A stretch of DNA of 46,916 nucleotides from an uncultured Clostridia bacterium (GTDB lineage Bacteria; Bacillota; Clostridia; Christensenellales; Borkfalkiaceae). Position 1 is the stretch's first letter; every line of letters begins with the position of its first letter. This document shows, piece after piece, positions 1 through 46,916 of this stretch. The stretch is from contig CANREQ010000003.1 in the NCBI GenBank assembly GCA_947629695.1, positions 1-46,916 of the forward strand. Reading direction: 5' to 3'. Position numbers and translations under genes: made by a program. Below the pieces are notes generated by a model that was not told the DNA's origin, made no database searches, and worked only from the letters and a program-made list of their open reading frames with translations.

Positions 1-40
1 TCATTTCGACCGAAGACGGGCGAAAGTAGGGCGACGGCCC

Positions 41-93
41 CTTGGCGCCCCTTAAAACTAAGGGGAGCTGTCGCCGTAGGCGACTGAGGGGAT
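41..93 (+). repeat. Dispersed intergenic repeat R1, copy 1
   Basis: A roughly 53-base unit made of two adjacent hairpins: a CCCCTT/AAGGGG stem followed by a GTCGCC/GGCGAC stem, ending in CTGAGGGGAT. The same layout recurs at 31628-31681 and 46661-46712, always between genes. Loop bases and some stem bases differ among copies while pairing is kept. The rest of 1-237, downstream of the cardiolipin synthase gene, shows no convincing gene. Confidence 0.7.
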
Positions 94-237
94 TTCTTCC
101 AAAAATAATGCCGCACCTCGCCCGTATTGCAGTTGCAATTTTAATTACGCACCGATTATATCACGCCTTCCCGCCCTCGTCAACAGATGAGGGGTGGTTG
201 GCGGAGGCGGATCATGCGTTTGGCGGAAAGCCGCGCT

Positions 238-1710
238 TCAAAACAGCGGGGCGAATAACTTCAGCCCGCCCCTCACGACGCGGCGCAGGGCGGAAATCTC
301 TTTGTCGCAAATCTCCGCGCTCAACGCCAAAGTCCTTTCAAAATCGCTTGCCGCGAGCGCGGTAATTTCCCCGCCGACCCAAACCCCGCACTCGTAGTTG
401 AGCCTCATGGAGCGGAAATCGAAGTTGTAGCTCCCCAAAAGCGCTTCACCGTCGCACACCACGCACTTCGCGTGCATAAATCCCGGCTTGAAGCGGTAAA
501 TTCGTACGCCGCTCTTTATAAGCGCCGCGGCGTAGGTGAGGGAAAGCTCGAACGTTATCTTCTTATCGGGTATTTCGGGAATGACGACGCGCACCCGCAC
601 GCCCTTCCCCGCCGCATAGACGAGCGCGTCCTTCAGCTTTTCCCCCACGCACAGATAGGGCGTGAAGATATACACCCGCTCCTGTGCGGAATAGATCTTG
701 GCGGTGATAAGCTCCTCGCAACAGCCGTCGATATTGGCGGGCCCGTCGGCAACTATCCGCACTTTTCTCCCTTCCGCGTCCCCGCGGTTTCCCGCGGCAA
801 CGCCACTGTTTTTCCCCGCGGATTTGCGGCTATCCCCGCCGTCGCAGTGGTTATTTCTTTCAACGTTTTCCCCCAAGTCCGTATTTTGGGAGAGCGCGGG
901 CACTTCCCGCCCGTAAAAATCGGCGAAAAAGATGCCCTCGCAGCGCGCCGCGATCTCCCCCGTTAGCATTACGCCGCCGTCCTTCCAATAGCCGTGGGGA
1001 GAGGTGATGTTTGCGTATTCGTCGGCTATGTTCACGCCGCCCAAAAACACCGCGCGGCCGTCGGTTACGGCTATTTTTCTGTGGTTGCGGCAGTTAAGGC
1101 GGCTGACGGGGAAGGGCAGAAGTTTGTTGAAAACCTTCACGCCCGCGCCCATTGCGGCAAGCCTTTTCAAGTCCTTTACGGGTGCGCGCGACGCGCTCCC
1201 CAGCCCGTCGTACACTATAAAGACCCGCACGCCCCGCTCCAAAGCTTCTTTGAGCCCGGCGTACAGCCTGTCCCAGACCTGCCCGCGGGAGATGATATAA
1301 AACTCCAGCAATACGCGCTTTTTTGCCTCGGCGACGCATTCCGTCAGCCTTTCCAGATAGCGCGCGCCGTCCTCGAAGTACTCGCAACCGTCGTATGCGG
1401 ACAGGGGAGGAGGGAGAGCAGGTTCCCGCTTTTGCTCCCCGCCCGTGCAGGAAAACGCGTACAAGATCGCCCCGACGGCGGGCAGGGCGGCGATGAGCGC
1501 GAGCCACGCGCATTTATAATCCCCCCGCCCGTCGCCGAGCAGTAAAAAGAGCGCGGCTATGAGGGATATGAGATACGCGCCCGCCGCGCCCAGCGCGGCG
1601 GGCAAAAGGGAGTGCAGATAAAAGCATAAAAAAATTATTGCCGTGAAAATTACGGCAATAACGAGAATGCAGAAAAACAGTCTGGAAAATACAAACTTTA
1701 CCATGCGCAC
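238..1710 (-). CDS. cls: Cardiolipin synthase (phospholipase D family)
   Basis: Membrane enzyme that condenses two phosphatidylglycerol molecules into cardiolipin and glycerol. The 490-residue protein has two N-terminal membrane segments (about residues 7-32 and 36-57) and two HKD motifs: HRKIAVTD in the middle, followed by GGVNIADEY, and HAKCVVCD near the C terminus, followed by GSYNFDFRS. This is the full bacterial Cls layout, and the length is typical. A poorly conserved Asn/Gly/Lys-rich stretch separates the two catalytic halves. The start is either GTG at 1710 or ATG at 1704; an AAGGTAGAG ribosome site at 1717-1725 fits the GTG slightly better. It lies 40 bases downstream of the dehydrogenase-like gene on the same strand, so the two are probably cotranscribed. 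Identification is secure; substrate preference is not visible. Confidence 0.93.
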   Translation of the reverse strand: MRMVKFVFSRLFFCILVIAVIFTAIIFLCFYLHSLLPAALGAAGAYLISLIAALFLLLGDGRGDYKCAWLALIAALPAVGAILYAFSCTGGEQKREPALPPPLSAYDGCEYFEDGARYLERLTECVAEAKKRVLLEFYIISRGQVWDRLYAGLKEALERGVRVFIVYDGLGSASRAPVKDLKRLAAMGAGVKVFNKLLPFPVSRLNCRNHRKIAVTDGRAVFLGGVNIADEYANITSPHGYWKDGGVMLTGEIAARCEGIFFADFYGREVPALSQNTDLGENVERNNHCDGGDSRKSAGKNSGVAAGNRGDAEGRKVRIVADGPANIDGCCEELITAKIYSAQERVYIFTPYLCVGEKLKDALVYAAGKGVRVRVVIPEIPDKKITFELSLTYAAALIKSGVRIYRFKPGFMHAKCVVCDGEALLGSYNFDFRSMRLNYECGVWVGGEITALAASDFERTLALSAEICDKEISALRRVVRGGLKLFAPLF

Positions 1711-1750
1711 GGCAAACTCTACCTTAAAATCACTTTATGTACAAAAGATT

Positions 1751-2773
1751 TTAAAGTATGAGCTTTAAAACGGTCATCTCGCTGGCATGTGCGGCGGCGT
1801 CTGCGCGCGCGGAGAGGAGCGCGGCCAAATCGTACTCCGTAAGCACGTTCTTTTCGAAGTTGGACAGATCTATCGCCTCGTGCACGAGCATGTTGATGGC
1901 CGTCTCTATATACCCGAACCCGTCGGTCACGGCGTACACCTTGAGGTTTTTCTCGAACAGGAAGGACATATCGAGGTTGACGTTTATCATCGAAAAGCCT
2001 GCAAACACCATATCTTTCCGCCTTGCGACGACGCTCGCTGGCACCGAAGAGGGCAGTTTGCAGCAGGTGGTGTAAATGACCGCGTCGCAACACTCGCCGC
2101 TGGTCGCGTTGTTTATGTTTGCGGTAAGAGAATCGTCCGCGGGATAGGCGTAAAACACGCCGCTCCTGTTCAGCCTTTCTATGTTCTGCGGATAGTTGTC
2201 TATGACTATGGGCACGAGCTTGTGGTACATGGCGACCTGCGCCAGCACCGAGCCCAAAAACCCGCCGCCTATTATTCCCACGCGCCCGCCTGCGGAGAGA
2301 TTGAGGTTATCGTAAATATTTTCCGCCAAAGCGACGTGTTCTATGCACAGCGCGTGCATATCGTCCACGCTTTCGGGGATAACGGAGACGTTGGAGTAAT
2401 CGCAAACGACGAAATCGCGCAAAAATCCGTCGAAGTCGTCGCCGGCAAGCTGTACGTTTTCGCACTCGTAGCGGTTGCCCGACTTGCACGCAAAGCATTT
2501 CCCGCACGGGAGGACGGCGTTTAAATACACGCGCGCGCCCTTTTCCAGCCCGTAGCACGCTTCGCCCGTCTCCACTACGATGCCTATCGCAAACCTGCCT
2601 ATCGTCTTGGGATAGCGTATGGGCTTGAAGCCCGTGTAGCAGAAAGCGTCGTAGTTGGAAAGCAACACGTGCGAGATTTTTACTTTGACCTGGTTGGGGC
2701 CTATTTCAACCTGTTTCTGAGGCCTGTTTTCGAGGAGGCGTTTGCCTAACAATACCCAATTATCCATACGCAT
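1751..2773 (-). CDS. Zinc-type alcohol dehydrogenase-like protein (MDR superfamily)
   Basis: A medium-chain dehydrogenase/reductase of 340 residues. The structural-zinc loop is intact (CGKCFACKSGNRYEC), and a Rossmann nucleotide-binding turn GIIGGGFLG is present, so the fold is clear. The catalytic-zinc region is degenerate: where the family normally has GHE, this protein reads IGRFAIG, so the histidine ligand is missing, although a Cys in DAFCYTG is present. It may be a zinc-poor reductase or have an altered active site; the substrate is unknown. Two in-frame ATGs exist, at 2773 and 2767. The promoter at 2776-2804 predicts transcription starting at about 2769-2767, which favours ATG 2767 and an essentially leaderless mRNA. 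Cotranscription with cls is likely. Confidence 0.82.
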   Translation of the reverse strand: MRMDNWVLLGKRLLENRPQKQVEIGPNQVKVKISHVLLSNYDAFCYTGFKPIRYPKTIGRFAIGIVVETGEACYGLEKGARVYLNAVLPCGKCFACKSGNRYECENVQLAGDDFDGFLRDFVVCDYSNVSVIPESVDDMHALCIEHVALAENIYDNLNLSAGGRVGIIGGGFLGSVLAQVAMYHKLVPIVIDNYPQNIERLNRSGVFYAYPADDSLTANINNATSGECCDAVIYTTCCKLPSSVPASVVARRKDMVFAGFSMINVNLDMSFLFEKNLKVYAVTDGFGYIETAINMLVHEAIDLSNFEKNVLTEYDLAALLSARADAAAHASEMTVLKLIL

Positions 2774-2775
2774 TT

Positions 2776-2804
2776 ATTATACGACGGGCGGGGAAATAAA
2801 TCAA
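2776..2804 (-). promoter_or_regulatory. Sigma-A-type promoter of the dehydrogenase-like gene
   Basis: On the minus strand TTGATT (2804-2799) and TATAAT (2781-2776) are separated by 17 bases. The -10 box ends only 2 bases before ATG 2773 and 8 before ATG 2767, leaving no room for a ribosome site. Confidence 0.65.
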
Positions 2805-2882
2805 TCCTTTTGTAAAAATTTAAATAAAATAAGCTCTTCGGCTTTTTTTGGGCGCAAAATTTGCAATTGGACGAAAAATCGA

Positions 2883-2911
2883 TTGACTTTGCCCGTCTTA
2901 TTCATTATAAT
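2883..2911 (+). promoter_or_regulatory. Sigma-A-type promoter of rpmE
   Basis: TTGACT (2883-2888) and TATAAT (2906-2911) with a 17-base spacer, about 34 bases from the predicted transcription start to the rpmE ATG. It is back to back with the minus-strand promoter at 2776-2804. Confidence 0.75.
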
Positions 2912-2951
2912 AATTTAGCATTTATAATGAAAATCACAGCGAGGTGAAGAT

Positions 2952-3155
2952 ATGAAGCCCGATATACATCCCGATTATCACGAAGTTACGGTAGTATGCG
3001 CGTGCGGAGCGACTTTCAAGACGGGTACGACGAAGAAGGTCGATACGCTCAAGGTGGATATATGCAACAAATGCCATCCTTTCTTTACCGGCAAGCAGAA
3101 GCTTGTCGATACGGGCGGCCGTGTTGATAAATTCAAGAAAAGATACAATATCTGA
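2952..3155 (+). CDS. rpmE: 50S ribosomal protein bL31
   Basis: A 67-residue ribosomal protein that bridges the large and small subunits. It begins [19 protein letters not shown], a classic L31 start, and keeps the cysteines CACG and CNKCHPF, so it is the zinc-binding (C+) form. The C terminus [12 protein letters not shown] is also typical. A ribosome site GAGGTGAAG lies directly upstream. In many Clostridia rpmE precedes the DUF1385, prmC and prfA genes, exactly as here. The presence of the zinc form means that any zinc-responsive paralogue would lie elsewhere. Confidence 0.97.
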
Positions 3156-3159
3156 TTGT

Positions 3160-3205
3160 AAAAAGCGGCCGCAAAATGAGTTTTTGGGGCCGTTTTTGAT
3201 TTTTT
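3160..3205 (+). terminator. Intrinsic terminator after rpmE
   Basis: AAAAAGCGGCC pairs with GGCCGTTTTT (one bulged G), followed by a second T-run. It overlaps the region just before the next ribosome site, so it may act as a partial terminator that lets some transcription continue. Confidence 0.55.
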
Positions 3206-3213
3206 AAAGGATT

Positions 3214-5028
3214 ATGGCGGAAAAAAAGCAAAAGCGCATGTGTTCCACCGTCGGCGGACAGGCCGTGATGGAAGGCGTGATGATGATGGGGAAAACTTCA
3301 TATTGCATAGCCGTGCGCGATCCCGAGGGGAATATACAGGTGGAAAGGACCCGCTTAAAGCCCCGCTCGGTCTTTTCGCGCATACCTTTTGTGCGCGGCG
3401 TGGTGAATATGGTCTCCTCGCTCGTGCGGGGGATGAAGGCTTTGACGCGCAGTACCGAGGTGTACGCCTCCGACGACGATGAAGAGCCGGGCAAGGTGGA
3501 AAAGTGGTTTGCGGAAAAACTCAACCTCGATTTCCTCCACGTCATAACGATAGCCGCGACGGTGTTGGGCGTCGCGCTCGCGATAGCCTTGTTCGTATGG
3601 CTTCCCAACTTCTTGACGGGCCTTTTGAAGGGGTGGTTCCCCTCCCTTGCGGGCACCGTTTGGGAGTTTCTGATTTTGGGCGTGCTCAAACTCGCGATCT
3701 TTTTGGGCTACCTCGGGCTGATTCTCCTGTTAAAGGATATAAAACGGCTTTACCGCTATCACGGGGCGGAGCACAAGACGATAAACTGCTACGAGCACGG
3801 CCTTCCCTTGACGCGCGAGAACGTGATGAAATGCTCCCGCATACACGACAGGTGCGGCACATCCTTTTTGTTTATAGTGCTCATCATAAATATAGTCATC
3901 ATCGGGGTGGTCAATTGGGCGCTCAAAGTGCACACCATAACCCCCTCGGTTTTGCAGGTGCTCGCTAAAATAGGCATAGAGATAGTTCTTTTGCCCGTAA
4001 TAGCGGGAGTATCTTATGAAATTTTAAAGCTTTTGGCGCACTTCCACGGGCCCATTTCCACGGCATTGAAGTCGCCCGGCATGCTCCTCCAGAAGGTGTT
4101 TACCACGCGGGAGCCGGACGGGGAAATGATAGACGTGGCGATAGCAGCTTTCAACGCCGCTATGGAGATGGACGCGGACCCCGCGCTCGCGGAGACGAAA
4201 TTCGTGACGGGCGGGCTTATAAAGGACTTGCTCGCCGCGACCAAGAAGCAGTTTGCGCAAAACGGGATAGACGAAAGCGACGCGGAATGGATATATTCGC
4301 TCACCCTCGGCATTCCGAGGAGCGAGCTGGGACAAACCCGCAAGGTCATGCCCGCGGAGCTGAGAAAGATAGACGGAATAGTGCGGGAGAGGCTGACGGG
4401 CCGACCCCTTTGGTATATAATAGGCGACGTGGATTTCTGCGGCTGTAAGATAAAGGTGGACGAGCGCGTGCTCATTCCACGCCCCGAGACGGAGGAGATG
4501 ACGGCCCAGGCCATAAAACTTATCGAAGAGGGCGACAAAGTGCTGGACCTTTGCACGGGAAGCGGCTGTATAGCCGTGGCCATCGCCAAGCACTGCAGGG
4601 ATAAGCGCGTGCAGGTGACGGCGGCGGACGTTTCGGACGCGGCTATCATGGTCGCTTCGGACAACGCCAATTACAATTCCGTATCCGTCACGTTTGTGCA
4701 GAGCGATTTGTTCGCGCGCGTGCACGGCAGATTCAACATGATAATATGCAACCCGCCGTACATCAAAACTTCGGAGATAGCGAAGTTGCAGAAAGAGGTT
4801 AAGGATTTCGAGCCCCGCATAGCCCTTGACGGCGGCGACGACGGGCTGGATTTTTACAGGCGGCTTTCCAAGGAAGTTTCCCGCTACATGGTGCGGGGCG
4901 GCATGCTCGTCATGGAAGTGGGCGAGGGGCAGGCGGAGGCCGTGCTCAAGCTGTTTGAAAAGCGCGACTACGCTATGGTCGGCAAGGATATAAACGGAGT
5001 TGACAGGTTTTTGAAGATCGCGTTCTGA
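3214..5028 (+). CDS. prmC: DUF1385 membrane protein fused to PrmC release-factor glutamine methyltransferase
   Basis: A single 604-residue frame joins two proteins that are normally separate neighbours. Residues 1 to about 300 are a DUF1385/YqhQ protein: GGQAVMEGVMMMG at the N terminus, membrane segments near 110-130, 150-172, 210-235 and 245-270, and YHGAEHKTINCYE in the middle. Residues about 325-604 are PrmC: the helical N domain, LIPRPETEEM, the SAM site LDLCTGSGCIAVA, and the catalytic NPPY at about 513. PrmC methylates the glutamine of the GGQ motif in release factors, and prfA follows directly, so the context fits. No stop codon or internal ribosome site separates the halves. The fusion would tether PrmC to the membrane. 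The DUF1385 role is unknown. The start ATG has an AAAGGA site four bases upstream. Confidence 0.93.
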   Translation: MAEKKQKRMCSTVGGQAVMEGVMMMGKTSYCIAVRDPEGNIQVERTRLKPRSVFSRIPFVRGVVNMVSSLVRGMKALTRSTEVYASDDDEEPGKVEKWFAEKLNLDFLHVITIAATVLGVALAIALFVWLPNFLTGLLKGWFPSLAGTVWEFLILGVLKLAIFLGYLGLILLLKDIKRLYRYHGAEHKTINCYEHGLPLTRENVMKCSRIHDRCGTSFLFIVLIINIVIIGVVNWALKVHTITPSVLQVLAKIGIEIVLLPVIAGVSYEILKLLAHFHGPISTALKSPGMLLQKVFTTREPDGEMIDVAIAAFNAAMEMDADPALAETKFVTGGLIKDLLAATKKQFAQNGIDESDAEWIYSLTLGIPRSELGQTRKVMPAELRKIDGIVRERLTGRPLWYIIGDVDFCGCKIKVDERVLIPRPETEEMTAQAIKLIEEGDKVLDLCTGSGCIAVAIAKHCRDKRVQVTAADVSDAAIMVASDNANYNSVSVTFVQSDLFARVHGRFNMIICNPPYIKTSEIAKLQKEVKDFEPRIALDGGDDGLDFYRRLSKEVSRYMVRGGMLVMEVGEGQAEAVLKLFEKRDYAMVGKDINGVDRFLKIAF

Positions 5029-5102
5029 CGGCCGTACGGGCGCAGGACAAAGGGATGATTTCCGCGCGGCATTGCCCGTGCGGAAAATTTTTAGGGTAAC
5101 TT

Positions 5103-6179
5103 ATGGCAATCGGAGCAAAGACTGAGGAGATCTATAAAAGATATACGGCGCTCACCGCCCGCCTGTCGGACGGGTCGCTTGCCGCGGGCAGCGCGGAGTG
5201 GGCGCAGGTAGCGAAGGAGCAGGCGGAACTTGCCCCGGCCGCCGAAAAATACGATGAATACAGGCGCATAAGCGGCGCGCTGGAAGAGGCGGAAAATGGA
5301 CTCGACGGGGAAAAGGACGCCGCAATGAGGGAGCTCTTTTCCGAGGAGATACAATCGCTCAAAAAGCGGCTGGAAGAGATTGAGGGGGAGCTTAAAATTC
5401 TCCTTTTGCCCAAGGACAAAAACGACGACAGGAACTGCATCGTGGAAATACGCGGCGGTGCGGGCGGCGAGGAAGCGGCCCTGTTCGCCGCGGAGCTGTA
5501 CCGTATGTACGTAAATTACTGCGAAAAGCACCGCCTCAAGGTGGAGATAGTGGACGAAAACTCCACCGAGCTGGGCGGGGTCAAGGAAGTGGTTTTCAAC
5601 GTGACGGGCAAGGACGCGTACAAACAGCTCAAATTCGAAAGCGGCGTGCACCGCGTCCAGCGCGTTCCGGAAACGGAGTCGCAGGGGCGCGTCCACACAT
5701 CCACCGCAACGGTCGCCGTGCTCCCCGAGGCCGAGGACGTGGAAGTGGAAATACGCGACGAGGACGTGAGGATAGACGTGTACCGCTCTTCCGGCGCGGG
5801 CGGGCAAAAGGTCAACAAGACGGAGACCGCGATAAGGCTCACGCATATCCCGACGGGCATAGTCGTCACCTGCCAGGACGAGCGCAGCCAGCTAAAGAAC
5901 AAGGAAAAGGCGTACAAGGTGCTTCGCTCCCGCCTGTACGATCATTACAACGGGCTCAAAAACAGCGAGCTCGGCGAGAAGCGCAAATCGCTCGTCGGCA
6001 CGGGCGACAGGTCGGAGCGCATCCGCACGTATAACTTCCCCCAAGGCAGGGTCACGGACCACAGGATAGGCCTGTCGCTCTTCAATATAGAGGGCTTTAT
6101 GGCGGGGGATTTAGAGGAAATGACCGAGGCTTTGGCCGTCGCCGAGAGGGAGAGGCTCCTCGCGGGCGGGGAAGAGTGA
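5103..6179 (+). CDS. prfA: Peptide chain release factor 1
   Basis: Class I release factor that recognises UAA and UAG stop codons and triggers peptide release on the ribosome. The 358-residue length is normal. The GGQ motif (GAGGQKVNKTETA) is at about residue 231, and the stop-codon reading loop is VPETESQGRVHTS at about 187, with PET in place of the common PAT or PVT. It directly follows prmC, whose product modifies this GGQ glutamine. The ribosome site is weak (AGGGTAAC), consistent with translation in an operon with the upstream gene. No programmed frameshift is seen, as expected for RF1. Confidence 0.96.
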   Translation: MAIGAKTEEIYKRYTALTARLSDGSLAAGSAEWAQVAKEQAELAPAAEKYDEYRRISGALEEAENGLDGEKDAAMRELFSEEIQSLKKRLEEIEGELKILLLPKDKNDDRNCIVEIRGGAGGEEAALFAAELYRMYVNYCEKHRLKVEIVDENSTELGGVKEVVFNVTGKDAYKQLKFESGVHRVQRVPETESQGRVHTSTATVAVLPEAEDVEVEIRDEDVRIDVYRSSGAGGQKVNKTETAIRLTHIPTGIVVTCQDERSQLKNKEKAYKVLRSRLYDHYNGLKNSELGEKRKSLVGTGDRSERIRTYNFPQGRVTDHRIGLSLFNIEGFMAGDLEEMTEALAVAERERLLAGGEE

Positions 6180-6235
6180 TTTTTACCCGCATTTACGGCG
6201 CGGACGGGCAAAAGAGGAGTTAAAATTTCCGAAAG

Positions 6236-6264
6236 TTGACAGATTTGCGGAAAGGGTGTATAAT
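6236..6264 (+). promoter_or_regulatory. Sigma-A-type promoter of the DtxR-type regulator, predicts a leaderless mRNA
   Basis: TTGACA (6236-6241) and TATAAT (6259-6264) with a 17-base spacer, a perfect consensus match. Seven bases past the -10 box is position 6271, the A of the only suitable ATG. The GTG at 6256 overlaps the -10 region and cannot be used by this transcript. Confidence 0.8.
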
Positions 6265-6270
6265 AGGCGT

Positions 6271-6636
6271 ATGAAGAGAAATCAATCGGCGGAAGATTAT
6301 CTGGAAACAATACTTCTTCTGTCAAAACAATTGGAATACGTGCATCAGGTAGAGGTCGCCCGTGCAATGGGCGTGACCCAGCCCGCCGTGCAAAAGGCGC
6401 TGAAAATTTTGGAGGGCAACGGTTACATAAAGTGGGACGGCCTGCACATATACCTCACCGAAGGCGGCAAAATATACGCCGAGGACGTGTATTGCAAGCA
6501 CTGCACCATACGGCGGTTTTTGGAGCTTCACGGGGTAAATTCCGCGGACGCGGACGCGGACGCGTGCGAAATGGAGCACGTCATTTCCCCCGCAACCATG
6601 CAGATGATGAAAGATTTCGTAAACAAAAACGGATGA
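6271..6636 (+). CDS. DtxR/MntR-family metal-dependent transcriptional regulator
   Basis: A 121-residue protein with an N-terminal winged helix (SAEDYLETI, then VARAMGVTQPAVQKALKILEGNGYI) and the family dimerisation/metal helix region. Such regulators bind Mn(II) or Fe(II) and repress metal uptake genes. The ligand pattern is mixed: Asp and Glu of EDYLE and His of YCKHCTI match MntR, while DACEMEHVIS carries Cys-Glu-His as in DtxR/IdeR. Metal choice is therefore uncertain. There is no C-terminal SH3-like domain, so it is the short form. The ATG at 6271 coincides with the predicted transcription start, so the mRNA is probably leaderless. A strong terminator follows, so it is a single-gene unit; no transporter lies beside it. 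Confidence 0.85.
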   Translation: MKRNQSAEDYLETILLLSKQLEYVHQVEVARAMGVTQPAVQKALKILEGNGYIKWDGLHIYLTEGGKIYAEDVYCKHCTIRRFLELHGVNSADADADACEMEHVISPATMQMMKDFVNKNG

Positions 6637-6644
6637 CTATAATT

Positions 6645-6674
6645 AAATCCCCGCCTGAGTATGCGGGGATTTTT
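6645..6674 (+). terminator. Intrinsic terminator after the DtxR-type regulator
   Basis: AAATCCCCGC (6645-6654), an 8-base loop, then GCGGGGATTT (6663-6672) running into a T-tract. The remaining bases to 6819 hold no recognisable gene. Confidence 0.8.
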
Positions 6675-6819
6675 GCTCAAATTTTTCTAAGGCGCGCTTT
6701 TGCCTTGCGGCGCTTATGATTTTGTTTGCGGCGCGGATATTCCACGCCCGTTTTTTTATTGTGAAGTTATCAATCCGCCGCTATTTCAGCCGGGCAGTTT
6801 GGATTGGGCGCGGCGGGGC

Positions 6820-7761
6820 TCATTCAACCTCATAGATATTTTCTATCAGGCCGCCGCTTAAGCGGACGGCGAAGTATTTTATTGAGAATAAATTGGATTT
6901 TAACGGGTAACACAGCCCCGCCACGCGCGTTTCGGGCGAGCGGAGAGAAGGGTGGGCAAGATAAAATTTTTCGGGCGGGACGGTGACCTCGGTAAATTCC
7001 CCCAAAAATGAGGGAAGTGCGTCCGCTTTCGGCTTTAACTCTTCGCCGAGGTATTTTGCGAAGCCGGCGCGGTGCAGGACGCTTTCGAAAAACGCAAAGT
7101 GAATGATGTCCTCATCGGGCGGGGCGTACTCCTTGGCCGTACTGCTCTCCGGACGCATGCTTTCGCCGTCGTAGCAAAACGTGCAGTCCGCTACGATCTT
7201 CGCGCAGGTCGCATACGGCACGCGCACGCGCAGTTTTTCGCCCGTCTCCCAGCTCTCAACGGGGTTGACAAACACCTGCTTTCCGCTTTCGGAGATGACG
7301 GCGAGGCACCCCTCGCCCTCGATGAACAGCGCGCCGCGTCCGCCTATCTGCCCCTCTTTCATCGTGGCGGACGAAAACTCGCGGGGGAGGGGATATTGCA
7401 AGGCGCATTTGCCCTCCACGACAAGACAGGGGCGGCCGCCGTTAAGAATAAGTGTGGCGAGGTTGCCGCAATAGCGCGCCTGTGCGACTACAAAAACGCC
7501 CCCGTCACAGCTTGTATAACGGCAGATATTTACCACCGCGTCCCCATCGGTGAGGTACACGTCCGCAAAATCGGGCGGGCAGGAGAAAAACCCGTCGTCT
7601 ATGAAAAAATGCAGTGGTTTAAGCGCACTGCCGGGGATTACCTCACACAAAACGCGTTCTTTGTCCGTCTCGAAAAATTTTCCGAAGCCGTCTATGACCC
7701 CTGCGTAAACCCCGTCGAGCCTGAGACCAGCGGGCTCTTGGGAAAGAAAATAGATCCTCAT
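6820..7761 (-). CDS. Conserved-type protein of unknown function
   Basis: A 313-residue protein I do not recognise. It begins MRIYFLSQEPAGLRLDGVYAG, has no signal peptide or membrane segment, and seems rich in beta strands with several cysteines (CRYTSCDGG, CAKIVADCTFCYDG). The first half repeatedly uses short strand-turn patterns such as GVFVVAQARYCGNLATLIL, suggesting a beta-sandwich or beta-propeller-like fold, but no motif points to catalysis. The start is well supported by an AAGGAGGGG ribosome site. It is transcribed divergently from the gene at 7856, with a 94-base shared control region that contains a promoter for this gene. It stands alone, so its context says nothing about function. 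Confidence 0.7.
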   Translation of the reverse strand: MRIYFLSQEPAGLRLDGVYAGVIDGFGKFFETDKERVLCEVIPGSALKPLHFFIDDGFFSCPPDFADVYLTDGDAVVNICRYTSCDGGVFVVAQARYCGNLATLILNGGRPCLVVEGKCALQYPLPREFSSATMKEGQIGGRGALFIEGEGCLAVISESGKQVFVNPVESWETGEKLRVRVPYATCAKIVADCTFCYDGESMRPESSTAKEYAPPDEDIIHFAFFESVLHRAGFAKYLGEELKPKADALPSFLGEFTEVTVPPEKFYLAHPSLRSPETRVAGLCYPLKSNLFSIKYFAVRLSGGLIENIYEVE

Positions 7762-7792
7762 AACCCCTCCTTAAAATATATGCGGGTTATCG

Positions 7793-7820
7793 TATGTATT
7801 AAAATACTTTTTTATGTCAA
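7793..7820 (-). promoter_or_regulatory. Promoter of the unknown gene at 6820-7761
   Basis: On the minus strand TTGACA (7820-7815) and TACATA (7798-7793) with a 16-base spacer. The inverted repeat GTATT-AA-AATAC inside this region could be an operator shared by the divergent pair. Confidence 0.45.
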
Positions 7821-7855
7821 TACCCGTTGCAGATACTTTTATTCGGAGGCGAATT

Positions 7856-8455
7856 ATGAATAAAATCAACGGCTACACCAAGGAAGAGGCGGAAAGTCTT
7901 GTAAAGTACGTGTGCGACGGCAAGGGGAAGGGCAAGACGTTGACGCAGATTTTCGGCGAATACGCCGCCAAATCGGGAAGGGCGCGGGGAAGCGTGCGCA
8001 ATTATTACTACGCGCTTTTGCGCAGTACGGATAACGAGCAGGTCAAAGAGATACTCAAGGACACTCAGTTAAAGGCCGAGGACGTGCGCCCCTTTACCGA
8101 GGAGGAGACGGATAAAATTTTAAAGGCCATTTTGGAGCAGAAGAGCCGCGGCGTTTCCGTGCGCAGGGCGGTTCTGAACCTGTCCGGCGGGGACGACAAA
8201 CTCATGCTCCGCTATCAGAACAAATACCGCAACGTCATGAGCAAACAGCCCGAAAGGATAGAAAAGATAATGAAGGATTGCGGCTATTCCTCTCCGGATA
8301 AAGGCAGGGCGCAGATAGAGGAGAGGATAAACGCGCTGTACGACGAGCTCGCAAGCTCCTTAAAAGAGGAAAACAAGCGGCTGACCGCGCTCGTTAAAAA
8401 GCTTACGGACGAAAATTTCCTTTTGAAATTGCAGGTCAAAAATTTACAGGCCTGA
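7856..8455 (+). CDS. Probable DNA-binding protein with Myb/SANT-like repeats and C-terminal coiled coil
   Basis: A 199-residue soluble protein. Two similar helical modules can be seen: one around YTKEEAESLVKYVCDG ... GSVRNYYYALL (residues 5-55) and one around FTEEETDKILKAILEQ ... LMLRYQNKYRNVM (about 80-127). Each starts with T-(K/E)-E-E and ends with an aromatic/basic helix, as in RsfA-type regulators with Myb/SANT-like repeats. The last 60 residues form a coiled coil (ELASSLKEENKRLTALVKKL), so it probably dimerises. This assignment is from pattern only; a DNA target is unknown. The start at 7856 is chosen because CGGAGGC lies 6 bases upstream; a longer in-frame start at 7814 has no ribosome site. 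Confidence 0.72.
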   Translation: MNKINGYTKEEAESLVKYVCDGKGKGKTLTQIFGEYAAKSGRARGSVRNYYYALLRSTDNEQVKEILKDTQLKAEDVRPFTEEETDKILKAILEQKSRGVSVRRAVLNLSGGDDKLMLRYQNKYRNVMSKQPERIEKIMKDCGYSSPDKGRAQIEERINALYDELASSLKEENKRLTALVKKLTDENFLLKLQVKNLQA

Positions 8456-8506
8456 GGCATTTCCACTTATACCCCCCCCGGGCGGAGAGCCGGTGACAAG
8501 TAAAAT

Positions 8507-8534
8507 TTTACAGTCATAACATTTTGCGTATACT
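8507..8534 (+). promoter_or_regulatory. Promoter of the YtxH-like gene
   Basis: TTTACA (8507-8512) and TATACT (8529-8534) with a 16-base spacer, giving a leader of about 63 bases that contains a small hairpin. Confidence 0.5.
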
Positions 8535-8603
8535 CTCATACTGTTTTTAAAGGGGGAGCGCGTCGCCTTTTATATGCGGCGCACTTTCCCGAAGGGGAGT
8601 AAT

Positions 8604-8795
8604 ATGGAAAAATTTATCTTTGGGCTCGCCTTGGGTATGGCGGGCGGCGCACTTCTGGTTGCCAATAACTGTAAACTGAGGAACCTCGTCAAGAAAAATC
8701 AGGAAGATATCATGGCGAAGGCGGAGCAGTATATAGATAAAAAGCTCGGGGAGTGCACCGGCGCAGACGAAAGCGACGAAAAGCAGGAAGCTTGA
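8604..8795 (+). CDS. YtxH-like small membrane protein
   Basis: A 63-residue protein with one N-terminal membrane segment (FIFGLALGMAGGALLVAN, about residues 4-21), a basic stretch after it, and an acidic C terminus ending DESDEKQEA. The layout, with a Gly/Ala-rich transmembrane helix followed by an amphipathic helix, is that of YtxH-type proteins, which are often stress related but of unknown mechanism. The start at 8604 is chosen over an in-frame ATG at 8574 because AAGGGGAG lies 5 bases before it. It has its own promoter and a very stable terminator, so it is a one-gene unit. Confidence 0.68.
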   Translation: MEKFIFGLALGMAGGALLVANNCKLRNLVKKNQEDIMAKAEQYIDKKLGECTGADESDEKQEA

Positions 8796-8818
8796 CCTAT
8801 TGCGATCCGTACAAAGGG

Positions 8819-8855
8819 GCGGCGCGGCGATTTTTTAAATCGCCGCGCCGCTTTT
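8819..8855 (+). terminator. Intrinsic terminator after the YtxH-like gene
   Basis: A 15-bp stem (GCGGCGCGGCGATTT / AAATCGCCGCGCCGC) with a 3-base loop and a TTTT tail. A second perfect 13-bp hairpin at 8867-8895 follows without a T-run; its purpose is unclear. Confidence 0.85.
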
Positions 8856-8993
8856 CGCTTGCGCGCGCGGCCGCGAAATTTTATTTCGCGGCCGCATATT
8901 ACGGGGTCTACGCTTATTTACATCATTTTTGCCCCTACTATATCGTCCAAAACTATGCCCGTGAAATATATCCGGGCAATAAAAAATAAGTAT

Positions 8994-9022
8994 TTGACAT
9001 ATCGGCGCGCGTCATTTATAAT
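8994..9022 (+). promoter_or_regulatory. Sigma-A-type promoter of the alpha/beta hydrolase operon
   Basis: TTGACA (8994-8999) and TATAAT (9017-9022), a full consensus with a 17-base spacer, 41 bases before the ATG at 9063. Confidence 0.8.
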
Positions 9023-9062
9023 TTATTTATCGGATAATTCCAGGTAAAGAGAGGAAAAATTT

Positions 9063-10052
9063 ATGAACGGATATTTGAAATTGACGGCCAAATGGGATAA
9101 AGTATTTCCCAAGAGCGACTCTGTGGACCACGAAAAGGCGGTTTTCCATAACCGCTACGGCATATATCTGGCGTGCGACGTGTATCGCCCCAAGGGAAAG
9201 GAGGGCAAGCTCCCCGCGATAGCCGTGTGCGGCCCTTTCGGCGCGGTCAAGGAGCAATCGTCCGGCCTCTACGCGCAGGAGCTGGCAAAACGCGGATACC
9301 TTGCAATAGCCTTCGACCCCTCTTTTACGGGCGAGAGCGGCGGCGAGCCGAGGTTTGTGGCTTCCCCCGACATCAACACCGAGGATTTTTGCGCGGCTGT
9401 GGATTATCTCTCCTGCCGCGAGGACGTTGACGCGGATAAAATAGGCGTCTTGGGCATATGCGGTTGGGGCGGAATGGCCGTAAACGCGGCCGCAATGGAT
9501 ACGCGCATAAAGGCGACGGTCGCTTCGACTATGTACGACATGACGCGCGTCAACGCCAAAGGGTATTTCGACGCGGCGGACAGCGAACAGGCGAGGTATG
9601 AAACAAAACAGGCGTTGAATGCCCGCCGCACGGCCGATTACAAGGAGGGTTATTACGAGCTCGCGGGCGGCGTTGTCGATCCGCTCCCCGATGACGCTCC
9701 TTTCTTCGTCAAGGATTATTACGATTATTACAAGACAAAGCGCGGCTATCACGCCCGCTCGCTGAACAGCAACGGCGGCTGGAATATGACTTCCGCGCTG
9801 TCCTTTATCAATATGCCCATTCTTAGTTACAGCAACGAGATAAGGAGCGCCGTTTTGCTCGTCCACGGGGACAAGGCGCACTCCTGCTATTTTTCAAAGG
9901 ACGCATACGCCGCGATGACAAAGGGCTCCGCATATGCGGCAAATAAGAGGCTGCTCCTGATCCCAGGCGCGGTGCACACCGACTTGTACGACAGGCTCGA
10001 TATTATCCCTTTCGGCGAGATAGACTCCTTCTTCAAGGAATATCTCAAATGA
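9063..10052 (+). CDS. Alpha/beta hydrolase (dienelactone hydrolase/YcjY-like) with cysteine nucleophile
   Basis: A 329-residue cytoplasmic hydrolase with no signal peptide. The nucleophile elbow reads GICGWGG at about residues 131-137, so Cys replaces the usual Ser, as in dienelactone hydrolase and related COG1073 proteins. The remaining triad is visible: Asp in LLVHGDKAHS (about 270) and His in GAVHTDLYD (about 305). A strand before it, YLAIAFDPSFTGESGGEPR, matches the family oxyanion region. The substrate, probably an ester or lactone, is not predictable. Its stop codon overlaps the start of the next gene (ATGA), so it is translationally coupled with a lipoprotein gene. A consensus promoter precedes it. 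Confidence 0.85.
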   Translation: MNGYLKLTAKWDKVFPKSDSVDHEKAVFHNRYGIYLACDVYRPKGKEGKLPAIAVCGPFGAVKEQSSGLYAQELAKRGYLAIAFDPSFTGESGGEPRFVASPDINTEDFCAAVDYLSCREDVDADKIGVLGICGWGGMAVNAAAMDTRIKATVASTMYDMTRVNAKGYFDAADSEQARYETKQALNARRTADYKEGYYELAGGVVDPLPDDAPFFVKDYYDYYKTKRGYHARSLNSNGGWNMTSALSFINMPILSYSNEIRSAVLLVHGDKAHSCYFSKDAYAAMTKGSAYAANKRLLLIPGAVHTDLYDRLDIIPFGEIDSFFKEYLK

Positions 10053-10603
10053 AAAAATTCCGCCTTTTCGCGATATTTGCAGTTGCGCTTGTGCTTTGCC
10101 TTTGCGCGCCGTTTGCCGCCTGCGCCGGCGGGGAAACAGGCGGCGGGGATACATCAGGCGCGTCGGAAGAAGAGGACGAGCAACGGACAGATTCCGTACT
10201 CCCCGAAGAGGGCGGAAGTGCGGACAAAAATACGGGAGACGAGATAATGGACGAAATTTTTCTCACGGTCAACGGCCGTAAAATTTGCGTAAAAACAGAG
10301 GACAATCAAGCGACGAGGGCGCTTAAAGAGATATTGAAGCAGGGCGATATCACCTACACCGCAAGCGATTACGGCGGGTTCGAGAAGGTGGGCGCGCTTG
10401 GGTTTTCTCTCCCGGCGGAAGATAAGCAGATGACGACGGAGGCGGGCGACGTCATACTCTATTCGGGCGACCGGATCGTGCTTTTTTACGGGAGCAATTC
10501 GTGGAGCTACACGCGGATAGGCCGTGTGAGCGGGATCTCCACAGACGAGTGGAAGGGCATTTTGACTTCCGCCAATCCCCTCGTGATAAAAATCAGCCTC
10601 TGA
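10049..10603 (+). CDS. Lipoprotein with C-terminal cyclophilin-like domain
   Basis: A 184-residue exported lipoprotein. The signal peptide is MKKFRLFAIFAVALVLCLC and so on, with the cleavage region FAAC at about residue 28 providing the lipid-modified Cys. An acidic, Gly/Ser-rich linker runs to about residue 68. Residues about 70-184 resemble the small cyclophilin-like fold found in bacterial secreted proteins: EIFLTVNGRKICVKT, then TEAGDVILYSGDRIVLFYG and YTRIGRVSG. These domains keep the beta barrel but usually lack prolyl isomerase residues, so the function is unknown. The ATG overlaps the upstream hydrolase stop, implying coordinated production; the hydrolase itself is cytoplasmic, so the link is unclear. 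Confidence 0.75.
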   Translation: MKKFRLFAIFAVALVLCLCAPFAACAGGETGGGDTSGASEEEDEQRTDSVLPEEGGSADKNTGDEIMDEIFLTVNGRKICVKTEDNQATRALKEILKQGDITYTASDYGGFEKVGALGFSLPAEDKQMTTEAGDVILYSGDRIVLFYGSNSWSYTRIGRVSGISTDEWKGILTSANPLVIKISL

Positions 10604-10694
10604 TTCCCCCCCTTTTTTTAATGCGGTGAAGGCGGAAAGTTAAATCGGGTAAGCTTTGCAAAAATTTAAATAACTTAATAAAAATTTCGGCCGA

Positions 10695-10732
10695 AGCCGC
10701 AGATTTCGCATACGCAATCTGCGGCTGTTTTT
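10695..10732 (+). terminator. Intrinsic terminator of the hydrolase-lipoprotein operon
   Basis: AGCCGCAGATT (10695-10705) pairs with AATCTGCGGCT (10716-10726), followed by GTTTTTG. It closes the GC-rich neighbourhood just before the AT-rich cassette. Confidence 0.8.
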
Positions 10733-10758
10733 GATTTACGCTTGACGATACAAATAAA

Positions 10759-10817
10759 TTTTACATTTTTTGTAAAAAACTGTTGACAAAATTAGTAAAA
10801 TATTTTATAGTGTAAAA
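10759..10817 (+). promoter_or_regulatory. Promoter and possible operator of the HTH/OLD-type cassette
   Basis: TTGACA (10783-10788) and TATAGT (10806-10811) have a 17-base spacer. Around them lie TTTTACA (10759-10765) and TGTAAAA (10771-10777) as an inverted repeat, a second TGTAAAA at 10811-10817 exactly 40 bases after the first, and the perfect palindrome TAAAATATTTTA at 10796-10807 over the -10 box. This suggests autoregulation by the HTH protein encoded next. Confidence 0.6.
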
Positions 10818-10829
10818 AAGGAGAAGGAA

Positions 10830-11288
10830 ATGTTAAAAGAGCGTTTGAAAGAAATGGATATAAGGATTACCGAACTTTCGGAATACTTACACATATCACG
10901 CCCCACCATGTATAAGTTTATAGAATGTTACGATTCCAAACAATTTAAGGCCATAAATCAAGAAGTGCTTAAATTGTTCAATTATATTGCGGAAAACGAG
11001 CTTATAGGTAAAAGAGGCGTTATTACGTATATTTTAAACATGAATGTTTCGCAGGAATTTTCCGACAATGCCGAAATCAAGGCAATCGAATTTTTGAAAA
11101 ACAATCCGGATTCAAAGAAAAGCAAATTTATTAAAGAATGCGTGACGAGCGAAACATTCGACAAAATTATCTTTTATTTGATTGATATTTTACCTGTTTT
11201 GCATAAGAGTAAACCGGATTCTAAAGAAGAAAAACTGATTGCGCCTTATAAGGAGCTTTTAAATAAAATACAAAATTTTGAAATATAG
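10830..11288 (+). CDS. Helix-turn-helix protein, first gene of a defence-like cassette
   Basis: A 152-residue protein with an N-terminal helix-turn-helix (ITELSEYLHISRPTMYKFIECYD, residues 12-34) of the kind found in XRE- or TetR-like regulators, then a helical C-terminal part with no recognised domain. It has a GGAGAAGG ribosome site and sits 11 bases upstream of the ATPase gene. The coding sequence is clearly AT-rich against flanking genes, a sign of horizontal transfer. A role as repressor of its own cassette fits the operator-like repeats in its promoter. It could also be an accessory sensor rather than a repressor. Confidence 0.72.
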   Translation: MLKERLKEMDIRITELSEYLHISRPTMYKFIECYDSKQFKAINQEVLKLFNYIAENELIGKRGVITYILNMNVSQEFSDNAEIKAIEFLKNNPDSKKSKFIKECVTSETFDKIIFYLIDILPVLHKSKPDSKEEKLIAPYKELLNKIQNFEI

Positions 11289-11299
11289 GAGAAAATATT

Positions 11300-13189
11300 A
11301 TGGAAAGATCGCTTTATATCGAAAATTACAGAAATATAGGTATTGATTCAAGTAAGAAGTTGATACTTAACAGAACAGCCGAAAGCGACAAAATGGGTAA
11401 TCTTGTTATTTTGATAGGGGAAAACAATTCGGGCAAGTCAAATGTTTTGGATGCAATCGAGACATTCGGCACGCAAAAATTTCAGCAAAAAGACGAGACT
11501 ACTTTGGATTACTCCCCTGAAAAGAAAGTGCCCAAAATATCTTTGGTGTGCAAGGTCGGCGAAGAAGAGTTTTACAGCTTCGGGATAGATTCCGCCGGGA
11601 AGATTTATCCAAGACACACGCTTTCTGACGGGGTCGATGCCGAGGCGGATTTTATAGACAAACAAACGATATCGGAGTTTGTTCACGAGATTCAAAATAA
11701 AATCGGGCAATATAATCTTAAAGACGAGCAATTGCAATTTTATTTACTAAAACTTTCGGAAGCGCAAGAGCCTATCGATAACAAGTTTCTCGAGGAAATC
11801 ATAAAGGCAATCAGCGAAAGAGTCGATTATGTTTCAAGAAATAATTTATCGGGATTAAAACAGATATTCTATAATATTTGCAACAGTAATAAATTTATAA
11901 ATACCACTTTATCGAATTTTTATCTGAAACGCGAAAAAGATATAAAGGAAAAAGCCGCCCGCATAAAAGTGCTTTATAAAGAGAAATACGGGTATGAGCT
12001 GGTTCCCAAAGTGTACAGGTATACAAATTCTCAAATCAGAACTTCCGATTTGTCGAACAAGCAGGGCAATCAATTTATCTATAAAGTATTGCATGCTATC
12101 GGCATATCGCCGGAAGAGATTACCAATGTTTATGCGTCATTCAATAAAACGCAGAGCCGAGGTATTTTGAATACCGAAGAGGACAAACTGAATAAGCTTT
12201 TGGTTAAAGTTGCGGATGATTTCAATGCCGTTTATTTCCGCGGAATAAAGCAACCCGGCGAAGAATACCGCTTCAGGTTTAATCTTGAAAGCACCAATAT
12301 CTTTTTTTCCATATATCGTGGGAATAAGGACCTTAACCTCGATTATCAATCAACCGGTTTTGCCTGGTTCTTTAATCTGTATTTCAATTTATTATGTAAT
12401 AATTCATTGAAAACCGGCGACATAATAATTATGGACGAGCCCGCCACCAATTTACATATAGGCGGACAAATCGAATTGAGAAAATTTTTGAAAACTTTTG
12501 CCGTAAACAACGGTATTACTTTGGTGGTGGCAACGCATTCACCATTTCTTATCGATTTGGATTATCTGGATGAAATAAGGTTAATATCACGGCAAGGCGA
12601 AAATGCGGAAATTTACAATGATTTCAATGCTTTAACCGATGATGCACCGGATACATTATCCCCTATAAAACGCAGTTTAACCGTCAATAATCACGTTTTG
12701 CTTGATCCCGATGTTAAAGTAATTTTCGTGGAGGGCATAACAGATTATAACTATATGGTTACGTTCAAAAGGATTCTCGATAAAGGGGAACTTGTATTCT
12801 TACCCATAAACGGTTTGGGCAAAAACGATGATAATCTGAATAAACGTCATATCGAAATAGTAAAAGCTTTACAGCAGATAAAAAAGCACGGCCCCATTCT
12901 AATGGTGGACGGTGACGGTGCAGGCAAAGCGATCAAAGATTTTTGCGCCGACAAGAATACCGAGTTGAAAGTATTTGCTTTGAATGAAGCGGACCCGTCG
13001 TTTGTTACAATCGAAAGTCTGTTCAATGAAGCCGACAACGCGAAATTCGGGCTTAAAAATGCAGACGGCACACCTAATAAACATTCTTCGGTTTCATCCG
13101 TATTGAAAACTTTTGCCAAGAGCGACGATTTTTCAAAAACGACGGTAAATAATTTCAAAAAGCTGTTCTCATTCATCGATCAATTTTAA
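11300..13189 (+). CDS. OLD-family-like AAA/ABC ATPase with C-terminal TOPRIM nuclease domain
   Basis: A 629-residue protein with a split ABC-type ATPase in the first 440 residues: Walker A GENNSGKSN (about 40-48), Walker B IIIMDEPATNLH (about 373-384) and the switch motif THSPFLID (about 412). A TOPRIM domain follows, with the glutamate in FVEGITDYNYM (about 477) and the metal-binding acidic pair in MVDGDGAGKAI (about 536). This is the OLD (overcoming lysogenisation defect) arrangement, used by several anti-phage systems such as Gabija GajA and some retron effectors. No UvrD-like helicase or reverse transcriptase lies next to it, so it would be a stand-alone OLD-like system or a fused ATPase-TOPRIM relative of PARIS. 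It is AT-rich and cotranscribed with the HTH gene and probably the small downstream gene. Confidence 0.85.
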   Translation: MERSLYIENYRNIGIDSSKKLILNRTAESDKMGNLVILIGENNSGKSNVLDAIETFGTQKFQQKDETTLDYSPEKKVPKISLVCKVGEEEFYSFGIDSAGKIYPRHTLSDGVDAEADFIDKQTISEFVHEIQNKIGQYNLKDEQLQFYLLKLSEAQEPIDNKFLEEIIKAISERVDYVSRNNLSGLKQIFYNICNSNKFINTTLSNFYLKREKDIKEKAARIKVLYKEKYGYELVPKVYRYTNSQIRTSDLSNKQGNQFIYKVLHAIGISPEEITNVYASFNKTQSRGILNTEEDKLNKLLVKVADDFNAVYFRGIKQPGEEYRFRFNLESTNIFFSIYRGNKDLNLDYQSTGFAWFFNLYFNLLCNNSLKTGDIIIMDEPATNLHIGGQIELRKFLKTFAVNNGITLVVATHSPFLIDLDYLDEIRLISRQGENAEIYNDFNALTDDAPDTLSPIKRSLTVNNHVLLDPDVKVIFVEGITDYNYMVTFKRILDKGELVFLPINGLGKNDDNLNKRHIEIVKALQQIKKHGPILMVDGDGAGKAIKDFCADKNTELKVFALNEADPSFVTIESLFNEADNAKFGLKNADGTPNKHSSVSSVLKTFAKSDDFSKTTVNNFKKLFSFIDQF

Positions 13190-13220
13190 GTCAATATAAA
13201 AAATAAAAGGAGGTACAAAT

Positions 13221-13400
13221 ATGAGTAAAGGCGGCGTATCGGACAATACACACACGCAGAAACAGCGTGATGACTATTCAAACCAACACAACCCGAATAA
13301 TCATGCTTATCATGATAATTTGAATAATCATTCTAACCAATGCAATCCCAATCATGCCGAGTATCGGCACTCCGGGGACGAAAAAGACGACAAAAGATGA
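13221..13400 (+). CDS. Small Asn/His-rich protein of the defence-like cassette
   Basis: A 59-residue frame with a near-perfect ribosome site AAGGAGGT 6 bases before the ATG and a terminator 20 bases after the stop. The product is very polar, with no hydrophobic core: it repeats the pattern NQHNPNNHAYHDN and NQCNPNHAEYRH, so Asn-Pro-Asn plus His/Tyr occurs twice. It might bind metal or nucleic acid or act as a disordered partner of the ATPase, but there is no known motif I can assign. It is separated from the ATPase stop by 31 bases without a terminator and so probably belongs to that operon. Confidence 0.75.
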   Translation: MSKGGVSDNTHTQKQRDDYSNQHNPNNHAYHDNLNNHSNQCNPNHAEYRHSGDEKDDKR

Positions 13401-13419
13401 ATCTTTCAATCCCACAGCG

Positions 13420-13450
13420 GGCCCCGCGCGGAAGCGCGGGGCCGCTTTTC
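13420..13450 (+). terminator. Intrinsic terminator of the defence-like cassette
   Basis: GGCCCCGCGC (13420-13429), loop GGAA, GCGCGGGGCC (13434-13443), then GCTTTTCCCTTTT. Its GC-rich make-up contrasts with the AT-rich cassette and marks the likely island edge. Confidence 0.85.
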
Positions 13451-13502
13451 CCTTTTCGGATGCCGACAAGCGCCGCGATTGCGGATAATATGTCAAATAA
13501 AG

Positions 13503-13531
13503 TTGATTTTTGGACGTTTATATACTATACT
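13503..13531 (+). promoter_or_regulatory. Promoter of the mosaic membrane protein gene
   Basis: TTGATT (13503-13508) and TATACT (13526-13531) with a 17-base spacer. ATACT-T-AGTAT (13527-13537), a short palindrome, overlaps the -10 box. The leader is about 100 bases long. Confidence 0.5.
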
Positions 13532-13640
13532 TAGTATGCAATATAATTTTAAACGCATGACGCGGCCGCCCGTGAGGCGTGGCGATAAAGACGGAAATTA
13601 CAGGGTAGAGAAAAAGTCGGAAGTACAAGGAGTTTGATTT

Positions 13641-16600
13641 ATGGGAAAAACCAAGCGCGATGGCCAAGCCGTTACGGTTAGCGATGAGGTAAATACCGAA
13701 GAATTGCTCATAAGCGCGCAAAACTACATCAAAAACGGCAAATTCAAGCGCGCAAAAAAAATTTACAAAAGGATATTGAAGGCGGATCCCGAATGCGCCC
13801 ATGCGTATTGGGGGCTTTTGCACTGCAGATTTAAGGCGTTTGACGACTACGACCTCGTAAAGCGCGGAAAGAAATTAGACAAAACGAACGAGTATTACAA
13901 AGCGTGCAGCCTGGCGGAAGAGGGCGACGACTACAATCTTAAAAAGCAGATCCGCGACGTCAGGAGCGCGCATATCTCCAAAAATACGCGCAATTTCGAT
14001 AGAAGCAATTATAAGGAGTACAGGTATAACACCAAATGGAAAAGGACGGCCAAGCGCTCTTTTGCGGCGCTTTGCGTGATCGCCCTCGGTTTCGTCGGCC
14101 TTTACGGATATTGGGGATATAGCAACCAGCTGAGTTATACCGTGGAGGACAATCGGGCGACGCTGAGCGGTTCCAATTTATTCTTCCGCTATTTAGCGCC
14201 GGACGACATCGAAGTGGATGAGTACGATGATTATCCCATAGTTGCCATAGGCGACGGCGCGTTGCAAAACAGCAAGCTCAAAACCGTGGAATTAGCCCCT
14301 TCGGTAAATGAGATAGGGGTATGTGCCTTTGCCGGGAGCAAGAATCTGACGGAAGTAAAATTCCTCGGCTCCTCGGTTGCAATAGGCGAGAAGGCTTTTG
14401 CCGATTGCTCCTCTTTGACAAACGTCACTTTCTTCGGCGCGAACTGGGCTACGACTACCGCGACGGGCGGCTATTACAACTCTTACGGCTCCGTCAGCAT
14501 AGGCAAAGGGGCGTTTGAAAACTGCGTATCGCTCCAAAGCATAACGCTCAAAGGGCTTACGGAGTTGGGGGATAACGCATTCGACGGGTGCGCCAATCTC
14601 AAGGAAGTATACTTGGACGGCAAGGCGGATATTAAAATAGGCAAGGGCGTTTTCGATAACGTTTCGCCGGATATCGTCGTCCGCATACCCACAATAGAAG
14701 AAGATCTTTACGACTCTCTTATGGATGAATACGATGACCTCAAATTCGAAACGTATACGCGCAACCGCGTGGAAGAGGTAAGCTATTTTATAGATCAGAT
14801 AGGCGATATTACAATAACCAGCCTTATCGCGATAGAAAAGGCGGAAGAGCTTTACGGCAAACTTACTTCTTCGGAACGCGCGCAGGTAACAAATTACAGC
14901 GACTTGGTTGACGCGCGCGCGGTATATACCGCCGTGCTCGCCATCAACCGCATAGGCGAAGTCACCGTTTACAGCGAAACTCACATAAAAAAGGCAGAAG
15001 AAGCCTTCAATGCGTTGACGGACAGGCAAAAAGAAAAGGTTTGCAACCGCGGGGCATTGACGGACGCGGTGGCGGTTTTCAATGTAATGAAGCGCATTAA
15101 CGATATAGGGACAGTATCTGTGCAGAGCAAGAACGCGATAGATAACGCGTTCGCGGCATACGAAAAATTGACCGACGGCAAAAAGGAAATGGTGACCAAT
15201 TATTCGTCCTTGCTTGAAGCGCGCGACACATACAAAGTTTGCGTCGTAACGGATAGTATAGGCCGCATAGGAACGGTGACGGAAAACAGCGCGGCTTTGA
15301 TAGAGCAAGCGGAAAAGGCCTACAACGGGCTGGAAGAGGAATTGCGCCCCAAAGTGTCAAACTATAAAACCTTGCAGGACGCAAAATTGTTATACAACAC
15401 CGTGGTTGCCATTGCGAAGCTGAAAACAATTACCTACCAGAGTATGTCGCTGATAACTGCGGCCGAAAAACTGTATAATGCGCTCGCCGAAGATTTGAAG
15501 GGGAAGGTGTCCAATTATTCCCTGCTCGAAAGCGCGAGGGATATATTCGCCGTAGTCGATATGATAGCGGACCTCGGGACAATTACACTGCAAAGCGGGG
15601 CGGGCATATCGCAAGCCGAAAGCGCGTTTGGCGCATTGTCGGTTACCGACCAAAACCGCGTCGGCAACAGGAGCACGTTGAAGGACGCAAGGGCGATATA
15701 CGATGTTATGGCGATGATAGATTCGATAGGCGGTACGGCGGAAAACAACCGCCAAAAGGTGGAAGAAGCGAAAGACGCCTACGATTCCCTCACGCCCGCA
15801 CAACAGAATAAAGTAACCAATTACGGAACTTTGAAAACCGCGATCGGAGAATTGCAGATCTCGGACGCGGAAAAACTGATAGACGATATCGGGCAGGTAA
15901 CTTTGGAAAGCCGCGATAAAATCACAAAGGCGGAATCCGCATGCCGGGCGCTTGACTTCGAACTGCAGCAAAAAGTGGAAAACTATTCCGTTCTTCTCAC
16001 CGCGAGGAGCATTTACGACGCTTTGGTTGCGATCGGCGGTTTGGGCTCCGTTACGGTCGGCAAAGGAACGCAATATAACTACGACACACTGACTTCGGAA
16101 AGCGCGGACAAGCTCAATCAAAGCACATTCAGAAATTCCATAGACAGCCTCACATTCAGCGGCTATAAAGCTATCGGGCAATCTGTTTGGATGGCGGTTT
16201 TCCCCAAGCTCGATTATGTGCGCTATGATTTCACAGCCGCAACAGCCCCGTCGGAGTTCACCGTACCTGCGGGCAATTTGACATATGTATTGGTGGGTTC
16301 GGCCGTCAATAATTATACGATGAAGATAACCGCACAGAAGGGATCCGACGTCCATTTGGGATTTGAGAACTTTGCCCTGCAAAACGGCTCATTGCCCATA
16401 GATCTCACAAATGCAAGCTCGGCTTATATCTCATTCTCCGGCAATTGCAGTGTAACCGCGACCTCGGGCGGATACGGCGCAATAAAAGCCAATGATTGCA
16501 CCTTGACGCTTTCAAAAGCGACTGTTACGGTTAAGGCGGCGGACGGCGGTGCGGGAATTGCCGGCGGAAACGGTTTGGAAACAAAAGACCTGACGATAAA

Positions 16601-17393
16601 AGCGGATGCGGATTGCTCCTTATCCATAACCGGCGGAAACGGCGGCAACGGGGCCGATGGATTAAATGGAAGTAATGGAGATAATGGACCTACAAAAACT
16701 GGCGGTGATGCGGATCGCTCTGCTCGTGCAGGTAAACCTGGAAGAGACGGAACTGACGGTAAAAACGGGACAGATGGCGGCAATGCTGCAGTTGTGCAAA
16801 ATTTAATAATAAATTCTGGGATAATAAAATTTGTCGGTGGCAACGGTGGTAACGGTGGCCGCGGTGGTAATGGCGGTAACGGCGGAAACGGCGGCAACGG
16901 TGATAACTATATGGTTTTTAAATATCGTTGGGGAGGTTACGGCGGTGACGGCGGCAATGGTGGTAATGGCGGCAAAGCCGGTAAAGGCGGAAGTGCTATT
17001 GAATGTTCGATAATCGACATTACAGGCGGTAGTGTAACTTTTGAGGTGGGAAAATGTGGCAACGGCGGTAATGGTGGTAATGGAGGCAATGGAGGCAAAG
17101 GCGACGATGATAATTGGATTACCAACAACCCGGGTGCTGATGGCGGCAATGCTGGTAATGGTGGTAATGGAGGTTCATGCTATAGTGAGCAAACGCAAAG
17201 TAGTATAGAAAGTAAACTAACCAAATATGGGGGTATAGTTACATATATTATTTCAGGTAAATCGCCTTCCAAAGGTGCTGGCGGCTCAGCCGGCGAGGTA
17301 GGCAAAGCAGGTAAGAATGTTCAAGGCAATATCTATGGTAAAAATGGTGCTCTCGGATATCCCGGCAAGGACGGCAGTATACTTTCAAGATAA
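13641..17393 (+). CDS. Membrane-anchored mosaic protein: TPR-like N terminus, LRR-like domain, eight helical repeats, glycine-rich tail
   Basis: A 1250-residue protein. Residues 18-130 are cytoplasmic and TPR-like (AQNYIKNGKFKRAKKIYKRIL). One membrane segment (about 140-160, CVIALGFVGLYGYWGYS) makes it a type II membrane protein with no cleavable signal. Outside follow an LRR_5/BspA-like part (about 194-350, with IGEKAFADCSSLTNVTF), then eight tandem repeats of about 56 residues (about 375-805), each built as I..IG.(V/I)T..S...I..AE.AY..L....+..V.NY..L..A. Next comes a beta-rich region and a Gly/Asn-rich tail with many GGNGG units (about 998-1250). The repeats probably form a long helical stalk and the tail a polyglycine-II or collagen-like fibre. 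An extracellular adhesive or structural role is inferred. The ribosome site is AAGGAG, 10 bases upstream. Confidence 0.85.
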   Translation: MGKTKRDGQAVTVSDEVNTEELLISAQNYIKNGKFKRAKKIYKRILKADPECAHAYWGLLHCRFKAFDDYDLVKRGKKLDKTNEYYKACSLAEEGDDYNLKKQIRDVRSAHISKNTRNFDRSNYKEYRYNTKWKRTAKRSFAALCVIALGFVGLYGYWGYSNQLSYTVEDNRATLSGSNLFFRYLAPDDIEVDEYDDYPIVAIGDGALQNSKLKTVELAPSVNEIGVCAFAGSKNLTEVKFLGSSVAIGEKAFADCSSLTNVTFFGANWATTTATGGYYNSYGSVSIGKGAFENCVSLQSITLKGLTELGDNAFDGCANLKEVYLDGKADIKIGKGVFDNVSPDIVVRIPTIEEDLYDSLMDEYDDLKFETYTRNRVEEVSYFIDQIGDITITSLIAIEKAEELYGKLTSSERAQVTNYSDLVDARAVYTAVLAINRIGEVTVYSETHIKKAEEAFNALTDRQKEKVCNRGALTDAVAVFNVMKRINDIGTVSVQSKNAIDNAFAAYEKLTDGKKEMVTNYSSLLEARDTYKVCVVTDSIGRIGTVTENSAALIEQAEKAYNGLEEELRPKVSNYKTLQDAKLLYNTVVAIAKLKTITYQSMSLITAAEKLYNALAEDLKGKVSNYSLLESARDIFAVVDMIADLGTITLQSGAGISQAESAFGALSVTDQNRVGNRSTLKDARAIYDVMAMIDSIGGTAENNRQKVEEAKDAYDSLTPAQQNKVTNYGTLKTAIGELQISDAEKLIDDIGQVTLESRDKITKAESACRALDFELQQKVENYSVLLTARSIYDALVAIGGLGSVTVGKGTQYNYDTLTSESADKLNQSTFRNSIDSLTFSGYKAIGQSVWMAVFPKLDYVRYDFTAATAPSEFTVPAGNLTYVLVGSAVNNYTMKITAQKGSDVHLGFENFALQNGSLPIDLTNASSAYISFSGNCSVTATSGGYGAIKANDCTLTLSKATVTVKAADGGAGIAGGNGLETKDLTIKADADCSLSITGGNGGNGADGLNGSNGDNGPTKTGGDADRSARAGKPGRDGTDGKNGTDGGNAAVVQNLIINSGIIKFVGGNGGNGGRGGNGGNGGNGGNGDNYMVFKYRWGGYGGDGGNGGNGGKAGKGGSAIECSIIDITGGSVTFEVGKCGNGGNGGNGGNGGKGDDDNWITNNPGADGGNAGNGGNGGSCYSEQTQSSIESKLTKYGGIVTYIISGKSPSKGAGGSAGEVGKAGKNVQGNIYGKNGALGYPGKDGSILSR

Positions 17394-17422
17394 CAGAAAT
17401 ATCATAATAATTAAATCCATTC

Positions 17423-17456
17423 AAAAGGCGGGCGCGGGATTGCGCCCGCCTTTTGA
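17423..17456 (+). terminator. Intrinsic terminator after the mosaic protein gene
   Basis: AAAAGGCGGGCGC (17423-17435), a 6-base loop, GCGCCCGCCTTTT (17442-17454). Confidence 0.85.
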
Positions 17457-17476
17457 AAAATTTTTGTTTCAAACTG

Positions 17477-17505
17477 TTGCTATTTTGCGGAATTAGTGTT
17501 ATAGT
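17477..17505 (+). promoter_or_regulatory. Promoter of the small gene at 17557
   Basis: TTGCTA (17477-17482) and TATAGT (17500-17505) with a 17-base spacer. The following leader shares AAAAGTCGGAAGT (17514-17526) with the leader of the mosaic gene (13612-13624). Confidence 0.45.
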
Positions 17506-17556
17506 TATTTTATAAAAGTCGGAAGTCCGCATTTTCCCGAAAAAAAGGAGTAGATC

Positions 17557-17787
17557 ATGAAGGGAACAACAAGCCGTTTTAATTTCAATATATTTGTCGG
17601 CAGGCATAAAATAGGGCCTGTCAAGGCTTTGGCTTTGCGGATCGGCGGTTTGTCCGGCTTAATGAGTGTGTCTGATGTTCTGTGCGGCGCGGATTATATC
17701 CGCAAAGCCGGCGATTGGGGTTCTGCTATGCCGTATTTTACCGCTCAGGGCAATTTCACGGTGCGACAACGGAAGGTTTCGGTTTGA
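17557..17787 (+). CDS. Small protein of unknown function
   Basis: A 76-residue frame that I do not recognise (MKGTTSRFNFNIFVGRHKIG...). Support for its being real is positional: a candidate promoter at 17477, an AAAAAAAGGAG ribosome site 6 bases upstream, and a hairpin with T-runs at 17826-17870 after the stop. No signal peptide is clear. A moderately hydrophobic stretch (VKALALRIGGLSGLMSVSDVL) could be a membrane-associated helix. Its leader shares 13 bases with that of the upstream mosaic gene, suggesting coordinated control or a duplicated leader. It could still be a non-coding transcript. Confidence 0.45.
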   Translation: MKGTTSRFNFNIFVGRHKIGPVKALALRIGGLSGLMSVSDVLCGADYIRKAGDWGSAMPYFTAQGNFTVRQRKVSV

Positions 17788-17825
17788 AAACGTTTACTTG
17801 TTGATAATTCAATCAATGTGTAAAG

Positions 17826-17870
17826 GCGCTTCGGATCGAAAGGTCCGGGGCGTTTATTTTGTCGTTTTTT
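17826..17870 (+). terminator. Probable terminator after the small gene
   Basis: GCGCTTCGGATC (17826-17837) pairs with GGTCCGGGGCGT (17842-17853) using several G-U pairs, followed by TTTATTTTGTCGTTTTTT. Confidence 0.55.
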
Positions 17871-17950
17871 ATTTGACCGCAATTGCCCGCGCGCGGGCGT
17901 ATAATCGGGGTGCAAAGGAAAAAGTGTGGAAATCACGGGAGGAAAAGAAG

Positions 17951-18247
17951 ATGGAAGAGAAATTACGCAAGACATTATTCGATGAAGAAAACAGGGACAA
18001 CCTCTTGCTGGATAACGGCAACGGGCTCGTGATGAGTTTCGGTCAGGTGTATGCGACCGAACGCGAGGACGGGATATATTGCATATTGCGTCCCCTCGAC
18101 AGCGTTGAGGGGTTATCTCCGCGCGCCGCGTTGGTATTTTCGGTGGACGACGACGGGGTGTTCCGCGCCGTAAAGGACAAGAAAATATCCGAAGGCGTAT
18201 TCAAGGAGTATTACAAGGCAGTGGAATTGGCGAACAGAGGTGAGTAA
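17951..18247 (+). CDS. DUF1292-like small protein at the head of the chimeric protease operon
   Basis: A 98-residue protein (MEEKLRKTLFDEENRDNLLL...) with a beta-rich core, LLLDNGNGLVMSFGQVYATEREDGIYCILRPLD, resembling the DUF1292/YrzB pattern also encoded at 32361 in this window. The start at 17951 has GGGAGGAAAAG 6 bases upstream; the frame is open further upstream but without a ribosome site. Its stop is 2 bases before the ATG of the chimeric ATPase gene, so the two are translationally coupled. A function as a small partner or substrate-presenting protein of the protease is possible but is inference. A TATAAT at 17900-17905 may be its -10 box, but no well-spaced -35 is present. Confidence 0.72.
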   Translation: MEEKLRKTLFDEENRDNLLLDNGNGLVMSFGQVYATEREDGIYCILRPLDSVEGLSPRAALVFSVDDDGVFRAVKDKKISEGVFKEYYKAVELANRGE

Positions 18248-18249
18248 AG

Positions 18250-21081
18250 ATGAAGGTTGTTAAAAGTCCGGATATATACGTAAACGTAAACGGAAAGACC
18301 CCCGAGTATACCCAAGCGAAATTCGGCGCGGACTATTCCGCCATCGAGGAGCTGGACAGGCGGCTTGCCGAAGTCGAGGGGCAATCCTATGCCGTACAGG
18401 CCTCGAAGGAATATCTCTTCGGCATAAACAACCGCGAAAATGCAAAGGGAGTGGGCGGGCTTTTGACCTTCATCGGGCCGCCCGCGTGCGGCAAGACGAT
18501 GGTGGGAGAAAAAATCGCCGAAGCGCTTCACCGCCCCTATCTGCGCCTCGACATGAGCGCTTTCAACGACCGTGAAATAGGTTTGTGTGAGTTGTTCGGG
18601 GTGCAACAGTCGTATAAATCCGCGTCGGAGGGTCTGCTCACGAGCTATGTGGAGGAGCACCCCCTTTGCGTCTTGCTTCTGGACGAGTTCGAAAAATCCC
18701 ATCCCAATGTGCAGAGCCGCTTTTTGTCCATATTCGACAGGGGCTCTACGCGGGATATGTACACGGAGCGCGACGTCTCCTTCCGCGACGTGATAGTAAT
18801 AGTTACGATGAACCTCGGCTCTGCCATATACAATAAATCTATCGCGGCCTACAATTTATCCGCCACGCCGCAAAAGACGATAGTGCAGGCGATGAAGACG
18901 GAGATAAATCCCCAGACGGGCGCGCCGTACATAACCGAGGCGTTGGTGTCGCGGCTCGCACAGGGCAGGATAATGCTTTTTAACAGGCTTCGCCCCGAAG
19001 TCATGTGCAAAATAGCCGTAAACGAGCTGAATTTGCAGGCGCAATACTACTTTGACAATTACGGCATAACGTTTAAGACGAGCGCGTGGAACCTCGCCGA
19101 GCTCGTGCTGTACAGCCTGGGGGAAAACGCGGACGTGCGCATGGTCAAAAACAGGATAAGGGAGTTTTTCGAGGTCAACATGGAGAGGCTTGTAAAGGCG
19201 AGCCTTTCGTCAGGGCGCGAAGCGTTCACCGAGGTGGAGATAGACATCGACCTCGACGGTCTGCCCGCCGACGTAGAAGAGCTGTTCTTCGGCAAGAACA
19301 ATCTCCGCGTGATAGTCTGCTGTAAGGACGGCGACAGGGAGAAATTCATAAGCGCGTTCGACGGCAAGGCGGAGATAGTGTTTGCGGACGGGAACTTGGC
19401 GGCGGCCGCCGCGGACGGCGATATATCGGCGGCGGTAATAGACGCGGACGTGGGCGACAAGCTGTTTTGGGAGATAACCGGGCGGGAGATCCCCGTATAC
19501 GTCTATGTGACGGACGACGACGGCGCGATGAAGTTGCAGCGCTTCTCGGATAAGGGCGCAACGGAGTGCCGCTCCGGCGCGGGCTTTGACGAGGAGTGGC
19601 TGAAAGATATTTTAAACGGCATGAATATTTCGGCTATAACGCAGACCATCTACCGCGCGAACAAGGTGGTGGCATTCGATACGCTCTATTCGTTTGGGGA
19701 GGGCCGCACCGCCGTCATCGACATAACCGGCATAAAGCTTGTGACCGCGAAGGACGCGGACGATTTGGACAGATTCGTATCCGCAAGGCAGACTCCCAAC
19801 GTGCGACTTGACGACGTGTACGGCGCGAAGGACGCGAAAAAGGAGATAAAAAGCGTAATAGAAGTCCTCAAAAACTTCAAAAAATACAGGCGGATAGGCA
19901 TGCGCCTGCCCCGCGGGGTGCTCCTCGGCGGCGCGCCGGGAACGGGCAAGACAATGCTCGCAAAGGCGATCGCCACCGAAGCGGACTTGCAATTTATTCA
20001 GTGCAACGCCTCGGAGTTTTCCCAAAAATACGTCGGCGAGGGTGCGCGGCTCATGCGCGAGACGTTTGCCACGGCGAGGAAGTATGCGCCCGCAATAGTC
20101 TTTATAGATGAGGTGGACAGCTTCGCAAAGGCGCGGCAGGGCTCCGACAGGGAGAGCAATGCCGAGGTTTTAAACGCGCTTTTATCCGAAATGGACGGCT
20201 TCGCGGACAATTCCCAAACGCCCGTGTTCGTCGTGGCGGCCACCAATTTCAACGTAAAAAAGGGGGAAACGCTTTTAGACCCCGCCTTTATCCGCCGCTT
20301 CGACAGGCAGATAGAGATCGACTTGCCCGATTTGGAAACGCGCAAGGCGTATCTCGCGGATAAGCTGAAATTGTATCGCTCCGAAGTGTCCGAGAGGGTG
20401 GCGGAAAACGTGGCCAAGCGCTCCATAGGCTGGTCGCTCGGAGAGGTTGACGTGGTCATTCAAAACGCGTTACGTGCGGCAATATGCGGCAACGAAGGGG
20501 GTTTTATAACCGACGAAACGCTCAACGAGGCGTTCGAGGAATACTCGAGCGGAGAGAGCAGGGAGCGCGACGAAAAGGCCCTGCGCGGCACGGCCTTCCA
20601 CGAGGCGGGTCATGCCGTGGTTGCGGCAATGCTCGGCATTATGCCCTCGTACGCCACGATAGTCGCGCGCGGGGACTATGGCGGCTATGTATACTACGGC
20701 GACGAAAAGGTGACAAAGCTTTCAAAGCAGGACAGCCTCAACAGGATATGTATAATGATGGCGGGCAGGGCCGCGGAAGAGGAGCAGTTCGGCGAAGAGG
20801 GGATAACCTCGGGCATAAGCGGCGATTTGAAGGCGGCGACCGAGCTCGCGACGAGCATGCTCTGCGACTACGCGATGGACGGTGAGTTCCCCATTTATGT
20901 GGAGCCCTCCAAGCGCGGCGAAACTTACGTGACCGAGCGCGTCGCAAAGATAATAAAGGAGCAATCGGAGCGCGCGGGCGGGATAATAAAGGCAAACGCG
21001 GACAAGGTGCGCGCCGTCGCCGAGGCGCTGTTGGATAAGGTCAGCCTCGACGAAGTCGATTTAAAGGAAGTTTTGAAGTAA
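18250..21081 (+). CDS. Chimeric AAA+ protease: ClpA/B-type ATPase domain + FtsH-type ATPase + M41 zinc peptidase
   Basis: A 943-residue fusion that matches no standard family length. Residues about 35-365 are a ClpA/ClpB second-ring-type ATPase: Walker A GPPACGKT (about 76), Walker B VLLLDEFEKSHPNVQ (about 140-150) and the sensor strand VIVIVTMNLGS. Residues about 366-530 are an alpha/beta linker with a faint receiver-like look. Residues about 520-780 are an FtsH-type ATPase: GGAPGTGKT (about 560), IVFIDEVDS (about 616) and DPAFIRRFDR (about 676). The peptidase has the zinc motif HEAGH (about 784) and the third ligand in SGISGDLKAATE (D about 859). FtsH's N-terminal membrane helices are absent, so this should be a soluble protease. 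Both ATP sites look intact. It would form a double-ring hexamer that unfolds and degrades proteins; substrates are unknown. Confidence 0.9.
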   Translation: MKVVKSPDIYVNVNGKTPEYTQAKFGADYSAIEELDRRLAEVEGQSYAVQASKEYLFGINNRENAKGVGGLLTFIGPPACGKTMVGEKIAEALHRPYLRLDMSAFNDREIGLCELFGVQQSYKSASEGLLTSYVEEHPLCVLLLDEFEKSHPNVQSRFLSIFDRGSTRDMYTERDVSFRDVIVIVTMNLGSAIYNKSIAAYNLSATPQKTIVQAMKTEINPQTGAPYITEALVSRLAQGRIMLFNRLRPEVMCKIAVNELNLQAQYYFDNYGITFKTSAWNLAELVLYSLGENADVRMVKNRIREFFEVNMERLVKASLSSGREAFTEVEIDIDLDGLPADVEELFFGKNNLRVIVCCKDGDREKFISAFDGKAEIVFADGNLAAAAADGDISAAVIDADVGDKLFWEITGREIPVYVYVTDDDGAMKLQRFSDKGATECRSGAGFDEEWLKDILNGMNISAITQTIYRANKVVAFDTLYSFGEGRTAVIDITGIKLVTAKDADDLDRFVSARQTPNVRLDDVYGAKDAKKEIKSVIEVLKNFKKYRRIGMRLPRGVLLGGAPGTGKTMLAKAIATEADLQFIQCNASEFSQKYVGEGARLMRETFATARKYAPAIVFIDEVDSFAKARQGSDRESNAEVLNALLSEMDGFADNSQTPVFVVAATNFNVKKGETLLDPAFIRRFDRQIEIDLPDLETRKAYLADKLKLYRSEVSERVAENVAKRSIGWSLGEVDVVIQNALRAAICGNEGGFITDETLNEAFEEYSSGESRERDEKALRGTAFHEAGHAVVAAMLGIMPSYATIVARGDYGGYVYYGDEKVTKLSKQDSLNRICIMMAGRAAEEEQFGEEGITSGISGDLKAATELATSMLCDYAMDGEFPIYVEPSKRGETYVTERVAKIIKEQSERAGGIIKANADKVRAVAEALLDKVSLDEVDLKEVLK

Positions 21082-21094
21082 GGGGGAGAAAGCC

Positions 21095-22228
21095 ATGTGC
21101 GAAAGATCGGACAACAATTTATACAGAATAGTGCTGACCTTCCTCAACGAGGGCAGGAAGACCTTCAATTTCGAAGAACTGAATAAACTTTCCAACGACG
21201 AAGTGAGCCCCATTGACCTCTACGACGCGCTTAACAGGCTGAGGGAAGATAAGATCCTCACCGTCACGGGCAAGGACCAATTCGGCATAAACGTCGATAT
21301 AAGCTCATTCAGAAGTTATGTCTTAAAGCGCACCGCGACGGACGAGGAAGGCGGGGAGAGCCGAAAAGTAAGCGTGGACGACATATTCGGCTCTTCCTGG
21401 ACGGCGATCTGCCCGGACGAGAGCCCCATCGAAGATTTCATAGAGAAGATGAAAAGGGAAAGGTCGGGGGAGAACGTGCTCTGGGGGGATAACTTTGACG
21501 ACGATGATGAGGACGAAGATGATGACGATAGCGACGATGACGAGGACGATGACGAGGACGATGACGACGGGGAAGAAAACGGCGGGGACGACGAGGACGA
21601 TGATTTCGGGCTGAAAATGAGGGTTCTGAAGTTTTGCATAAGGGAAAAAGCGGCTTCCGTCTCGCTGATACAGCGCCACTTCCCGATAGGATACCTGAAA
21701 TCCTGCAAAATGTTGGATTGGCTGGAGGAAAATCATTTTATCTCCTCTCAAGGCGGAATGAAGCCGCGAAAGGTGCTGATAAACAGGAAGGACTTCGAAA
21801 GGATTTTCTGCGTGCCATTTGACGAAGGGTGCGCGGGCAAAGAGGAGGAAAGAAGGTTTGACGGCAGGTGCCTTGTGAGCCGCGCCTCCGTCTTTGCAAA
21901 GAGGAAGGCCATGCAGGATTTGGTCAACGTTTTAAGCCTCGCCGCGCGGAAAAAGAGCGCGCCTATAACCGAAAAAGCCCAGCCCAACCGCTCGCTTTGG
22001 GAGGATAAGGAATTGGAGACGGCGGTTATGGACAGGGTGGAAAGATTGGTGAAATCGGATACCCGCATGGGCAGGCAGGGCGCGATAAAAAAGGCGGAGG
22101 CCTATCTCGAGGCCGTGCGCGACACTCACGACGCCAAAGCCGTGCAGTTGTACGAGCGCATCGTGTACGAGCTGAAGAGCGTATCCGATAATTTCTACCG
22201 CAAGCTTAAAAGGTACATTTGCGGTTAA
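21095..22228 (+). CDS. Acidic partner protein with FtsK-gamma-like winged helix
   Basis: A 377-residue protein 13 bases downstream of the chimeric protease. Residues 1-75 look like a winged helix (FNFEELNKLSNDEVSPIDLYDALNRLREDKIL). Residues about 135-171 are almost only Asp and Glu. Residues about 173-230 match the FtsK gamma domain: KAASVSLIQRHFPIGYLKS, then MLDWLEENHFISSQGG and KPRKVLI. In FtsK that domain reads KOPS DNA sequences and contacts XerD; no FtsK motor is present here. The C-terminal 140 residues are helical and basic. It may be a DNA-reading adaptor that delivers substrates to the protease, or a regulator of the operon. This role is inferred only from domain and neighbourhood. 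The ribosome site is GGGGGAG. Confidence 0.82.
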   Translation: MCERSDNNLYRIVLTFLNEGRKTFNFEELNKLSNDEVSPIDLYDALNRLREDKILTVTGKDQFGINVDISSFRSYVLKRTATDEEGGESRKVSVDDIFGSSWTAICPDESPIEDFIEKMKRERSGENVLWGDNFDDDDEDEDDDDSDDDEDDDEDDDDGEENGGDDEDDDFGLKMRVLKFCIREKAASVSLIQRHFPIGYLKSCKMLDWLEENHFISSQGGMKPRKVLINRKDFERIFCVPFDEGCAGKEEERRFDGRCLVSRASVFAKRKAMQDLVNVLSLAARKKSAPITEKAQPNRSLWEDKELETAVMDRVERLVKSDTRMGRQGAIKKAEAYLEAVRDTHDAKAVQLYERIVYELKSVSDNFYRKLKRYICG

Positions 22229-22313
22229 TTTAAAGGCGGAAGAATATGCCCGAGGCGGAAAGGCGTGTTAAAAGCCAAAAAAGCGCCTGCCAACCGGGCG
22301 CAGAGGTGAGAAA

Positions 22314-22640
22314 ATGGAGGAAGAGCGGGAGTTTATCTACATGACAATAGAAGTCGATACATACTCCAAGTGCATGCGGCTTTATTTGGATTACGACAAA
22401 AACCGCGCAGAATTGAACAATAAGCCCTTTAAAATGGACGCGCGCCGCTTTTATAACGACCTCGTGCCCATCATATCCCCGTGGCAATGCGACATGGGCG
22501 GGAGCAATACGCGCGACGGAATGGCGTATTATATAAAAATCGAAAAGGACGGGCGGGAGCGCGTCTACAGGGGCAGAAACAGTTTCCCGAAAAACTTCCG
22601 CCGCTTTTTGGGCCTCTTGGGCGAATACGGCCTGTGGTGA
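22314..22640 (+). CDS. Unknown protein, last gene of the chimeric protease operon
   Basis: A 108-residue protein with no family I recognise. It has a predicted beta-rich first half (EFIYMTIEVDTYSKCMRLYLDYD), a conserved-looking centre (LVPIISPWQCDMGG) and a basic C-terminal helix (RNSFPKNFRRFLGLLGEYG). No signal or membrane segment. The ribosome site AGAGGTGAG is 6 bases upstream. It lies 85 bases after the acidic partner gene with no terminator between, and a clear terminator follows at 22695, so it probably belongs to the same transcript. Confidence 0.65.
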   Translation: MEEEREFIYMTIEVDTYSKCMRLYLDYDKNRAELNNKPFKMDARRFYNDLVPIISPWQCDMGGSNTRDGMAYYIKIEKDGRERVYRGRNSFPKNFRRFLGLLGEYGLW

Positions 22641-22694
22641 CCGCGGGCCGATAATTTACATAGCGCGCGGCGGGCATGCGGCCGCTTTTGACAT

Positions 22695-22736
22695 ATGCGC
22701 CCCGAAAGTTATAGCTTTCCGGGGCGCATAGTTTTA
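22695..22736 (+). terminator. Intrinsic terminator of the chimeric protease operon
   Basis: ATGCGCCCCGAAAG (22695-22708) pairs with CTTTCCGGGGCGCAT (22715-22729) with one bulged C, then AGTTTT. Confidence 0.75.
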
Positions 22737-22874
22737 CTGATTTTAACCGCGCTTATTTTATATCAAAACGCCGTAAAAGGGCGCAATTATGCGCTTTTTC
22801 GGGCGGGGAAAATTATAGTTGGGATTTGAAAAGGTTTGTGATAGAATGTAGAAAACCCGAAAAAGAGGCAGGCT

Positions 22875-23654
22875 ATGGATAAACGGTTAAAAGAATTATG
22901 GGAACGGGCGGTGAAGAGGAAGGCAAAAAATATAATGTTTCCGCAATTCACAAAGGAAGAAAAAATAAGGTTTAAGCGGGAAGCGGATATAATAGAGCAG
23001 ACGGGCACGACCGAGCAGATTTTATCTTTTATAGAACAAGCCGACGAGGCGCGCAAAAAGGGGAGGTTTTACGCCGAGGGCGAAGCGAATTGCAGTTTTT
23101 TATTGTACGCCGCCGGCGCGACGAAGGTAGACCCCATTTTTGTAAGGTCGCCGTTTGAACTTTTCATAAATCCGTTGACCGAAAATAAGCCCGCGTATAA
23201 TATAGTTTTTGCCGATAAGCCCGAATTTCCCCTTGAGGACGATGGAATGGATTATGACAAATTTATAATAAAGTGGGCGGTAAAGCACGGAATTATAAAA
23301 AAAGAGCAGTTAAAGACAAGCGACTTTTATCCGCCCGCGCAAAATTATCAGTTTGTCTGCGAGGTGCTCTCCGAATCCAACGGAAATATAGTCTGGTACG
23401 AACAGGCGATAGAGCTTTTATGCCGCATAGGCGGATTTACATATGCCGAAGCCGACCTCTTGCGGCGGGAAATAAAGGGTAACGAGTGCATGTTCCCGGA
23501 GCAGAGGAAAAGATTTTTAAATCATGCGGTGCAGACGGGATACAGATGGGCAGACGCGGACAGATATTTTCATTATATCTTCCAATCGCTTTTAAGCGGC
23601 AATTTAAAGCTGAAAGCCCACGCAGTCGCCACCGTGTTCGGGAGAAGAGTTTGA
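22875..23654 (+). CDS. Miniature, catalytically dead DnaE (DNA polymerase III alpha)-like protein
   Basis: A 259-residue protein that lines up in order with the palm and fingers of bacterial DnaE, with most of the palm deleted. RFKREADIIEQTG corresponds to the DnaE segment before the GRGS loop; EANCSFLLYAAGATKVDPI matches SAAGSLVAYALGITDLDPL; FELFINPLTENKPAYNIVF matches FERFLNPERVSMPDFDIDF; and YEQAIELLCRIGGFTYAEAD followed by LLRREI matches the fingers EQ...GY...AD.LRRA. The DxD metal site of the palm is replaced by NIV, and PHP, beta-binding and OB parts are absent, so it cannot polymerise. It may have become a nucleic-acid or nucleotide sensor. It starts a tight operon with kptA. Assignment is by eye but over several collinear blocks. 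Confidence 0.75.
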   Translation: MDKRLKELWERAVKRKAKNIMFPQFTKEEKIRFKREADIIEQTGTTEQILSFIEQADEARKKGRFYAEGEANCSFLLYAAGATKVDPIFVRSPFELFINPLTENKPAYNIVFADKPEFPLEDDGMDYDKFIIKWAVKHGIIKKEQLKTSDFYPPAQNYQFVCEVLSESNGNIVWYEQAIELLCRIGGFTYAEADLLRREIKGNECMFPEQRKRFLNHAVQTGYRWADADRYFHYIFQSLLSGNLKLKAHAVATVFGRRV

Positions 23655-23663
23655 TCGGACATT

Positions 23664-24197
23664 ATGACGGGTAAATTTCTCGCATATATTTTGAGGCACA
23701 ACCCCGCATTTTGCGGCGTAGAACTCGACAAAAGCGGCTGGGCAGACGTGGACGGGCTTTTGGCGGGCGCGCAAAAATCGGGTAAAGAGTTAAACGCGGA
23801 TATGCTTGAAAAAATCGTGCAGACCGACGGCAAAGGGCGGTTCGAGTTTAACTCCGACAGGAGCAAGATACGCGCGACTTACGGACATTCGTTGCCCGTT
23901 GATTTAGACTTGCAACCCGAAACCCCGCCCGATATTTTATATCACGGCACAGCCGAAAAGTTTTCGGATAGCATTAGGCGATACAGGCTGATAAAAAAGA
24001 GCCGCAACTTCGTCCATTTATCGCCCGAAAAATATATGGCCGAAAGGGTCGGTGCAAGGCACGGCAGAGCCGTTATTTTGGGCATATATGCGGGGCAAAT
24101 GGCAAAAGACGGCTATAAATTTTATCGATCCGCAGGCGGCGTTTGGCTGACTGAAGAAGTCCATGCCGAATACATTGATTTTAATGTCAAACCGTGA
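23664..24197 (+). CDS. kptA: RNA 2'-phosphotransferase (KptA/Tpt1 family)
   Basis: NAD+-dependent enzyme that moves a 2'-phosphate from an RNA splice or repair junction to NAD+, giving ADP-ribose 1'',2''-cyclic phosphate. The 177-residue length is typical. All family blocks are present: LAYILRHNP near the N terminus, IRATYGHS (about 70), ILYHGTAEKF (about 91), FVHLSPEKY (about 113) and YRSAGGVWLTEEV near the end, which include the RNA-binding Arg/His and catalytic Arg. Bacteria have no tRNA introns needing this enzyme, so a role in RNA repair or in modifying other 2'-phosphate or ADP-ribose acceptors is likely. It lies 9 bases after the DnaE-like gene and in one operon with an RNA-repair-type HAD protein. 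Confidence 0.9.
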   Translation: MTGKFLAYILRHNPAFCGVELDKSGWADVDGLLAGAQKSGKELNADMLEKIVQTDGKGRFEFNSDRSKIRATYGHSLPVDLDLQPETPPDILYHGTAEKFSDSIRRYRLIKKSRNFVHLSPEKYMAERVGARHGRAVILGIYAGQMAKDGYKFYRSAGGVWLTEEVHAEYIDFNVKP

Positions 24198-24266
24198 AAT
24201 AACGCGGCCGTTGCGCTCTGCTTATAAGAATTTTTTTACGGCGGGAGAACCGCAAAGGAGAAATTT

Positions 24267-24932
24267 ATGGAAATCAAACCTATGAAGGAAAACGTATTTA
24301 ATTTTATTTACGTTGCCGCAATGAGAGACGCCGTCTTGCAGAAAGCGTATGAAGGCGAAAAGAAAGAACTTTGCAGACTTTATAATTTTGACGGATTGTA
24401 CGATTGTATCCGAAAGTTTACGGATAATGTGCTTATGGGCGGATTTAAAGACCAAGACGAATACGACGAAGAATTTTTCAAAACCGCGAAACAGGTTTGC
24501 AAAAAAATCAATAATCCGGACAGAATAATTGCCGGCGAAACTTCGGACAAAAAAGTAGAGTTTACTTTCGGAAACGCGCAAAAGCTGTTGAACATAATGC
24601 TCAAATACTTTTACATAACCTGCTACGGATTGGGGGTTAACAGAGAAATTTTCCGCTTCTGCCATTGCCCGATGGACGGGATAATGCTTGAAAATGTCTG
24701 GAGAAACAGGAAAAAAGTCCCCTTGAAAAAATCCGAAAGCGAAAATTACACGAGAGAAGAATTTTTAGCCGGCTGGGGCAAGGAAGGTTTTGAAAACGGC
24801 GGTTATCCCAAAAGATATTCGGTGTTCCAGGCGGCGGTGAGAGACTTGGCGGCCGCGGCAAAGACGTCGGATGGGGAAGATCTCTATCCCATAGAATACG
24901 ATTACGGCGTTTGGGGCCGGTACGACTTGTAA
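24267..24932 (+). CDS. Unknown protein between kptA and the HAD phosphatase
   Basis: A 221-residue soluble protein I cannot assign to a family. Notable features are KLLNIMLKYFYITCYG, then FRFCHCPMDGIML (about 130-145), where HCPxD is a plausible metal or active-site motif, and the C-terminal block YPIEYDYGVWGRYDL. It has an AAAGGAG ribosome site 7 bases upstream of its start. Its stop overlaps the next ATG (TAATG), so it is translationally coupled to the HAD gene. Placement between two RNA-repair-type enzymes suggests it handles nucleic acid as well, but this is only inference from context. Confidence 0.72.
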   Translation: MEIKPMKENVFNFIYVAAMRDAVLQKAYEGEKKELCRLYNFDGLYDCIRKFTDNVLMGGFKDQDEYDEEFFKTAKQVCKKINNPDRIIAGETSDKKVEFTFGNAQKLLNIMLKYFYITCYGLGVNREIFRFCHCPMDGIMLENVWRNRKKVPLKKSESENYTREEFLAGWGKEGFENGGYPKRYSVFQAAVRDLAAAAKTSDGEDLYPIEYDYGVWGRYDL

Positions 24933-25405
24933 TGAAGGCCGTTTTTTTGGATATAGACGGCGTTCTGAACTGCAAAGATTCCCGCTCCCGCGCAGGTAAG
25001 AATGTCGGGATAGACGACGATAAACTTTCATTATTGGCGGAAATCGTGGGCGCAACGGGCGCGGAGATCGTCTTGATTTCAACCTGGAAAAATCATTGGC
25101 AAAAATCCGAAAGGGATAAATTCAAGCAAGATAACCTTGCGAACTATCTCGATAAAAAATTCAAAAAGCACGGGCTGAAAGTTTACGATAAAACCGCCGA
25201 TAGCCGCGACGGCGTGTATTTAAGCCGCGGCGAGGGCATTTTGGACTATATCTACATAAACAAAGTAACAAGCTTTGTGATTTTGGACGATTTGCAATTC
25301 GATTTCGACGGATGCGATCTGACGGGCAATTTCGTCAAAACGGATATACAAGCGGGGCTCACCGCGGGAAAAGCCGCCCGCGCCGCGGAAATTCTTACAA
25401 AATAG
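24932..25405 (+). CDS. HAD-superfamily phosphatase of the RNA-repair-associated (Swiss Army Knife) type
   Basis: A 157-residue HAD protein. Motif I is FLDIDGVLNCKDS at the N terminus, with the nucleophile Asp and the DGVLN form typical of HAD domains linked to bacterial RNA repair. Motif II is IVLISTWKNHW and motif IV the acidic strand VILDDLQFDFD. The small helical cap matches that family and no N-terminal ligase or kinase is attached. It would remove terminal or cyclic phosphates from RNA ends. The start at 24932 overlaps the previous stop; a TTG at 24911 in frame is less likely. Together with kptA upstream it supports an RNA end-processing operon. Confidence 0.82.
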   Translation: MKAVFLDIDGVLNCKDSRSRAGKNVGIDDDKLSLLAEIVGATGAEIVLISTWKNHWQKSERDKFKQDNLANYLDKKFKKHGLKVYDKTADSRDGVYLSRGEGILDYIYINKVTSFVILDDLQFDFDGCDLTGNFVKTDIQAGLTAGKAARAAEILTK

Positions 25406-25426
25406 GGGGCCGTCTTTACGGCGGGG

Positions 25427-25455
25427 TTGCATTCTTGATTTAAATGTGTTAAAAT
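25427..25455 (+). promoter_or_regulatory. Probable promoter of the patB-like gene
   Basis: TTGCAT (25427-25432) and TAAAAT (25450-25455) with a 17-base spacer; the predicted start is only about 9 bases before the ATG, so the leader is very short. Confidence 0.4.
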
Positions 25456-25470
25456 TTCGGTGGTGGAAAT

Positions 25471-26640
25471 ATGAAGTACGATTACGGTAGAATAATTGAA
25501 AGGCGGGGCACCGATTGCCTCAAATACGACTACGCCGCGGAAAACGGCAGAAGCGCGGGCGCTATCCCCATGTGGGTGGCGGATATGGATATAAGCGCGC
25601 CGCCCGAGGTCATAGAGGCCATAAAAAAGAGGGCGGAGCACGGCGTTTTCGGCTACACCATGCCCAAGCGCGGCTACTTCGAGGTCGTCGCCTCGTGGTT
25701 TGCGCGCCGTCACAATTGGAATGCCGACCCGCAAAAATTCGTGTGCACGCCGGGGGTTGTGTTCGCTATCAACACCCTCATACGCGCCGTCACTTGCGAG
25801 GGCGACGGGGTGATAATATGCCAGCCCGTGTACTATCCCTTTGCTTCGGGCGTAAAATACAACAACAGAAAACTTGTCGTCAGCGAGCTTATAAATATAG
25901 GCGGGAGATACTCGATAGACTTTGAGGATTTCGAGCGGAAAATCGTGCAAAACGGCGTAAAGGCGTTTATACTTTGCAGTCCGCACAATCCCGTCGGGCG
26001 CGTGTGGGAGGAGTGGGAGCTTTCCCGCCTTTCCCAAATCTGCGGGCGGCACGGGGTATTCGTCATCGCGGACGAGATACACGCCGACTTCGCGTTTGAC
26101 GGGCACAGGCACATACCCTACGCGCGTGTTTCGGGCGACGATAATTTCGCGGTGTGCACCTCGCCGACGAAATCTTTCAACCTCGCGGGGCTGCAAATTT
26201 CCAACATCTACATCCAATCTTCCGCCGTGCGCAAAAAATTCGAGGACGAGCTCGACAAGACGGGCTATTGGGAGCCGAACGCAATCGGGCTTGCCGCTTG
26301 CCTCGCGGCGTACGGGCAGTGCGGGGAGTGGCTGGACGGCCTGAAAAATTACCTTTGGGAGAACATAAACTTTGCGCTGTCTTACATTTCGGAGAATATC
26401 CCGAAAATCAAGGCGAGCGCCCCCGAGGGGACGTATCTATTGTGGCTCGATTGCCGCGCGCTGGGGCTTTCCGACGGGGAGCTATCCCGCTTCTTCGACG
26501 AAAAGGCGAGCGTCTGGCCGGACGACGGGTTTATCTTCGGGCAGGGCGGAAGCGGCTTCGAAAGGCTGAATATCGCCTGTCCCCGCCCGGTTCTGAAAGA
26601 GGCGCTGGAAAACCTCGGAAGGGCTGTATCGAGCTTATAA
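25471..26640 (+). CDS. PLP-dependent cystathionine beta-lyase / aminotransferase (PatB/MalY type)
   Basis: A 389-residue fold-type I aminotransferase-like enzyme. IPMWVADMDISAPPEV at the N terminus is the PatB/MalY signature. The PLP site is SPTKSFNLAGLQ with Lys at about residue 234; DEIHADF holds the PLP ring-nitrogen Asp, and NIACPR near the C terminus holds the carboxylate-binding Arg. Such enzymes cleave cystathionine or other cysteine S-conjugates to pyruvate, ammonia and a thiol, and some act as regulators. The precise substrate is not decided by sequence. It is a single gene, convergent with mgtE across a perfect palindromic terminator. The ribosome site is GGTGG. Confidence 0.88.
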   Translation: MKYDYGRIIERRGTDCLKYDYAAENGRSAGAIPMWVADMDISAPPEVIEAIKKRAEHGVFGYTMPKRGYFEVVASWFARRHNWNADPQKFVCTPGVVFAINTLIRAVTCEGDGVIICQPVYYPFASGVKYNNRKLVVSELINIGGRYSIDFEDFERKIVQNGVKAFILCSPHNPVGRVWEEWELSRLSQICGRHGVFVIADEIHADFAFDGHRHIPYARVSGDDNFAVCTSPTKSFNLAGLQISNIYIQSSAVRKKFEDELDKTGYWEPNAIGLAACLAAYGQCGEWLDGLKNYLWENINFALSYISENIPKIKASAPEGTYLLWLDCRALGLSDGELSRFFDEKASVWPDDGFIFGQGGSGFERLNIACPRPVLKEALENLGRAVSSL

Positions 26641-26658
26641 AAATTCATAAAAAAGTCA

Positions 26659-26684
26659 TTGGGCGGCACATATGTGCCGCCCAA
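26659..26684. terminator. Bidirectional terminator between patB-like gene and mgtE
   Basis: A perfect 26-base palindrome (TTGGGCGGCACAT and its complement). On the minus strand it runs into CTTTTTT; on the plus strand the T-run (GTTTTAT) is weaker. It lies between two convergent stop codons. Confidence 0.8.
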
Positions 26685-26716
26685 ACAAGTTTTATACTGT
26701 TATGAATGAGTGAACG

Positions 26717-28387
26717 TCACCCCAATATCGCCACGGATAACAGGCAGAAAATTATTAAGGATACAGCGTCAACAATGGTGGTTATAAAGGGGCTTGCCAC
26801 GGCCGCGGGGTCGAGCTTGCACGCCTTCACGATAAGGGGCAGGAGGCACCCGACCATTTTTGCCAGCACCACCGTGCAGAACAGCGCGAGGGAAACTATG
26901 AGCGACAAAAGCGGGGTGTAGTCCTTATACCCGAAGAGCAGATTGTCGAGGAGCATGAGCTTGCAAAAACATGCGGCGGAGAGCGTCGCGGCCAAAAGGA
27001 ACGAGGCGCGTATTTCCTTCCACAGCACCTTGCCCGTGTCCTTGACCGTCAGATCGCCCAGCGCGAGCGCGCGTATGACGGTAACCGAAACCTGGGAGCC
27101 GGAGTTGCCGCCGGTATCCATGAGCATGGGCACGCAGGCGAAGAGCACGGGGCTTATCGCGTTCAGACGGCCCTCGAACAGATTTATTATGAGTCCCGTA
27201 AACGTCGCGCTTATCATGAGTATCAGAAGCCACGGCACGCGCTGTTTCCATATGGAGAACACGCTCGTCTTCAAATAGGGCTTCGCCTCGGGCAAAATCG
27301 CCGCCATGCGGGCGATATCTTCGGTGTTTTCTTCCTGCAATACGTCGATAGCGTCGTCAACCGTAACTATGCCTACAAGCCGCCTTTCGTTGTCGGTTAC
27401 GGGAATGGCGAGAAATCCGTAGTCGGAGATCTTCCTCGCGACGTCCTCCCTGTCGTCGAGGGTGTGGGAGTATATGACGTTGTCCTCCATTATCTCCGAG
27501 ATGGATTTTGCCGTGTCGGCGAGGAGCAAATCCTTTGCCGTCACCATTCCGATGAGCTTGTTGCTCTTGTCGGTGACGTAGCAGGTGTATATAGTCTCCT
27601 TGTCTATGGCGGTGGAGCGTATCCTTTCAAACGCTTCGCCCACCGTCATTTCGGGCGTGAAGGAGACGAACTCTATCGTCATTATGCTGCCCGCGCTGTT
27701 TTTGGGATATTTGAGTATTTCGTTTATATAGGAGCGCGTCTCGCTGTCGCTCTGTGCGAGCAGTCTTTTTACGACGTTTGCGGGCATTTCCTCGACGAGG
27801 TCAACCGTATCGTCTATGAACAATTCGTCCATGACGTCCTTGATCTCCTTGTCGGTCAGCTTCTTTAAAAGCGCTTCCTGCGTGTCGCGGTCCATTTCGA
27901 CGAACATCTCCGCCGCCAGATCTTTGGGGAGTATGCGGAACAGCACCGGCAGATCCTCTTGCTTCGCACTGTCGAAAACTTCCGCCAGATCTATCTCGTT
28001 CATGGACGCGAGCAAGGGCTTGAGCACGGAAAATTTTTTCTCTTCCAGAAGGTGTAAAATTTCGTCCTCTTCGGCGATCCTCAAAGCCACCTCTTCGGGA
28101 AGCTCTTCTATTATCTCCGCGGTGTCCTCGACGGATACGTCGTCCATTACGTCCTGTATCTCTTTATCGCTCAGACCCCCTACTATGCGCCGTTGAAGGG
28201 GCGGATCGAGCAAAACTATAACGTCTGCCAACACACCGCTGTCCAGCGCATGGCAGAAGGGAAGAAGGTCGCCCTCTTCCAGCCCGCTTATAATATTTGC
28301 GATATTTTCGGGCGGCTCCTTTTTTATAAGCTCCGCCGCCTGAGCAAAATTCTTATCTGCAACAAGCCTTTTTATCTCCTCGCTCAT
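26717..28387 (-). CDS. mgtE: Magnesium transporter MgtE with duplicated N domain
   Basis: Magnesium channel/transporter of the cytoplasmic membrane. From the N terminus: a first MgtE N domain (about 5-110), a second, related N domain (about 118-235), two CBS domains (about 245-365), then five membrane helices (about 380-556) with the pore motif DTGGNSGSQ and the conserved DAVSLIIF in the last helix. The two N domains share the pattern LSDKEIQDVMDD / LTDKEIKDVMDE and EELPEEV / EEMPANV, so the duplication is clear; ordinary MgtE is about 450 residues with one N domain, this is 556. The start at 28387 is chosen because GGAGG lies 6 bases upstream and the promoter's predicted start is at about 28401, inside the longer frame starting at 28405. 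Confidence 0.94.
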   Translation of the reverse strand: MSEEIKRLVADKNFAQAAELIKKEPPENIANIISGLEEGDLLPFCHALDSGVLADVIVLLDPPLQRRIVGGLSDKEIQDVMDDVSVEDTAEIIEELPEEVALRIAEEDEILHLLEEKKFSVLKPLLASMNEIDLAEVFDSAKQEDLPVLFRILPKDLAAEMFVEMDRDTQEALLKKLTDKEIKDVMDELFIDDTVDLVEEMPANVVKRLLAQSDSETRSYINEILKYPKNSAGSIMTIEFVSFTPEMTVGEAFERIRSTAIDKETIYTCYVTDKSNKLIGMVTAKDLLLADTAKSISEIMEDNVIYSHTLDDREDVARKISDYGFLAIPVTDNERRLVGIVTVDDAIDVLQEENTEDIARMAAILPEAKPYLKTSVFSIWKQRVPWLLILMISATFTGLIINLFEGRLNAISPVLFACVPMLMDTGGNSGSQVSVTVIRALALGDLTVKDTGKVLWKEIRASFLLAATLSAACFCKLMLLDNLLFGYKDYTPLLSLIVSLALFCTVVLAKMVGCLLPLIVKACKLDPAAVASPFITTIVDAVSLIIFCLLSVAILG

Positions 28388-28407
28388 ATCGCGCCTCCTC
28401 GCCATTC

Positions 28408-28436
28408 AGTATATAGTTATTCCCGTCCGTTGTCAA
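28408..28436 (-). promoter_or_regulatory. Sigma-A-type promoter of mgtE
   Basis: On the minus strand TTGACA (28436-28431) and TATACT (28413-28408), 17-base spacer. The leader is only about 14 bases, which leaves no room for a magnesium riboswitch. Confidence 0.75.
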
Positions 28437-28544
28437 TTTGTTCGCGCTTTTTTATTTAATTTACCCGCGCTTTTCAACATCGCCAAAGCCCCCGCATTAT
28501 GCCGCCCGCGACGGTGCGCGTTTCCCCTTATTTATTTAAAAAAG

Positions 28545-28573
28545 TTGACATATTGATAAAGTTATGTTAGTAT
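28545..28573 (+). promoter_or_regulatory. Promoter of the membrane protein gene at 28609
   Basis: TTGACA (28545-28550) with TAGTAT (28568-28573) at 17 bases; the better-looking TATAAA at 28571 would need a 20-base spacer. Confidence 0.5.
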
Positions 28574-28608
28574 AAATGAGTAATTATGTCGAACGAGGAG
28601 GAAAATTT

Positions 28609-30120
28609 ATGGCAAAAAAGAGGGCCGAAGAGGAGGAAAAACAGCCGACGGCCGAGGATAAATACAAGAGGAACAAGCGCGCTGGCATATTGGCCATAGC
28701 CGCATCCCTCTTCGCCGTCGCAAGCCTTGTCATTTTGATCGTCGTCAACGGCAGGGACGGCGAGGGCGCGCACCAAAACATAGCGTCGTATATAATGACC
28801 GGCATGTGTGGGGTCATTGCGATGGCCGTCGGCATTTACTTCCTCGCCACGGCGAAGAAGAAATATCAAAAGCAATTGGCTGAGGAGCAAGCGGCCGAAA
28901 AGCTCGCGGAAGAGAATGCGGCGGCCCCCGTCCAAGGCGCGCAGACCGCGGGCGTGCGGAACGCTTCTGCGGCTTCGGGGCCTGATATATCCGGGAGCGA
29001 GGCGGGCGATAAGCTTACCGAAGCGCACGGGGCGGATATAAACGAAATGATGAAGAATCCCCAAAGCGTGGAAAAGCTCTCGTTCAGGACGGAAAGCGGG
29101 GAAGTCCTCACATACGATTTTCTTTGGGGCAACGTGTACGGCGGGGTGACCTATCTCGTCGTCGGCCGCATGGAAGAGGCGTATACAAAGTACATAATTT
29201 TCGTCTCCCCCGCCGATCCGACGGTGTGCTATTGCGAGTTGAACGACGGCGTCCGCGAGGTCATAAAGAACGATTTCGACCGCGCGGTGGGCGCATATGC
29301 CCAAGGCGGCGGTATGCCCGCGGAGCAAAAGGCGGAAAGCGTCGGCCGGTTTGCGAGACTGAAGATGAGGTTTGTTTCCGGCAAGCCAGATACAGGCAAA
29401 AAGCAGACCTTTGTCATCATGCTTATACTGTACGGCGTGATTTTAATGGGCGGACTTTCCACATACTTCACCGCTCCCGACGGCGACGGAAACGGCGCGC
29501 TCATCAAGGCGTTATGTCTTGCCTATATGTTGATAACGCCCTCCTTTTTCATCTACTTCGGCAGTCACAATCCGTTTAATCTGAAAAACGGCGTTTGCTA
29601 CGCGCTTATTGCGCTGGGCATCGCGGGCATGATAGGCACAACCGTGGCGGGATTCAGCCTGATAACAAGCGTGGGCGAAGTTTCGGATACGGCGCTGAGC
29701 TTTATAATCAACACGCTGTTGCCGATATCGCTGATAGTCGCGACGGTATGCTATATCATCGCGTATGTGGTTTGGTGCAGGGGGCTCAGCTCCCAATGGT
29801 TCCTCGGCATAGGCATTGCGACGACGGTGCTCTTCCCCGTGGCTACGGCGCTGATAATTGCGGCGTTCGTCCTGTACATAGCGCTTGTTCTGATAAAATG
29901 GTTTATTTCCTCCTTGATAATACTCCTCGGGGGCACACCTCTCGAAAGGGGCTTCAAGCAGGGCTGGAACGGAACGGGCCAAGGCGGCCCCGTCTATCAG
30001 ATAACCGACGAGTACGGAAACACCCGTACCCTGCGCCAATACGACGGCAACCGCTTTTACGACGGCACCGATTTCTGGATAACCGACGACGGCGGCAATA
30101 CCTTCCGCAAGGACAATTGA
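28609..30120 (+). CDS. Multi-pass membrane protein of unknown function
   Basis: A 503-residue integral membrane protein that I do not recognise. A charged N terminus (MAKKRAEEEEKQPTAEDKY) is followed by two membrane helices (about 25-47 and 58-80), a soluble part with a small mixed domain (about 150-255, VEKLSFRTESGEVLTYDFLW), and then five or six more helices (about 265-450). The C terminus is soluble and tyrosine/aspartate-rich, with two related units (ITDEYGNTRTLRQYDGNRFY and DGTDFWITDDGGNTFRKDN). The start at 28609 has GAGGAGGAAA upstream; the frame's earlier ATG at 28576 does not. It is a single-gene unit with its own promoter and terminator. Confidence 0.78.
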   Translation: MAKKRAEEEEKQPTAEDKYKRNKRAGILAIAASLFAVASLVILIVVNGRDGEGAHQNIASYIMTGMCGVIAMAVGIYFLATAKKKYQKQLAEEQAAEKLAEENAAAPVQGAQTAGVRNASAASGPDISGSEAGDKLTEAHGADINEMMKNPQSVEKLSFRTESGEVLTYDFLWGNVYGGVTYLVVGRMEEAYTKYIIFVSPADPTVCYCELNDGVREVIKNDFDRAVGAYAQGGGMPAEQKAESVGRFARLKMRFVSGKPDTGKKQTFVIMLILYGVILMGGLSTYFTAPDGDGNGALIKALCLAYMLITPSFFIYFGSHNPFNLKNGVCYALIALGIAGMIGTTVAGFSLITSVGEVSDTALSFIINTLLPISLIVATVCYIIAYVVWCRGLSSQWFLGIGIATTVLFPVATALIIAAFVLYIALVLIKWFISSLIILLGGTPLERGFKQGWNGTGQGGPVYQITDEYGNTRTLRQYDGNRFYDGTDFWITDDGGNTFRKDN

Positions 30121-30135
30121 GATATAAATGCGCGA

Positions 30136-30170
30136 AAAGGGCGGGATATTCCCGCCCTTTAAAATTTTTT
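30136..30170 (+). terminator. Intrinsic terminator after the membrane protein gene
   Basis: AAAGGGCGGG (30136-30145), 5-base loop, CCCGCCCTTT (30151-30160), then AAAATTTTTT. Confidence 0.8.
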
Positions 30171-30252
30171 GCGCTTTTGCTTGGTTTATTGATAAAAGCC
30201 CGCGTTATTTCACTTTGGAAAAGCCGCTTTTATATGTTTTAAATCGTGCCCG

Positions 30253-30585
30253 TCACTTGTTTTTTATCATCTTTACCGTCTGGGTGACGAGGCCGCGCAT
30301 CTTGTCGTCGAGGGTGCGAAAGGAGGAAAGCAGCTGTTTTTCCTCCGCCGTCAGATCGTCCTGGCCGACATATGCGCCCAAATCGTCGGAGCGGCCTATG
30401 ATGTAATCCGCCGAACAGTTGAAAAACTCCGCTAAGCGGATTATGTACGACAGCTTGGGTTCCGAAGTCTGGTTTTCCCATTTGCACACCGCGGTATCGC
30501 TGACCCCTATCGCGCCGGCAAGCGCCATCATGGAAATACCGCGTTCTTTTCTCAGTTCCTTTATTCTTTGTCCGTAAATCAACAT
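30253..30585 (-). CDS. XRE-family transcriptional regulator
   Basis: A 110-residue DNA-binding protein with an N-terminal HTH_3 domain: IKELRKERGISMMALAGAIG, then VSDTAVCKWENQTSEPKL and LAEFFNCSADYIIGRSD, the standard Xre/Cro layout. The C-terminal 40 residues are helical and probably dimerise or sense a signal. It is a single gene on the minus strand, convergent with the membrane protein gene. Just upstream, TCACACA occurs twice with a 13-base period (30592-30598 and 30605-30611), which may be its own operator. Its start has no obvious ribosome site. Target genes are unknown. Confidence 0.88.
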   Translation of the reverse strand: MLIYGQRIKELRKERGISMMALAGAIGVSDTAVCKWENQTSEPKLSYIIRLAEFFNCSADYIIGRSDDLGAYVGQDDLTAEEKQLLSSFRTLDDKMRGLVTQTVKMIKNK

Positions 30586-30796
30586 AATTTATCACACAAC
30601 TGCGTCACACAGCACGTCTTATATTATCAGCTATTTTCCCGTTAAGAGCCGTTATTCTTGAAAGTTTGTGAAATAATCGGCGTTTTTCAACTTAAATTTG
30701 TGCCCGCGCGCCCGTTTTATGCCCGTGAGAGGCGGCAAAAGCAAGTTTATTTTAACATATTTTTGCTTAAAACGCACGTAAAATTTCGCGCGCCTA

Positions 30797-30825
30797 TTGA
30801 AATGAAAGACCAAAAGTGCTATAAT
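30797..30825 (+). promoter_or_regulatory. Sigma-A-type promoter of the CMD-cupin gene
   Basis: TTGAAA (30797-30802) and TATAAT (30820-30825) with a 17-base spacer, 33 bases before the ATG. The stretch 30612-30796 upstream of it shows no gene. Confidence 0.7.
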
Positions 30826-30857
30826 TTGTAAAAACATAAAATTACCGAGGTGATATT

Positions 30858-31616
30858 ATGGCAAAAAAACAGACTGCCGGAAGGGATAACTTAGGCGGAC
30901 TTGCGCCCAAATTCGCGCAGCTGAACGACGACGTGCTGTTCGGCGAGATATGGTCGCGGGAAAAGGAGCTCGCCGCGCGGGAGCGCAGTATGATAACCAT
31001 AGCCGCGCTCTTTTCGGCGGGGCAGTTCCCCCAACTCAAATCACATCTGGAGATGGGCAGGCAAAACGGAATAACGCGCAGGGAGGCGGTGGAGATAGTC
31101 ACACAGCTCGCCTTTTATTGCGGCTGGCCCAAGGCGTGGAGCGCCTTCCCCCTGATAAAGGAAGTGTACGGGGAAGCGGCCGACGCCGAGGCGGATAAAC
31201 GCCTTTCCATATTCCCCGTAGGAGAGCCGAACGACGCATATGCGGAATATTTCGTGGGGAAAAGCTATCTCGCGCCCCTGTCTGTAGGGGAGACGAAGAT
31301 CTTCAACGTCACGTTCGAGCCCGCATGCCGCAACAATTGGCACATACATAATGCCGAAAAGGGCGGCGGGCAGGTGCTTATCTGCGTAGCCGGACGGGGC
31401 TGGTATCAGGAATGGGGAAAGCCCGCAAAGGAGTTTTTGCCCGGGGACGTTGTTCAGATCGCCGCGGGCGTCAAGCATTGGCACGGCGCGGCTTCGGACA
31501 GCTGGTTCCAGCATATCGCGATAGAGCTCCCCGGCGAGAACAGTTCCACCGAGTGGTTGGAGAAGGTGGATGATGTGCATTATCAGAATTGCGAGATTAA
31601 GTCGCTTTATATTTAA
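30858..31616 (+). CDS. Carboxymuconolactone decarboxylase-like domain fused to a cupin
   Basis: A 252-residue two-domain protein. Residues about 10-105 form a CMD/AhpD-like helical domain (RSMITIAALFSAGQ, SHLEMGRQNGITRREAVE, AFYCGWPKAWSAF). It lacks the CxxC pair of AhpD, so it is not a thiol peroxidase partner, but keeps the conserved His. Residues about 135-235 are a cupin with the metal-binding motifs NNWHIHNAEKGGGQ and GDVVQIAAGVKHWHGA. This fusion is common in anaerobes but has no settled function; aldehyde or quinone chemistry has been suggested for relatives. It is a single gene with GAGGTG as ribosome site, followed by a repeat cluster. Confidence 0.88.
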   Translation: MAKKQTAGRDNLGGLAPKFAQLNDDVLFGEIWSREKELAARERSMITIAALFSAGQFPQLKSHLEMGRQNGITRREAVEIVTQLAFYCGWPKAWSAFPLIKEVYGEAADAEADKRLSIFPVGEPNDAYAEYFVGKSYLAPLSVGETKIFNVTFEPACRNNWHIHNAEKGGGQVLICVAGRGWYQEWGKPAKEFLPGDVVQIAAGVKHWHGAASDSWFQHIAIELPGENSSTEWLEKVDDVHYQNCEIKSLYI

Positions 31617-31627
31617 ATAACGCACCC

Positions 31628-31681
31628 CTTGGCTCCCCTTGCAAGCAAGGGGAGCTGTCGCCGCACGGCGACTGAGGGGAT
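31628..31681 (+). repeat. Dispersed intergenic repeat R1, copy 2
   Basis: Two hairpins, CTCCCCTTGC/GCAAGGGGAG-like and GTCGCCG/CGGCGAC, ending CTGAGGGGAT, the same layout as at 41-93. It begins a run of three related palindromic units that fills the space up to the ruvX promoter. Confidence 0.8.
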
Positions 31682-31686
31682 AATTC

Positions 31687-31812
31687 CCCCTTGGCTTCTT
31701 CCACGAAGTGGGGGAAGCTCCCGCGAAGCGGGTGATGGGATGGGGTGTAACCGAGCGCTCCCACCTGTCGCTAACGCGACACCCTCCCCCAAAGGAAGAG
31801 GGCAAGTGGGCC
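31687..31812. repeat. Two further palindromic repeat units, opposite orientations
   Basis: 31687-31742 follows the R1 plan with other stem bases (CTTGGCTTCTTCC ... GGGGGAAG, then CTCCCGC/GCGGG, ending GTGATGGGAT). 31751-31812 is a relative on the minus strand (CTTCCTTTGGGGGAGG, then TGTCGC/GCGACA and GGTGGGAG). The short hairpin CCGCCCGCGGGCGG follows at 31825-31838. Confidence 0.6.
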
Positions 31813-31855
31813 CCCCATGTCATTCCGCCCGCGGGCGGAATGTTGCGCAAAATGA

Positions 31856-31884
31856 TTGAAATAACCCGCGGGGCGTGGTATAAT
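31856..31884 (+). promoter_or_regulatory. Sigma-A-type promoter of ruvX
   Basis: TTGAAA (31856-31861) and TATAAT (31879-31884), 17-base spacer, with a TGG extended -10. Confidence 0.8.
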
Positions 31885-31914
31885 ATACGGGTAAGCAAAT
31901 AAAGGAGCCGGCGG

Positions 31915-32340
31915 ATGGAAAAATATGTGGCGTTTGATATAGGCGATAAGCGCATAGGCGTGGCTGTATCCGATCCTTTCAACACCTACGCGTTGCCGTC
32001 GTTTACATATGTGCGCAAAAACCTGCGCGAGGATATAAGCGCGCTTGCGGATATCGTAAAGGAGAAGGGCGCGACGTGCGTGGTGTGCGGCCTGCCCGTC
32101 AATTTCGACGGAAGCGAGGCCCTTCAGACGCGCAAAACGCAGAGATTTCTCGATGAGCTGAAGGCGGCCCTCACGGTGCCCGTCGTGTGCGAGGACGAGA
32201 GATTTACCACGGCCATGGCGCACGAAACCCTCATATCCGAGGGCATGAGCAGGGAAAAGCGCAAAAACTACGTTGACGCGCTCGCGGCGGCGAATATTTT
32301 GGACGGATATTTATCCCGCATAAACGGCAAAAAACAATAA
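31915..32340 (+). CDS. ruvX: Putative pre-16S rRNA nuclease / Holliday junction resolvase YqgF
   Basis: A 141-residue RNase H-fold nuclease of the YqgF family, thought to trim the 5' end of 16S rRNA and possibly to act on DNA junctions. The first acidic residue is in AFDIGDKRIGVAVSD at the N terminus, the second in CEDERFTTAMA (about 94), and the last in YVDALAAANILDGYL near the C terminus. Length and order are normal. The strong AAAGGAG site fits the ATG at 31915. It is followed after 20 bases by a DUF1292 gene, a common pairing in Bacillota. Confidence 0.93.
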   Translation: MEKYVAFDIGDKRIGVAVSDPFNTYALPSFTYVRKNLREDISALADIVKEKGATCVVCGLPVNFDGSEALQTRKTQRFLDELKAALTVPVVCEDERFTTAMAHETLISEGMSREKRKNYVDALAAANILDGYLSRINGKKQ

Positions 32341-32360
32341 AATAAAAGGAGCTATTTATC

Positions 32361-32654
32361 ATGGCAGAGCAAGACAAGCAGGAGCCCACCGCGGAGGAAG
32401 AGGAGGAGCTCATAGAGCTTATCGACGACGACGGAAATATAATCAAATTCAGACTTTTGGACGTGACGGAGTACAAGGGCGAAAAATACGCGCTCTTGCT
32501 CGCGGCCGAGCCCAACGACGAGGTCGCCGACGACGAGGTCGCCATTTTCCGCTACAAGGAAAAGGAGCAAATGCTGGAACCCATCGAGGACGACGCGCTT
32601 CTTGAAGAGGTGTTCGAGTTTTACAAAAACGAGGACTTGGGCGACGAAGATTGA
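32361..32654 (+). CDS. DUF1292 (YrzB-like) protein
   Basis: A 97-residue acidic protein with the DUF1292 pattern: LIELIDDDGNIIKFRLLDVT, then EYKGEKYALLLAAEP and VAIFRYKEK. The N and C termini are mostly Glu and Asp. In Bacillota this gene usually lies next to yqgF/ruvX, as here. The biochemical role is unknown. A paralogue-like protein heads the chimeric protease operon at 17951, which is why the similarity is worth noting. The ribosome site AAAAGGAG is about 10 bases before the ATG. Confidence 0.9.
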   Translation: MAEQDKQEPTAEEEEELIELIDDDGNIIKFRLLDVTEYKGEKYALLLAAEPNDEVADDEVAIFRYKEKEQMLEPIEDDALLEEVFEFYKNEDLGDED

Positions 32655-32737
32655 TCTGTCGCCTTTAAAAATGCGCCCCGTCGCCCCAAAAGGCGTATAA
32701 ATGGGCGAAAAAAGAGGGCAATAAAGGCAAAAATCGC

Positions 32738-32766
32738 TTTACATAAGCCGAAATATTTGCTAAAAT
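32738..32766 (+). promoter_or_regulatory. Promoter of rpsB-tsf
   Basis: TTTACA (32738-32743) and TAAAAT (32761-32766) with a 17-base spacer. The leader is about 114 bases, long enough to hold an S2-responsive element, but no known structure was recognised. Confidence 0.6.
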
Positions 32767-32886
32767 AACAAAGCTGTAAAAATTCACACCCGCGAGGCAG
32801 GCGACCCGTGGCGGAAAAATCTTTCAATTCCGCTTTAATCGCCCTTTGATTTGCGCGCTTGCGGGGAGGTAAAACGGAGGAATAAA

Positions 32887-33690
32887 ATGGCAGTCATCAC
32901 AATGAAACAGCTCCTCGAGGCAGGCGTACACTTCGGCCATCAGACGAGAAAGTGGAACCCCAAGATGAGCAAGTACATCTATGCGGCGAGGAACGACATT
33001 CACATCATCGATCTGCAACTCACCGTCGGATTGGTTGAGGAAGCGTACAGGTTCGTGTGCGACACGGTCAAAGAGGGCAAGTCCGTTCTCTTCGTAGGCA
33101 CCAAAAAGCAGGCGCAGGACGCTATAAAGGAAGAAGCCGAGCGTTGCGGACAGTACTATGTAAACTCCCGCTGGCTGGGCGGCACCCTCACCAATTTCAA
33201 GACGATACGCTCCCGCATAGACAGAATGGTCAAGCTCGAGAAGATGGAGACCAACGGGGAGTTCGATCTTCTTCCCAAAAAGGAAGTGGCAAAGCTCAAG
33301 GAAGAGATGACCAAGTTGCAGACCAATTTGGGCGGCATAAGGGATATGACCAAAATGCCCGGCGTCATCTTCATCGTAGACCCGCATAACGAGGACATAG
33401 CCGTTGCGGAAGCGCGCAAACTGCGCATTCCCATCGTGGCTATAACCGATACCAACTGCGACCCCGATCTCATCGACTACGTCATTCCCGGCAACGACGA
33501 CGCGATACGCGCCATAAAGCTCATTGCCGGCGTTATGGCAAACGCCGTAATAGAGGCAAACCAGGGCGAGGCGTACGAGGTGCCCGCAGAGGATGAAAAC
33601 GGCGAGCCCGCTTCCATAGAAGAGGTTGTGGCGGCGGCCGAAGAAGCGCCCGCGGAAGAGCCCGCAGAGGCGGAAGAAAAGGCCGAATAA
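32887..33690 (+). CDS. rpsB: 30S ribosomal protein uS2
   Basis: A 267-residue ribosomal protein of the small-subunit back side, needed for S1 binding and initiation. It starts [20 protein letters not shown] and has [13 protein letters not shown] and the coiled-coil helix that are diagnostic. A Glu/Ala-rich acidic tail of about 40 residues follows the folded part ([20 protein letters not shown] and on), a variable extension seen in many Clostridia. The start at 32887 has CGGAGGAATAA just upstream; an earlier in-frame GTG at 32851 is unlikely. It is followed by tsf as in most bacteria. Confidence 0.97.
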
Positions 33691-33711
33691 TTTATAAAGA
33701 GGTAAAAAATC

Positions 33712-34617
33712 ATGGCAATATCGGCACAGGACGTAATGGCATTGAGGGATAAGAGCGGCGCGGGAATGCTCGATTGCAAGAAGGCGCTTATCGATGCGGA
33801 CGGAGATATGGAGAAAGCGGTAGAGCTGTTGCGCGAGCGCGGAATAGCCAAGGCCGTCAAGAAGGAATCTCGCATTGCGGCGGAGGGCGCGGTAGGCGCG
33901 TTCGTTTGCCCCAAGTGCGGCGTGGGCGTTTTGCTCGAGATAAACTGCGAAAGCGATTTTGTCTCCAAGGGCGATAAATTCCACGATATAGTAAACAAAG
34001 TCGCGGAAGTGATCGCGGCGGATAAGCCCGCCTCGGTCGAGGAGCTCAACGCCTGCAAGATAGAGGGTGAGACCGTTAAGGATTATATCACCAACGCTAC
34101 GGCGGTTATCGGCGAAAAGATTTCCGTGCGCAGGTTTGAAATTTACGAGACAAACGGCAAGATTGAAACTTACATCCACATGGGCGGCAAGGTTGGCGTT
34201 ATGGTGGAGGCCGTTGACTTTACGGAGGGCAGCGAAGAGACTTTGCACGACATCGCCTTGCAGATAGCGGCGAGCAAGCCCTCTTATATAACCGATTCCG
34301 ACGTGCCCGCAGAGGTCATCGCAAAGGAAAAGGAAATAATGCTCGTTCAGATGCAGAACGACGAAAAGAACGCCAAGAAGCCCAAGGAAATTCTCGAAAA
34401 GATAGTAATGGGCAAGATGGGCAAGTTCTATTCCGAAAACTGCCTGTTAAAGCAAGCGTTCGTCAAGGACGATTCCCAAACCGTGGAGCAGGTCATCGGC
34501 AAGAAATTCAAGGTTGCCCGCTTTGTCCGCTGGGAAATGGGCGAGGGCATAGAGAAAAAGCACGAAAATCTGCAGGATGAAGTTGCCAAGCAGGTTGAGG
34601 CTATGAAGAAGAATTAA
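33712..34617 (+). CDS. tsf: Elongation factor Ts
   Basis: Nucleotide exchange factor that regenerates EF-Tu-GTP. The 301-residue protein opens with ISAQDVMALRDKSGAGMLDC and DGDMEKAVELLRERGIAKA, the conserved N domain, and has INCESDFVSKGDKF and the dimerisation/core domains in order. One oddity is FVCPKCGVG (about residue 64), where most EF-Ts have a glycine/histidine strand without a CxxC pair; it may be a local variation or bind a metal. It follows rpsB after 21 bases, and a strong terminator ends the unit. Confidence 0.97.
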   Translation: MAISAQDVMALRDKSGAGMLDCKKALIDADGDMEKAVELLRERGIAKAVKKESRIAAEGAVGAFVCPKCGVGVLLEINCESDFVSKGDKFHDIVNKVAEVIAADKPASVEELNACKIEGETVKDYITNATAVIGEKISVRRFEIYETNGKIETYIHMGGKVGVMVEAVDFTEGSEETLHDIALQIAASKPSYITDSDVPAEVIAKEKEIMLVQMQNDEKNAKKPKEILEKIVMGKMGKFYSENCLLKQAFVKDDSQTVEQVIGKKFKVARFVRWEMGEGIEKKHENLQDEVAKQVEAMKKN

Positions 34618-34624
34618 AGTAAAA

Positions 34625-34656
34625 AGAGAGGCGGCGCTTCGGCGCCGCCTCTTTTT
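34625..34656 (+). terminator. Intrinsic terminator of rpsB-tsf
   Basis: GAGGCGGCGC (34628-34637), loop TTCG, GCGCCGCCTC (34642-34651), TTTTT. Flanking A and T runs extend the stem. Confidence 0.9.
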
Positions 34657-34861
34657 GTGCGAAGGAGGGCGGCGGAGTATTTTCTCCGCCGCCCTCCTTC
34701 GCACTGCTCCCGCTAAACGCATATAAGCGTCGCATAACATTGTCAAGCTCCGCGCCGCCTTGGTCGTGTACGTCTATGTACACTCCCTGCGGTCGGTGCT
34801 CGCTTTCCTCGTTCTGCTCGCTTCTATGCGTTTACTCACTTCGTAATTACAGCTCCCGCAA
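34656..34861. repeat. Long hairpin plus 161-bp dispersed repeat R3, copy 1
   Basis: A hairpin with a stem of about 20 bp (34656-34704, GTGCGAAGGAGGGCGGCGG and its complement) leads directly into a 161-bp segment (34701-34861) that recurs at 46315-46475 with about nine mismatches and no gaps. Inside it lie GTGTAC/GTACAC and ACGC/GCGT small hairpins. The stem bases differ from the other copy but stay paired. It has no convincing coding frame; a minus-strand frame beginning MTMLCDAYMRLAGAV occurs in both copies but diverges afterwards. Confidence 0.85.
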
Positions 34862-34969
34862 TTTTGCCTATTTTTTCGGCAAATGTTGCCCTTACTGCCA
34901 AAAAAAATATGTGGAATTGCGGTAGCAAATGCGATTATAATTCGGTAAAGCGCAATTTCTCTCAACTTC

Positions 34970-34998
34970 TTGACATTTTTAATATTAAATGCTATATT
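34970..34998 (+). promoter_or_regulatory. Sigma-A-type promoter of the structured RNA and leucine-rich lipoprotein
   Basis: TTGACA (34970-34975) and TATATT (34993-34998) with a 17-base spacer. The predicted start at about 35005 falls at the first bases of the outer helix of the structured RNA. Confidence 0.75.
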
Positions 34999-35004
34999 CT
35001 AATT

Positions 35005-35190
35005 ACCACATATTCAATACAAATCGCAAAGCGCACAGCTTTGTGAATATTTAGTAGCCGAAATACACAATATGGCATTGTGTATCTCTTTTGATATAAA
35101 AATTTTCGGCTTACGAATAATGTATTGAAGGTGTGGTAACCTGAGGAGATACCATGCGGTGTGCTCTTTCGGGAGCACACCTTATTTTTT
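35005..35190 (+). ncRNA. Highly structured leader RNA or small RNA ending in an intrinsic terminator
   Basis: Helix P1 pairs TTACCACA (35003-35010) with TGTGGTAA (35132-35139) and TTCAATACA (35013-35021) with TGTATTGAA (35121-35129), 17 bp around a 2x2 internal loop. It encloses P2 (CAAAGC/GCTTTG, 35027-35043) and P3 (AGCCGAAA 35056-35063 / TTTCGGCT 35104-35111) topped by a perfect 9-bp P4 (35063-35085). After P1 comes a purine-rich segment and a terminator hairpin GGTGTGCTC/GAGCACACC (35158-35181) with TTATTTTTT. GGTGTG also occurs at 35130-35135, so the terminator's CACACC has an alternative partner within P1. It could be a riboswitch or attenuator for the downstream lipoprotein gene, or a stand-alone small RNA. 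It matches no class I could name. Confidence 0.7.
35158..35190 (+). terminator. Terminator of the structured leader RNA
   Basis: GGTGTGCTC, loop TTTCGG, GAGCACACC, then TTATTTTTT, ending 30 bases before the lipoprotein ATG. Read-through would be needed for expression from the promoter at 34970. Confidence 0.85.
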
Positions 35191-35220
35191 ACCGAAAAAT
35201 TATTTCAAAGGAGAAACTTT

Positions 35221-38200
35221 ATGAAGAAGAAAGTATTGGTGATTTTGCTTGCACTGATTGCCGCACTTTGTTTGTGCTTCGGCGTTTCGGCGTGTAATGC
35301 AAAAGATGATTCTGTATCACTTGACGGTACTTACTACGTTTACCGCAATGAAAAATACGAAAAGGATAACTACATAAAGATATCGGGCAGTAAATGGGAA
35401 GATGACGACGGCACAAGCGGGACGTGGGAACGCAACGGCGATTCGCTTTCCTTTAACGGCACTGTTTTTGGGATGACAGACGAGATTTACAGCGGTACTT
35501 ACATTTCCGACGGCGTTTTGAAGATAAAAATTTTCGGAGCTGATGTTTATTACTGTAAAGAGGGTAAAAAACCCGACGATAGTAGCAGTCAAACCAACAA
35601 TCAAGGCGGGAATAACGACGGGAATCAAAGCGGCAACAATAACAGCCCTTCTCAATCCGTCCAAAAATACACCGTAACCTATGACGCCAACGGGGGCAAA
35701 TTTGCGGACGGAGAAACATTCCAGCAGGAAGCTGGGGAAAATTCGCTTTTGACTGCGCCCACTCAACCTACTCGCGATAGATACACTTTCGGCGGTTGGG
35801 CAAAGGACAAAAACGGTCAAAATATGTGGCAGTTTGCAACGGATAAAGTTACGCAAAATGTAACGCTGTATGCTGTTTGGCAAGAGCCGTCGGCAACAAT
35901 ATTAAGCGTTGAGGGAGCGAGCATAAACGGCAACGAAATTTTAATGATAGTTTCACCCTCGACCGATAAAGTTATATTGTCGAATAAAGTTATATGCAGT
36001 TCCGACAGCGGTTGGAAATTGTATTACGACAGCATGGGGCAAACCGAAATTCCCACGAGAGTAGCCGCAAATCTCAATGGCTCGCTCTCCAATGGCGACA
36101 ACGAGTTTTATATAGTTGTTACTTCATTAAACAATGCACAGGTAAATACATATAAACTTATTGTGCATAGACAATATAACGCGACAATCAGTTATTACGA
36201 TAATAAAGGTGTGCTTATAAATTCGACAACAGCGCTCACGGGAGAAACTTTCAGCGCGGCTTATACGCCGTCTATACGTGGGTATCAATTTAATTATTGG
36301 CAATATAAAAACGGCGGAAAATATCAAACGGACGTAATTTATAAAAGCTTGAGTTTATACGCCAATGCTACGGCAAAAACTTATAAAATAACCTTAAATG
36401 TCAACGGCGGCGACGAGCTTTCGCCAACCGAAAAAACGGTTACTTATGATAAATCTTACAGCTTGCCCAAGCCCACAAAAACGGGTTATTCCTTCCTCGG
36501 TTGGGGATATAACAGCAGTAATAGTATGTTTACAGATAATAAAGGTGCAAGCCTTGAAAATTGGACGGGCACAAGCGATACAACCTTATATGCGAAGTGG
36601 CAGGCAAATCAATATAAAGTTACTTTGAATAAGGATTTAAGCGAGGGCGGTTCTGTTTCAGGCGGCGGCGACCATACATACGACAGCCAAGTAACCATAA
36701 CCGCAAGCACTTACAGCGGCTACACTTGGTGTGGTTGGTATAAGGGCACGGAACAAGTTTCCACCGAATTATCTTATAAGTTCAAAATGGGCTTAGACGT
36801 AACTTACACGGCGAAGTGGATAAAATACCCCGTAACCTTGGAAAGAAGCGATAATGCGGCAGGCACAGTCAGCAGCGTTGATAAAACCGTTCTCGGTGCG
36901 CAGACGACAATAACCGCTAAAACAAATAAGGGCTACACATTTGTAGGTTGGTATAATGGCGACAACCAAATCACAACCGAATTTACTTACACTTTCAAAC
37001 TTGAAGAAACACCCGTAACGTATACGGCGAAGTGGATAAAAGTTACTCTTGAAACAAATAACTCGGTGGCAGGTTCGATTTCTTCTTTAAATGAAACATA
37101 CAAGGTGGGGCAAAGCATTACTGTTACGGCCACAACAAATAACGGCTATACTTGGGTTGGCTGGTATAACGAAGATATAGTGTTGACAACTGATTTAAAT
37201 TATACTTTCGACATGCCCAAAGAAAATGTAACTTATACCGCAAAGTGGATAAAGGTAACATTAACAAGAGATTTAAGCGCAGGTGGAAGCGTTACAGCTT
37301 TAAATAAAGCGTATAAAGCAGGCGAAAGCATTACTGTTACGGCCACAACAAATATCGGCTATACATGGTTAGGCTGGTATAACGATGAAACGGAGTTGAC
37401 AACCGATTTAAGCTATACCTTTGACATGCCGGAAGAAAATGTTACTTATACGGCAAAGTGGGAGTTTGACGAGGCATTAAGCAATTTTATTTTCACCTCC
37501 ACGCAAGATACGTGTGTAATTTCCGGTCTTAAAGATTATGGCATCGAAACCATTATAGTCCCCGATTATGTAACCGGAATCGAATCAGGTGCATTCAGTG
37601 GTTGTTCAAGCCTTGAAAGTATTACTCTGCCTTTTGTGGGCGGAAGCGTAAAAACGGAAGATGATACTTATCAATATCCGTTCGGCTACATTTTTGGCAC
37701 ATCAAGTTATACAGGCGCATCGGCGGTGAAACAATATTATTATGGGAGTAGCACAAGCTCAACTACTAATTCCACCTATTATATCCCCGATTCGTTAAAA
37801 AATGTAACAATAACCGCTGGTAATATATTATATGGTGCATTTTATGGTTGCGCCAACCTTACAAGTATAACCCTTCCAACTGATGTTACATCAATCGGCG
37901 TTAGTGCGTTCTATGGTTGCACCAATCTTATAAGTATAACTATACCAACTGATGTTATTTCTATCGGTAGCTCGGCGTTTGCGGGTTGTAAACATCTTAC
38001 AGGAATTACTATTCCCGCCGGAGTAACTTCTATCGGCGGTAGTGCGTTCTCCGGTTGCACAAGCCTTGAAAGCATAACCATACCCGACAGTGTAACCTCT
38101 ATCGGCTATAGAGCGTTCTATAATTGCACAAGCCTTAAAAGCGTAATTTTCGGAGATAACAGTAAACTTGAAACTATCGGCGATTATGCGTTCTGTGGTT

Positions 38201-40185
38201 GCACAAGACTGCAAAGCATAACCATACCCGCCGGAGTAACTTCTATCGGCTATGGTGCGTTCTATAATTGCACAAGCCTTAAAAGCGTAACTTTTGGCAA
38301 TAACAGTAAACTTGAAACTATTGGCAGTTATGCGTTCTATAGCACAAACCTTACAAGCATAACCATACCCGAAAGTGTAACTTATATCGGCGAGTATGCA
38401 TTCAGTGGTTGTGCTGCAGAAATTAAATGGGGCGATAATCCCTCTATTCAAGAGATAGGTAGTAATGCTTTTAGTGGATATGAAGGAACAAGCATTACCA
38501 TACCCGACAGCGTAACTTCTATCGGCTATAGAGCGTTCTATAATTGCACAAGCCTTAAAAGCGTAACTTTTGGCAATAACAGTAAACTTGAAACTATTGG
38601 CAGTTATGCGTTCTATAGCACAAACCTTACAAGCACAACCATACCCGAAAGTGTAACTTCAATCGGCGGTAGTTCGTTCGGTGGTTGCTCAAGCCTTACA
38701 ACAGTCTATTGGAATGCAACGAATTGTGAATCGGCAGGTGGTTATTCCTATCTTAATGATACTATTTTCAAAGGTTGCACGGCACTTACAACTGTTCAAA
38801 TTGGAGAAAAAGTAGAAAAAATACCTGCATATGCGTTTAAAAATTGCACAAATCTTAAAAACGTTACCATTGGCGCCAGCGTAACTTCTATCGACGATAG
38901 TGCGTTCATTGGTTGCACAAGCCTTGAAAGCATAACCATACCCGACAGCGTAACTTCTATCGGCTATTATGCGTTTGAAAATTGCACAAATCTTAAAAAC
39001 GTTACCATTGGCGCCAGCGTAACTTCTATCGGCGATGATGCGTTCAAAGGTTGCACGAAATTGATACAAACACAGGATGGAGTGCAATATGTTGATAAAT
39101 GGGTAATTGCTTGCGAAACTTCCATAACCACAGTTAATTTGAGAGCAGATGCAAAAGGTATTGCAAGTTATGCGTTCAGCGGTTGCTCAAGCCTTACAAG
39201 TGTAACTATACCCGACAGCGTAACTTCTATCAGCAGTTATGCGTTCAATGGTTGCAGAAGCCTTAAAAGCATAACCATACCCGACAGCGTAACATCAATC
39301 GGCAGTGGTGCGTTCAATATATGCGAAAATCTAAAAGGAGTTTATATAACCGATTTAAAGGCTTGGTGCAATATTGATTTTGGCAACAGTAACCCTTTGT
39401 GTTATGCACACAATCTTTATTTAAATAACGAGCCTGTGACCGCAATTACAGCCGAAATGTTGCAAGGCGTAACCGAAATTAAAGATTATGCGTTCGATGG
39501 TTGCACAAGCCTTGAAAGTGTAACCATACCCGACAACGTAACTACTATCGGCAAGTATGCGTTCTATGAGTGCACAAACCTTGAAAGTGTAACCATACCC
39601 GACAGCGTAACTTCTATCGGCGGTGGGGCGTTCAGCGGTTGCACAAGCCTTGAAAGCATAACGGTTGATTTGAACAATAAAAATTATTCAATTCAAGACG
39701 GCATTTTGTATAACAAAAATAAAACAATACTAATTCAATGTCCGGGAGCAAAAACTTCTGTTAATATTCCCGACAGTGTTACTTCTATCGGTTGGGGTGC
39801 GTTCTATGGTTGCACAAATCTAACAAGCATAACCATACCCGATGGTGTAACTTCAATCGGAGAGAGGGCGTTCTATGATTGCACAAGCCTTAAAAGTATA
39901 ACAATACCCGATAGCGTAACTACTATCGGTCGTAGTGCGTTCGAGAATTGCAAAAAACTTGAAAGCGTAACCATAGGCAACGGCGTAACTTCTATCGGCA
40001 GTTGGGCGTTCGGTGGTTGCACAAGCCTTAAAAGTGTTACATTTAAAAATACAACGGGTTGGAGAGTTTCTAAAAGTAGTGATATGTCAAATGCACAGGA
40101 TATAACTGTTACGGATACAACACAAAACGCAACGCTTTTGAACTATACTTATCGCGATTATTATTGGAAACGCTATGATAATTAA
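35221..40185 (+). CDS. Large surface lipoprotein with Listeria-Bacteroides repeats and BspA-like leucine-rich repeats
   Basis: A 1654-residue exported lipoprotein. The signal peptide MKKKVLVILLALIAALCLC and so on ends in a lipobox GVSAC (Cys about 25). Residues 30-115 are a small lipocalin-like domain, then an Asn/Gln-rich linker. From about 150 to 750 there are a Flg_new/InlB-B type repeat (YTVTYDANGG...FGGWAKD), a cadherin-like sandwich, and about five further beta repeats ending YTAKW. From about 755 to 1615 run over twenty LRR_5 repeats of 23 residues with the consensus VTSIG..AF..CTSL.SITIPD. Such proteins are surface adhesins. A segment of about 127 bp is repeated at a distance of 276 bp inside the LRR part with one mismatch, so it expands by recombination. 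The start at 35221 has AAAGGAG upstream. The gene splits the usual tsf-pyrH neighbourhood. Confidence 0.92.
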   Translation: MKKKVLVILLALIAALCLCFGVSACNAKDDSVSLDGTYYVYRNEKYEKDNYIKISGSKWEDDDGTSGTWERNGDSLSFNGTVFGMTDEIYSGTYISDGVLKIKIFGADVYYCKEGKKPDDSSSQTNNQGGNNDGNQSGNNNSPSQSVQKYTVTYDANGGKFADGETFQQEAGENSLLTAPTQPTRDRYTFGGWAKDKNGQNMWQFATDKVTQNVTLYAVWQEPSATILSVEGASINGNEILMIVSPSTDKVILSNKVICSSDSGWKLYYDSMGQTEIPTRVAANLNGSLSNGDNEFYIVVTSLNNAQVNTYKLIVHRQYNATISYYDNKGVLINSTTALTGETFSAAYTPSIRGYQFNYWQYKNGGKYQTDVIYKSLSLYANATAKTYKITLNVNGGDELSPTEKTVTYDKSYSLPKPTKTGYSFLGWGYNSSNSMFTDNKGASLENWTGTSDTTLYAKWQANQYKVTLNKDLSEGGSVSGGGDHTYDSQVTITASTYSGYTWCGWYKGTEQVSTELSYKFKMGLDVTYTAKWIKYPVTLERSDNAAGTVSSVDKTVLGAQTTITAKTNKGYTFVGWYNGDNQITTEFTYTFKLEETPVTYTAKWIKVTLETNNSVAGSISSLNETYKVGQSITVTATTNNGYTWVGWYNEDIVLTTDLNYTFDMPKENVTYTAKWIKVTLTRDLSAGGSVTALNKAYKAGESITVTATTNIGYTWLGWYNDETELTTDLSYTFDMPEENVTYTAKWEFDEALSNFIFTSTQDTCVISGLKDYGIETIIVPDYVTGIESGAFSGCSSLESITLPFVGGSVKTEDDTYQYPFGYIFGTSSYTGASAVKQYYYGSSTSSTTNSTYYIPDSLKNVTITAGNILYGAFYGCANLTSITLPTDVTSIGVSAFYGCTNLISITIPTDVISIGSSAFAGCKHLTGITIPAGVTSIGGSAFSGCTSLESITIPDSVTSIGYRAFYNCTSLKSVIFGDNSKLETIGDYAFCGCTRLQSITIPAGVTSIGYGAFYNCTSLKSVTFGNNSKLETIGSYAFYSTNLTSITIPESVTYIGEYAFSGCAAEIKWGDNPSIQEIGSNAFSGYEGTSITIPDSVTSIGYRAFYNCTSLKSVTFGNNSKLETIGSYAFYSTNLTSTTIPESVTSIGGSSFGGCSSLTTVYWNATNCESAGGYSYLNDTIFKGCTALTTVQIGEKVEKIPAYAFKNCTNLKNVTIGASVTSIDDSAFIGCTSLESITIPDSVTSIGYYAFENCTNLKNVTIGASVTSIGDDAFKGCTKLIQTQDGVQYVDKWVIACETSITTVNLRADAKGIASYAFSGCSSLTSVTIPDSVTSISSYAFNGCRSLKSITIPDSVTSIGSGAFNICENLKGVYITDLKAWCNIDFGNSNPLCYAHNLYLNNEPVTAITAEMLQGVTEIKDYAFDGCTSLESVTIPDNVTTIGKYAFYECTNLESVTIPDSVTSIGGGAFSGCTSLESITVDLNNKNYSIQDGILYNKNKTILIQCPGAKTSVNIPDSVTSIGWGAFYGCTNLTSITIPDGVTSIGERAFYDCTSLKSITIPDSVTTIGRSAFENCKKLESVTIGNGVTSIGSWAFGGCTSLKSVTFKNTTGWRVSKSSDMSNAQDITVTDTTQNATLLNYTYRDYYWKRYDN

Positions 40186-40208
40186 AAACTAATAAAAGCG
40201 TAAAGGGG

Positions 40209-40246
40209 CGGGCGGCGCATTTTGAAAATGCGCCGCCCGTATTCTA
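40209..40246 (+). terminator. Hairpin terminator after the leucine-rich lipoprotein
   Basis: CGGGCGGCGCATTTT (40209-40223) and its complement (40225-40239), followed by TATTCTAT, a weak T-run. Confidence 0.65.
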
Positions 40247-40327
40247 TGTGTAATATAATGTGTGGTGTACGCCGCGAAGCGGCGGCAAAAGAATAAACTG
40301 CGGTCAACCCCACTCCCCTTTTTTGAT

Positions 40328-40362
40328 TTCCCCCACTCCCCTGCGCAAGGGGAGTGGGGGAA
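40328..40362. repeat. GC-rich hairpin in the 40.2-40.6 kb spacer
   Basis: TTCCCCCACTCCCCT and its near-perfect complement with loop GCGC, related in style to the R1 units. The spacer 40186-40621 contains this hairpin, a shorter GCCGC/GCGGC hairpin at 40271-40286, and the fold-back repeat at 40400-40536, but no gene. Confidence 0.65.
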
Positions 40363-40399
40363 TATAGTGTAGGGTGGGGTGTGAGGTTTACCTTATTAT

Positions 40400-40536
40400 G
40401 TCACCCTGAGCGGAACGAGCCGCAAGGCGAGTGCAGTCGAATGGGCCTGGTTTGGGTATGTCGCATAAGATTGACCTAAGCGCAATGAAATACCGGATTC
40501 TTCGACTGCGCACCTGCGGTGCTTGCTCAGAATGAC
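40400..40536. repeat. Fold-back repeat R2
   Basis: A 137-base imperfect inverted repeat: GTCACCCTGAGC and GCAGTCGAA on the left arm pair with TTCGACTGC and GCTCAGAATGAC on the right. A related single arm occurs at 46582-46616 in the other orientation. It resembles a MITE-like or REP-like element, but no transposase is nearby. Confidence 0.7.
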
Positions 40537-40621
40537 AAGGGGTGTCGCCCTCGGGCAGAATGACAAAACGGCAGGCAAGGGGGATTTCACAATTATTTTT
40601 TGCAAGATAATATTTTATGGG

Positions 40622-40650
40622 TTGATTTACACGGCGGCTTATGGTATAAT
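40622..40650 (+). promoter_or_regulatory. Sigma-A-type promoter of pyrH
   Basis: TTGATT (40622-40627) and TATAAT (40645-40650) with a 17-base spacer and a TGG extended -10. Its presence fits pyrH having been cut off from the tsf transcript. Confidence 0.8.
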
Positions 40651-40689
40651 GCCTTTAATGGGGTTTTCCCCGTCATTCGGAGGATGTCT

Positions 40690-41403
40690 ATGCAGCCTAA
40701 GTACAAAAGAGTGCTCATCAAACTTTCGGGCGAGGCGCTCGCGGGGCCGGACGGCCACGGGCTTAACGAAAACGTAATTGCAAAGGTGGTCGATCAGATA
40801 GAGGCCATTAAGAAAATGGGTGTGGAAATCGCCCTCGTCATCGGCGGCGGAAACTTCTGGCGCGGTCGGCAGGGCAAGAAAATGGACAGAACCACGGCCG
40901 ATCACATGGGCATGCTGGCTACCGTTATGAACTCCCTCGCGATGATGGACGCGCTCGAGCAGAGGGGAATGCCCACGCGTGTGCAGACGGCGCTTATTAT
41001 GACTTCGGTTGCGGAGCCGTACATTCTGCGCAAGGCGCTGTCGCACTTCGAAAAGGGCAGGATAGTCATAATGGCGTGCGGCACGGGCAATCCGTACTGC
41101 TCCACCGATACGGCGGCGGCCCAACGCGCGTGCGAAATTCAGGCGGACGTTTTGATGATGGCAAAAAACATTGACGGCATATACGACAGCGATCCCAAGC
41201 TCAATCCCGCCGCCAAGAAGTACGACCACATAAATTATATAGACATAATCAAAAACGGCATAAAGGCCATGGACGCGACGGCGGCCACCATGTGTATGGA
41301 AAACAACATACCCGTCATCGCGTTCGGGCTTGACGAGCCCGACTCTATCGTGCGCGTGGTCTGCGGCGAAAGGTTGGGCACGGTTATAGATAATAACAGA
41401 TAA
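40690..41403 (+). CDS. pyrH: UMP kinase
   Basis: Phosphorylates UMP to UDP in pyrimidine synthesis; a hexamer of the amino-acid kinase fold. The 237-residue protein starts MQPKYKRVLIKLSGEAL, with the ATP-site GGGNFWRGR, the UMP-site GTGNPYCSTDTAAAQRACEI and the block NIDGIYDSDPKLNP. All are standard. The start at 40690 is chosen because CGGAGGA lies 5-6 bases before it; ATG at 40684 overlaps the ribosome site. It leads the operon pyrH-frr-uppS-cdsA. Confidence 0.97.
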   Translation: MQPKYKRVLIKLSGEALAGPDGHGLNENVIAKVVDQIEAIKKMGVEIALVIGGGNFWRGRQGKKMDRTTADHMGMLATVMNSLAMMDALEQRGMPTRVQTALIMTSVAEPYILRKALSHFEKGRIVIMACGTGNPYCSTDTAAAQRACEIQADVLMMAKNIDGIYDSDPKLNPAAKKYDHINYIDIIKNGIKAMDATAATMCMENNIPVIAFGLDEPDSIVRVVCGERLGTVIDNNR

Positions 41404-41415
41404 GGAGAGGAAAAT

Positions 41416-41982
41416 ATGGTAGAGCAGATAGAAGAAATCATACTCGTTCTGGACGACAAACTCGAAAAGGCTATCTCGGTTTTAAAGGAGGATTATTCCT
41501 CTATCCGCGCCGGCAGGGCCAATCCCCATATACTCGATAAAGTAATGGTTGATTATTACGGCGCGCCCACGCCCGTGACGCAGACATCCAACATCACGGT
41601 GCAGGAGGGCAGGTGCCTTGTCGTTTCGCCGTGGGATACGTCCATATTAAAGGCGATAGAAAAGGCCATTCAGGTGTCCAACATAGGCATAACGCCCACC
41701 AACGACGGCAAGGTGATAAGGCTGGTTTTCCCCGAGCTCACGGAGGAGCGCCGCCGCGATCTCGTAAAGCAGATACGCAGAATGGGCGAGGACGCGAAGG
41801 TTGCCCAGCGCAACGTCCGCCGCGAGGCAATGGACGCGCTTAAAAAGCTCAAGACGGACAAGGTAATTTCCGAGGACGAATTTGCCGCGGGCGAAAAGGA
41901 AGCGGAGAAGATGGTTTCCGAAGCCGTGGCCAAGGTGGACGCGGCAATGACGGCCAAAGAGAAGGAGATCATGACCGTCTGA
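41416..41982 (+). CDS. frr: Ribosome recycling factor
   Basis: Splits post-termination ribosomes together with EF-G. The 188-residue protein has the long three-helix bundle with IRAGRANPHILDKVMVDYYG, VSPWDTSILKAIEKAI and RRDLVKQIRRMGEDAKVAQRN, all diagnostic. An AAGGAGAGG site precedes the ATG, and it lies 12 bases after pyrH, its usual partner. Confidence 0.97.
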   Translation: MVEQIEEIILVLDDKLEKAISVLKEDYSSIRAGRANPHILDKVMVDYYGAPTPVTQTSNITVQEGRCLVVSPWDTSILKAIEKAIQVSNIGITPTNDGKVIRLVFPELTEERRRDLVKQIRRMGEDAKVAQRNVRREAMDALKKLKTDKVISEDEFAAGEKEAEKMVSEAVAKVDAAMTAKEKEIMTV

Positions 41983-42019
41983 GCGCGCCTCGGAAGGTCT
42001 TTCCCCGGCGGGATTTCAA

Positions 42020-42712
42020 ATGGCAGATAACAACAACTCGTTGCCCGAACATATCGGGATAATAATGGACGGGAACGGAAGATGGGCCGCAAAGAGGGGC
42101 CTGCCCCGTTCTCTCGGCCACAGCGCGGGAATGAAGCGCATGATAGGCCTTGCAAAAAAGGCCAAAGAAGCGGGCGTACACTATCTTACGGTGTACGCGC
42201 TTTCCACGGAAAATTTTTCCCGCCCCCAAGAGGAATTGGACGGGCTGTATGCGCTGATAAAGAAATATTTCAAAGGGCAGGCGGCAAAGCTTATCAAAAG
42301 CGGCGCGGCCGTTAAAATAATAGGCGATCTGTCCCTGTTGCCCCCCGACGTCGCCCAAATAATACAAAAGGGTGCGGAAAAATCCCCGGCCGACGCGGAG
42401 TTCACATTCATAATCGCCCTCGGCTACGGCGCGAGGAGCGAGATAGTGCGCGCGGCTAACCTTGCAAAGGACAAAGAGGGCGCGCTCACGGAGGGGGATT
42501 TTGCGTCGCTGTTGTACACGGGCGGCGTGCCCGACCCCGACCTCATAATAAGGACGGGCGGGGAGGTGCGCCTTTCCAACTTCCTGCTGTGGCAGGCGGC
42601 CTATGCGGAGCTGTATTTTACCGATACGCTTTTCCCCGATTTCACCGATAAAAAATTCGAAAAAGCGCTTAACGAATATTCATCGCGCGCGAGGCGGTTC
42701 GGGGGAGTATAA
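42020..42712 (+). CDS. uppS: Undecaprenyl diphosphate synthase (cis-prenyltransferase)
   Basis: Adds isopentenyl units in cis to farnesyl diphosphate to make the C55 lipid carrier for cell-wall precursors. The 230-residue protein shows the pyrophosphate site [28 protein letters not shown]-like [10 protein letters not shown] region ([14 protein letters not shown]) and the C-terminal [20 protein letters not shown]. The length is normal. It lies 37 bases after frr and 14 bases before cdsA in the standard cell-envelope order. Confidence 0.96.
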
Positions 42713-42726
42713 AGGAGCGGTCTTGT

Positions 42727-43662
42727 ATGAAACAAAGAGTAATAACGGGCATAGTATACGTCCTGGTCATGGTCGGCCTTCTGGCGATGAAAATCTACGT
42801 GCCGCCCCTCACGACGGCAAGCGGGGATGAGCTGTACCTGGGCTCGCTGGGCATCGATTTGCTTTTCTGGGCCATATCCGTCATAGGCGCGTATGAGTTT
42901 TTGCGCGCGGTAAAGGACGTATCCCAAAAGCAACGCGCCGTCGCGCTCGTCACATGCGCGATGATAATCCCGGCGTTCGTAGTGACAAAACTGTGCTTTA
43001 AAGGCTTGGGCAGCGAGAGATTTTCGGAAGCTTCCCTCATAATGCTTCTGGGCGTCGCGAGCTTCGGAATGATGGTGGTCGCCTCGCTGATGGTGTTTGA
43101 TTTTCTGAACAGCAATCTGAAATCCACCGCGCTTGCGGAGCTTTGCATACTCTATTGCGGCGTTCTGACGTGCGTCGCGCCCAACATAAACCACCTCGGG
43201 CAAGATCCGTCCCTTTCGCGCACGGCGATAATTTTACTTATATTCATAACCCCCGGCGTGGACGCGTTCGCCTTTTTCTTCGGCAAGCTCTTCGGCGGGA
43301 AATTCCCCAAAAAGCTCGCCCCGCACACCAGCCCAAACAAGACGGTGGTCGGCGCGATAGGCGGCCTCATAGGCGGCGTTTTTGCGGCTACGCTCGCGTG
43401 GCTCGTTACCGAATTTCTCCCCGGCGCGTCCTTCAATTACGCGGGTCCCGTTCCCAAAGCGGCGCTTTTAATACTCTTTGCCCTTCCCGCTTCCGTCTTT
43501 GCCCAGCTCGGCGATCTGTTTGAAAGCGCGATAAAGCGGGGGTGCGGCATAAAGGATATGGGCAAGATCCTGCCCGGTCACGGCGGCGTGCTCGACAGGT
43601 TCGACAGTATGCTCTTCGCCTCGGTCGCGATAGTCGTGTGCTTCATGATAATAAGCGTGTGA
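42727..43662 (+). CDS. cdsA: Phosphatidate cytidylyltransferase
   Basis: Makes CDP-diacylglycerol, the precursor of all phospholipids in the membrane, from phosphatidate and CTP. The 311-residue protein has about eight membrane helices. The catalytic signature is at the C terminus: [31 protein letters not shown] and [13 protein letters not shown] lie before it, as in the family. GGAG precedes the ATG. It is the last gene before a terminator. Its product feeds the cardiolipin pathway in which the cls gene at 238 acts. Confidence 0.95.
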
Positions 43663-43734
43663 TAAAAAATTTGCGCGATTTTAAAAATGCGGCCGATACC
43701 GCGTTTGACCGCGGAAAGGATAATTTTGCTTTAA

Positions 43735-43766
43735 AAAACCGGCGAAGCGTTTCGTCGGTATTTTTT
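43735..43766 (+). terminator. Intrinsic terminator of pyrH-frr-uppS-cdsA
   Basis: ACCGGCGAA (43738-43746), loop GCGT, TTCGTCGGT (43751-43759, one G-U pair), then ATTTTTT. Confidence 0.75.
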
Positions 43767-43864
43767 ACAACCGCGGCATGCAAGGGTCGTGCGGCTAATA
43801 TGCTTTGCGCGCTGTTTTTGCGGCCGCGCAGACATTAAATGAAATTTTGAGGGTATAATATAAA

Positions 43865-44998
43865 ATGAAGAAAGTTGCGCTCGTCGGGAGCACGGGCTCC
43901 ATAGGCAGACAGGTTATAGACGTAATAGAAGGGCACGGGGATAAATTCAAAGCGGTGTGCCTTATAGCCAATTGCTCGGCCGCGGCGTTCGAGGCCCAAT
44001 TGGCTTCCCTTTCCCCCGAGTTTGCCGCGCTCACGGACATCGACGCGGCAAAAAGTGTAAAAAATGTGCCCGACGGCACCCGCTTCTTCGCGGGAGAGGA
44101 TGGCGCGCTCAAGGCCCTGGAGGAGTGCGGCGCGGACGTAGCGTTTGTCGCGTGCGGCGGCTTTGCGGGCCTCAAATACAGCTTAAAGGTAGCCTCTCTC
44201 GGCATGGTTCTGGCGCTCGCCAATAAGGAGTCGCTCGTCTGCGGGGGAGAAATTCTCTTGCCCGCCGCCCAAAATATCGTGCCCGTGGACAGCGAACATT
44301 CGGCTATCTGGCAGTGCCTCAACTTCGACAGGCGCGGGAAATTTTCCCGCCTCGTCATAACGGCGAGCGGCGGGGCGTTCCGCGGCAAAAAGTGGGAGGA
44401 GCTGAAAGGCGTTACGGCGGCGCAGGCGACTGCCCACCCCACGTGGAAGATGGGCGCGAAGATAACGGTTGACAGCGCGACGCTTTTGAATAAGGGCTAC
44501 GAGATAATAGAAGCCCACCACCTTTACGGCGCGCCCTACGATAAGATTACTGCGGTCATACACCCGCAGAGCATAGTCCATTCGCTGGTGGGGTTTGAGG
44601 ACGGGGCGTATCTTGCCCAGCTCTCCTGCCCGGACATGCGGCTTCCCATTCAGCTTGCCTTGACCTATCCCCAAAGGATGGGCGCGGGGCTTGAATATCT
44701 CGATTTCACAAAGGCTTTCTCCCTTGATTTTTCGCCGCTTGAAAGGGGCGTGCGGCCGCTGTTCGATCTGGCCGTGGAGTGCGGCCGCGCGGGCGGGATA
44801 ATGCCCGCCGTTCTGAACGCGGCGAGCGAGATTGCCGACGGCGCGTTTTTGAGGGGGGAGATAGGTTTTACCGATATATTTACGGTGTGCGACAAAACCG
44901 TTCAGACCTCCGCGGGCGGGGCGGCGGAAAGCTATGACGGCCTCGCGGAAGCCGATAAACTTGCCCGTCTGAGGGCGCGCAAATTCATTTTGGGGTGA
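43865..44998 (+). CDS. dxr: 1-deoxy-D-xylulose 5-phosphate reductoisomerase
   Basis: Second step of the methylerythritol phosphate route to isoprenoids: converts DXP to MEP with NADPH. The 377-residue protein has the nucleotide site GSTGSIGRQVIDVIE, ANKESLVCGGE, the metal ligands in VPVDSEHSAIWQ, the flexible loop ASGGAFRG and HPTWKMGAKITVDSATLLNK. All are intact. It supplies precursors for the uppS product encoded upstream. A TATAAT at 43854-43859 lies just before the ATG, but no good -35 is present; GAGGG at 43849 could instead be a distant ribosome site, so the start signals are ambiguous. Confidence 0.97.
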   Translation: MKKVALVGSTGSIGRQVIDVIEGHGDKFKAVCLIANCSAAAFEAQLASLSPEFAALTDIDAAKSVKNVPDGTRFFAGEDGALKALEECGADVAFVACGGFAGLKYSLKVASLGMVLALANKESLVCGGEILLPAAQNIVPVDSEHSAIWQCLNFDRRGKFSRLVITASGGAFRGKKWEELKGVTAAQATAHPTWKMGAKITVDSATLLNKGYEIIEAHHLYGAPYDKITAVIHPQSIVHSLVGFEDGAYLAQLSCPDMRLPIQLALTYPQRMGAGLEYLDFTKAFSLDFSPLERGVRPLFDLAVECGRAGGIMPAVLNAASEIADGAFLRGEIGFTDIFTVCDKTVQTSAGGAAESYDGLAEADKLARLRARKFILG

Positions 44999-44999
44999 G

Positions 45000-46268
45000 A
45001 TGATACAATTACTTGCATCAAACGTCGGTACTACGGTACTATCCATATTTTTGGCCGTGATCATTCTGCTTGCCATGATAACCGTGCACGAGTTCGGGCA
45101 CTTCCTTACGGGCAGGATTTTGGGCTTCAAAATAACCGAATTTTCCATAGGCTTCGGGCCTGCGGTTTTTAAGCGCGTGAGCAAAAAGACGGGCATTGCC
45201 TTTTGCCTGCGCGCCTTTCCTTTGGGAGGATTCTGCGCGTTTGCCGGCGAGGACGGCGAAGAAGAGGACGGCAAAGATAAAGAAGATTTTGACGGCGGGG
45301 GGATAAAGCCCGTTGACGCCGGGGATATAAGCGCGGGGGATATAAAAAGCGCAACCGCGGGACAAACCGGGGGAGATGTTATCCCGGGCGGCGCGGAAAA
45401 ACCAACAGAGCGCGTTTTAGAGCCGCAGGGCAGGGATTTTATCGACCAGCCGCCGTGGAAGAGAATAATCGTGTTGGTTGCGGGCGCGTTTTTCAACTAT
45501 GCGCTCGCATTGATACTTATAATCATAGGCGCTTTTTCGTTCGGCCAGCCCTCATACAAATTGCTTTCCGTGGAGCCGGACCCCGCCTACGCCGCATACA
45601 GTTTCGAAGAGGGCGACGTGATTTTGGGCGCGGAAGGCAGGACGGTTTACCTCGCCACCGACTTGATAGCCGCGCTTAACGGCAAGTCGGAGGGGGATAT
45701 TGGGGGGTTTACGGTCCTCCGCGACGGGGAAGAGAGGGAGATTGAAGTCGCCATGCGCTCCGATTGCAACTTCAAAAATTCCTCGGAAGTGAGCAAGATA
45801 TGGCGCGCGCTCGGCGCGGGCACGTACGAGCGGCCCGACGGACTTTATTGGAATGTGACCGCGCAGAACTGCCGCTTTCCCTTTTGGCAGACTGTCGGGC
45901 GGTCGTTTGGATATTCTTTCAGAATGGCGGGCTCGATTTTCAAGGTGCTCGGCGAGCTGTTGACGGGCAATTTGGGGCTAAACGCCATGGGCGGGCCTGT
46001 AACAACCATAAAGGTGACGGGCGAAATGGCGGTGCAGGGCGTGCAGAGCTTTTTGCAGGTCGCCGCGTATATAGGCGTGAATTTAGCCGTATTCAACCTG
46101 TTGCCCATACCCGCTCTCGACGGGAGCAAGGTGGTCTTTTGCCTGATAGAGTGGATTTTCCGCAAGCCCGTGCCGCGCAAGGTGGAGGCGATCATCCACG
46201 CTGTCGGCTTTGTCCTGATACTTGGGTTTGCGGTGTTGGTGGATGTGTTGCAGTTCGCCCGCTGCTGA
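45000..46268 (+). CDS. rseP: Site-2 metalloprotease RseP/RasP
   Basis: Intramembrane zinc protease that cleaves membrane-bound anti-sigma factors and signal-peptide remnants. The 422-residue protein has the first membrane helix with the zinc site VHEFGHFLTG, a PDZ-like domain (about 190-270, YSFEEGDVILGAEGR) and the C-terminal helix with NLLPIPALDGSKVV, the third-ligand motif. Between the first helix and the second is an acidic, low-complexity insertion of about 60 residues (about 82-145, starting GEDGEEEDGKDKED) not usual for the family. The ATG is one base after the dxr stop, so the two are coupled. Confidence 0.95.
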   Translation: MIQLLASNVGTTVLSIFLAVIILLAMITVHEFGHFLTGRILGFKITEFSIGFGPAVFKRVSKKTGIAFCLRAFPLGGFCAFAGEDGEEEDGKDKEDFDGGGIKPVDAGDISAGDIKSATAGQTGGDVIPGGAEKPTERVLEPQGRDFIDQPPWKRIIVLVAGAFFNYALALILIIIGAFSFGQPSYKLLSVEPDPAYAAYSFEEGDVILGAEGRTVYLATDLIAALNGKSEGDIGGFTVLRDGEEREIEVAMRSDCNFKNSSEVSKIWRALGAGTYERPDGLYWNVTAQNCRFPFWQTVGRSFGYSFRMAGSIFKVLGELLTGNLGLNAMGGPVTTIKVTGEMAVQGVQSFLQVAAYIGVNLAVFNLLPIPALDGSKVVFCLIEWIFRKPVPRKVEAIIHAVGFVLILGFAVLVDVLQFARC

Positions 46269-46275
46269 GATGTGT

Positions 46276-46475
46276 GTGCAAAGTAGGGCGGCGAATTATT
46301 CGCCGCCCTACTTTGCACTGCTCCCGCTAAACGCATATAAGCGTCGCATAACATTGTCAAGCTCCGCGCCGCTTTGGTCGTGTACGTCTTTGTACACTCC
46401 CTGCAGTCGGTGCTCGCTTTCCTCGTTCTGCTCGCTTCTCTGCGTTTATAGACTTCGTAATATCAGCTCCCGCAA
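46276..46475. repeat. Long hairpin plus 161-bp dispersed repeat R3, copy 2
   Basis: The hairpin GTGCAAAGTAGGGCGGCGAA and its complement (46276-46318) leads into the 161-bp segment 46315-46475, about 94 percent identical to 34701-34861. Where the stem differs from copy 1, both sides changed so that pairing is kept. Confidence 0.85.
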
Positions 46476-46581
46476 CAAAAGGCGGGCATTCACCCTGCTG
46501 AGGCGCAGGTATGCGCAAATTGTGACGAGCGCGGTCTTGGGGAGTAATGTTGAAACGGCTTTCCCACTCAAGACAGGGGGA

Positions 46582-46712
46582 CCCATTCGACTCCGCTACG
46601 CTTCGCTCAGGGTGACGACGTACCCTTGCCCTCGTCCCCCCAAATGGAAGAAGCCAAGAAAGGCTCCCTTTGCTTGCAAGGGGAGCTGTCGCCGAACGGC
46701 GACTGAAGGGAT
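46582..46712. repeat. Partial R2 arm and R1 copy 3
   Basis: 46582-46616 is one arm of R2 in reverse orientation (CCCATTCGACTCC ... GCTCAGGGTGAC). 46627-46658 resembles part of the repeat at 31751-31812. 46661-46712 is R1 (CTCCCTTTGC/GCAAGGGGAG, then GTCGCCG/CGGCGAC). The spacer 46476-46581 shows no gene. Confidence 0.65.
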
Positions 46713-46734
46713 TGCCATTCTAAATTACATCATT

Positions 46735-46764
46735 AAAGCGCGGGCGATTTCACCCGCGCTTTTT
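46735..46764. terminator. Hairpin terminator at the right end
   Basis: AAAGCGCGGG (46735-46744), 8-base loop, CCCGCGCTTT (46753-46762), then TT on the plus strand and an A/T-poor flank on the minus strand. It lies just beyond the stop of the minus-strand gene. Confidence 0.55.
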
Positions 46765-46787
46765 GACTTCTTTATCGCAATAAATTT

Positions 46788-46916
46788 TTAAGCGTTCTCC
46801 TGCTCGGGGGCTTCCGCATCTTCCTCGGCCGCCGCCTGTTTTTTGCCGCTTTCGGCGTATTTGGAAATCTGCTTTACAAAGCTCTTGGAAGAGAGCAATA
46901 TTGCGCCGACGACGAT
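46788..46916 (-). CDS. 3' end of a membrane protein gene (cut by the window edge)
   Basis: Minus-strand reading frame open from the window edge to a TAA at 46788-46790, giving 42 C-terminal residues: a hydrophobic start (IVVGAILLSSKSFVKQ), then a polar, Lys- and Glu/Ala-rich tail (SGKKQAAAEEDAEAPEQENA). It looks like the last membrane helix and cytoplasmic tail of a membrane protein. The family cannot be told from this fragment. It faces the rseP unit. Confidence 0.6.
   Translation of the reverse strand: MVVGAILLSSKSFVKQISKYAESGKKQAAAEEDAEAPEQENA

Follow-up and report, generated by a model that had tools for sequence, protein, structure and literature searches.

The architectures of bacterial ATP-dependent proteases comprise Lon, FtsH, ClpXP, ClpAP, ClpCP, HslUV and the proteasome. 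In the stress-tolerance (tLST) islands, where a Clp-type motor is encoded alongside FtsH, the motor (ClpK or ClpG) is a full Hsp100 protein. The tLST FtsH is described as inner-membrane associated (PMC10850787). Kaur et al. 2020 (PMC7159879) describe FtsH ternary systems in which a single protein has two AAA+ domains, both of the FtsH type, with the N-terminal copy inactive.

The window analysed here, a 46,916-nt stretch of DNA from an uncultured gut-type Clostridia bacterium, carries a gene that joins a Clp-type motor and an FtsH-type protease in one chain (Table 1). A first-pass annotation of the letters alone had described a 943-residue frame with a ClpA/B-type AAA+ domain, an FtsH-type AAA+ domain and an M41 peptidase. 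The domains were recovered in that order, each above its Pfam cut-off (AAA_2, aa 73–219; AAA, aa 557–691; Peptidase_M41, aa 774–941). No curated family or paper describing this architecture was found, and the fusion seems to represent a genuine family of regulated protease not described before.

Table 1 Features of the fusion protease locus (positions in the window).
Feature	Position	Strand	Basis
Small gene 5' of the fusion (98 aa; protein DUF1292-like, divergent)	17951..18247	+	BLAST cluster, own HMM
Fusion protease gene, 943 aa, ATG start	18250..21081	+	ORF list, Pfam, homologues
N-terminal AAA+ module (D1), ClpA/ClpB D2 type, aa 28–330	18331..19239	+	Pfam, profiles, alignment
Receiver-like spacer, aa 345–480	19282..19689	+	Profile of 30 homologues
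FtsH-type AAA+ module (D2), aa 512–772	19783..20565	+	Pfam, curated profiles, alignment
Peptidase M41, aa 774–941	20569..21072	+	Pfam, alignment
Downstream partner, 377 aa	21095..22228	+	Pfam FtsK_gamma, own HMM
FtsK_gamma domain of partner	21620..21781	+	Pfam
108-aa gene, no Pfam match	22314..22640	+	One homologue

In D1 of the window fusion, Walker A lies at aa 76–83 and Walker B at D145 E146, and we take Y122, R235 and R297 to be the pore Tyr, Arg finger and sensor-2 residue, respectively. D2 has Walker A at aa 561–568, a pore YVG motif (Y594–G596), Walker B at D620 E621, and the arginines R682 R683. Walker A/B, the sensor-1 Asn and Arg fingers were present in both modules, in agreement with the earlier view that both ATP sites are intact, and the HEAGH motif and third Asp ligand already noted for the peptidase were located at aa 784–788 and D859. 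The D1 profile aligned to the second AAA+ domain of ClpA (448–719, 153.5 bits) and of ClpB (557–827, 140.7 bits). The module resembles D2 of ClpA and ClpB and not a whole ClpB, so that the label "ClpB-FtsH" is better replaced by a ClpA/ClpB D2-type module plus FtsH. A profile of D2 and M41 aligned to residues 146–593 of E. coli FtsH with 344.5 bits, a match spanning the entire FtsH half. Against whole-protein models the fusion reached the cut-off for neither ClpA (106.8 of 993.15 bits) nor ClpB (71.5 of 1232.1 bits), nor for the TIGR01241 equivalog (303.1 bits, cut-off 600). The predicted lack of membrane helices was borne out by hydropathy: no 19-residue window of the fusion exceeded a Kyte–Doolittle value of 1.6 (maximum 1.59, within M41), whereas the E. 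coli FtsH control had a maximum of 2.32 and 16 windows above 1.6.

A total of 34 distinct fusion members were collected, the window included. Fusions 30–72% identical to the window protein occurred in other genomes in frames without an internal stop, so the arrangement is neither chance nor an assembly join. All 33 members that could be placed formed one clade with a support of 1.0, apart from 90 FtsH-type sequences (89 distinct). The window's assembly is fragmented (116 contigs), as an assembly chimera or a frameshift artefact would have it; however, with 34 distinct members in a single clade, and with fusions of 67–72% identity recurring elsewhere, in assemblies where they sit beside the same flanking genes, we give an artefact practically no probability, and the frame proved to be a real single gene. 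The family is patchily distributed and mostly confined to one order, where at least 28 of the 396 genomes carried the fusion, and a separate FtsH-type gene was present in the same genome as the fusion. A second tree placed the FtsH half nearest to L093, L256, L257 and a phage FtsH, on long branches with supports of 0.88–0.91. An alignment including viral Clp-like fragments was set aside because these seemed to have been matched to the wrong ring.

Conservation was counted over the 34 distinct members. The D2 Walker K, T, D and E, sensor Asn and both Arg were invariant (34/34), as were both His, the Glu and the third Asp of M41 in the 33 members covering those positions. The D2 pore loop was gapped in L224 and L241 and its aromatic was missing in L223 and L227. 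In D1, the Walker K, T, D and E and the sensor Asn were kept in 33/33 members covering them, and the Arg finger in 33/34 (lost in L238). Of the 27 members that align at the pore aromatic, 26 have one. This aromatic was replaced in L238, and its position was gapped in seven of the 34 (L234–L237, L239, L240 and L244, the last merely a partial sequence). Such gaps would fit a D1 that serves only as an assembly and gating ring, binding ATP and holding the hexamer together where membrane helices would otherwise do so, while the FtsH ring does all the unfolding. Against this, the conservation of the Walker B Glu, the Arg finger and the pore aromatic suggests that D1 hydrolysis and threading are real in most members, and a purely structural D1 seems unlikely to us. 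The ClpP-docking IGL/IGF-type tripeptide was found in 0/34 members in the ClpP-loop region, of which L244 covers only a part; in the same alignment region it is present in ClpA and absent in ClpB.

The segment between the two modules had been called an alpha/beta linker; it is present as a spacer, which a profile of 30 homologues corrected to receiver-like through matches to PDB receiver domains (best E 2.8e-5). Among the 30 PDB sequences listed, 26 were response regulators or receiver proteins, some of which we presume to be receivers from their names, and three of the 30 had E <1e-3. Pfam Response_reg matched in the spacer of 4/30 members (best E 3e-4). An Asp stood at the phospho-acceptor position (D398 in the window) in 31/34 members, a Thr at the position aligned with the YycF Thr after the fourth strand in only two of 34 (L218 and L224), and no conserved active-site Lys was apparent in the spacer when the sequences were read by eye. 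By its profile matches, then, it looks like a receiver domain in degenerate form.

The fusion lies in an operon. The upstream gene, starting with ATG, stops 2 nt before the fusion, and the partner starts 13 nt past the fusion's stop. The small coupled genes on either side had been taken to suggest a dedicated complex. Neighbours were searched for by HMM on six-frame ORFs, and in the window's sub-clade an upstream-gene homologue lay 5' of the fusion and a partner homologue adjoined it at 8/8 loci each, the HMMs having been built from cluster members, so that E-values for those members are circular. Neither flanking gene was found at any of 76 control FtsH loci, which came mostly from other taxa. 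The survey of genomes recovered the fusion elsewhere and its flanking genes throughout the window's sub-clade. The fourth gene did not hold up in the same way: this 108-aa gene had a single homologue among the clustered loci, in L215, and lies outside the conserved core. Neither Rfam nor tRNA scans gave a hit in the window.

The upstream protein of the window, for which Pfam gave nothing even at an E limit of 1, clusters by BLAST with proteins of L218 and L220 that pass Pfam DUF1292 (PF06949, cut-off 24 bits). The passing proteins (28.5 bits in L218 and 28.2 bits in L220) were both a second copy. L216 (15.4 bits), L250 (19.9 bits) and the fusion-adjoining copies in L218 and L220 were beneath the cut-off. 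For the window, L215, L025 and L026, a search with an E limit of 0.1 gave no DUF1292 match near the fusion. The partner comprises an N-terminal part that looks winged-helix-like by eye, a long acidic run, FtsK_gamma and a C-terminal part common to several relatives. Its FtsK_gamma match in the window had an E of 2.7e-15 (aa 176–229). This domain was above the cut-off in five of the eight partners (window, L215, L216, L025 and L026). The L250 partner scored beneath it, and those of L218 and L220 had no reported match. The FtsK motor was absent from the window partner, which has gamma only; L026 has both the motor (107.7 bits) and gamma.

Genes for DUF1292 and FtsK_gamma proteins were also found elsewhere in these genomes. 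In L262, another element, a DUF1292-like gene overlaps a ClpP-family gene, stop over start. A link between DUF1292 and ClpCP was sought through a Listeria paper and dropped, the term not occurring in the main text searched.

Members outside the window's sub-clade had extended N-termini and a different set of neighbours (YbjN-like, membrane, kinase and vWA), with vWA genes near 3/34 members. These surroundings bear on whether the fusion belongs to a system of conflict or anti-phage signalling, as its effector or its regulator. Kinase and vWA genes (above Pfam cut-offs) and a TIR-LRR gene lie near several members, as do genes labelled, on weak grounds, PP2C-like and membrane RyR-like; L219 has a weak Card1-like match upstream, the fusion is patchily spread, and FtsH-type AAA proteins occur in published conflict systems (PMC7159879). 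By contrast, the two fusions scanned with PADLOC gave nothing beyond generic AAA+ matches, four neighbour proteins gave no match at all, and the window's own neighbours show no clear effector. No phage record covered 80% of the fusion query, and one viral-contig scan with generic patterns, a weak negative, gave no full fusion among the 80 loci listed. A conflict role is conceivable but doubtful.

We consider it likely from these sequence comparisons that the fusion works as a soluble zinc protease with two rings, ATP-dependent and probably hexameric, and with dedicated operon-encoded adaptors or regulators. The D1 ring, of the ClpA/ClpB-D2 type, would stand in for the membrane anchor of FtsH, serving both as a platform for assembly and as the motor at the entrance. 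It would grip the substrate and start unfolding, and the chain would then pass the receiver-like spacer to the FtsH ring and the M41 zinc chamber, ClpP not being required. In the window's sub-clade, the DUF1292-like protein and the winged-helix partner may select substrates or bring them to the protease as its dedicated adaptors or regulators, possibly within a three-protein complex. Where the N-terminus is long, its varied domains and the different neighbours may take this role. Since the partner's DNA-reading gamma domain survives in most copies, the operon might bring the protease to DNA-bound proteins. The fusion would then be a DNA-guided, switchable protease, directed to such proteins by an FtsK-descended partner, with the spacer as the on/off switch coupling the rings. 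We regard this version as a long shot; if true, it would define an AAA+ protease class with a regulatory domain between two rings.

As a two-ring protease with operon-encoded adaptors, the family would add to the known architectures a soluble, single-chain zinc protease with a ClpA/B-type module ahead of FtsH. It would offer a natural test of the purpose of the FtsH membrane anchor, of how rings work together when each belongs to a different AAA+ clade, and of whether an inter-ring domain can gate threading. It would also tie DUF1292-like, YbjN-like and FtsK-gamma proteins to AAA+ proteolysis.

The best plasmid two-piece matches to the query were separate, adjoining clpK and ftsH genes on Klebsiella and other plasmids, and the fusion's core motors are of that kind, but in the clpK/clpG + ftsH islands they are separate genes. 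The fusion could accordingly be a general heat-shock or quality-control protease, a one-chain version of a Clp disaggregase plus FtsH without specific partners. Its patchy presence beside a separate FtsH-type gene in the same genome, the absence of chaperones among the flanking genes that Pfam names, and the receiver-like domain between the modules all speak against this, and we judge it decidedly unlikely. Identity with a known FtsH ternary protein was rejected: as in those systems (PMC7159879), an FtsH-type AAA+ domain shares its chain with another AAA+ domain, and a few members have vWA neighbours, but D1 of the fusion is of the ClpA/B type with intact motifs and M41 is present. The FtsH-like AAA-M41 proteins of L256 and L257 (429–439 aa) also lack N-terminal membrane helices by hydropathy, but have a single AAA+ module, 30% identity, and fall outside the fusion clade. 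With ClpA and ClpB (Hsp100) the fusion shares the type of their second AAA+ domain, and it retains the Walker, sensor and finger residues; it differs in having that domain alone, on the N-terminal side, with M41 on the same chain, and in lacking the ClpP tripeptide of ClpA. Like FtsH (TIGR01241, MEROPS M41), it combines AAA+ with M41, HExGH and a third Asp ligand. Unlike FtsH, which has a single ATPase domain, it is without membrane helices by hydropathy, and its FtsH half is preceded by another AAA+ module, also intact, and by a receiver-like spacer.

The first-pass annotation had described two AAA+ modules and an M41 peptidase in one frame, and profile searches bore this out. The 943-residue product, encoded on contig C3 of a 1.41-Mb genome in 116 contigs, matched Pfam AAA_2 (residues 73–219), AAA (557–691) and Peptidase_M41 (774–941), each above its cut-off. 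NCBIfam gave 55 matching families, of which the 25 listed were all under their cut-offs, the best listed being FtsH_fam (303 of 600 bits), and PADLOC returned generic AAA+ families. A profile of the N-terminal module (D1) scored 153.5 bits against ClpA (residues 448–719) and 140.7 bits against ClpB (557–827), in both cases over the second AAA+ domain; its best domains elsewhere scored 47.6 (Lon), 34.7 (ClpX) and 26.1 bits (FtsH). The profile of the C-terminal half, which holds the FtsH-type AAA+ module (D2) and the peptidase, matched E. coli FtsH over residues 146–593 with 344.5 bits. Contigs C99 and C88 of the same genome carry further M41 matches, and because the C99 frame aligns with the FtsH half of the query, the fusion is not a replacement for FtsH.

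Positions of the operon and of other features in the window and at other loci (L numbers)
Location	Positions	Strand	Feature
Window	13641-17393		1250-aa repeat protein
Window	17951-18247	+	Small upstream gene, DUF1292-like, 98 aa
Window	18250-21081	+	Fusion
Window	21095-22228	+	Partner, winged-helix-like, 377 aa
Window	22875-23654		259-aa ORF
Window	23664-24197		Bacterial RNA 2'-phosphotransferase Tpt1/KptA
Window	32427-32627		DUF1292 match
L219	6408-7727		Card1-like match
L225	12663-13232		ClpP-family gene
L260	2-2487		FtsK gene
L261 (G014:C26)	3991-5232		414-aa frame
L262	3537-4480		DUF1292-like gene meeting a ClpP-family gene

We collected 34 distinct fusion proteins including that of the window (33 loci, minus L217, identical in sequence to L026, plus L250 and L251); a copy in genome G400 that is divided between two contigs was excluded. 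The ATP sites, previously read as intact, and the zinc site kept their Walker, sensor and zinc residues in every member covering them (D1, 33/33; D2, 34/34; M41, 33/33). The D1 Arg finger was missing in L238, where the D1 pore aromatic was also substituted; this aromatic was gapped in seven members, of which L244 is only truncated. The D2 pore loop was gapped in L224 and L241, and its aromatic substituted in L223 and L227. The GYVG pore motif of ClpB aligned with an S-Y-K motif of the family (Y122 in the window protein), and an IGL-type tripeptide was absent from all 34 members in the region holding IGL in ClpA (L244 spans it in part), as it is from ClpB. The reported absence of membrane helices also held, with no hydropathy window above 1.6 in the window protein against 16 in E. 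coli FtsH. Among 33 proteins (L217 included), only L243, L221 and L224 exceeded this value, in 1–3 windows each (maximum 1.73).

The linker between the two modules is probably a degenerate, receiver-like domain, judging from sequence comparison. A profile of 30 members, built from the stretch aligned to residues 316–505, matched 30 PDB sequences with E values of at most 10; we took 26 of these to be response regulators or receiver proteins, some of them by name. The best match was YycF (E 2.8e-5), which accounted for two of the three matches below 1e-3. Pfam Response_reg matched the linkers of 4 of the 30 members (best E 3e-4). Asp occupied the aligned phospho-acceptor position in 31 of 34 members; the Thr that follows strand four in YycF was Thr in just two of 34.

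In a FastTree phylogeny of the D2-M41 half, 33 fusions formed a single clade (support 1.0, stem 0.89) against 90 FtsH-type sequences (89 distinct), and the clade persisted after four more FtsH-like sequences were added; L242, whose end is missing, was omitted. Within it, the window protein and seven others formed a short-form group (support 0.989), and the remaining 25 grouped together with a support of only 0.666. Short forms are ~950 aa long (L026, 1034 aa by predicted start). Long forms carry 175–368 aa ahead of the W70 position (truncated L244 aside), and by eye these extensions fall into two or more sequence types. Some resemble a Clp N-domain on reading; no such domain was among the Pfam families listed for two long forms. 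Outside the clade, two FtsH-like AAA-M41 proteins, L256 (G031:C88, 439 aa) and L257 (G038:C3, 429 aa), lack N-terminal membrane helices by hydropathy and could be soluble single-ring M41 proteases.

Because just 2–4 candidates were scored per genome, genome counts are lower bounds: the fusion occurred in at least 28 of the 396 genomes scanned from the order, spread over 17 of 142 genera, in at least three of the 391 drawn from the class (one beyond the order), in at least two of the 299 drawn from the phylum (among them the genome of the window) and in at least one of 195 in the phylum of the Erysipelotrichaceae locus, and within the window's genus in 5 of 37. The phylum of the Cysteiniphilum locus gave none in 200 genomes, in a search run without a positive control. 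Genome G1097 holds one short and one long form together. No plasmid or phage record covered 80% of the query, and four close relatives were uncultured Clostridia contigs from 'Lapin' samples.

The small coupled genes noted on either side of the fusion recurred at all eight short-group loci (seven distinct loci plus L250) on the same strand: the upstream gene lay from overlap to 204 nt from the fusion, and the partner directly downstream, from overlap to 26 nt. These homologues were found by neighbour HMMs, whose matches are circular for cluster members because the HMMs were built from them; HMM matches alone extended the small gene to L026 and L250, and the partner to L218, L220 and L250. L250, 52% identical to the window protein, comes from a genome sampled within the phylum of the Erysipelotrichaceae locus. 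Nine neighbour HMMs gave no match in 76 control FtsH loci (1.14 Mb, mainly other taxa). Pfam DUF1292 exceeded its cut-off only at L218 and L220, in second copies; FtsK_gamma did so in five of eight partners, was under cut-off in L250 and unreported in L218 and L220. Across eight genomes, matches at E up to 0.1 numbered 1–4 (DUF1292) and 1–6 (FtsK_gamma) per genome. The sole such DUF1292 match in the window's genome is strong (52.6 bits) and lies away from the fusion.

The partner is likely of FtsK origin. In L026 it is a complete FtsK motor with a gamma domain; the window's partner is without the motor and has an acidic run in its place. At the start of contig L260, an FtsK gene (alpha, motor, gamma) similar to that of L026 precedes a DUF1292-like gene; no fusion is visible there, though one may lie upstream beyond the contig edge. 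Separate from the fusion operon in G014, a frame combines two FtsK_gamma domains with LRR-like matches. At L262, a DUF1292-like gene (19.1 bits, under cut-off) runs with its stop into the start of a ClpP-family gene, and the pair adjoins a conjugation (T4SS) coupling protein as well as a large LRR protein; this arrangement faintly suggests that DUF1292-like proteins are accessory in proteolysis. A ClpP-family gene resembling that of L262 lies near the fusion of L225.

Outside the short group (25 neighbour-surveyed loci plus L251), YbjN-like genes accompanied 9 of 26 members, in 7 cases at no more than 100 nt; 9 members likewise had a membrane protein whose C-terminus is RyR-like (8 within 220 nt), all on the same strand. 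Across all 34, same-strand neighbours included kinase (6), PP2C-like (4) and vWA (3) genes. The YbjN, kinase and vWA labels were above Pfam cut-offs in the examples scanned; the RyR label rests on motif reading (Pfam E 0.006 in one, under cut-off), and PP2C is a weak label, with 15.9 bits against a cut-off of 24 in L237 and nothing from Pfam for the L028/L216 copy. No recognised neighbour was seen at L221, L222, L224, L239, L240, L242, L244 or L251, some of which lie at contig ends. A weak Card1-like endonuclease match (under cut-off) sits right behind two YbjN-like genes upstream of the long form of L219. TIR-LRR, weakly labelled PP2C-like and protein-kinase-like genes lie upstream on the operon's strand at L216/L028. 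Immediately upstream of the window's operon, the 1250-aa protein has weak N-terminal TPR matches, besides LRR_5 and helical repeats, and its tail is long and glycine-rich. The 259-aa ORF matches DNA polymerase III alpha in two separate places, the NTPase domain and the finger domain, and looks like a cut-down fragment or small relative of it.

From this anatomy we infer an action in which the N-terminal ring or the partner proteins would engage a substrate, which would be threaded beyond the spacer into the FtsH ring and cleaved inside the M41 chamber. The partner's likely FtsK origin hints at substrates bound to DNA, and we judge it the most interesting lead. A fusion of ClpA/B-type and FtsH-M41 modules was not found described in the open-access titles and abstract openings searched. 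The FtsH ternary proteins (PMC7159879) carry two FtsH-type domains of which the first is dead, whereas the N-terminal module of the fusion is of ClpA/B type.
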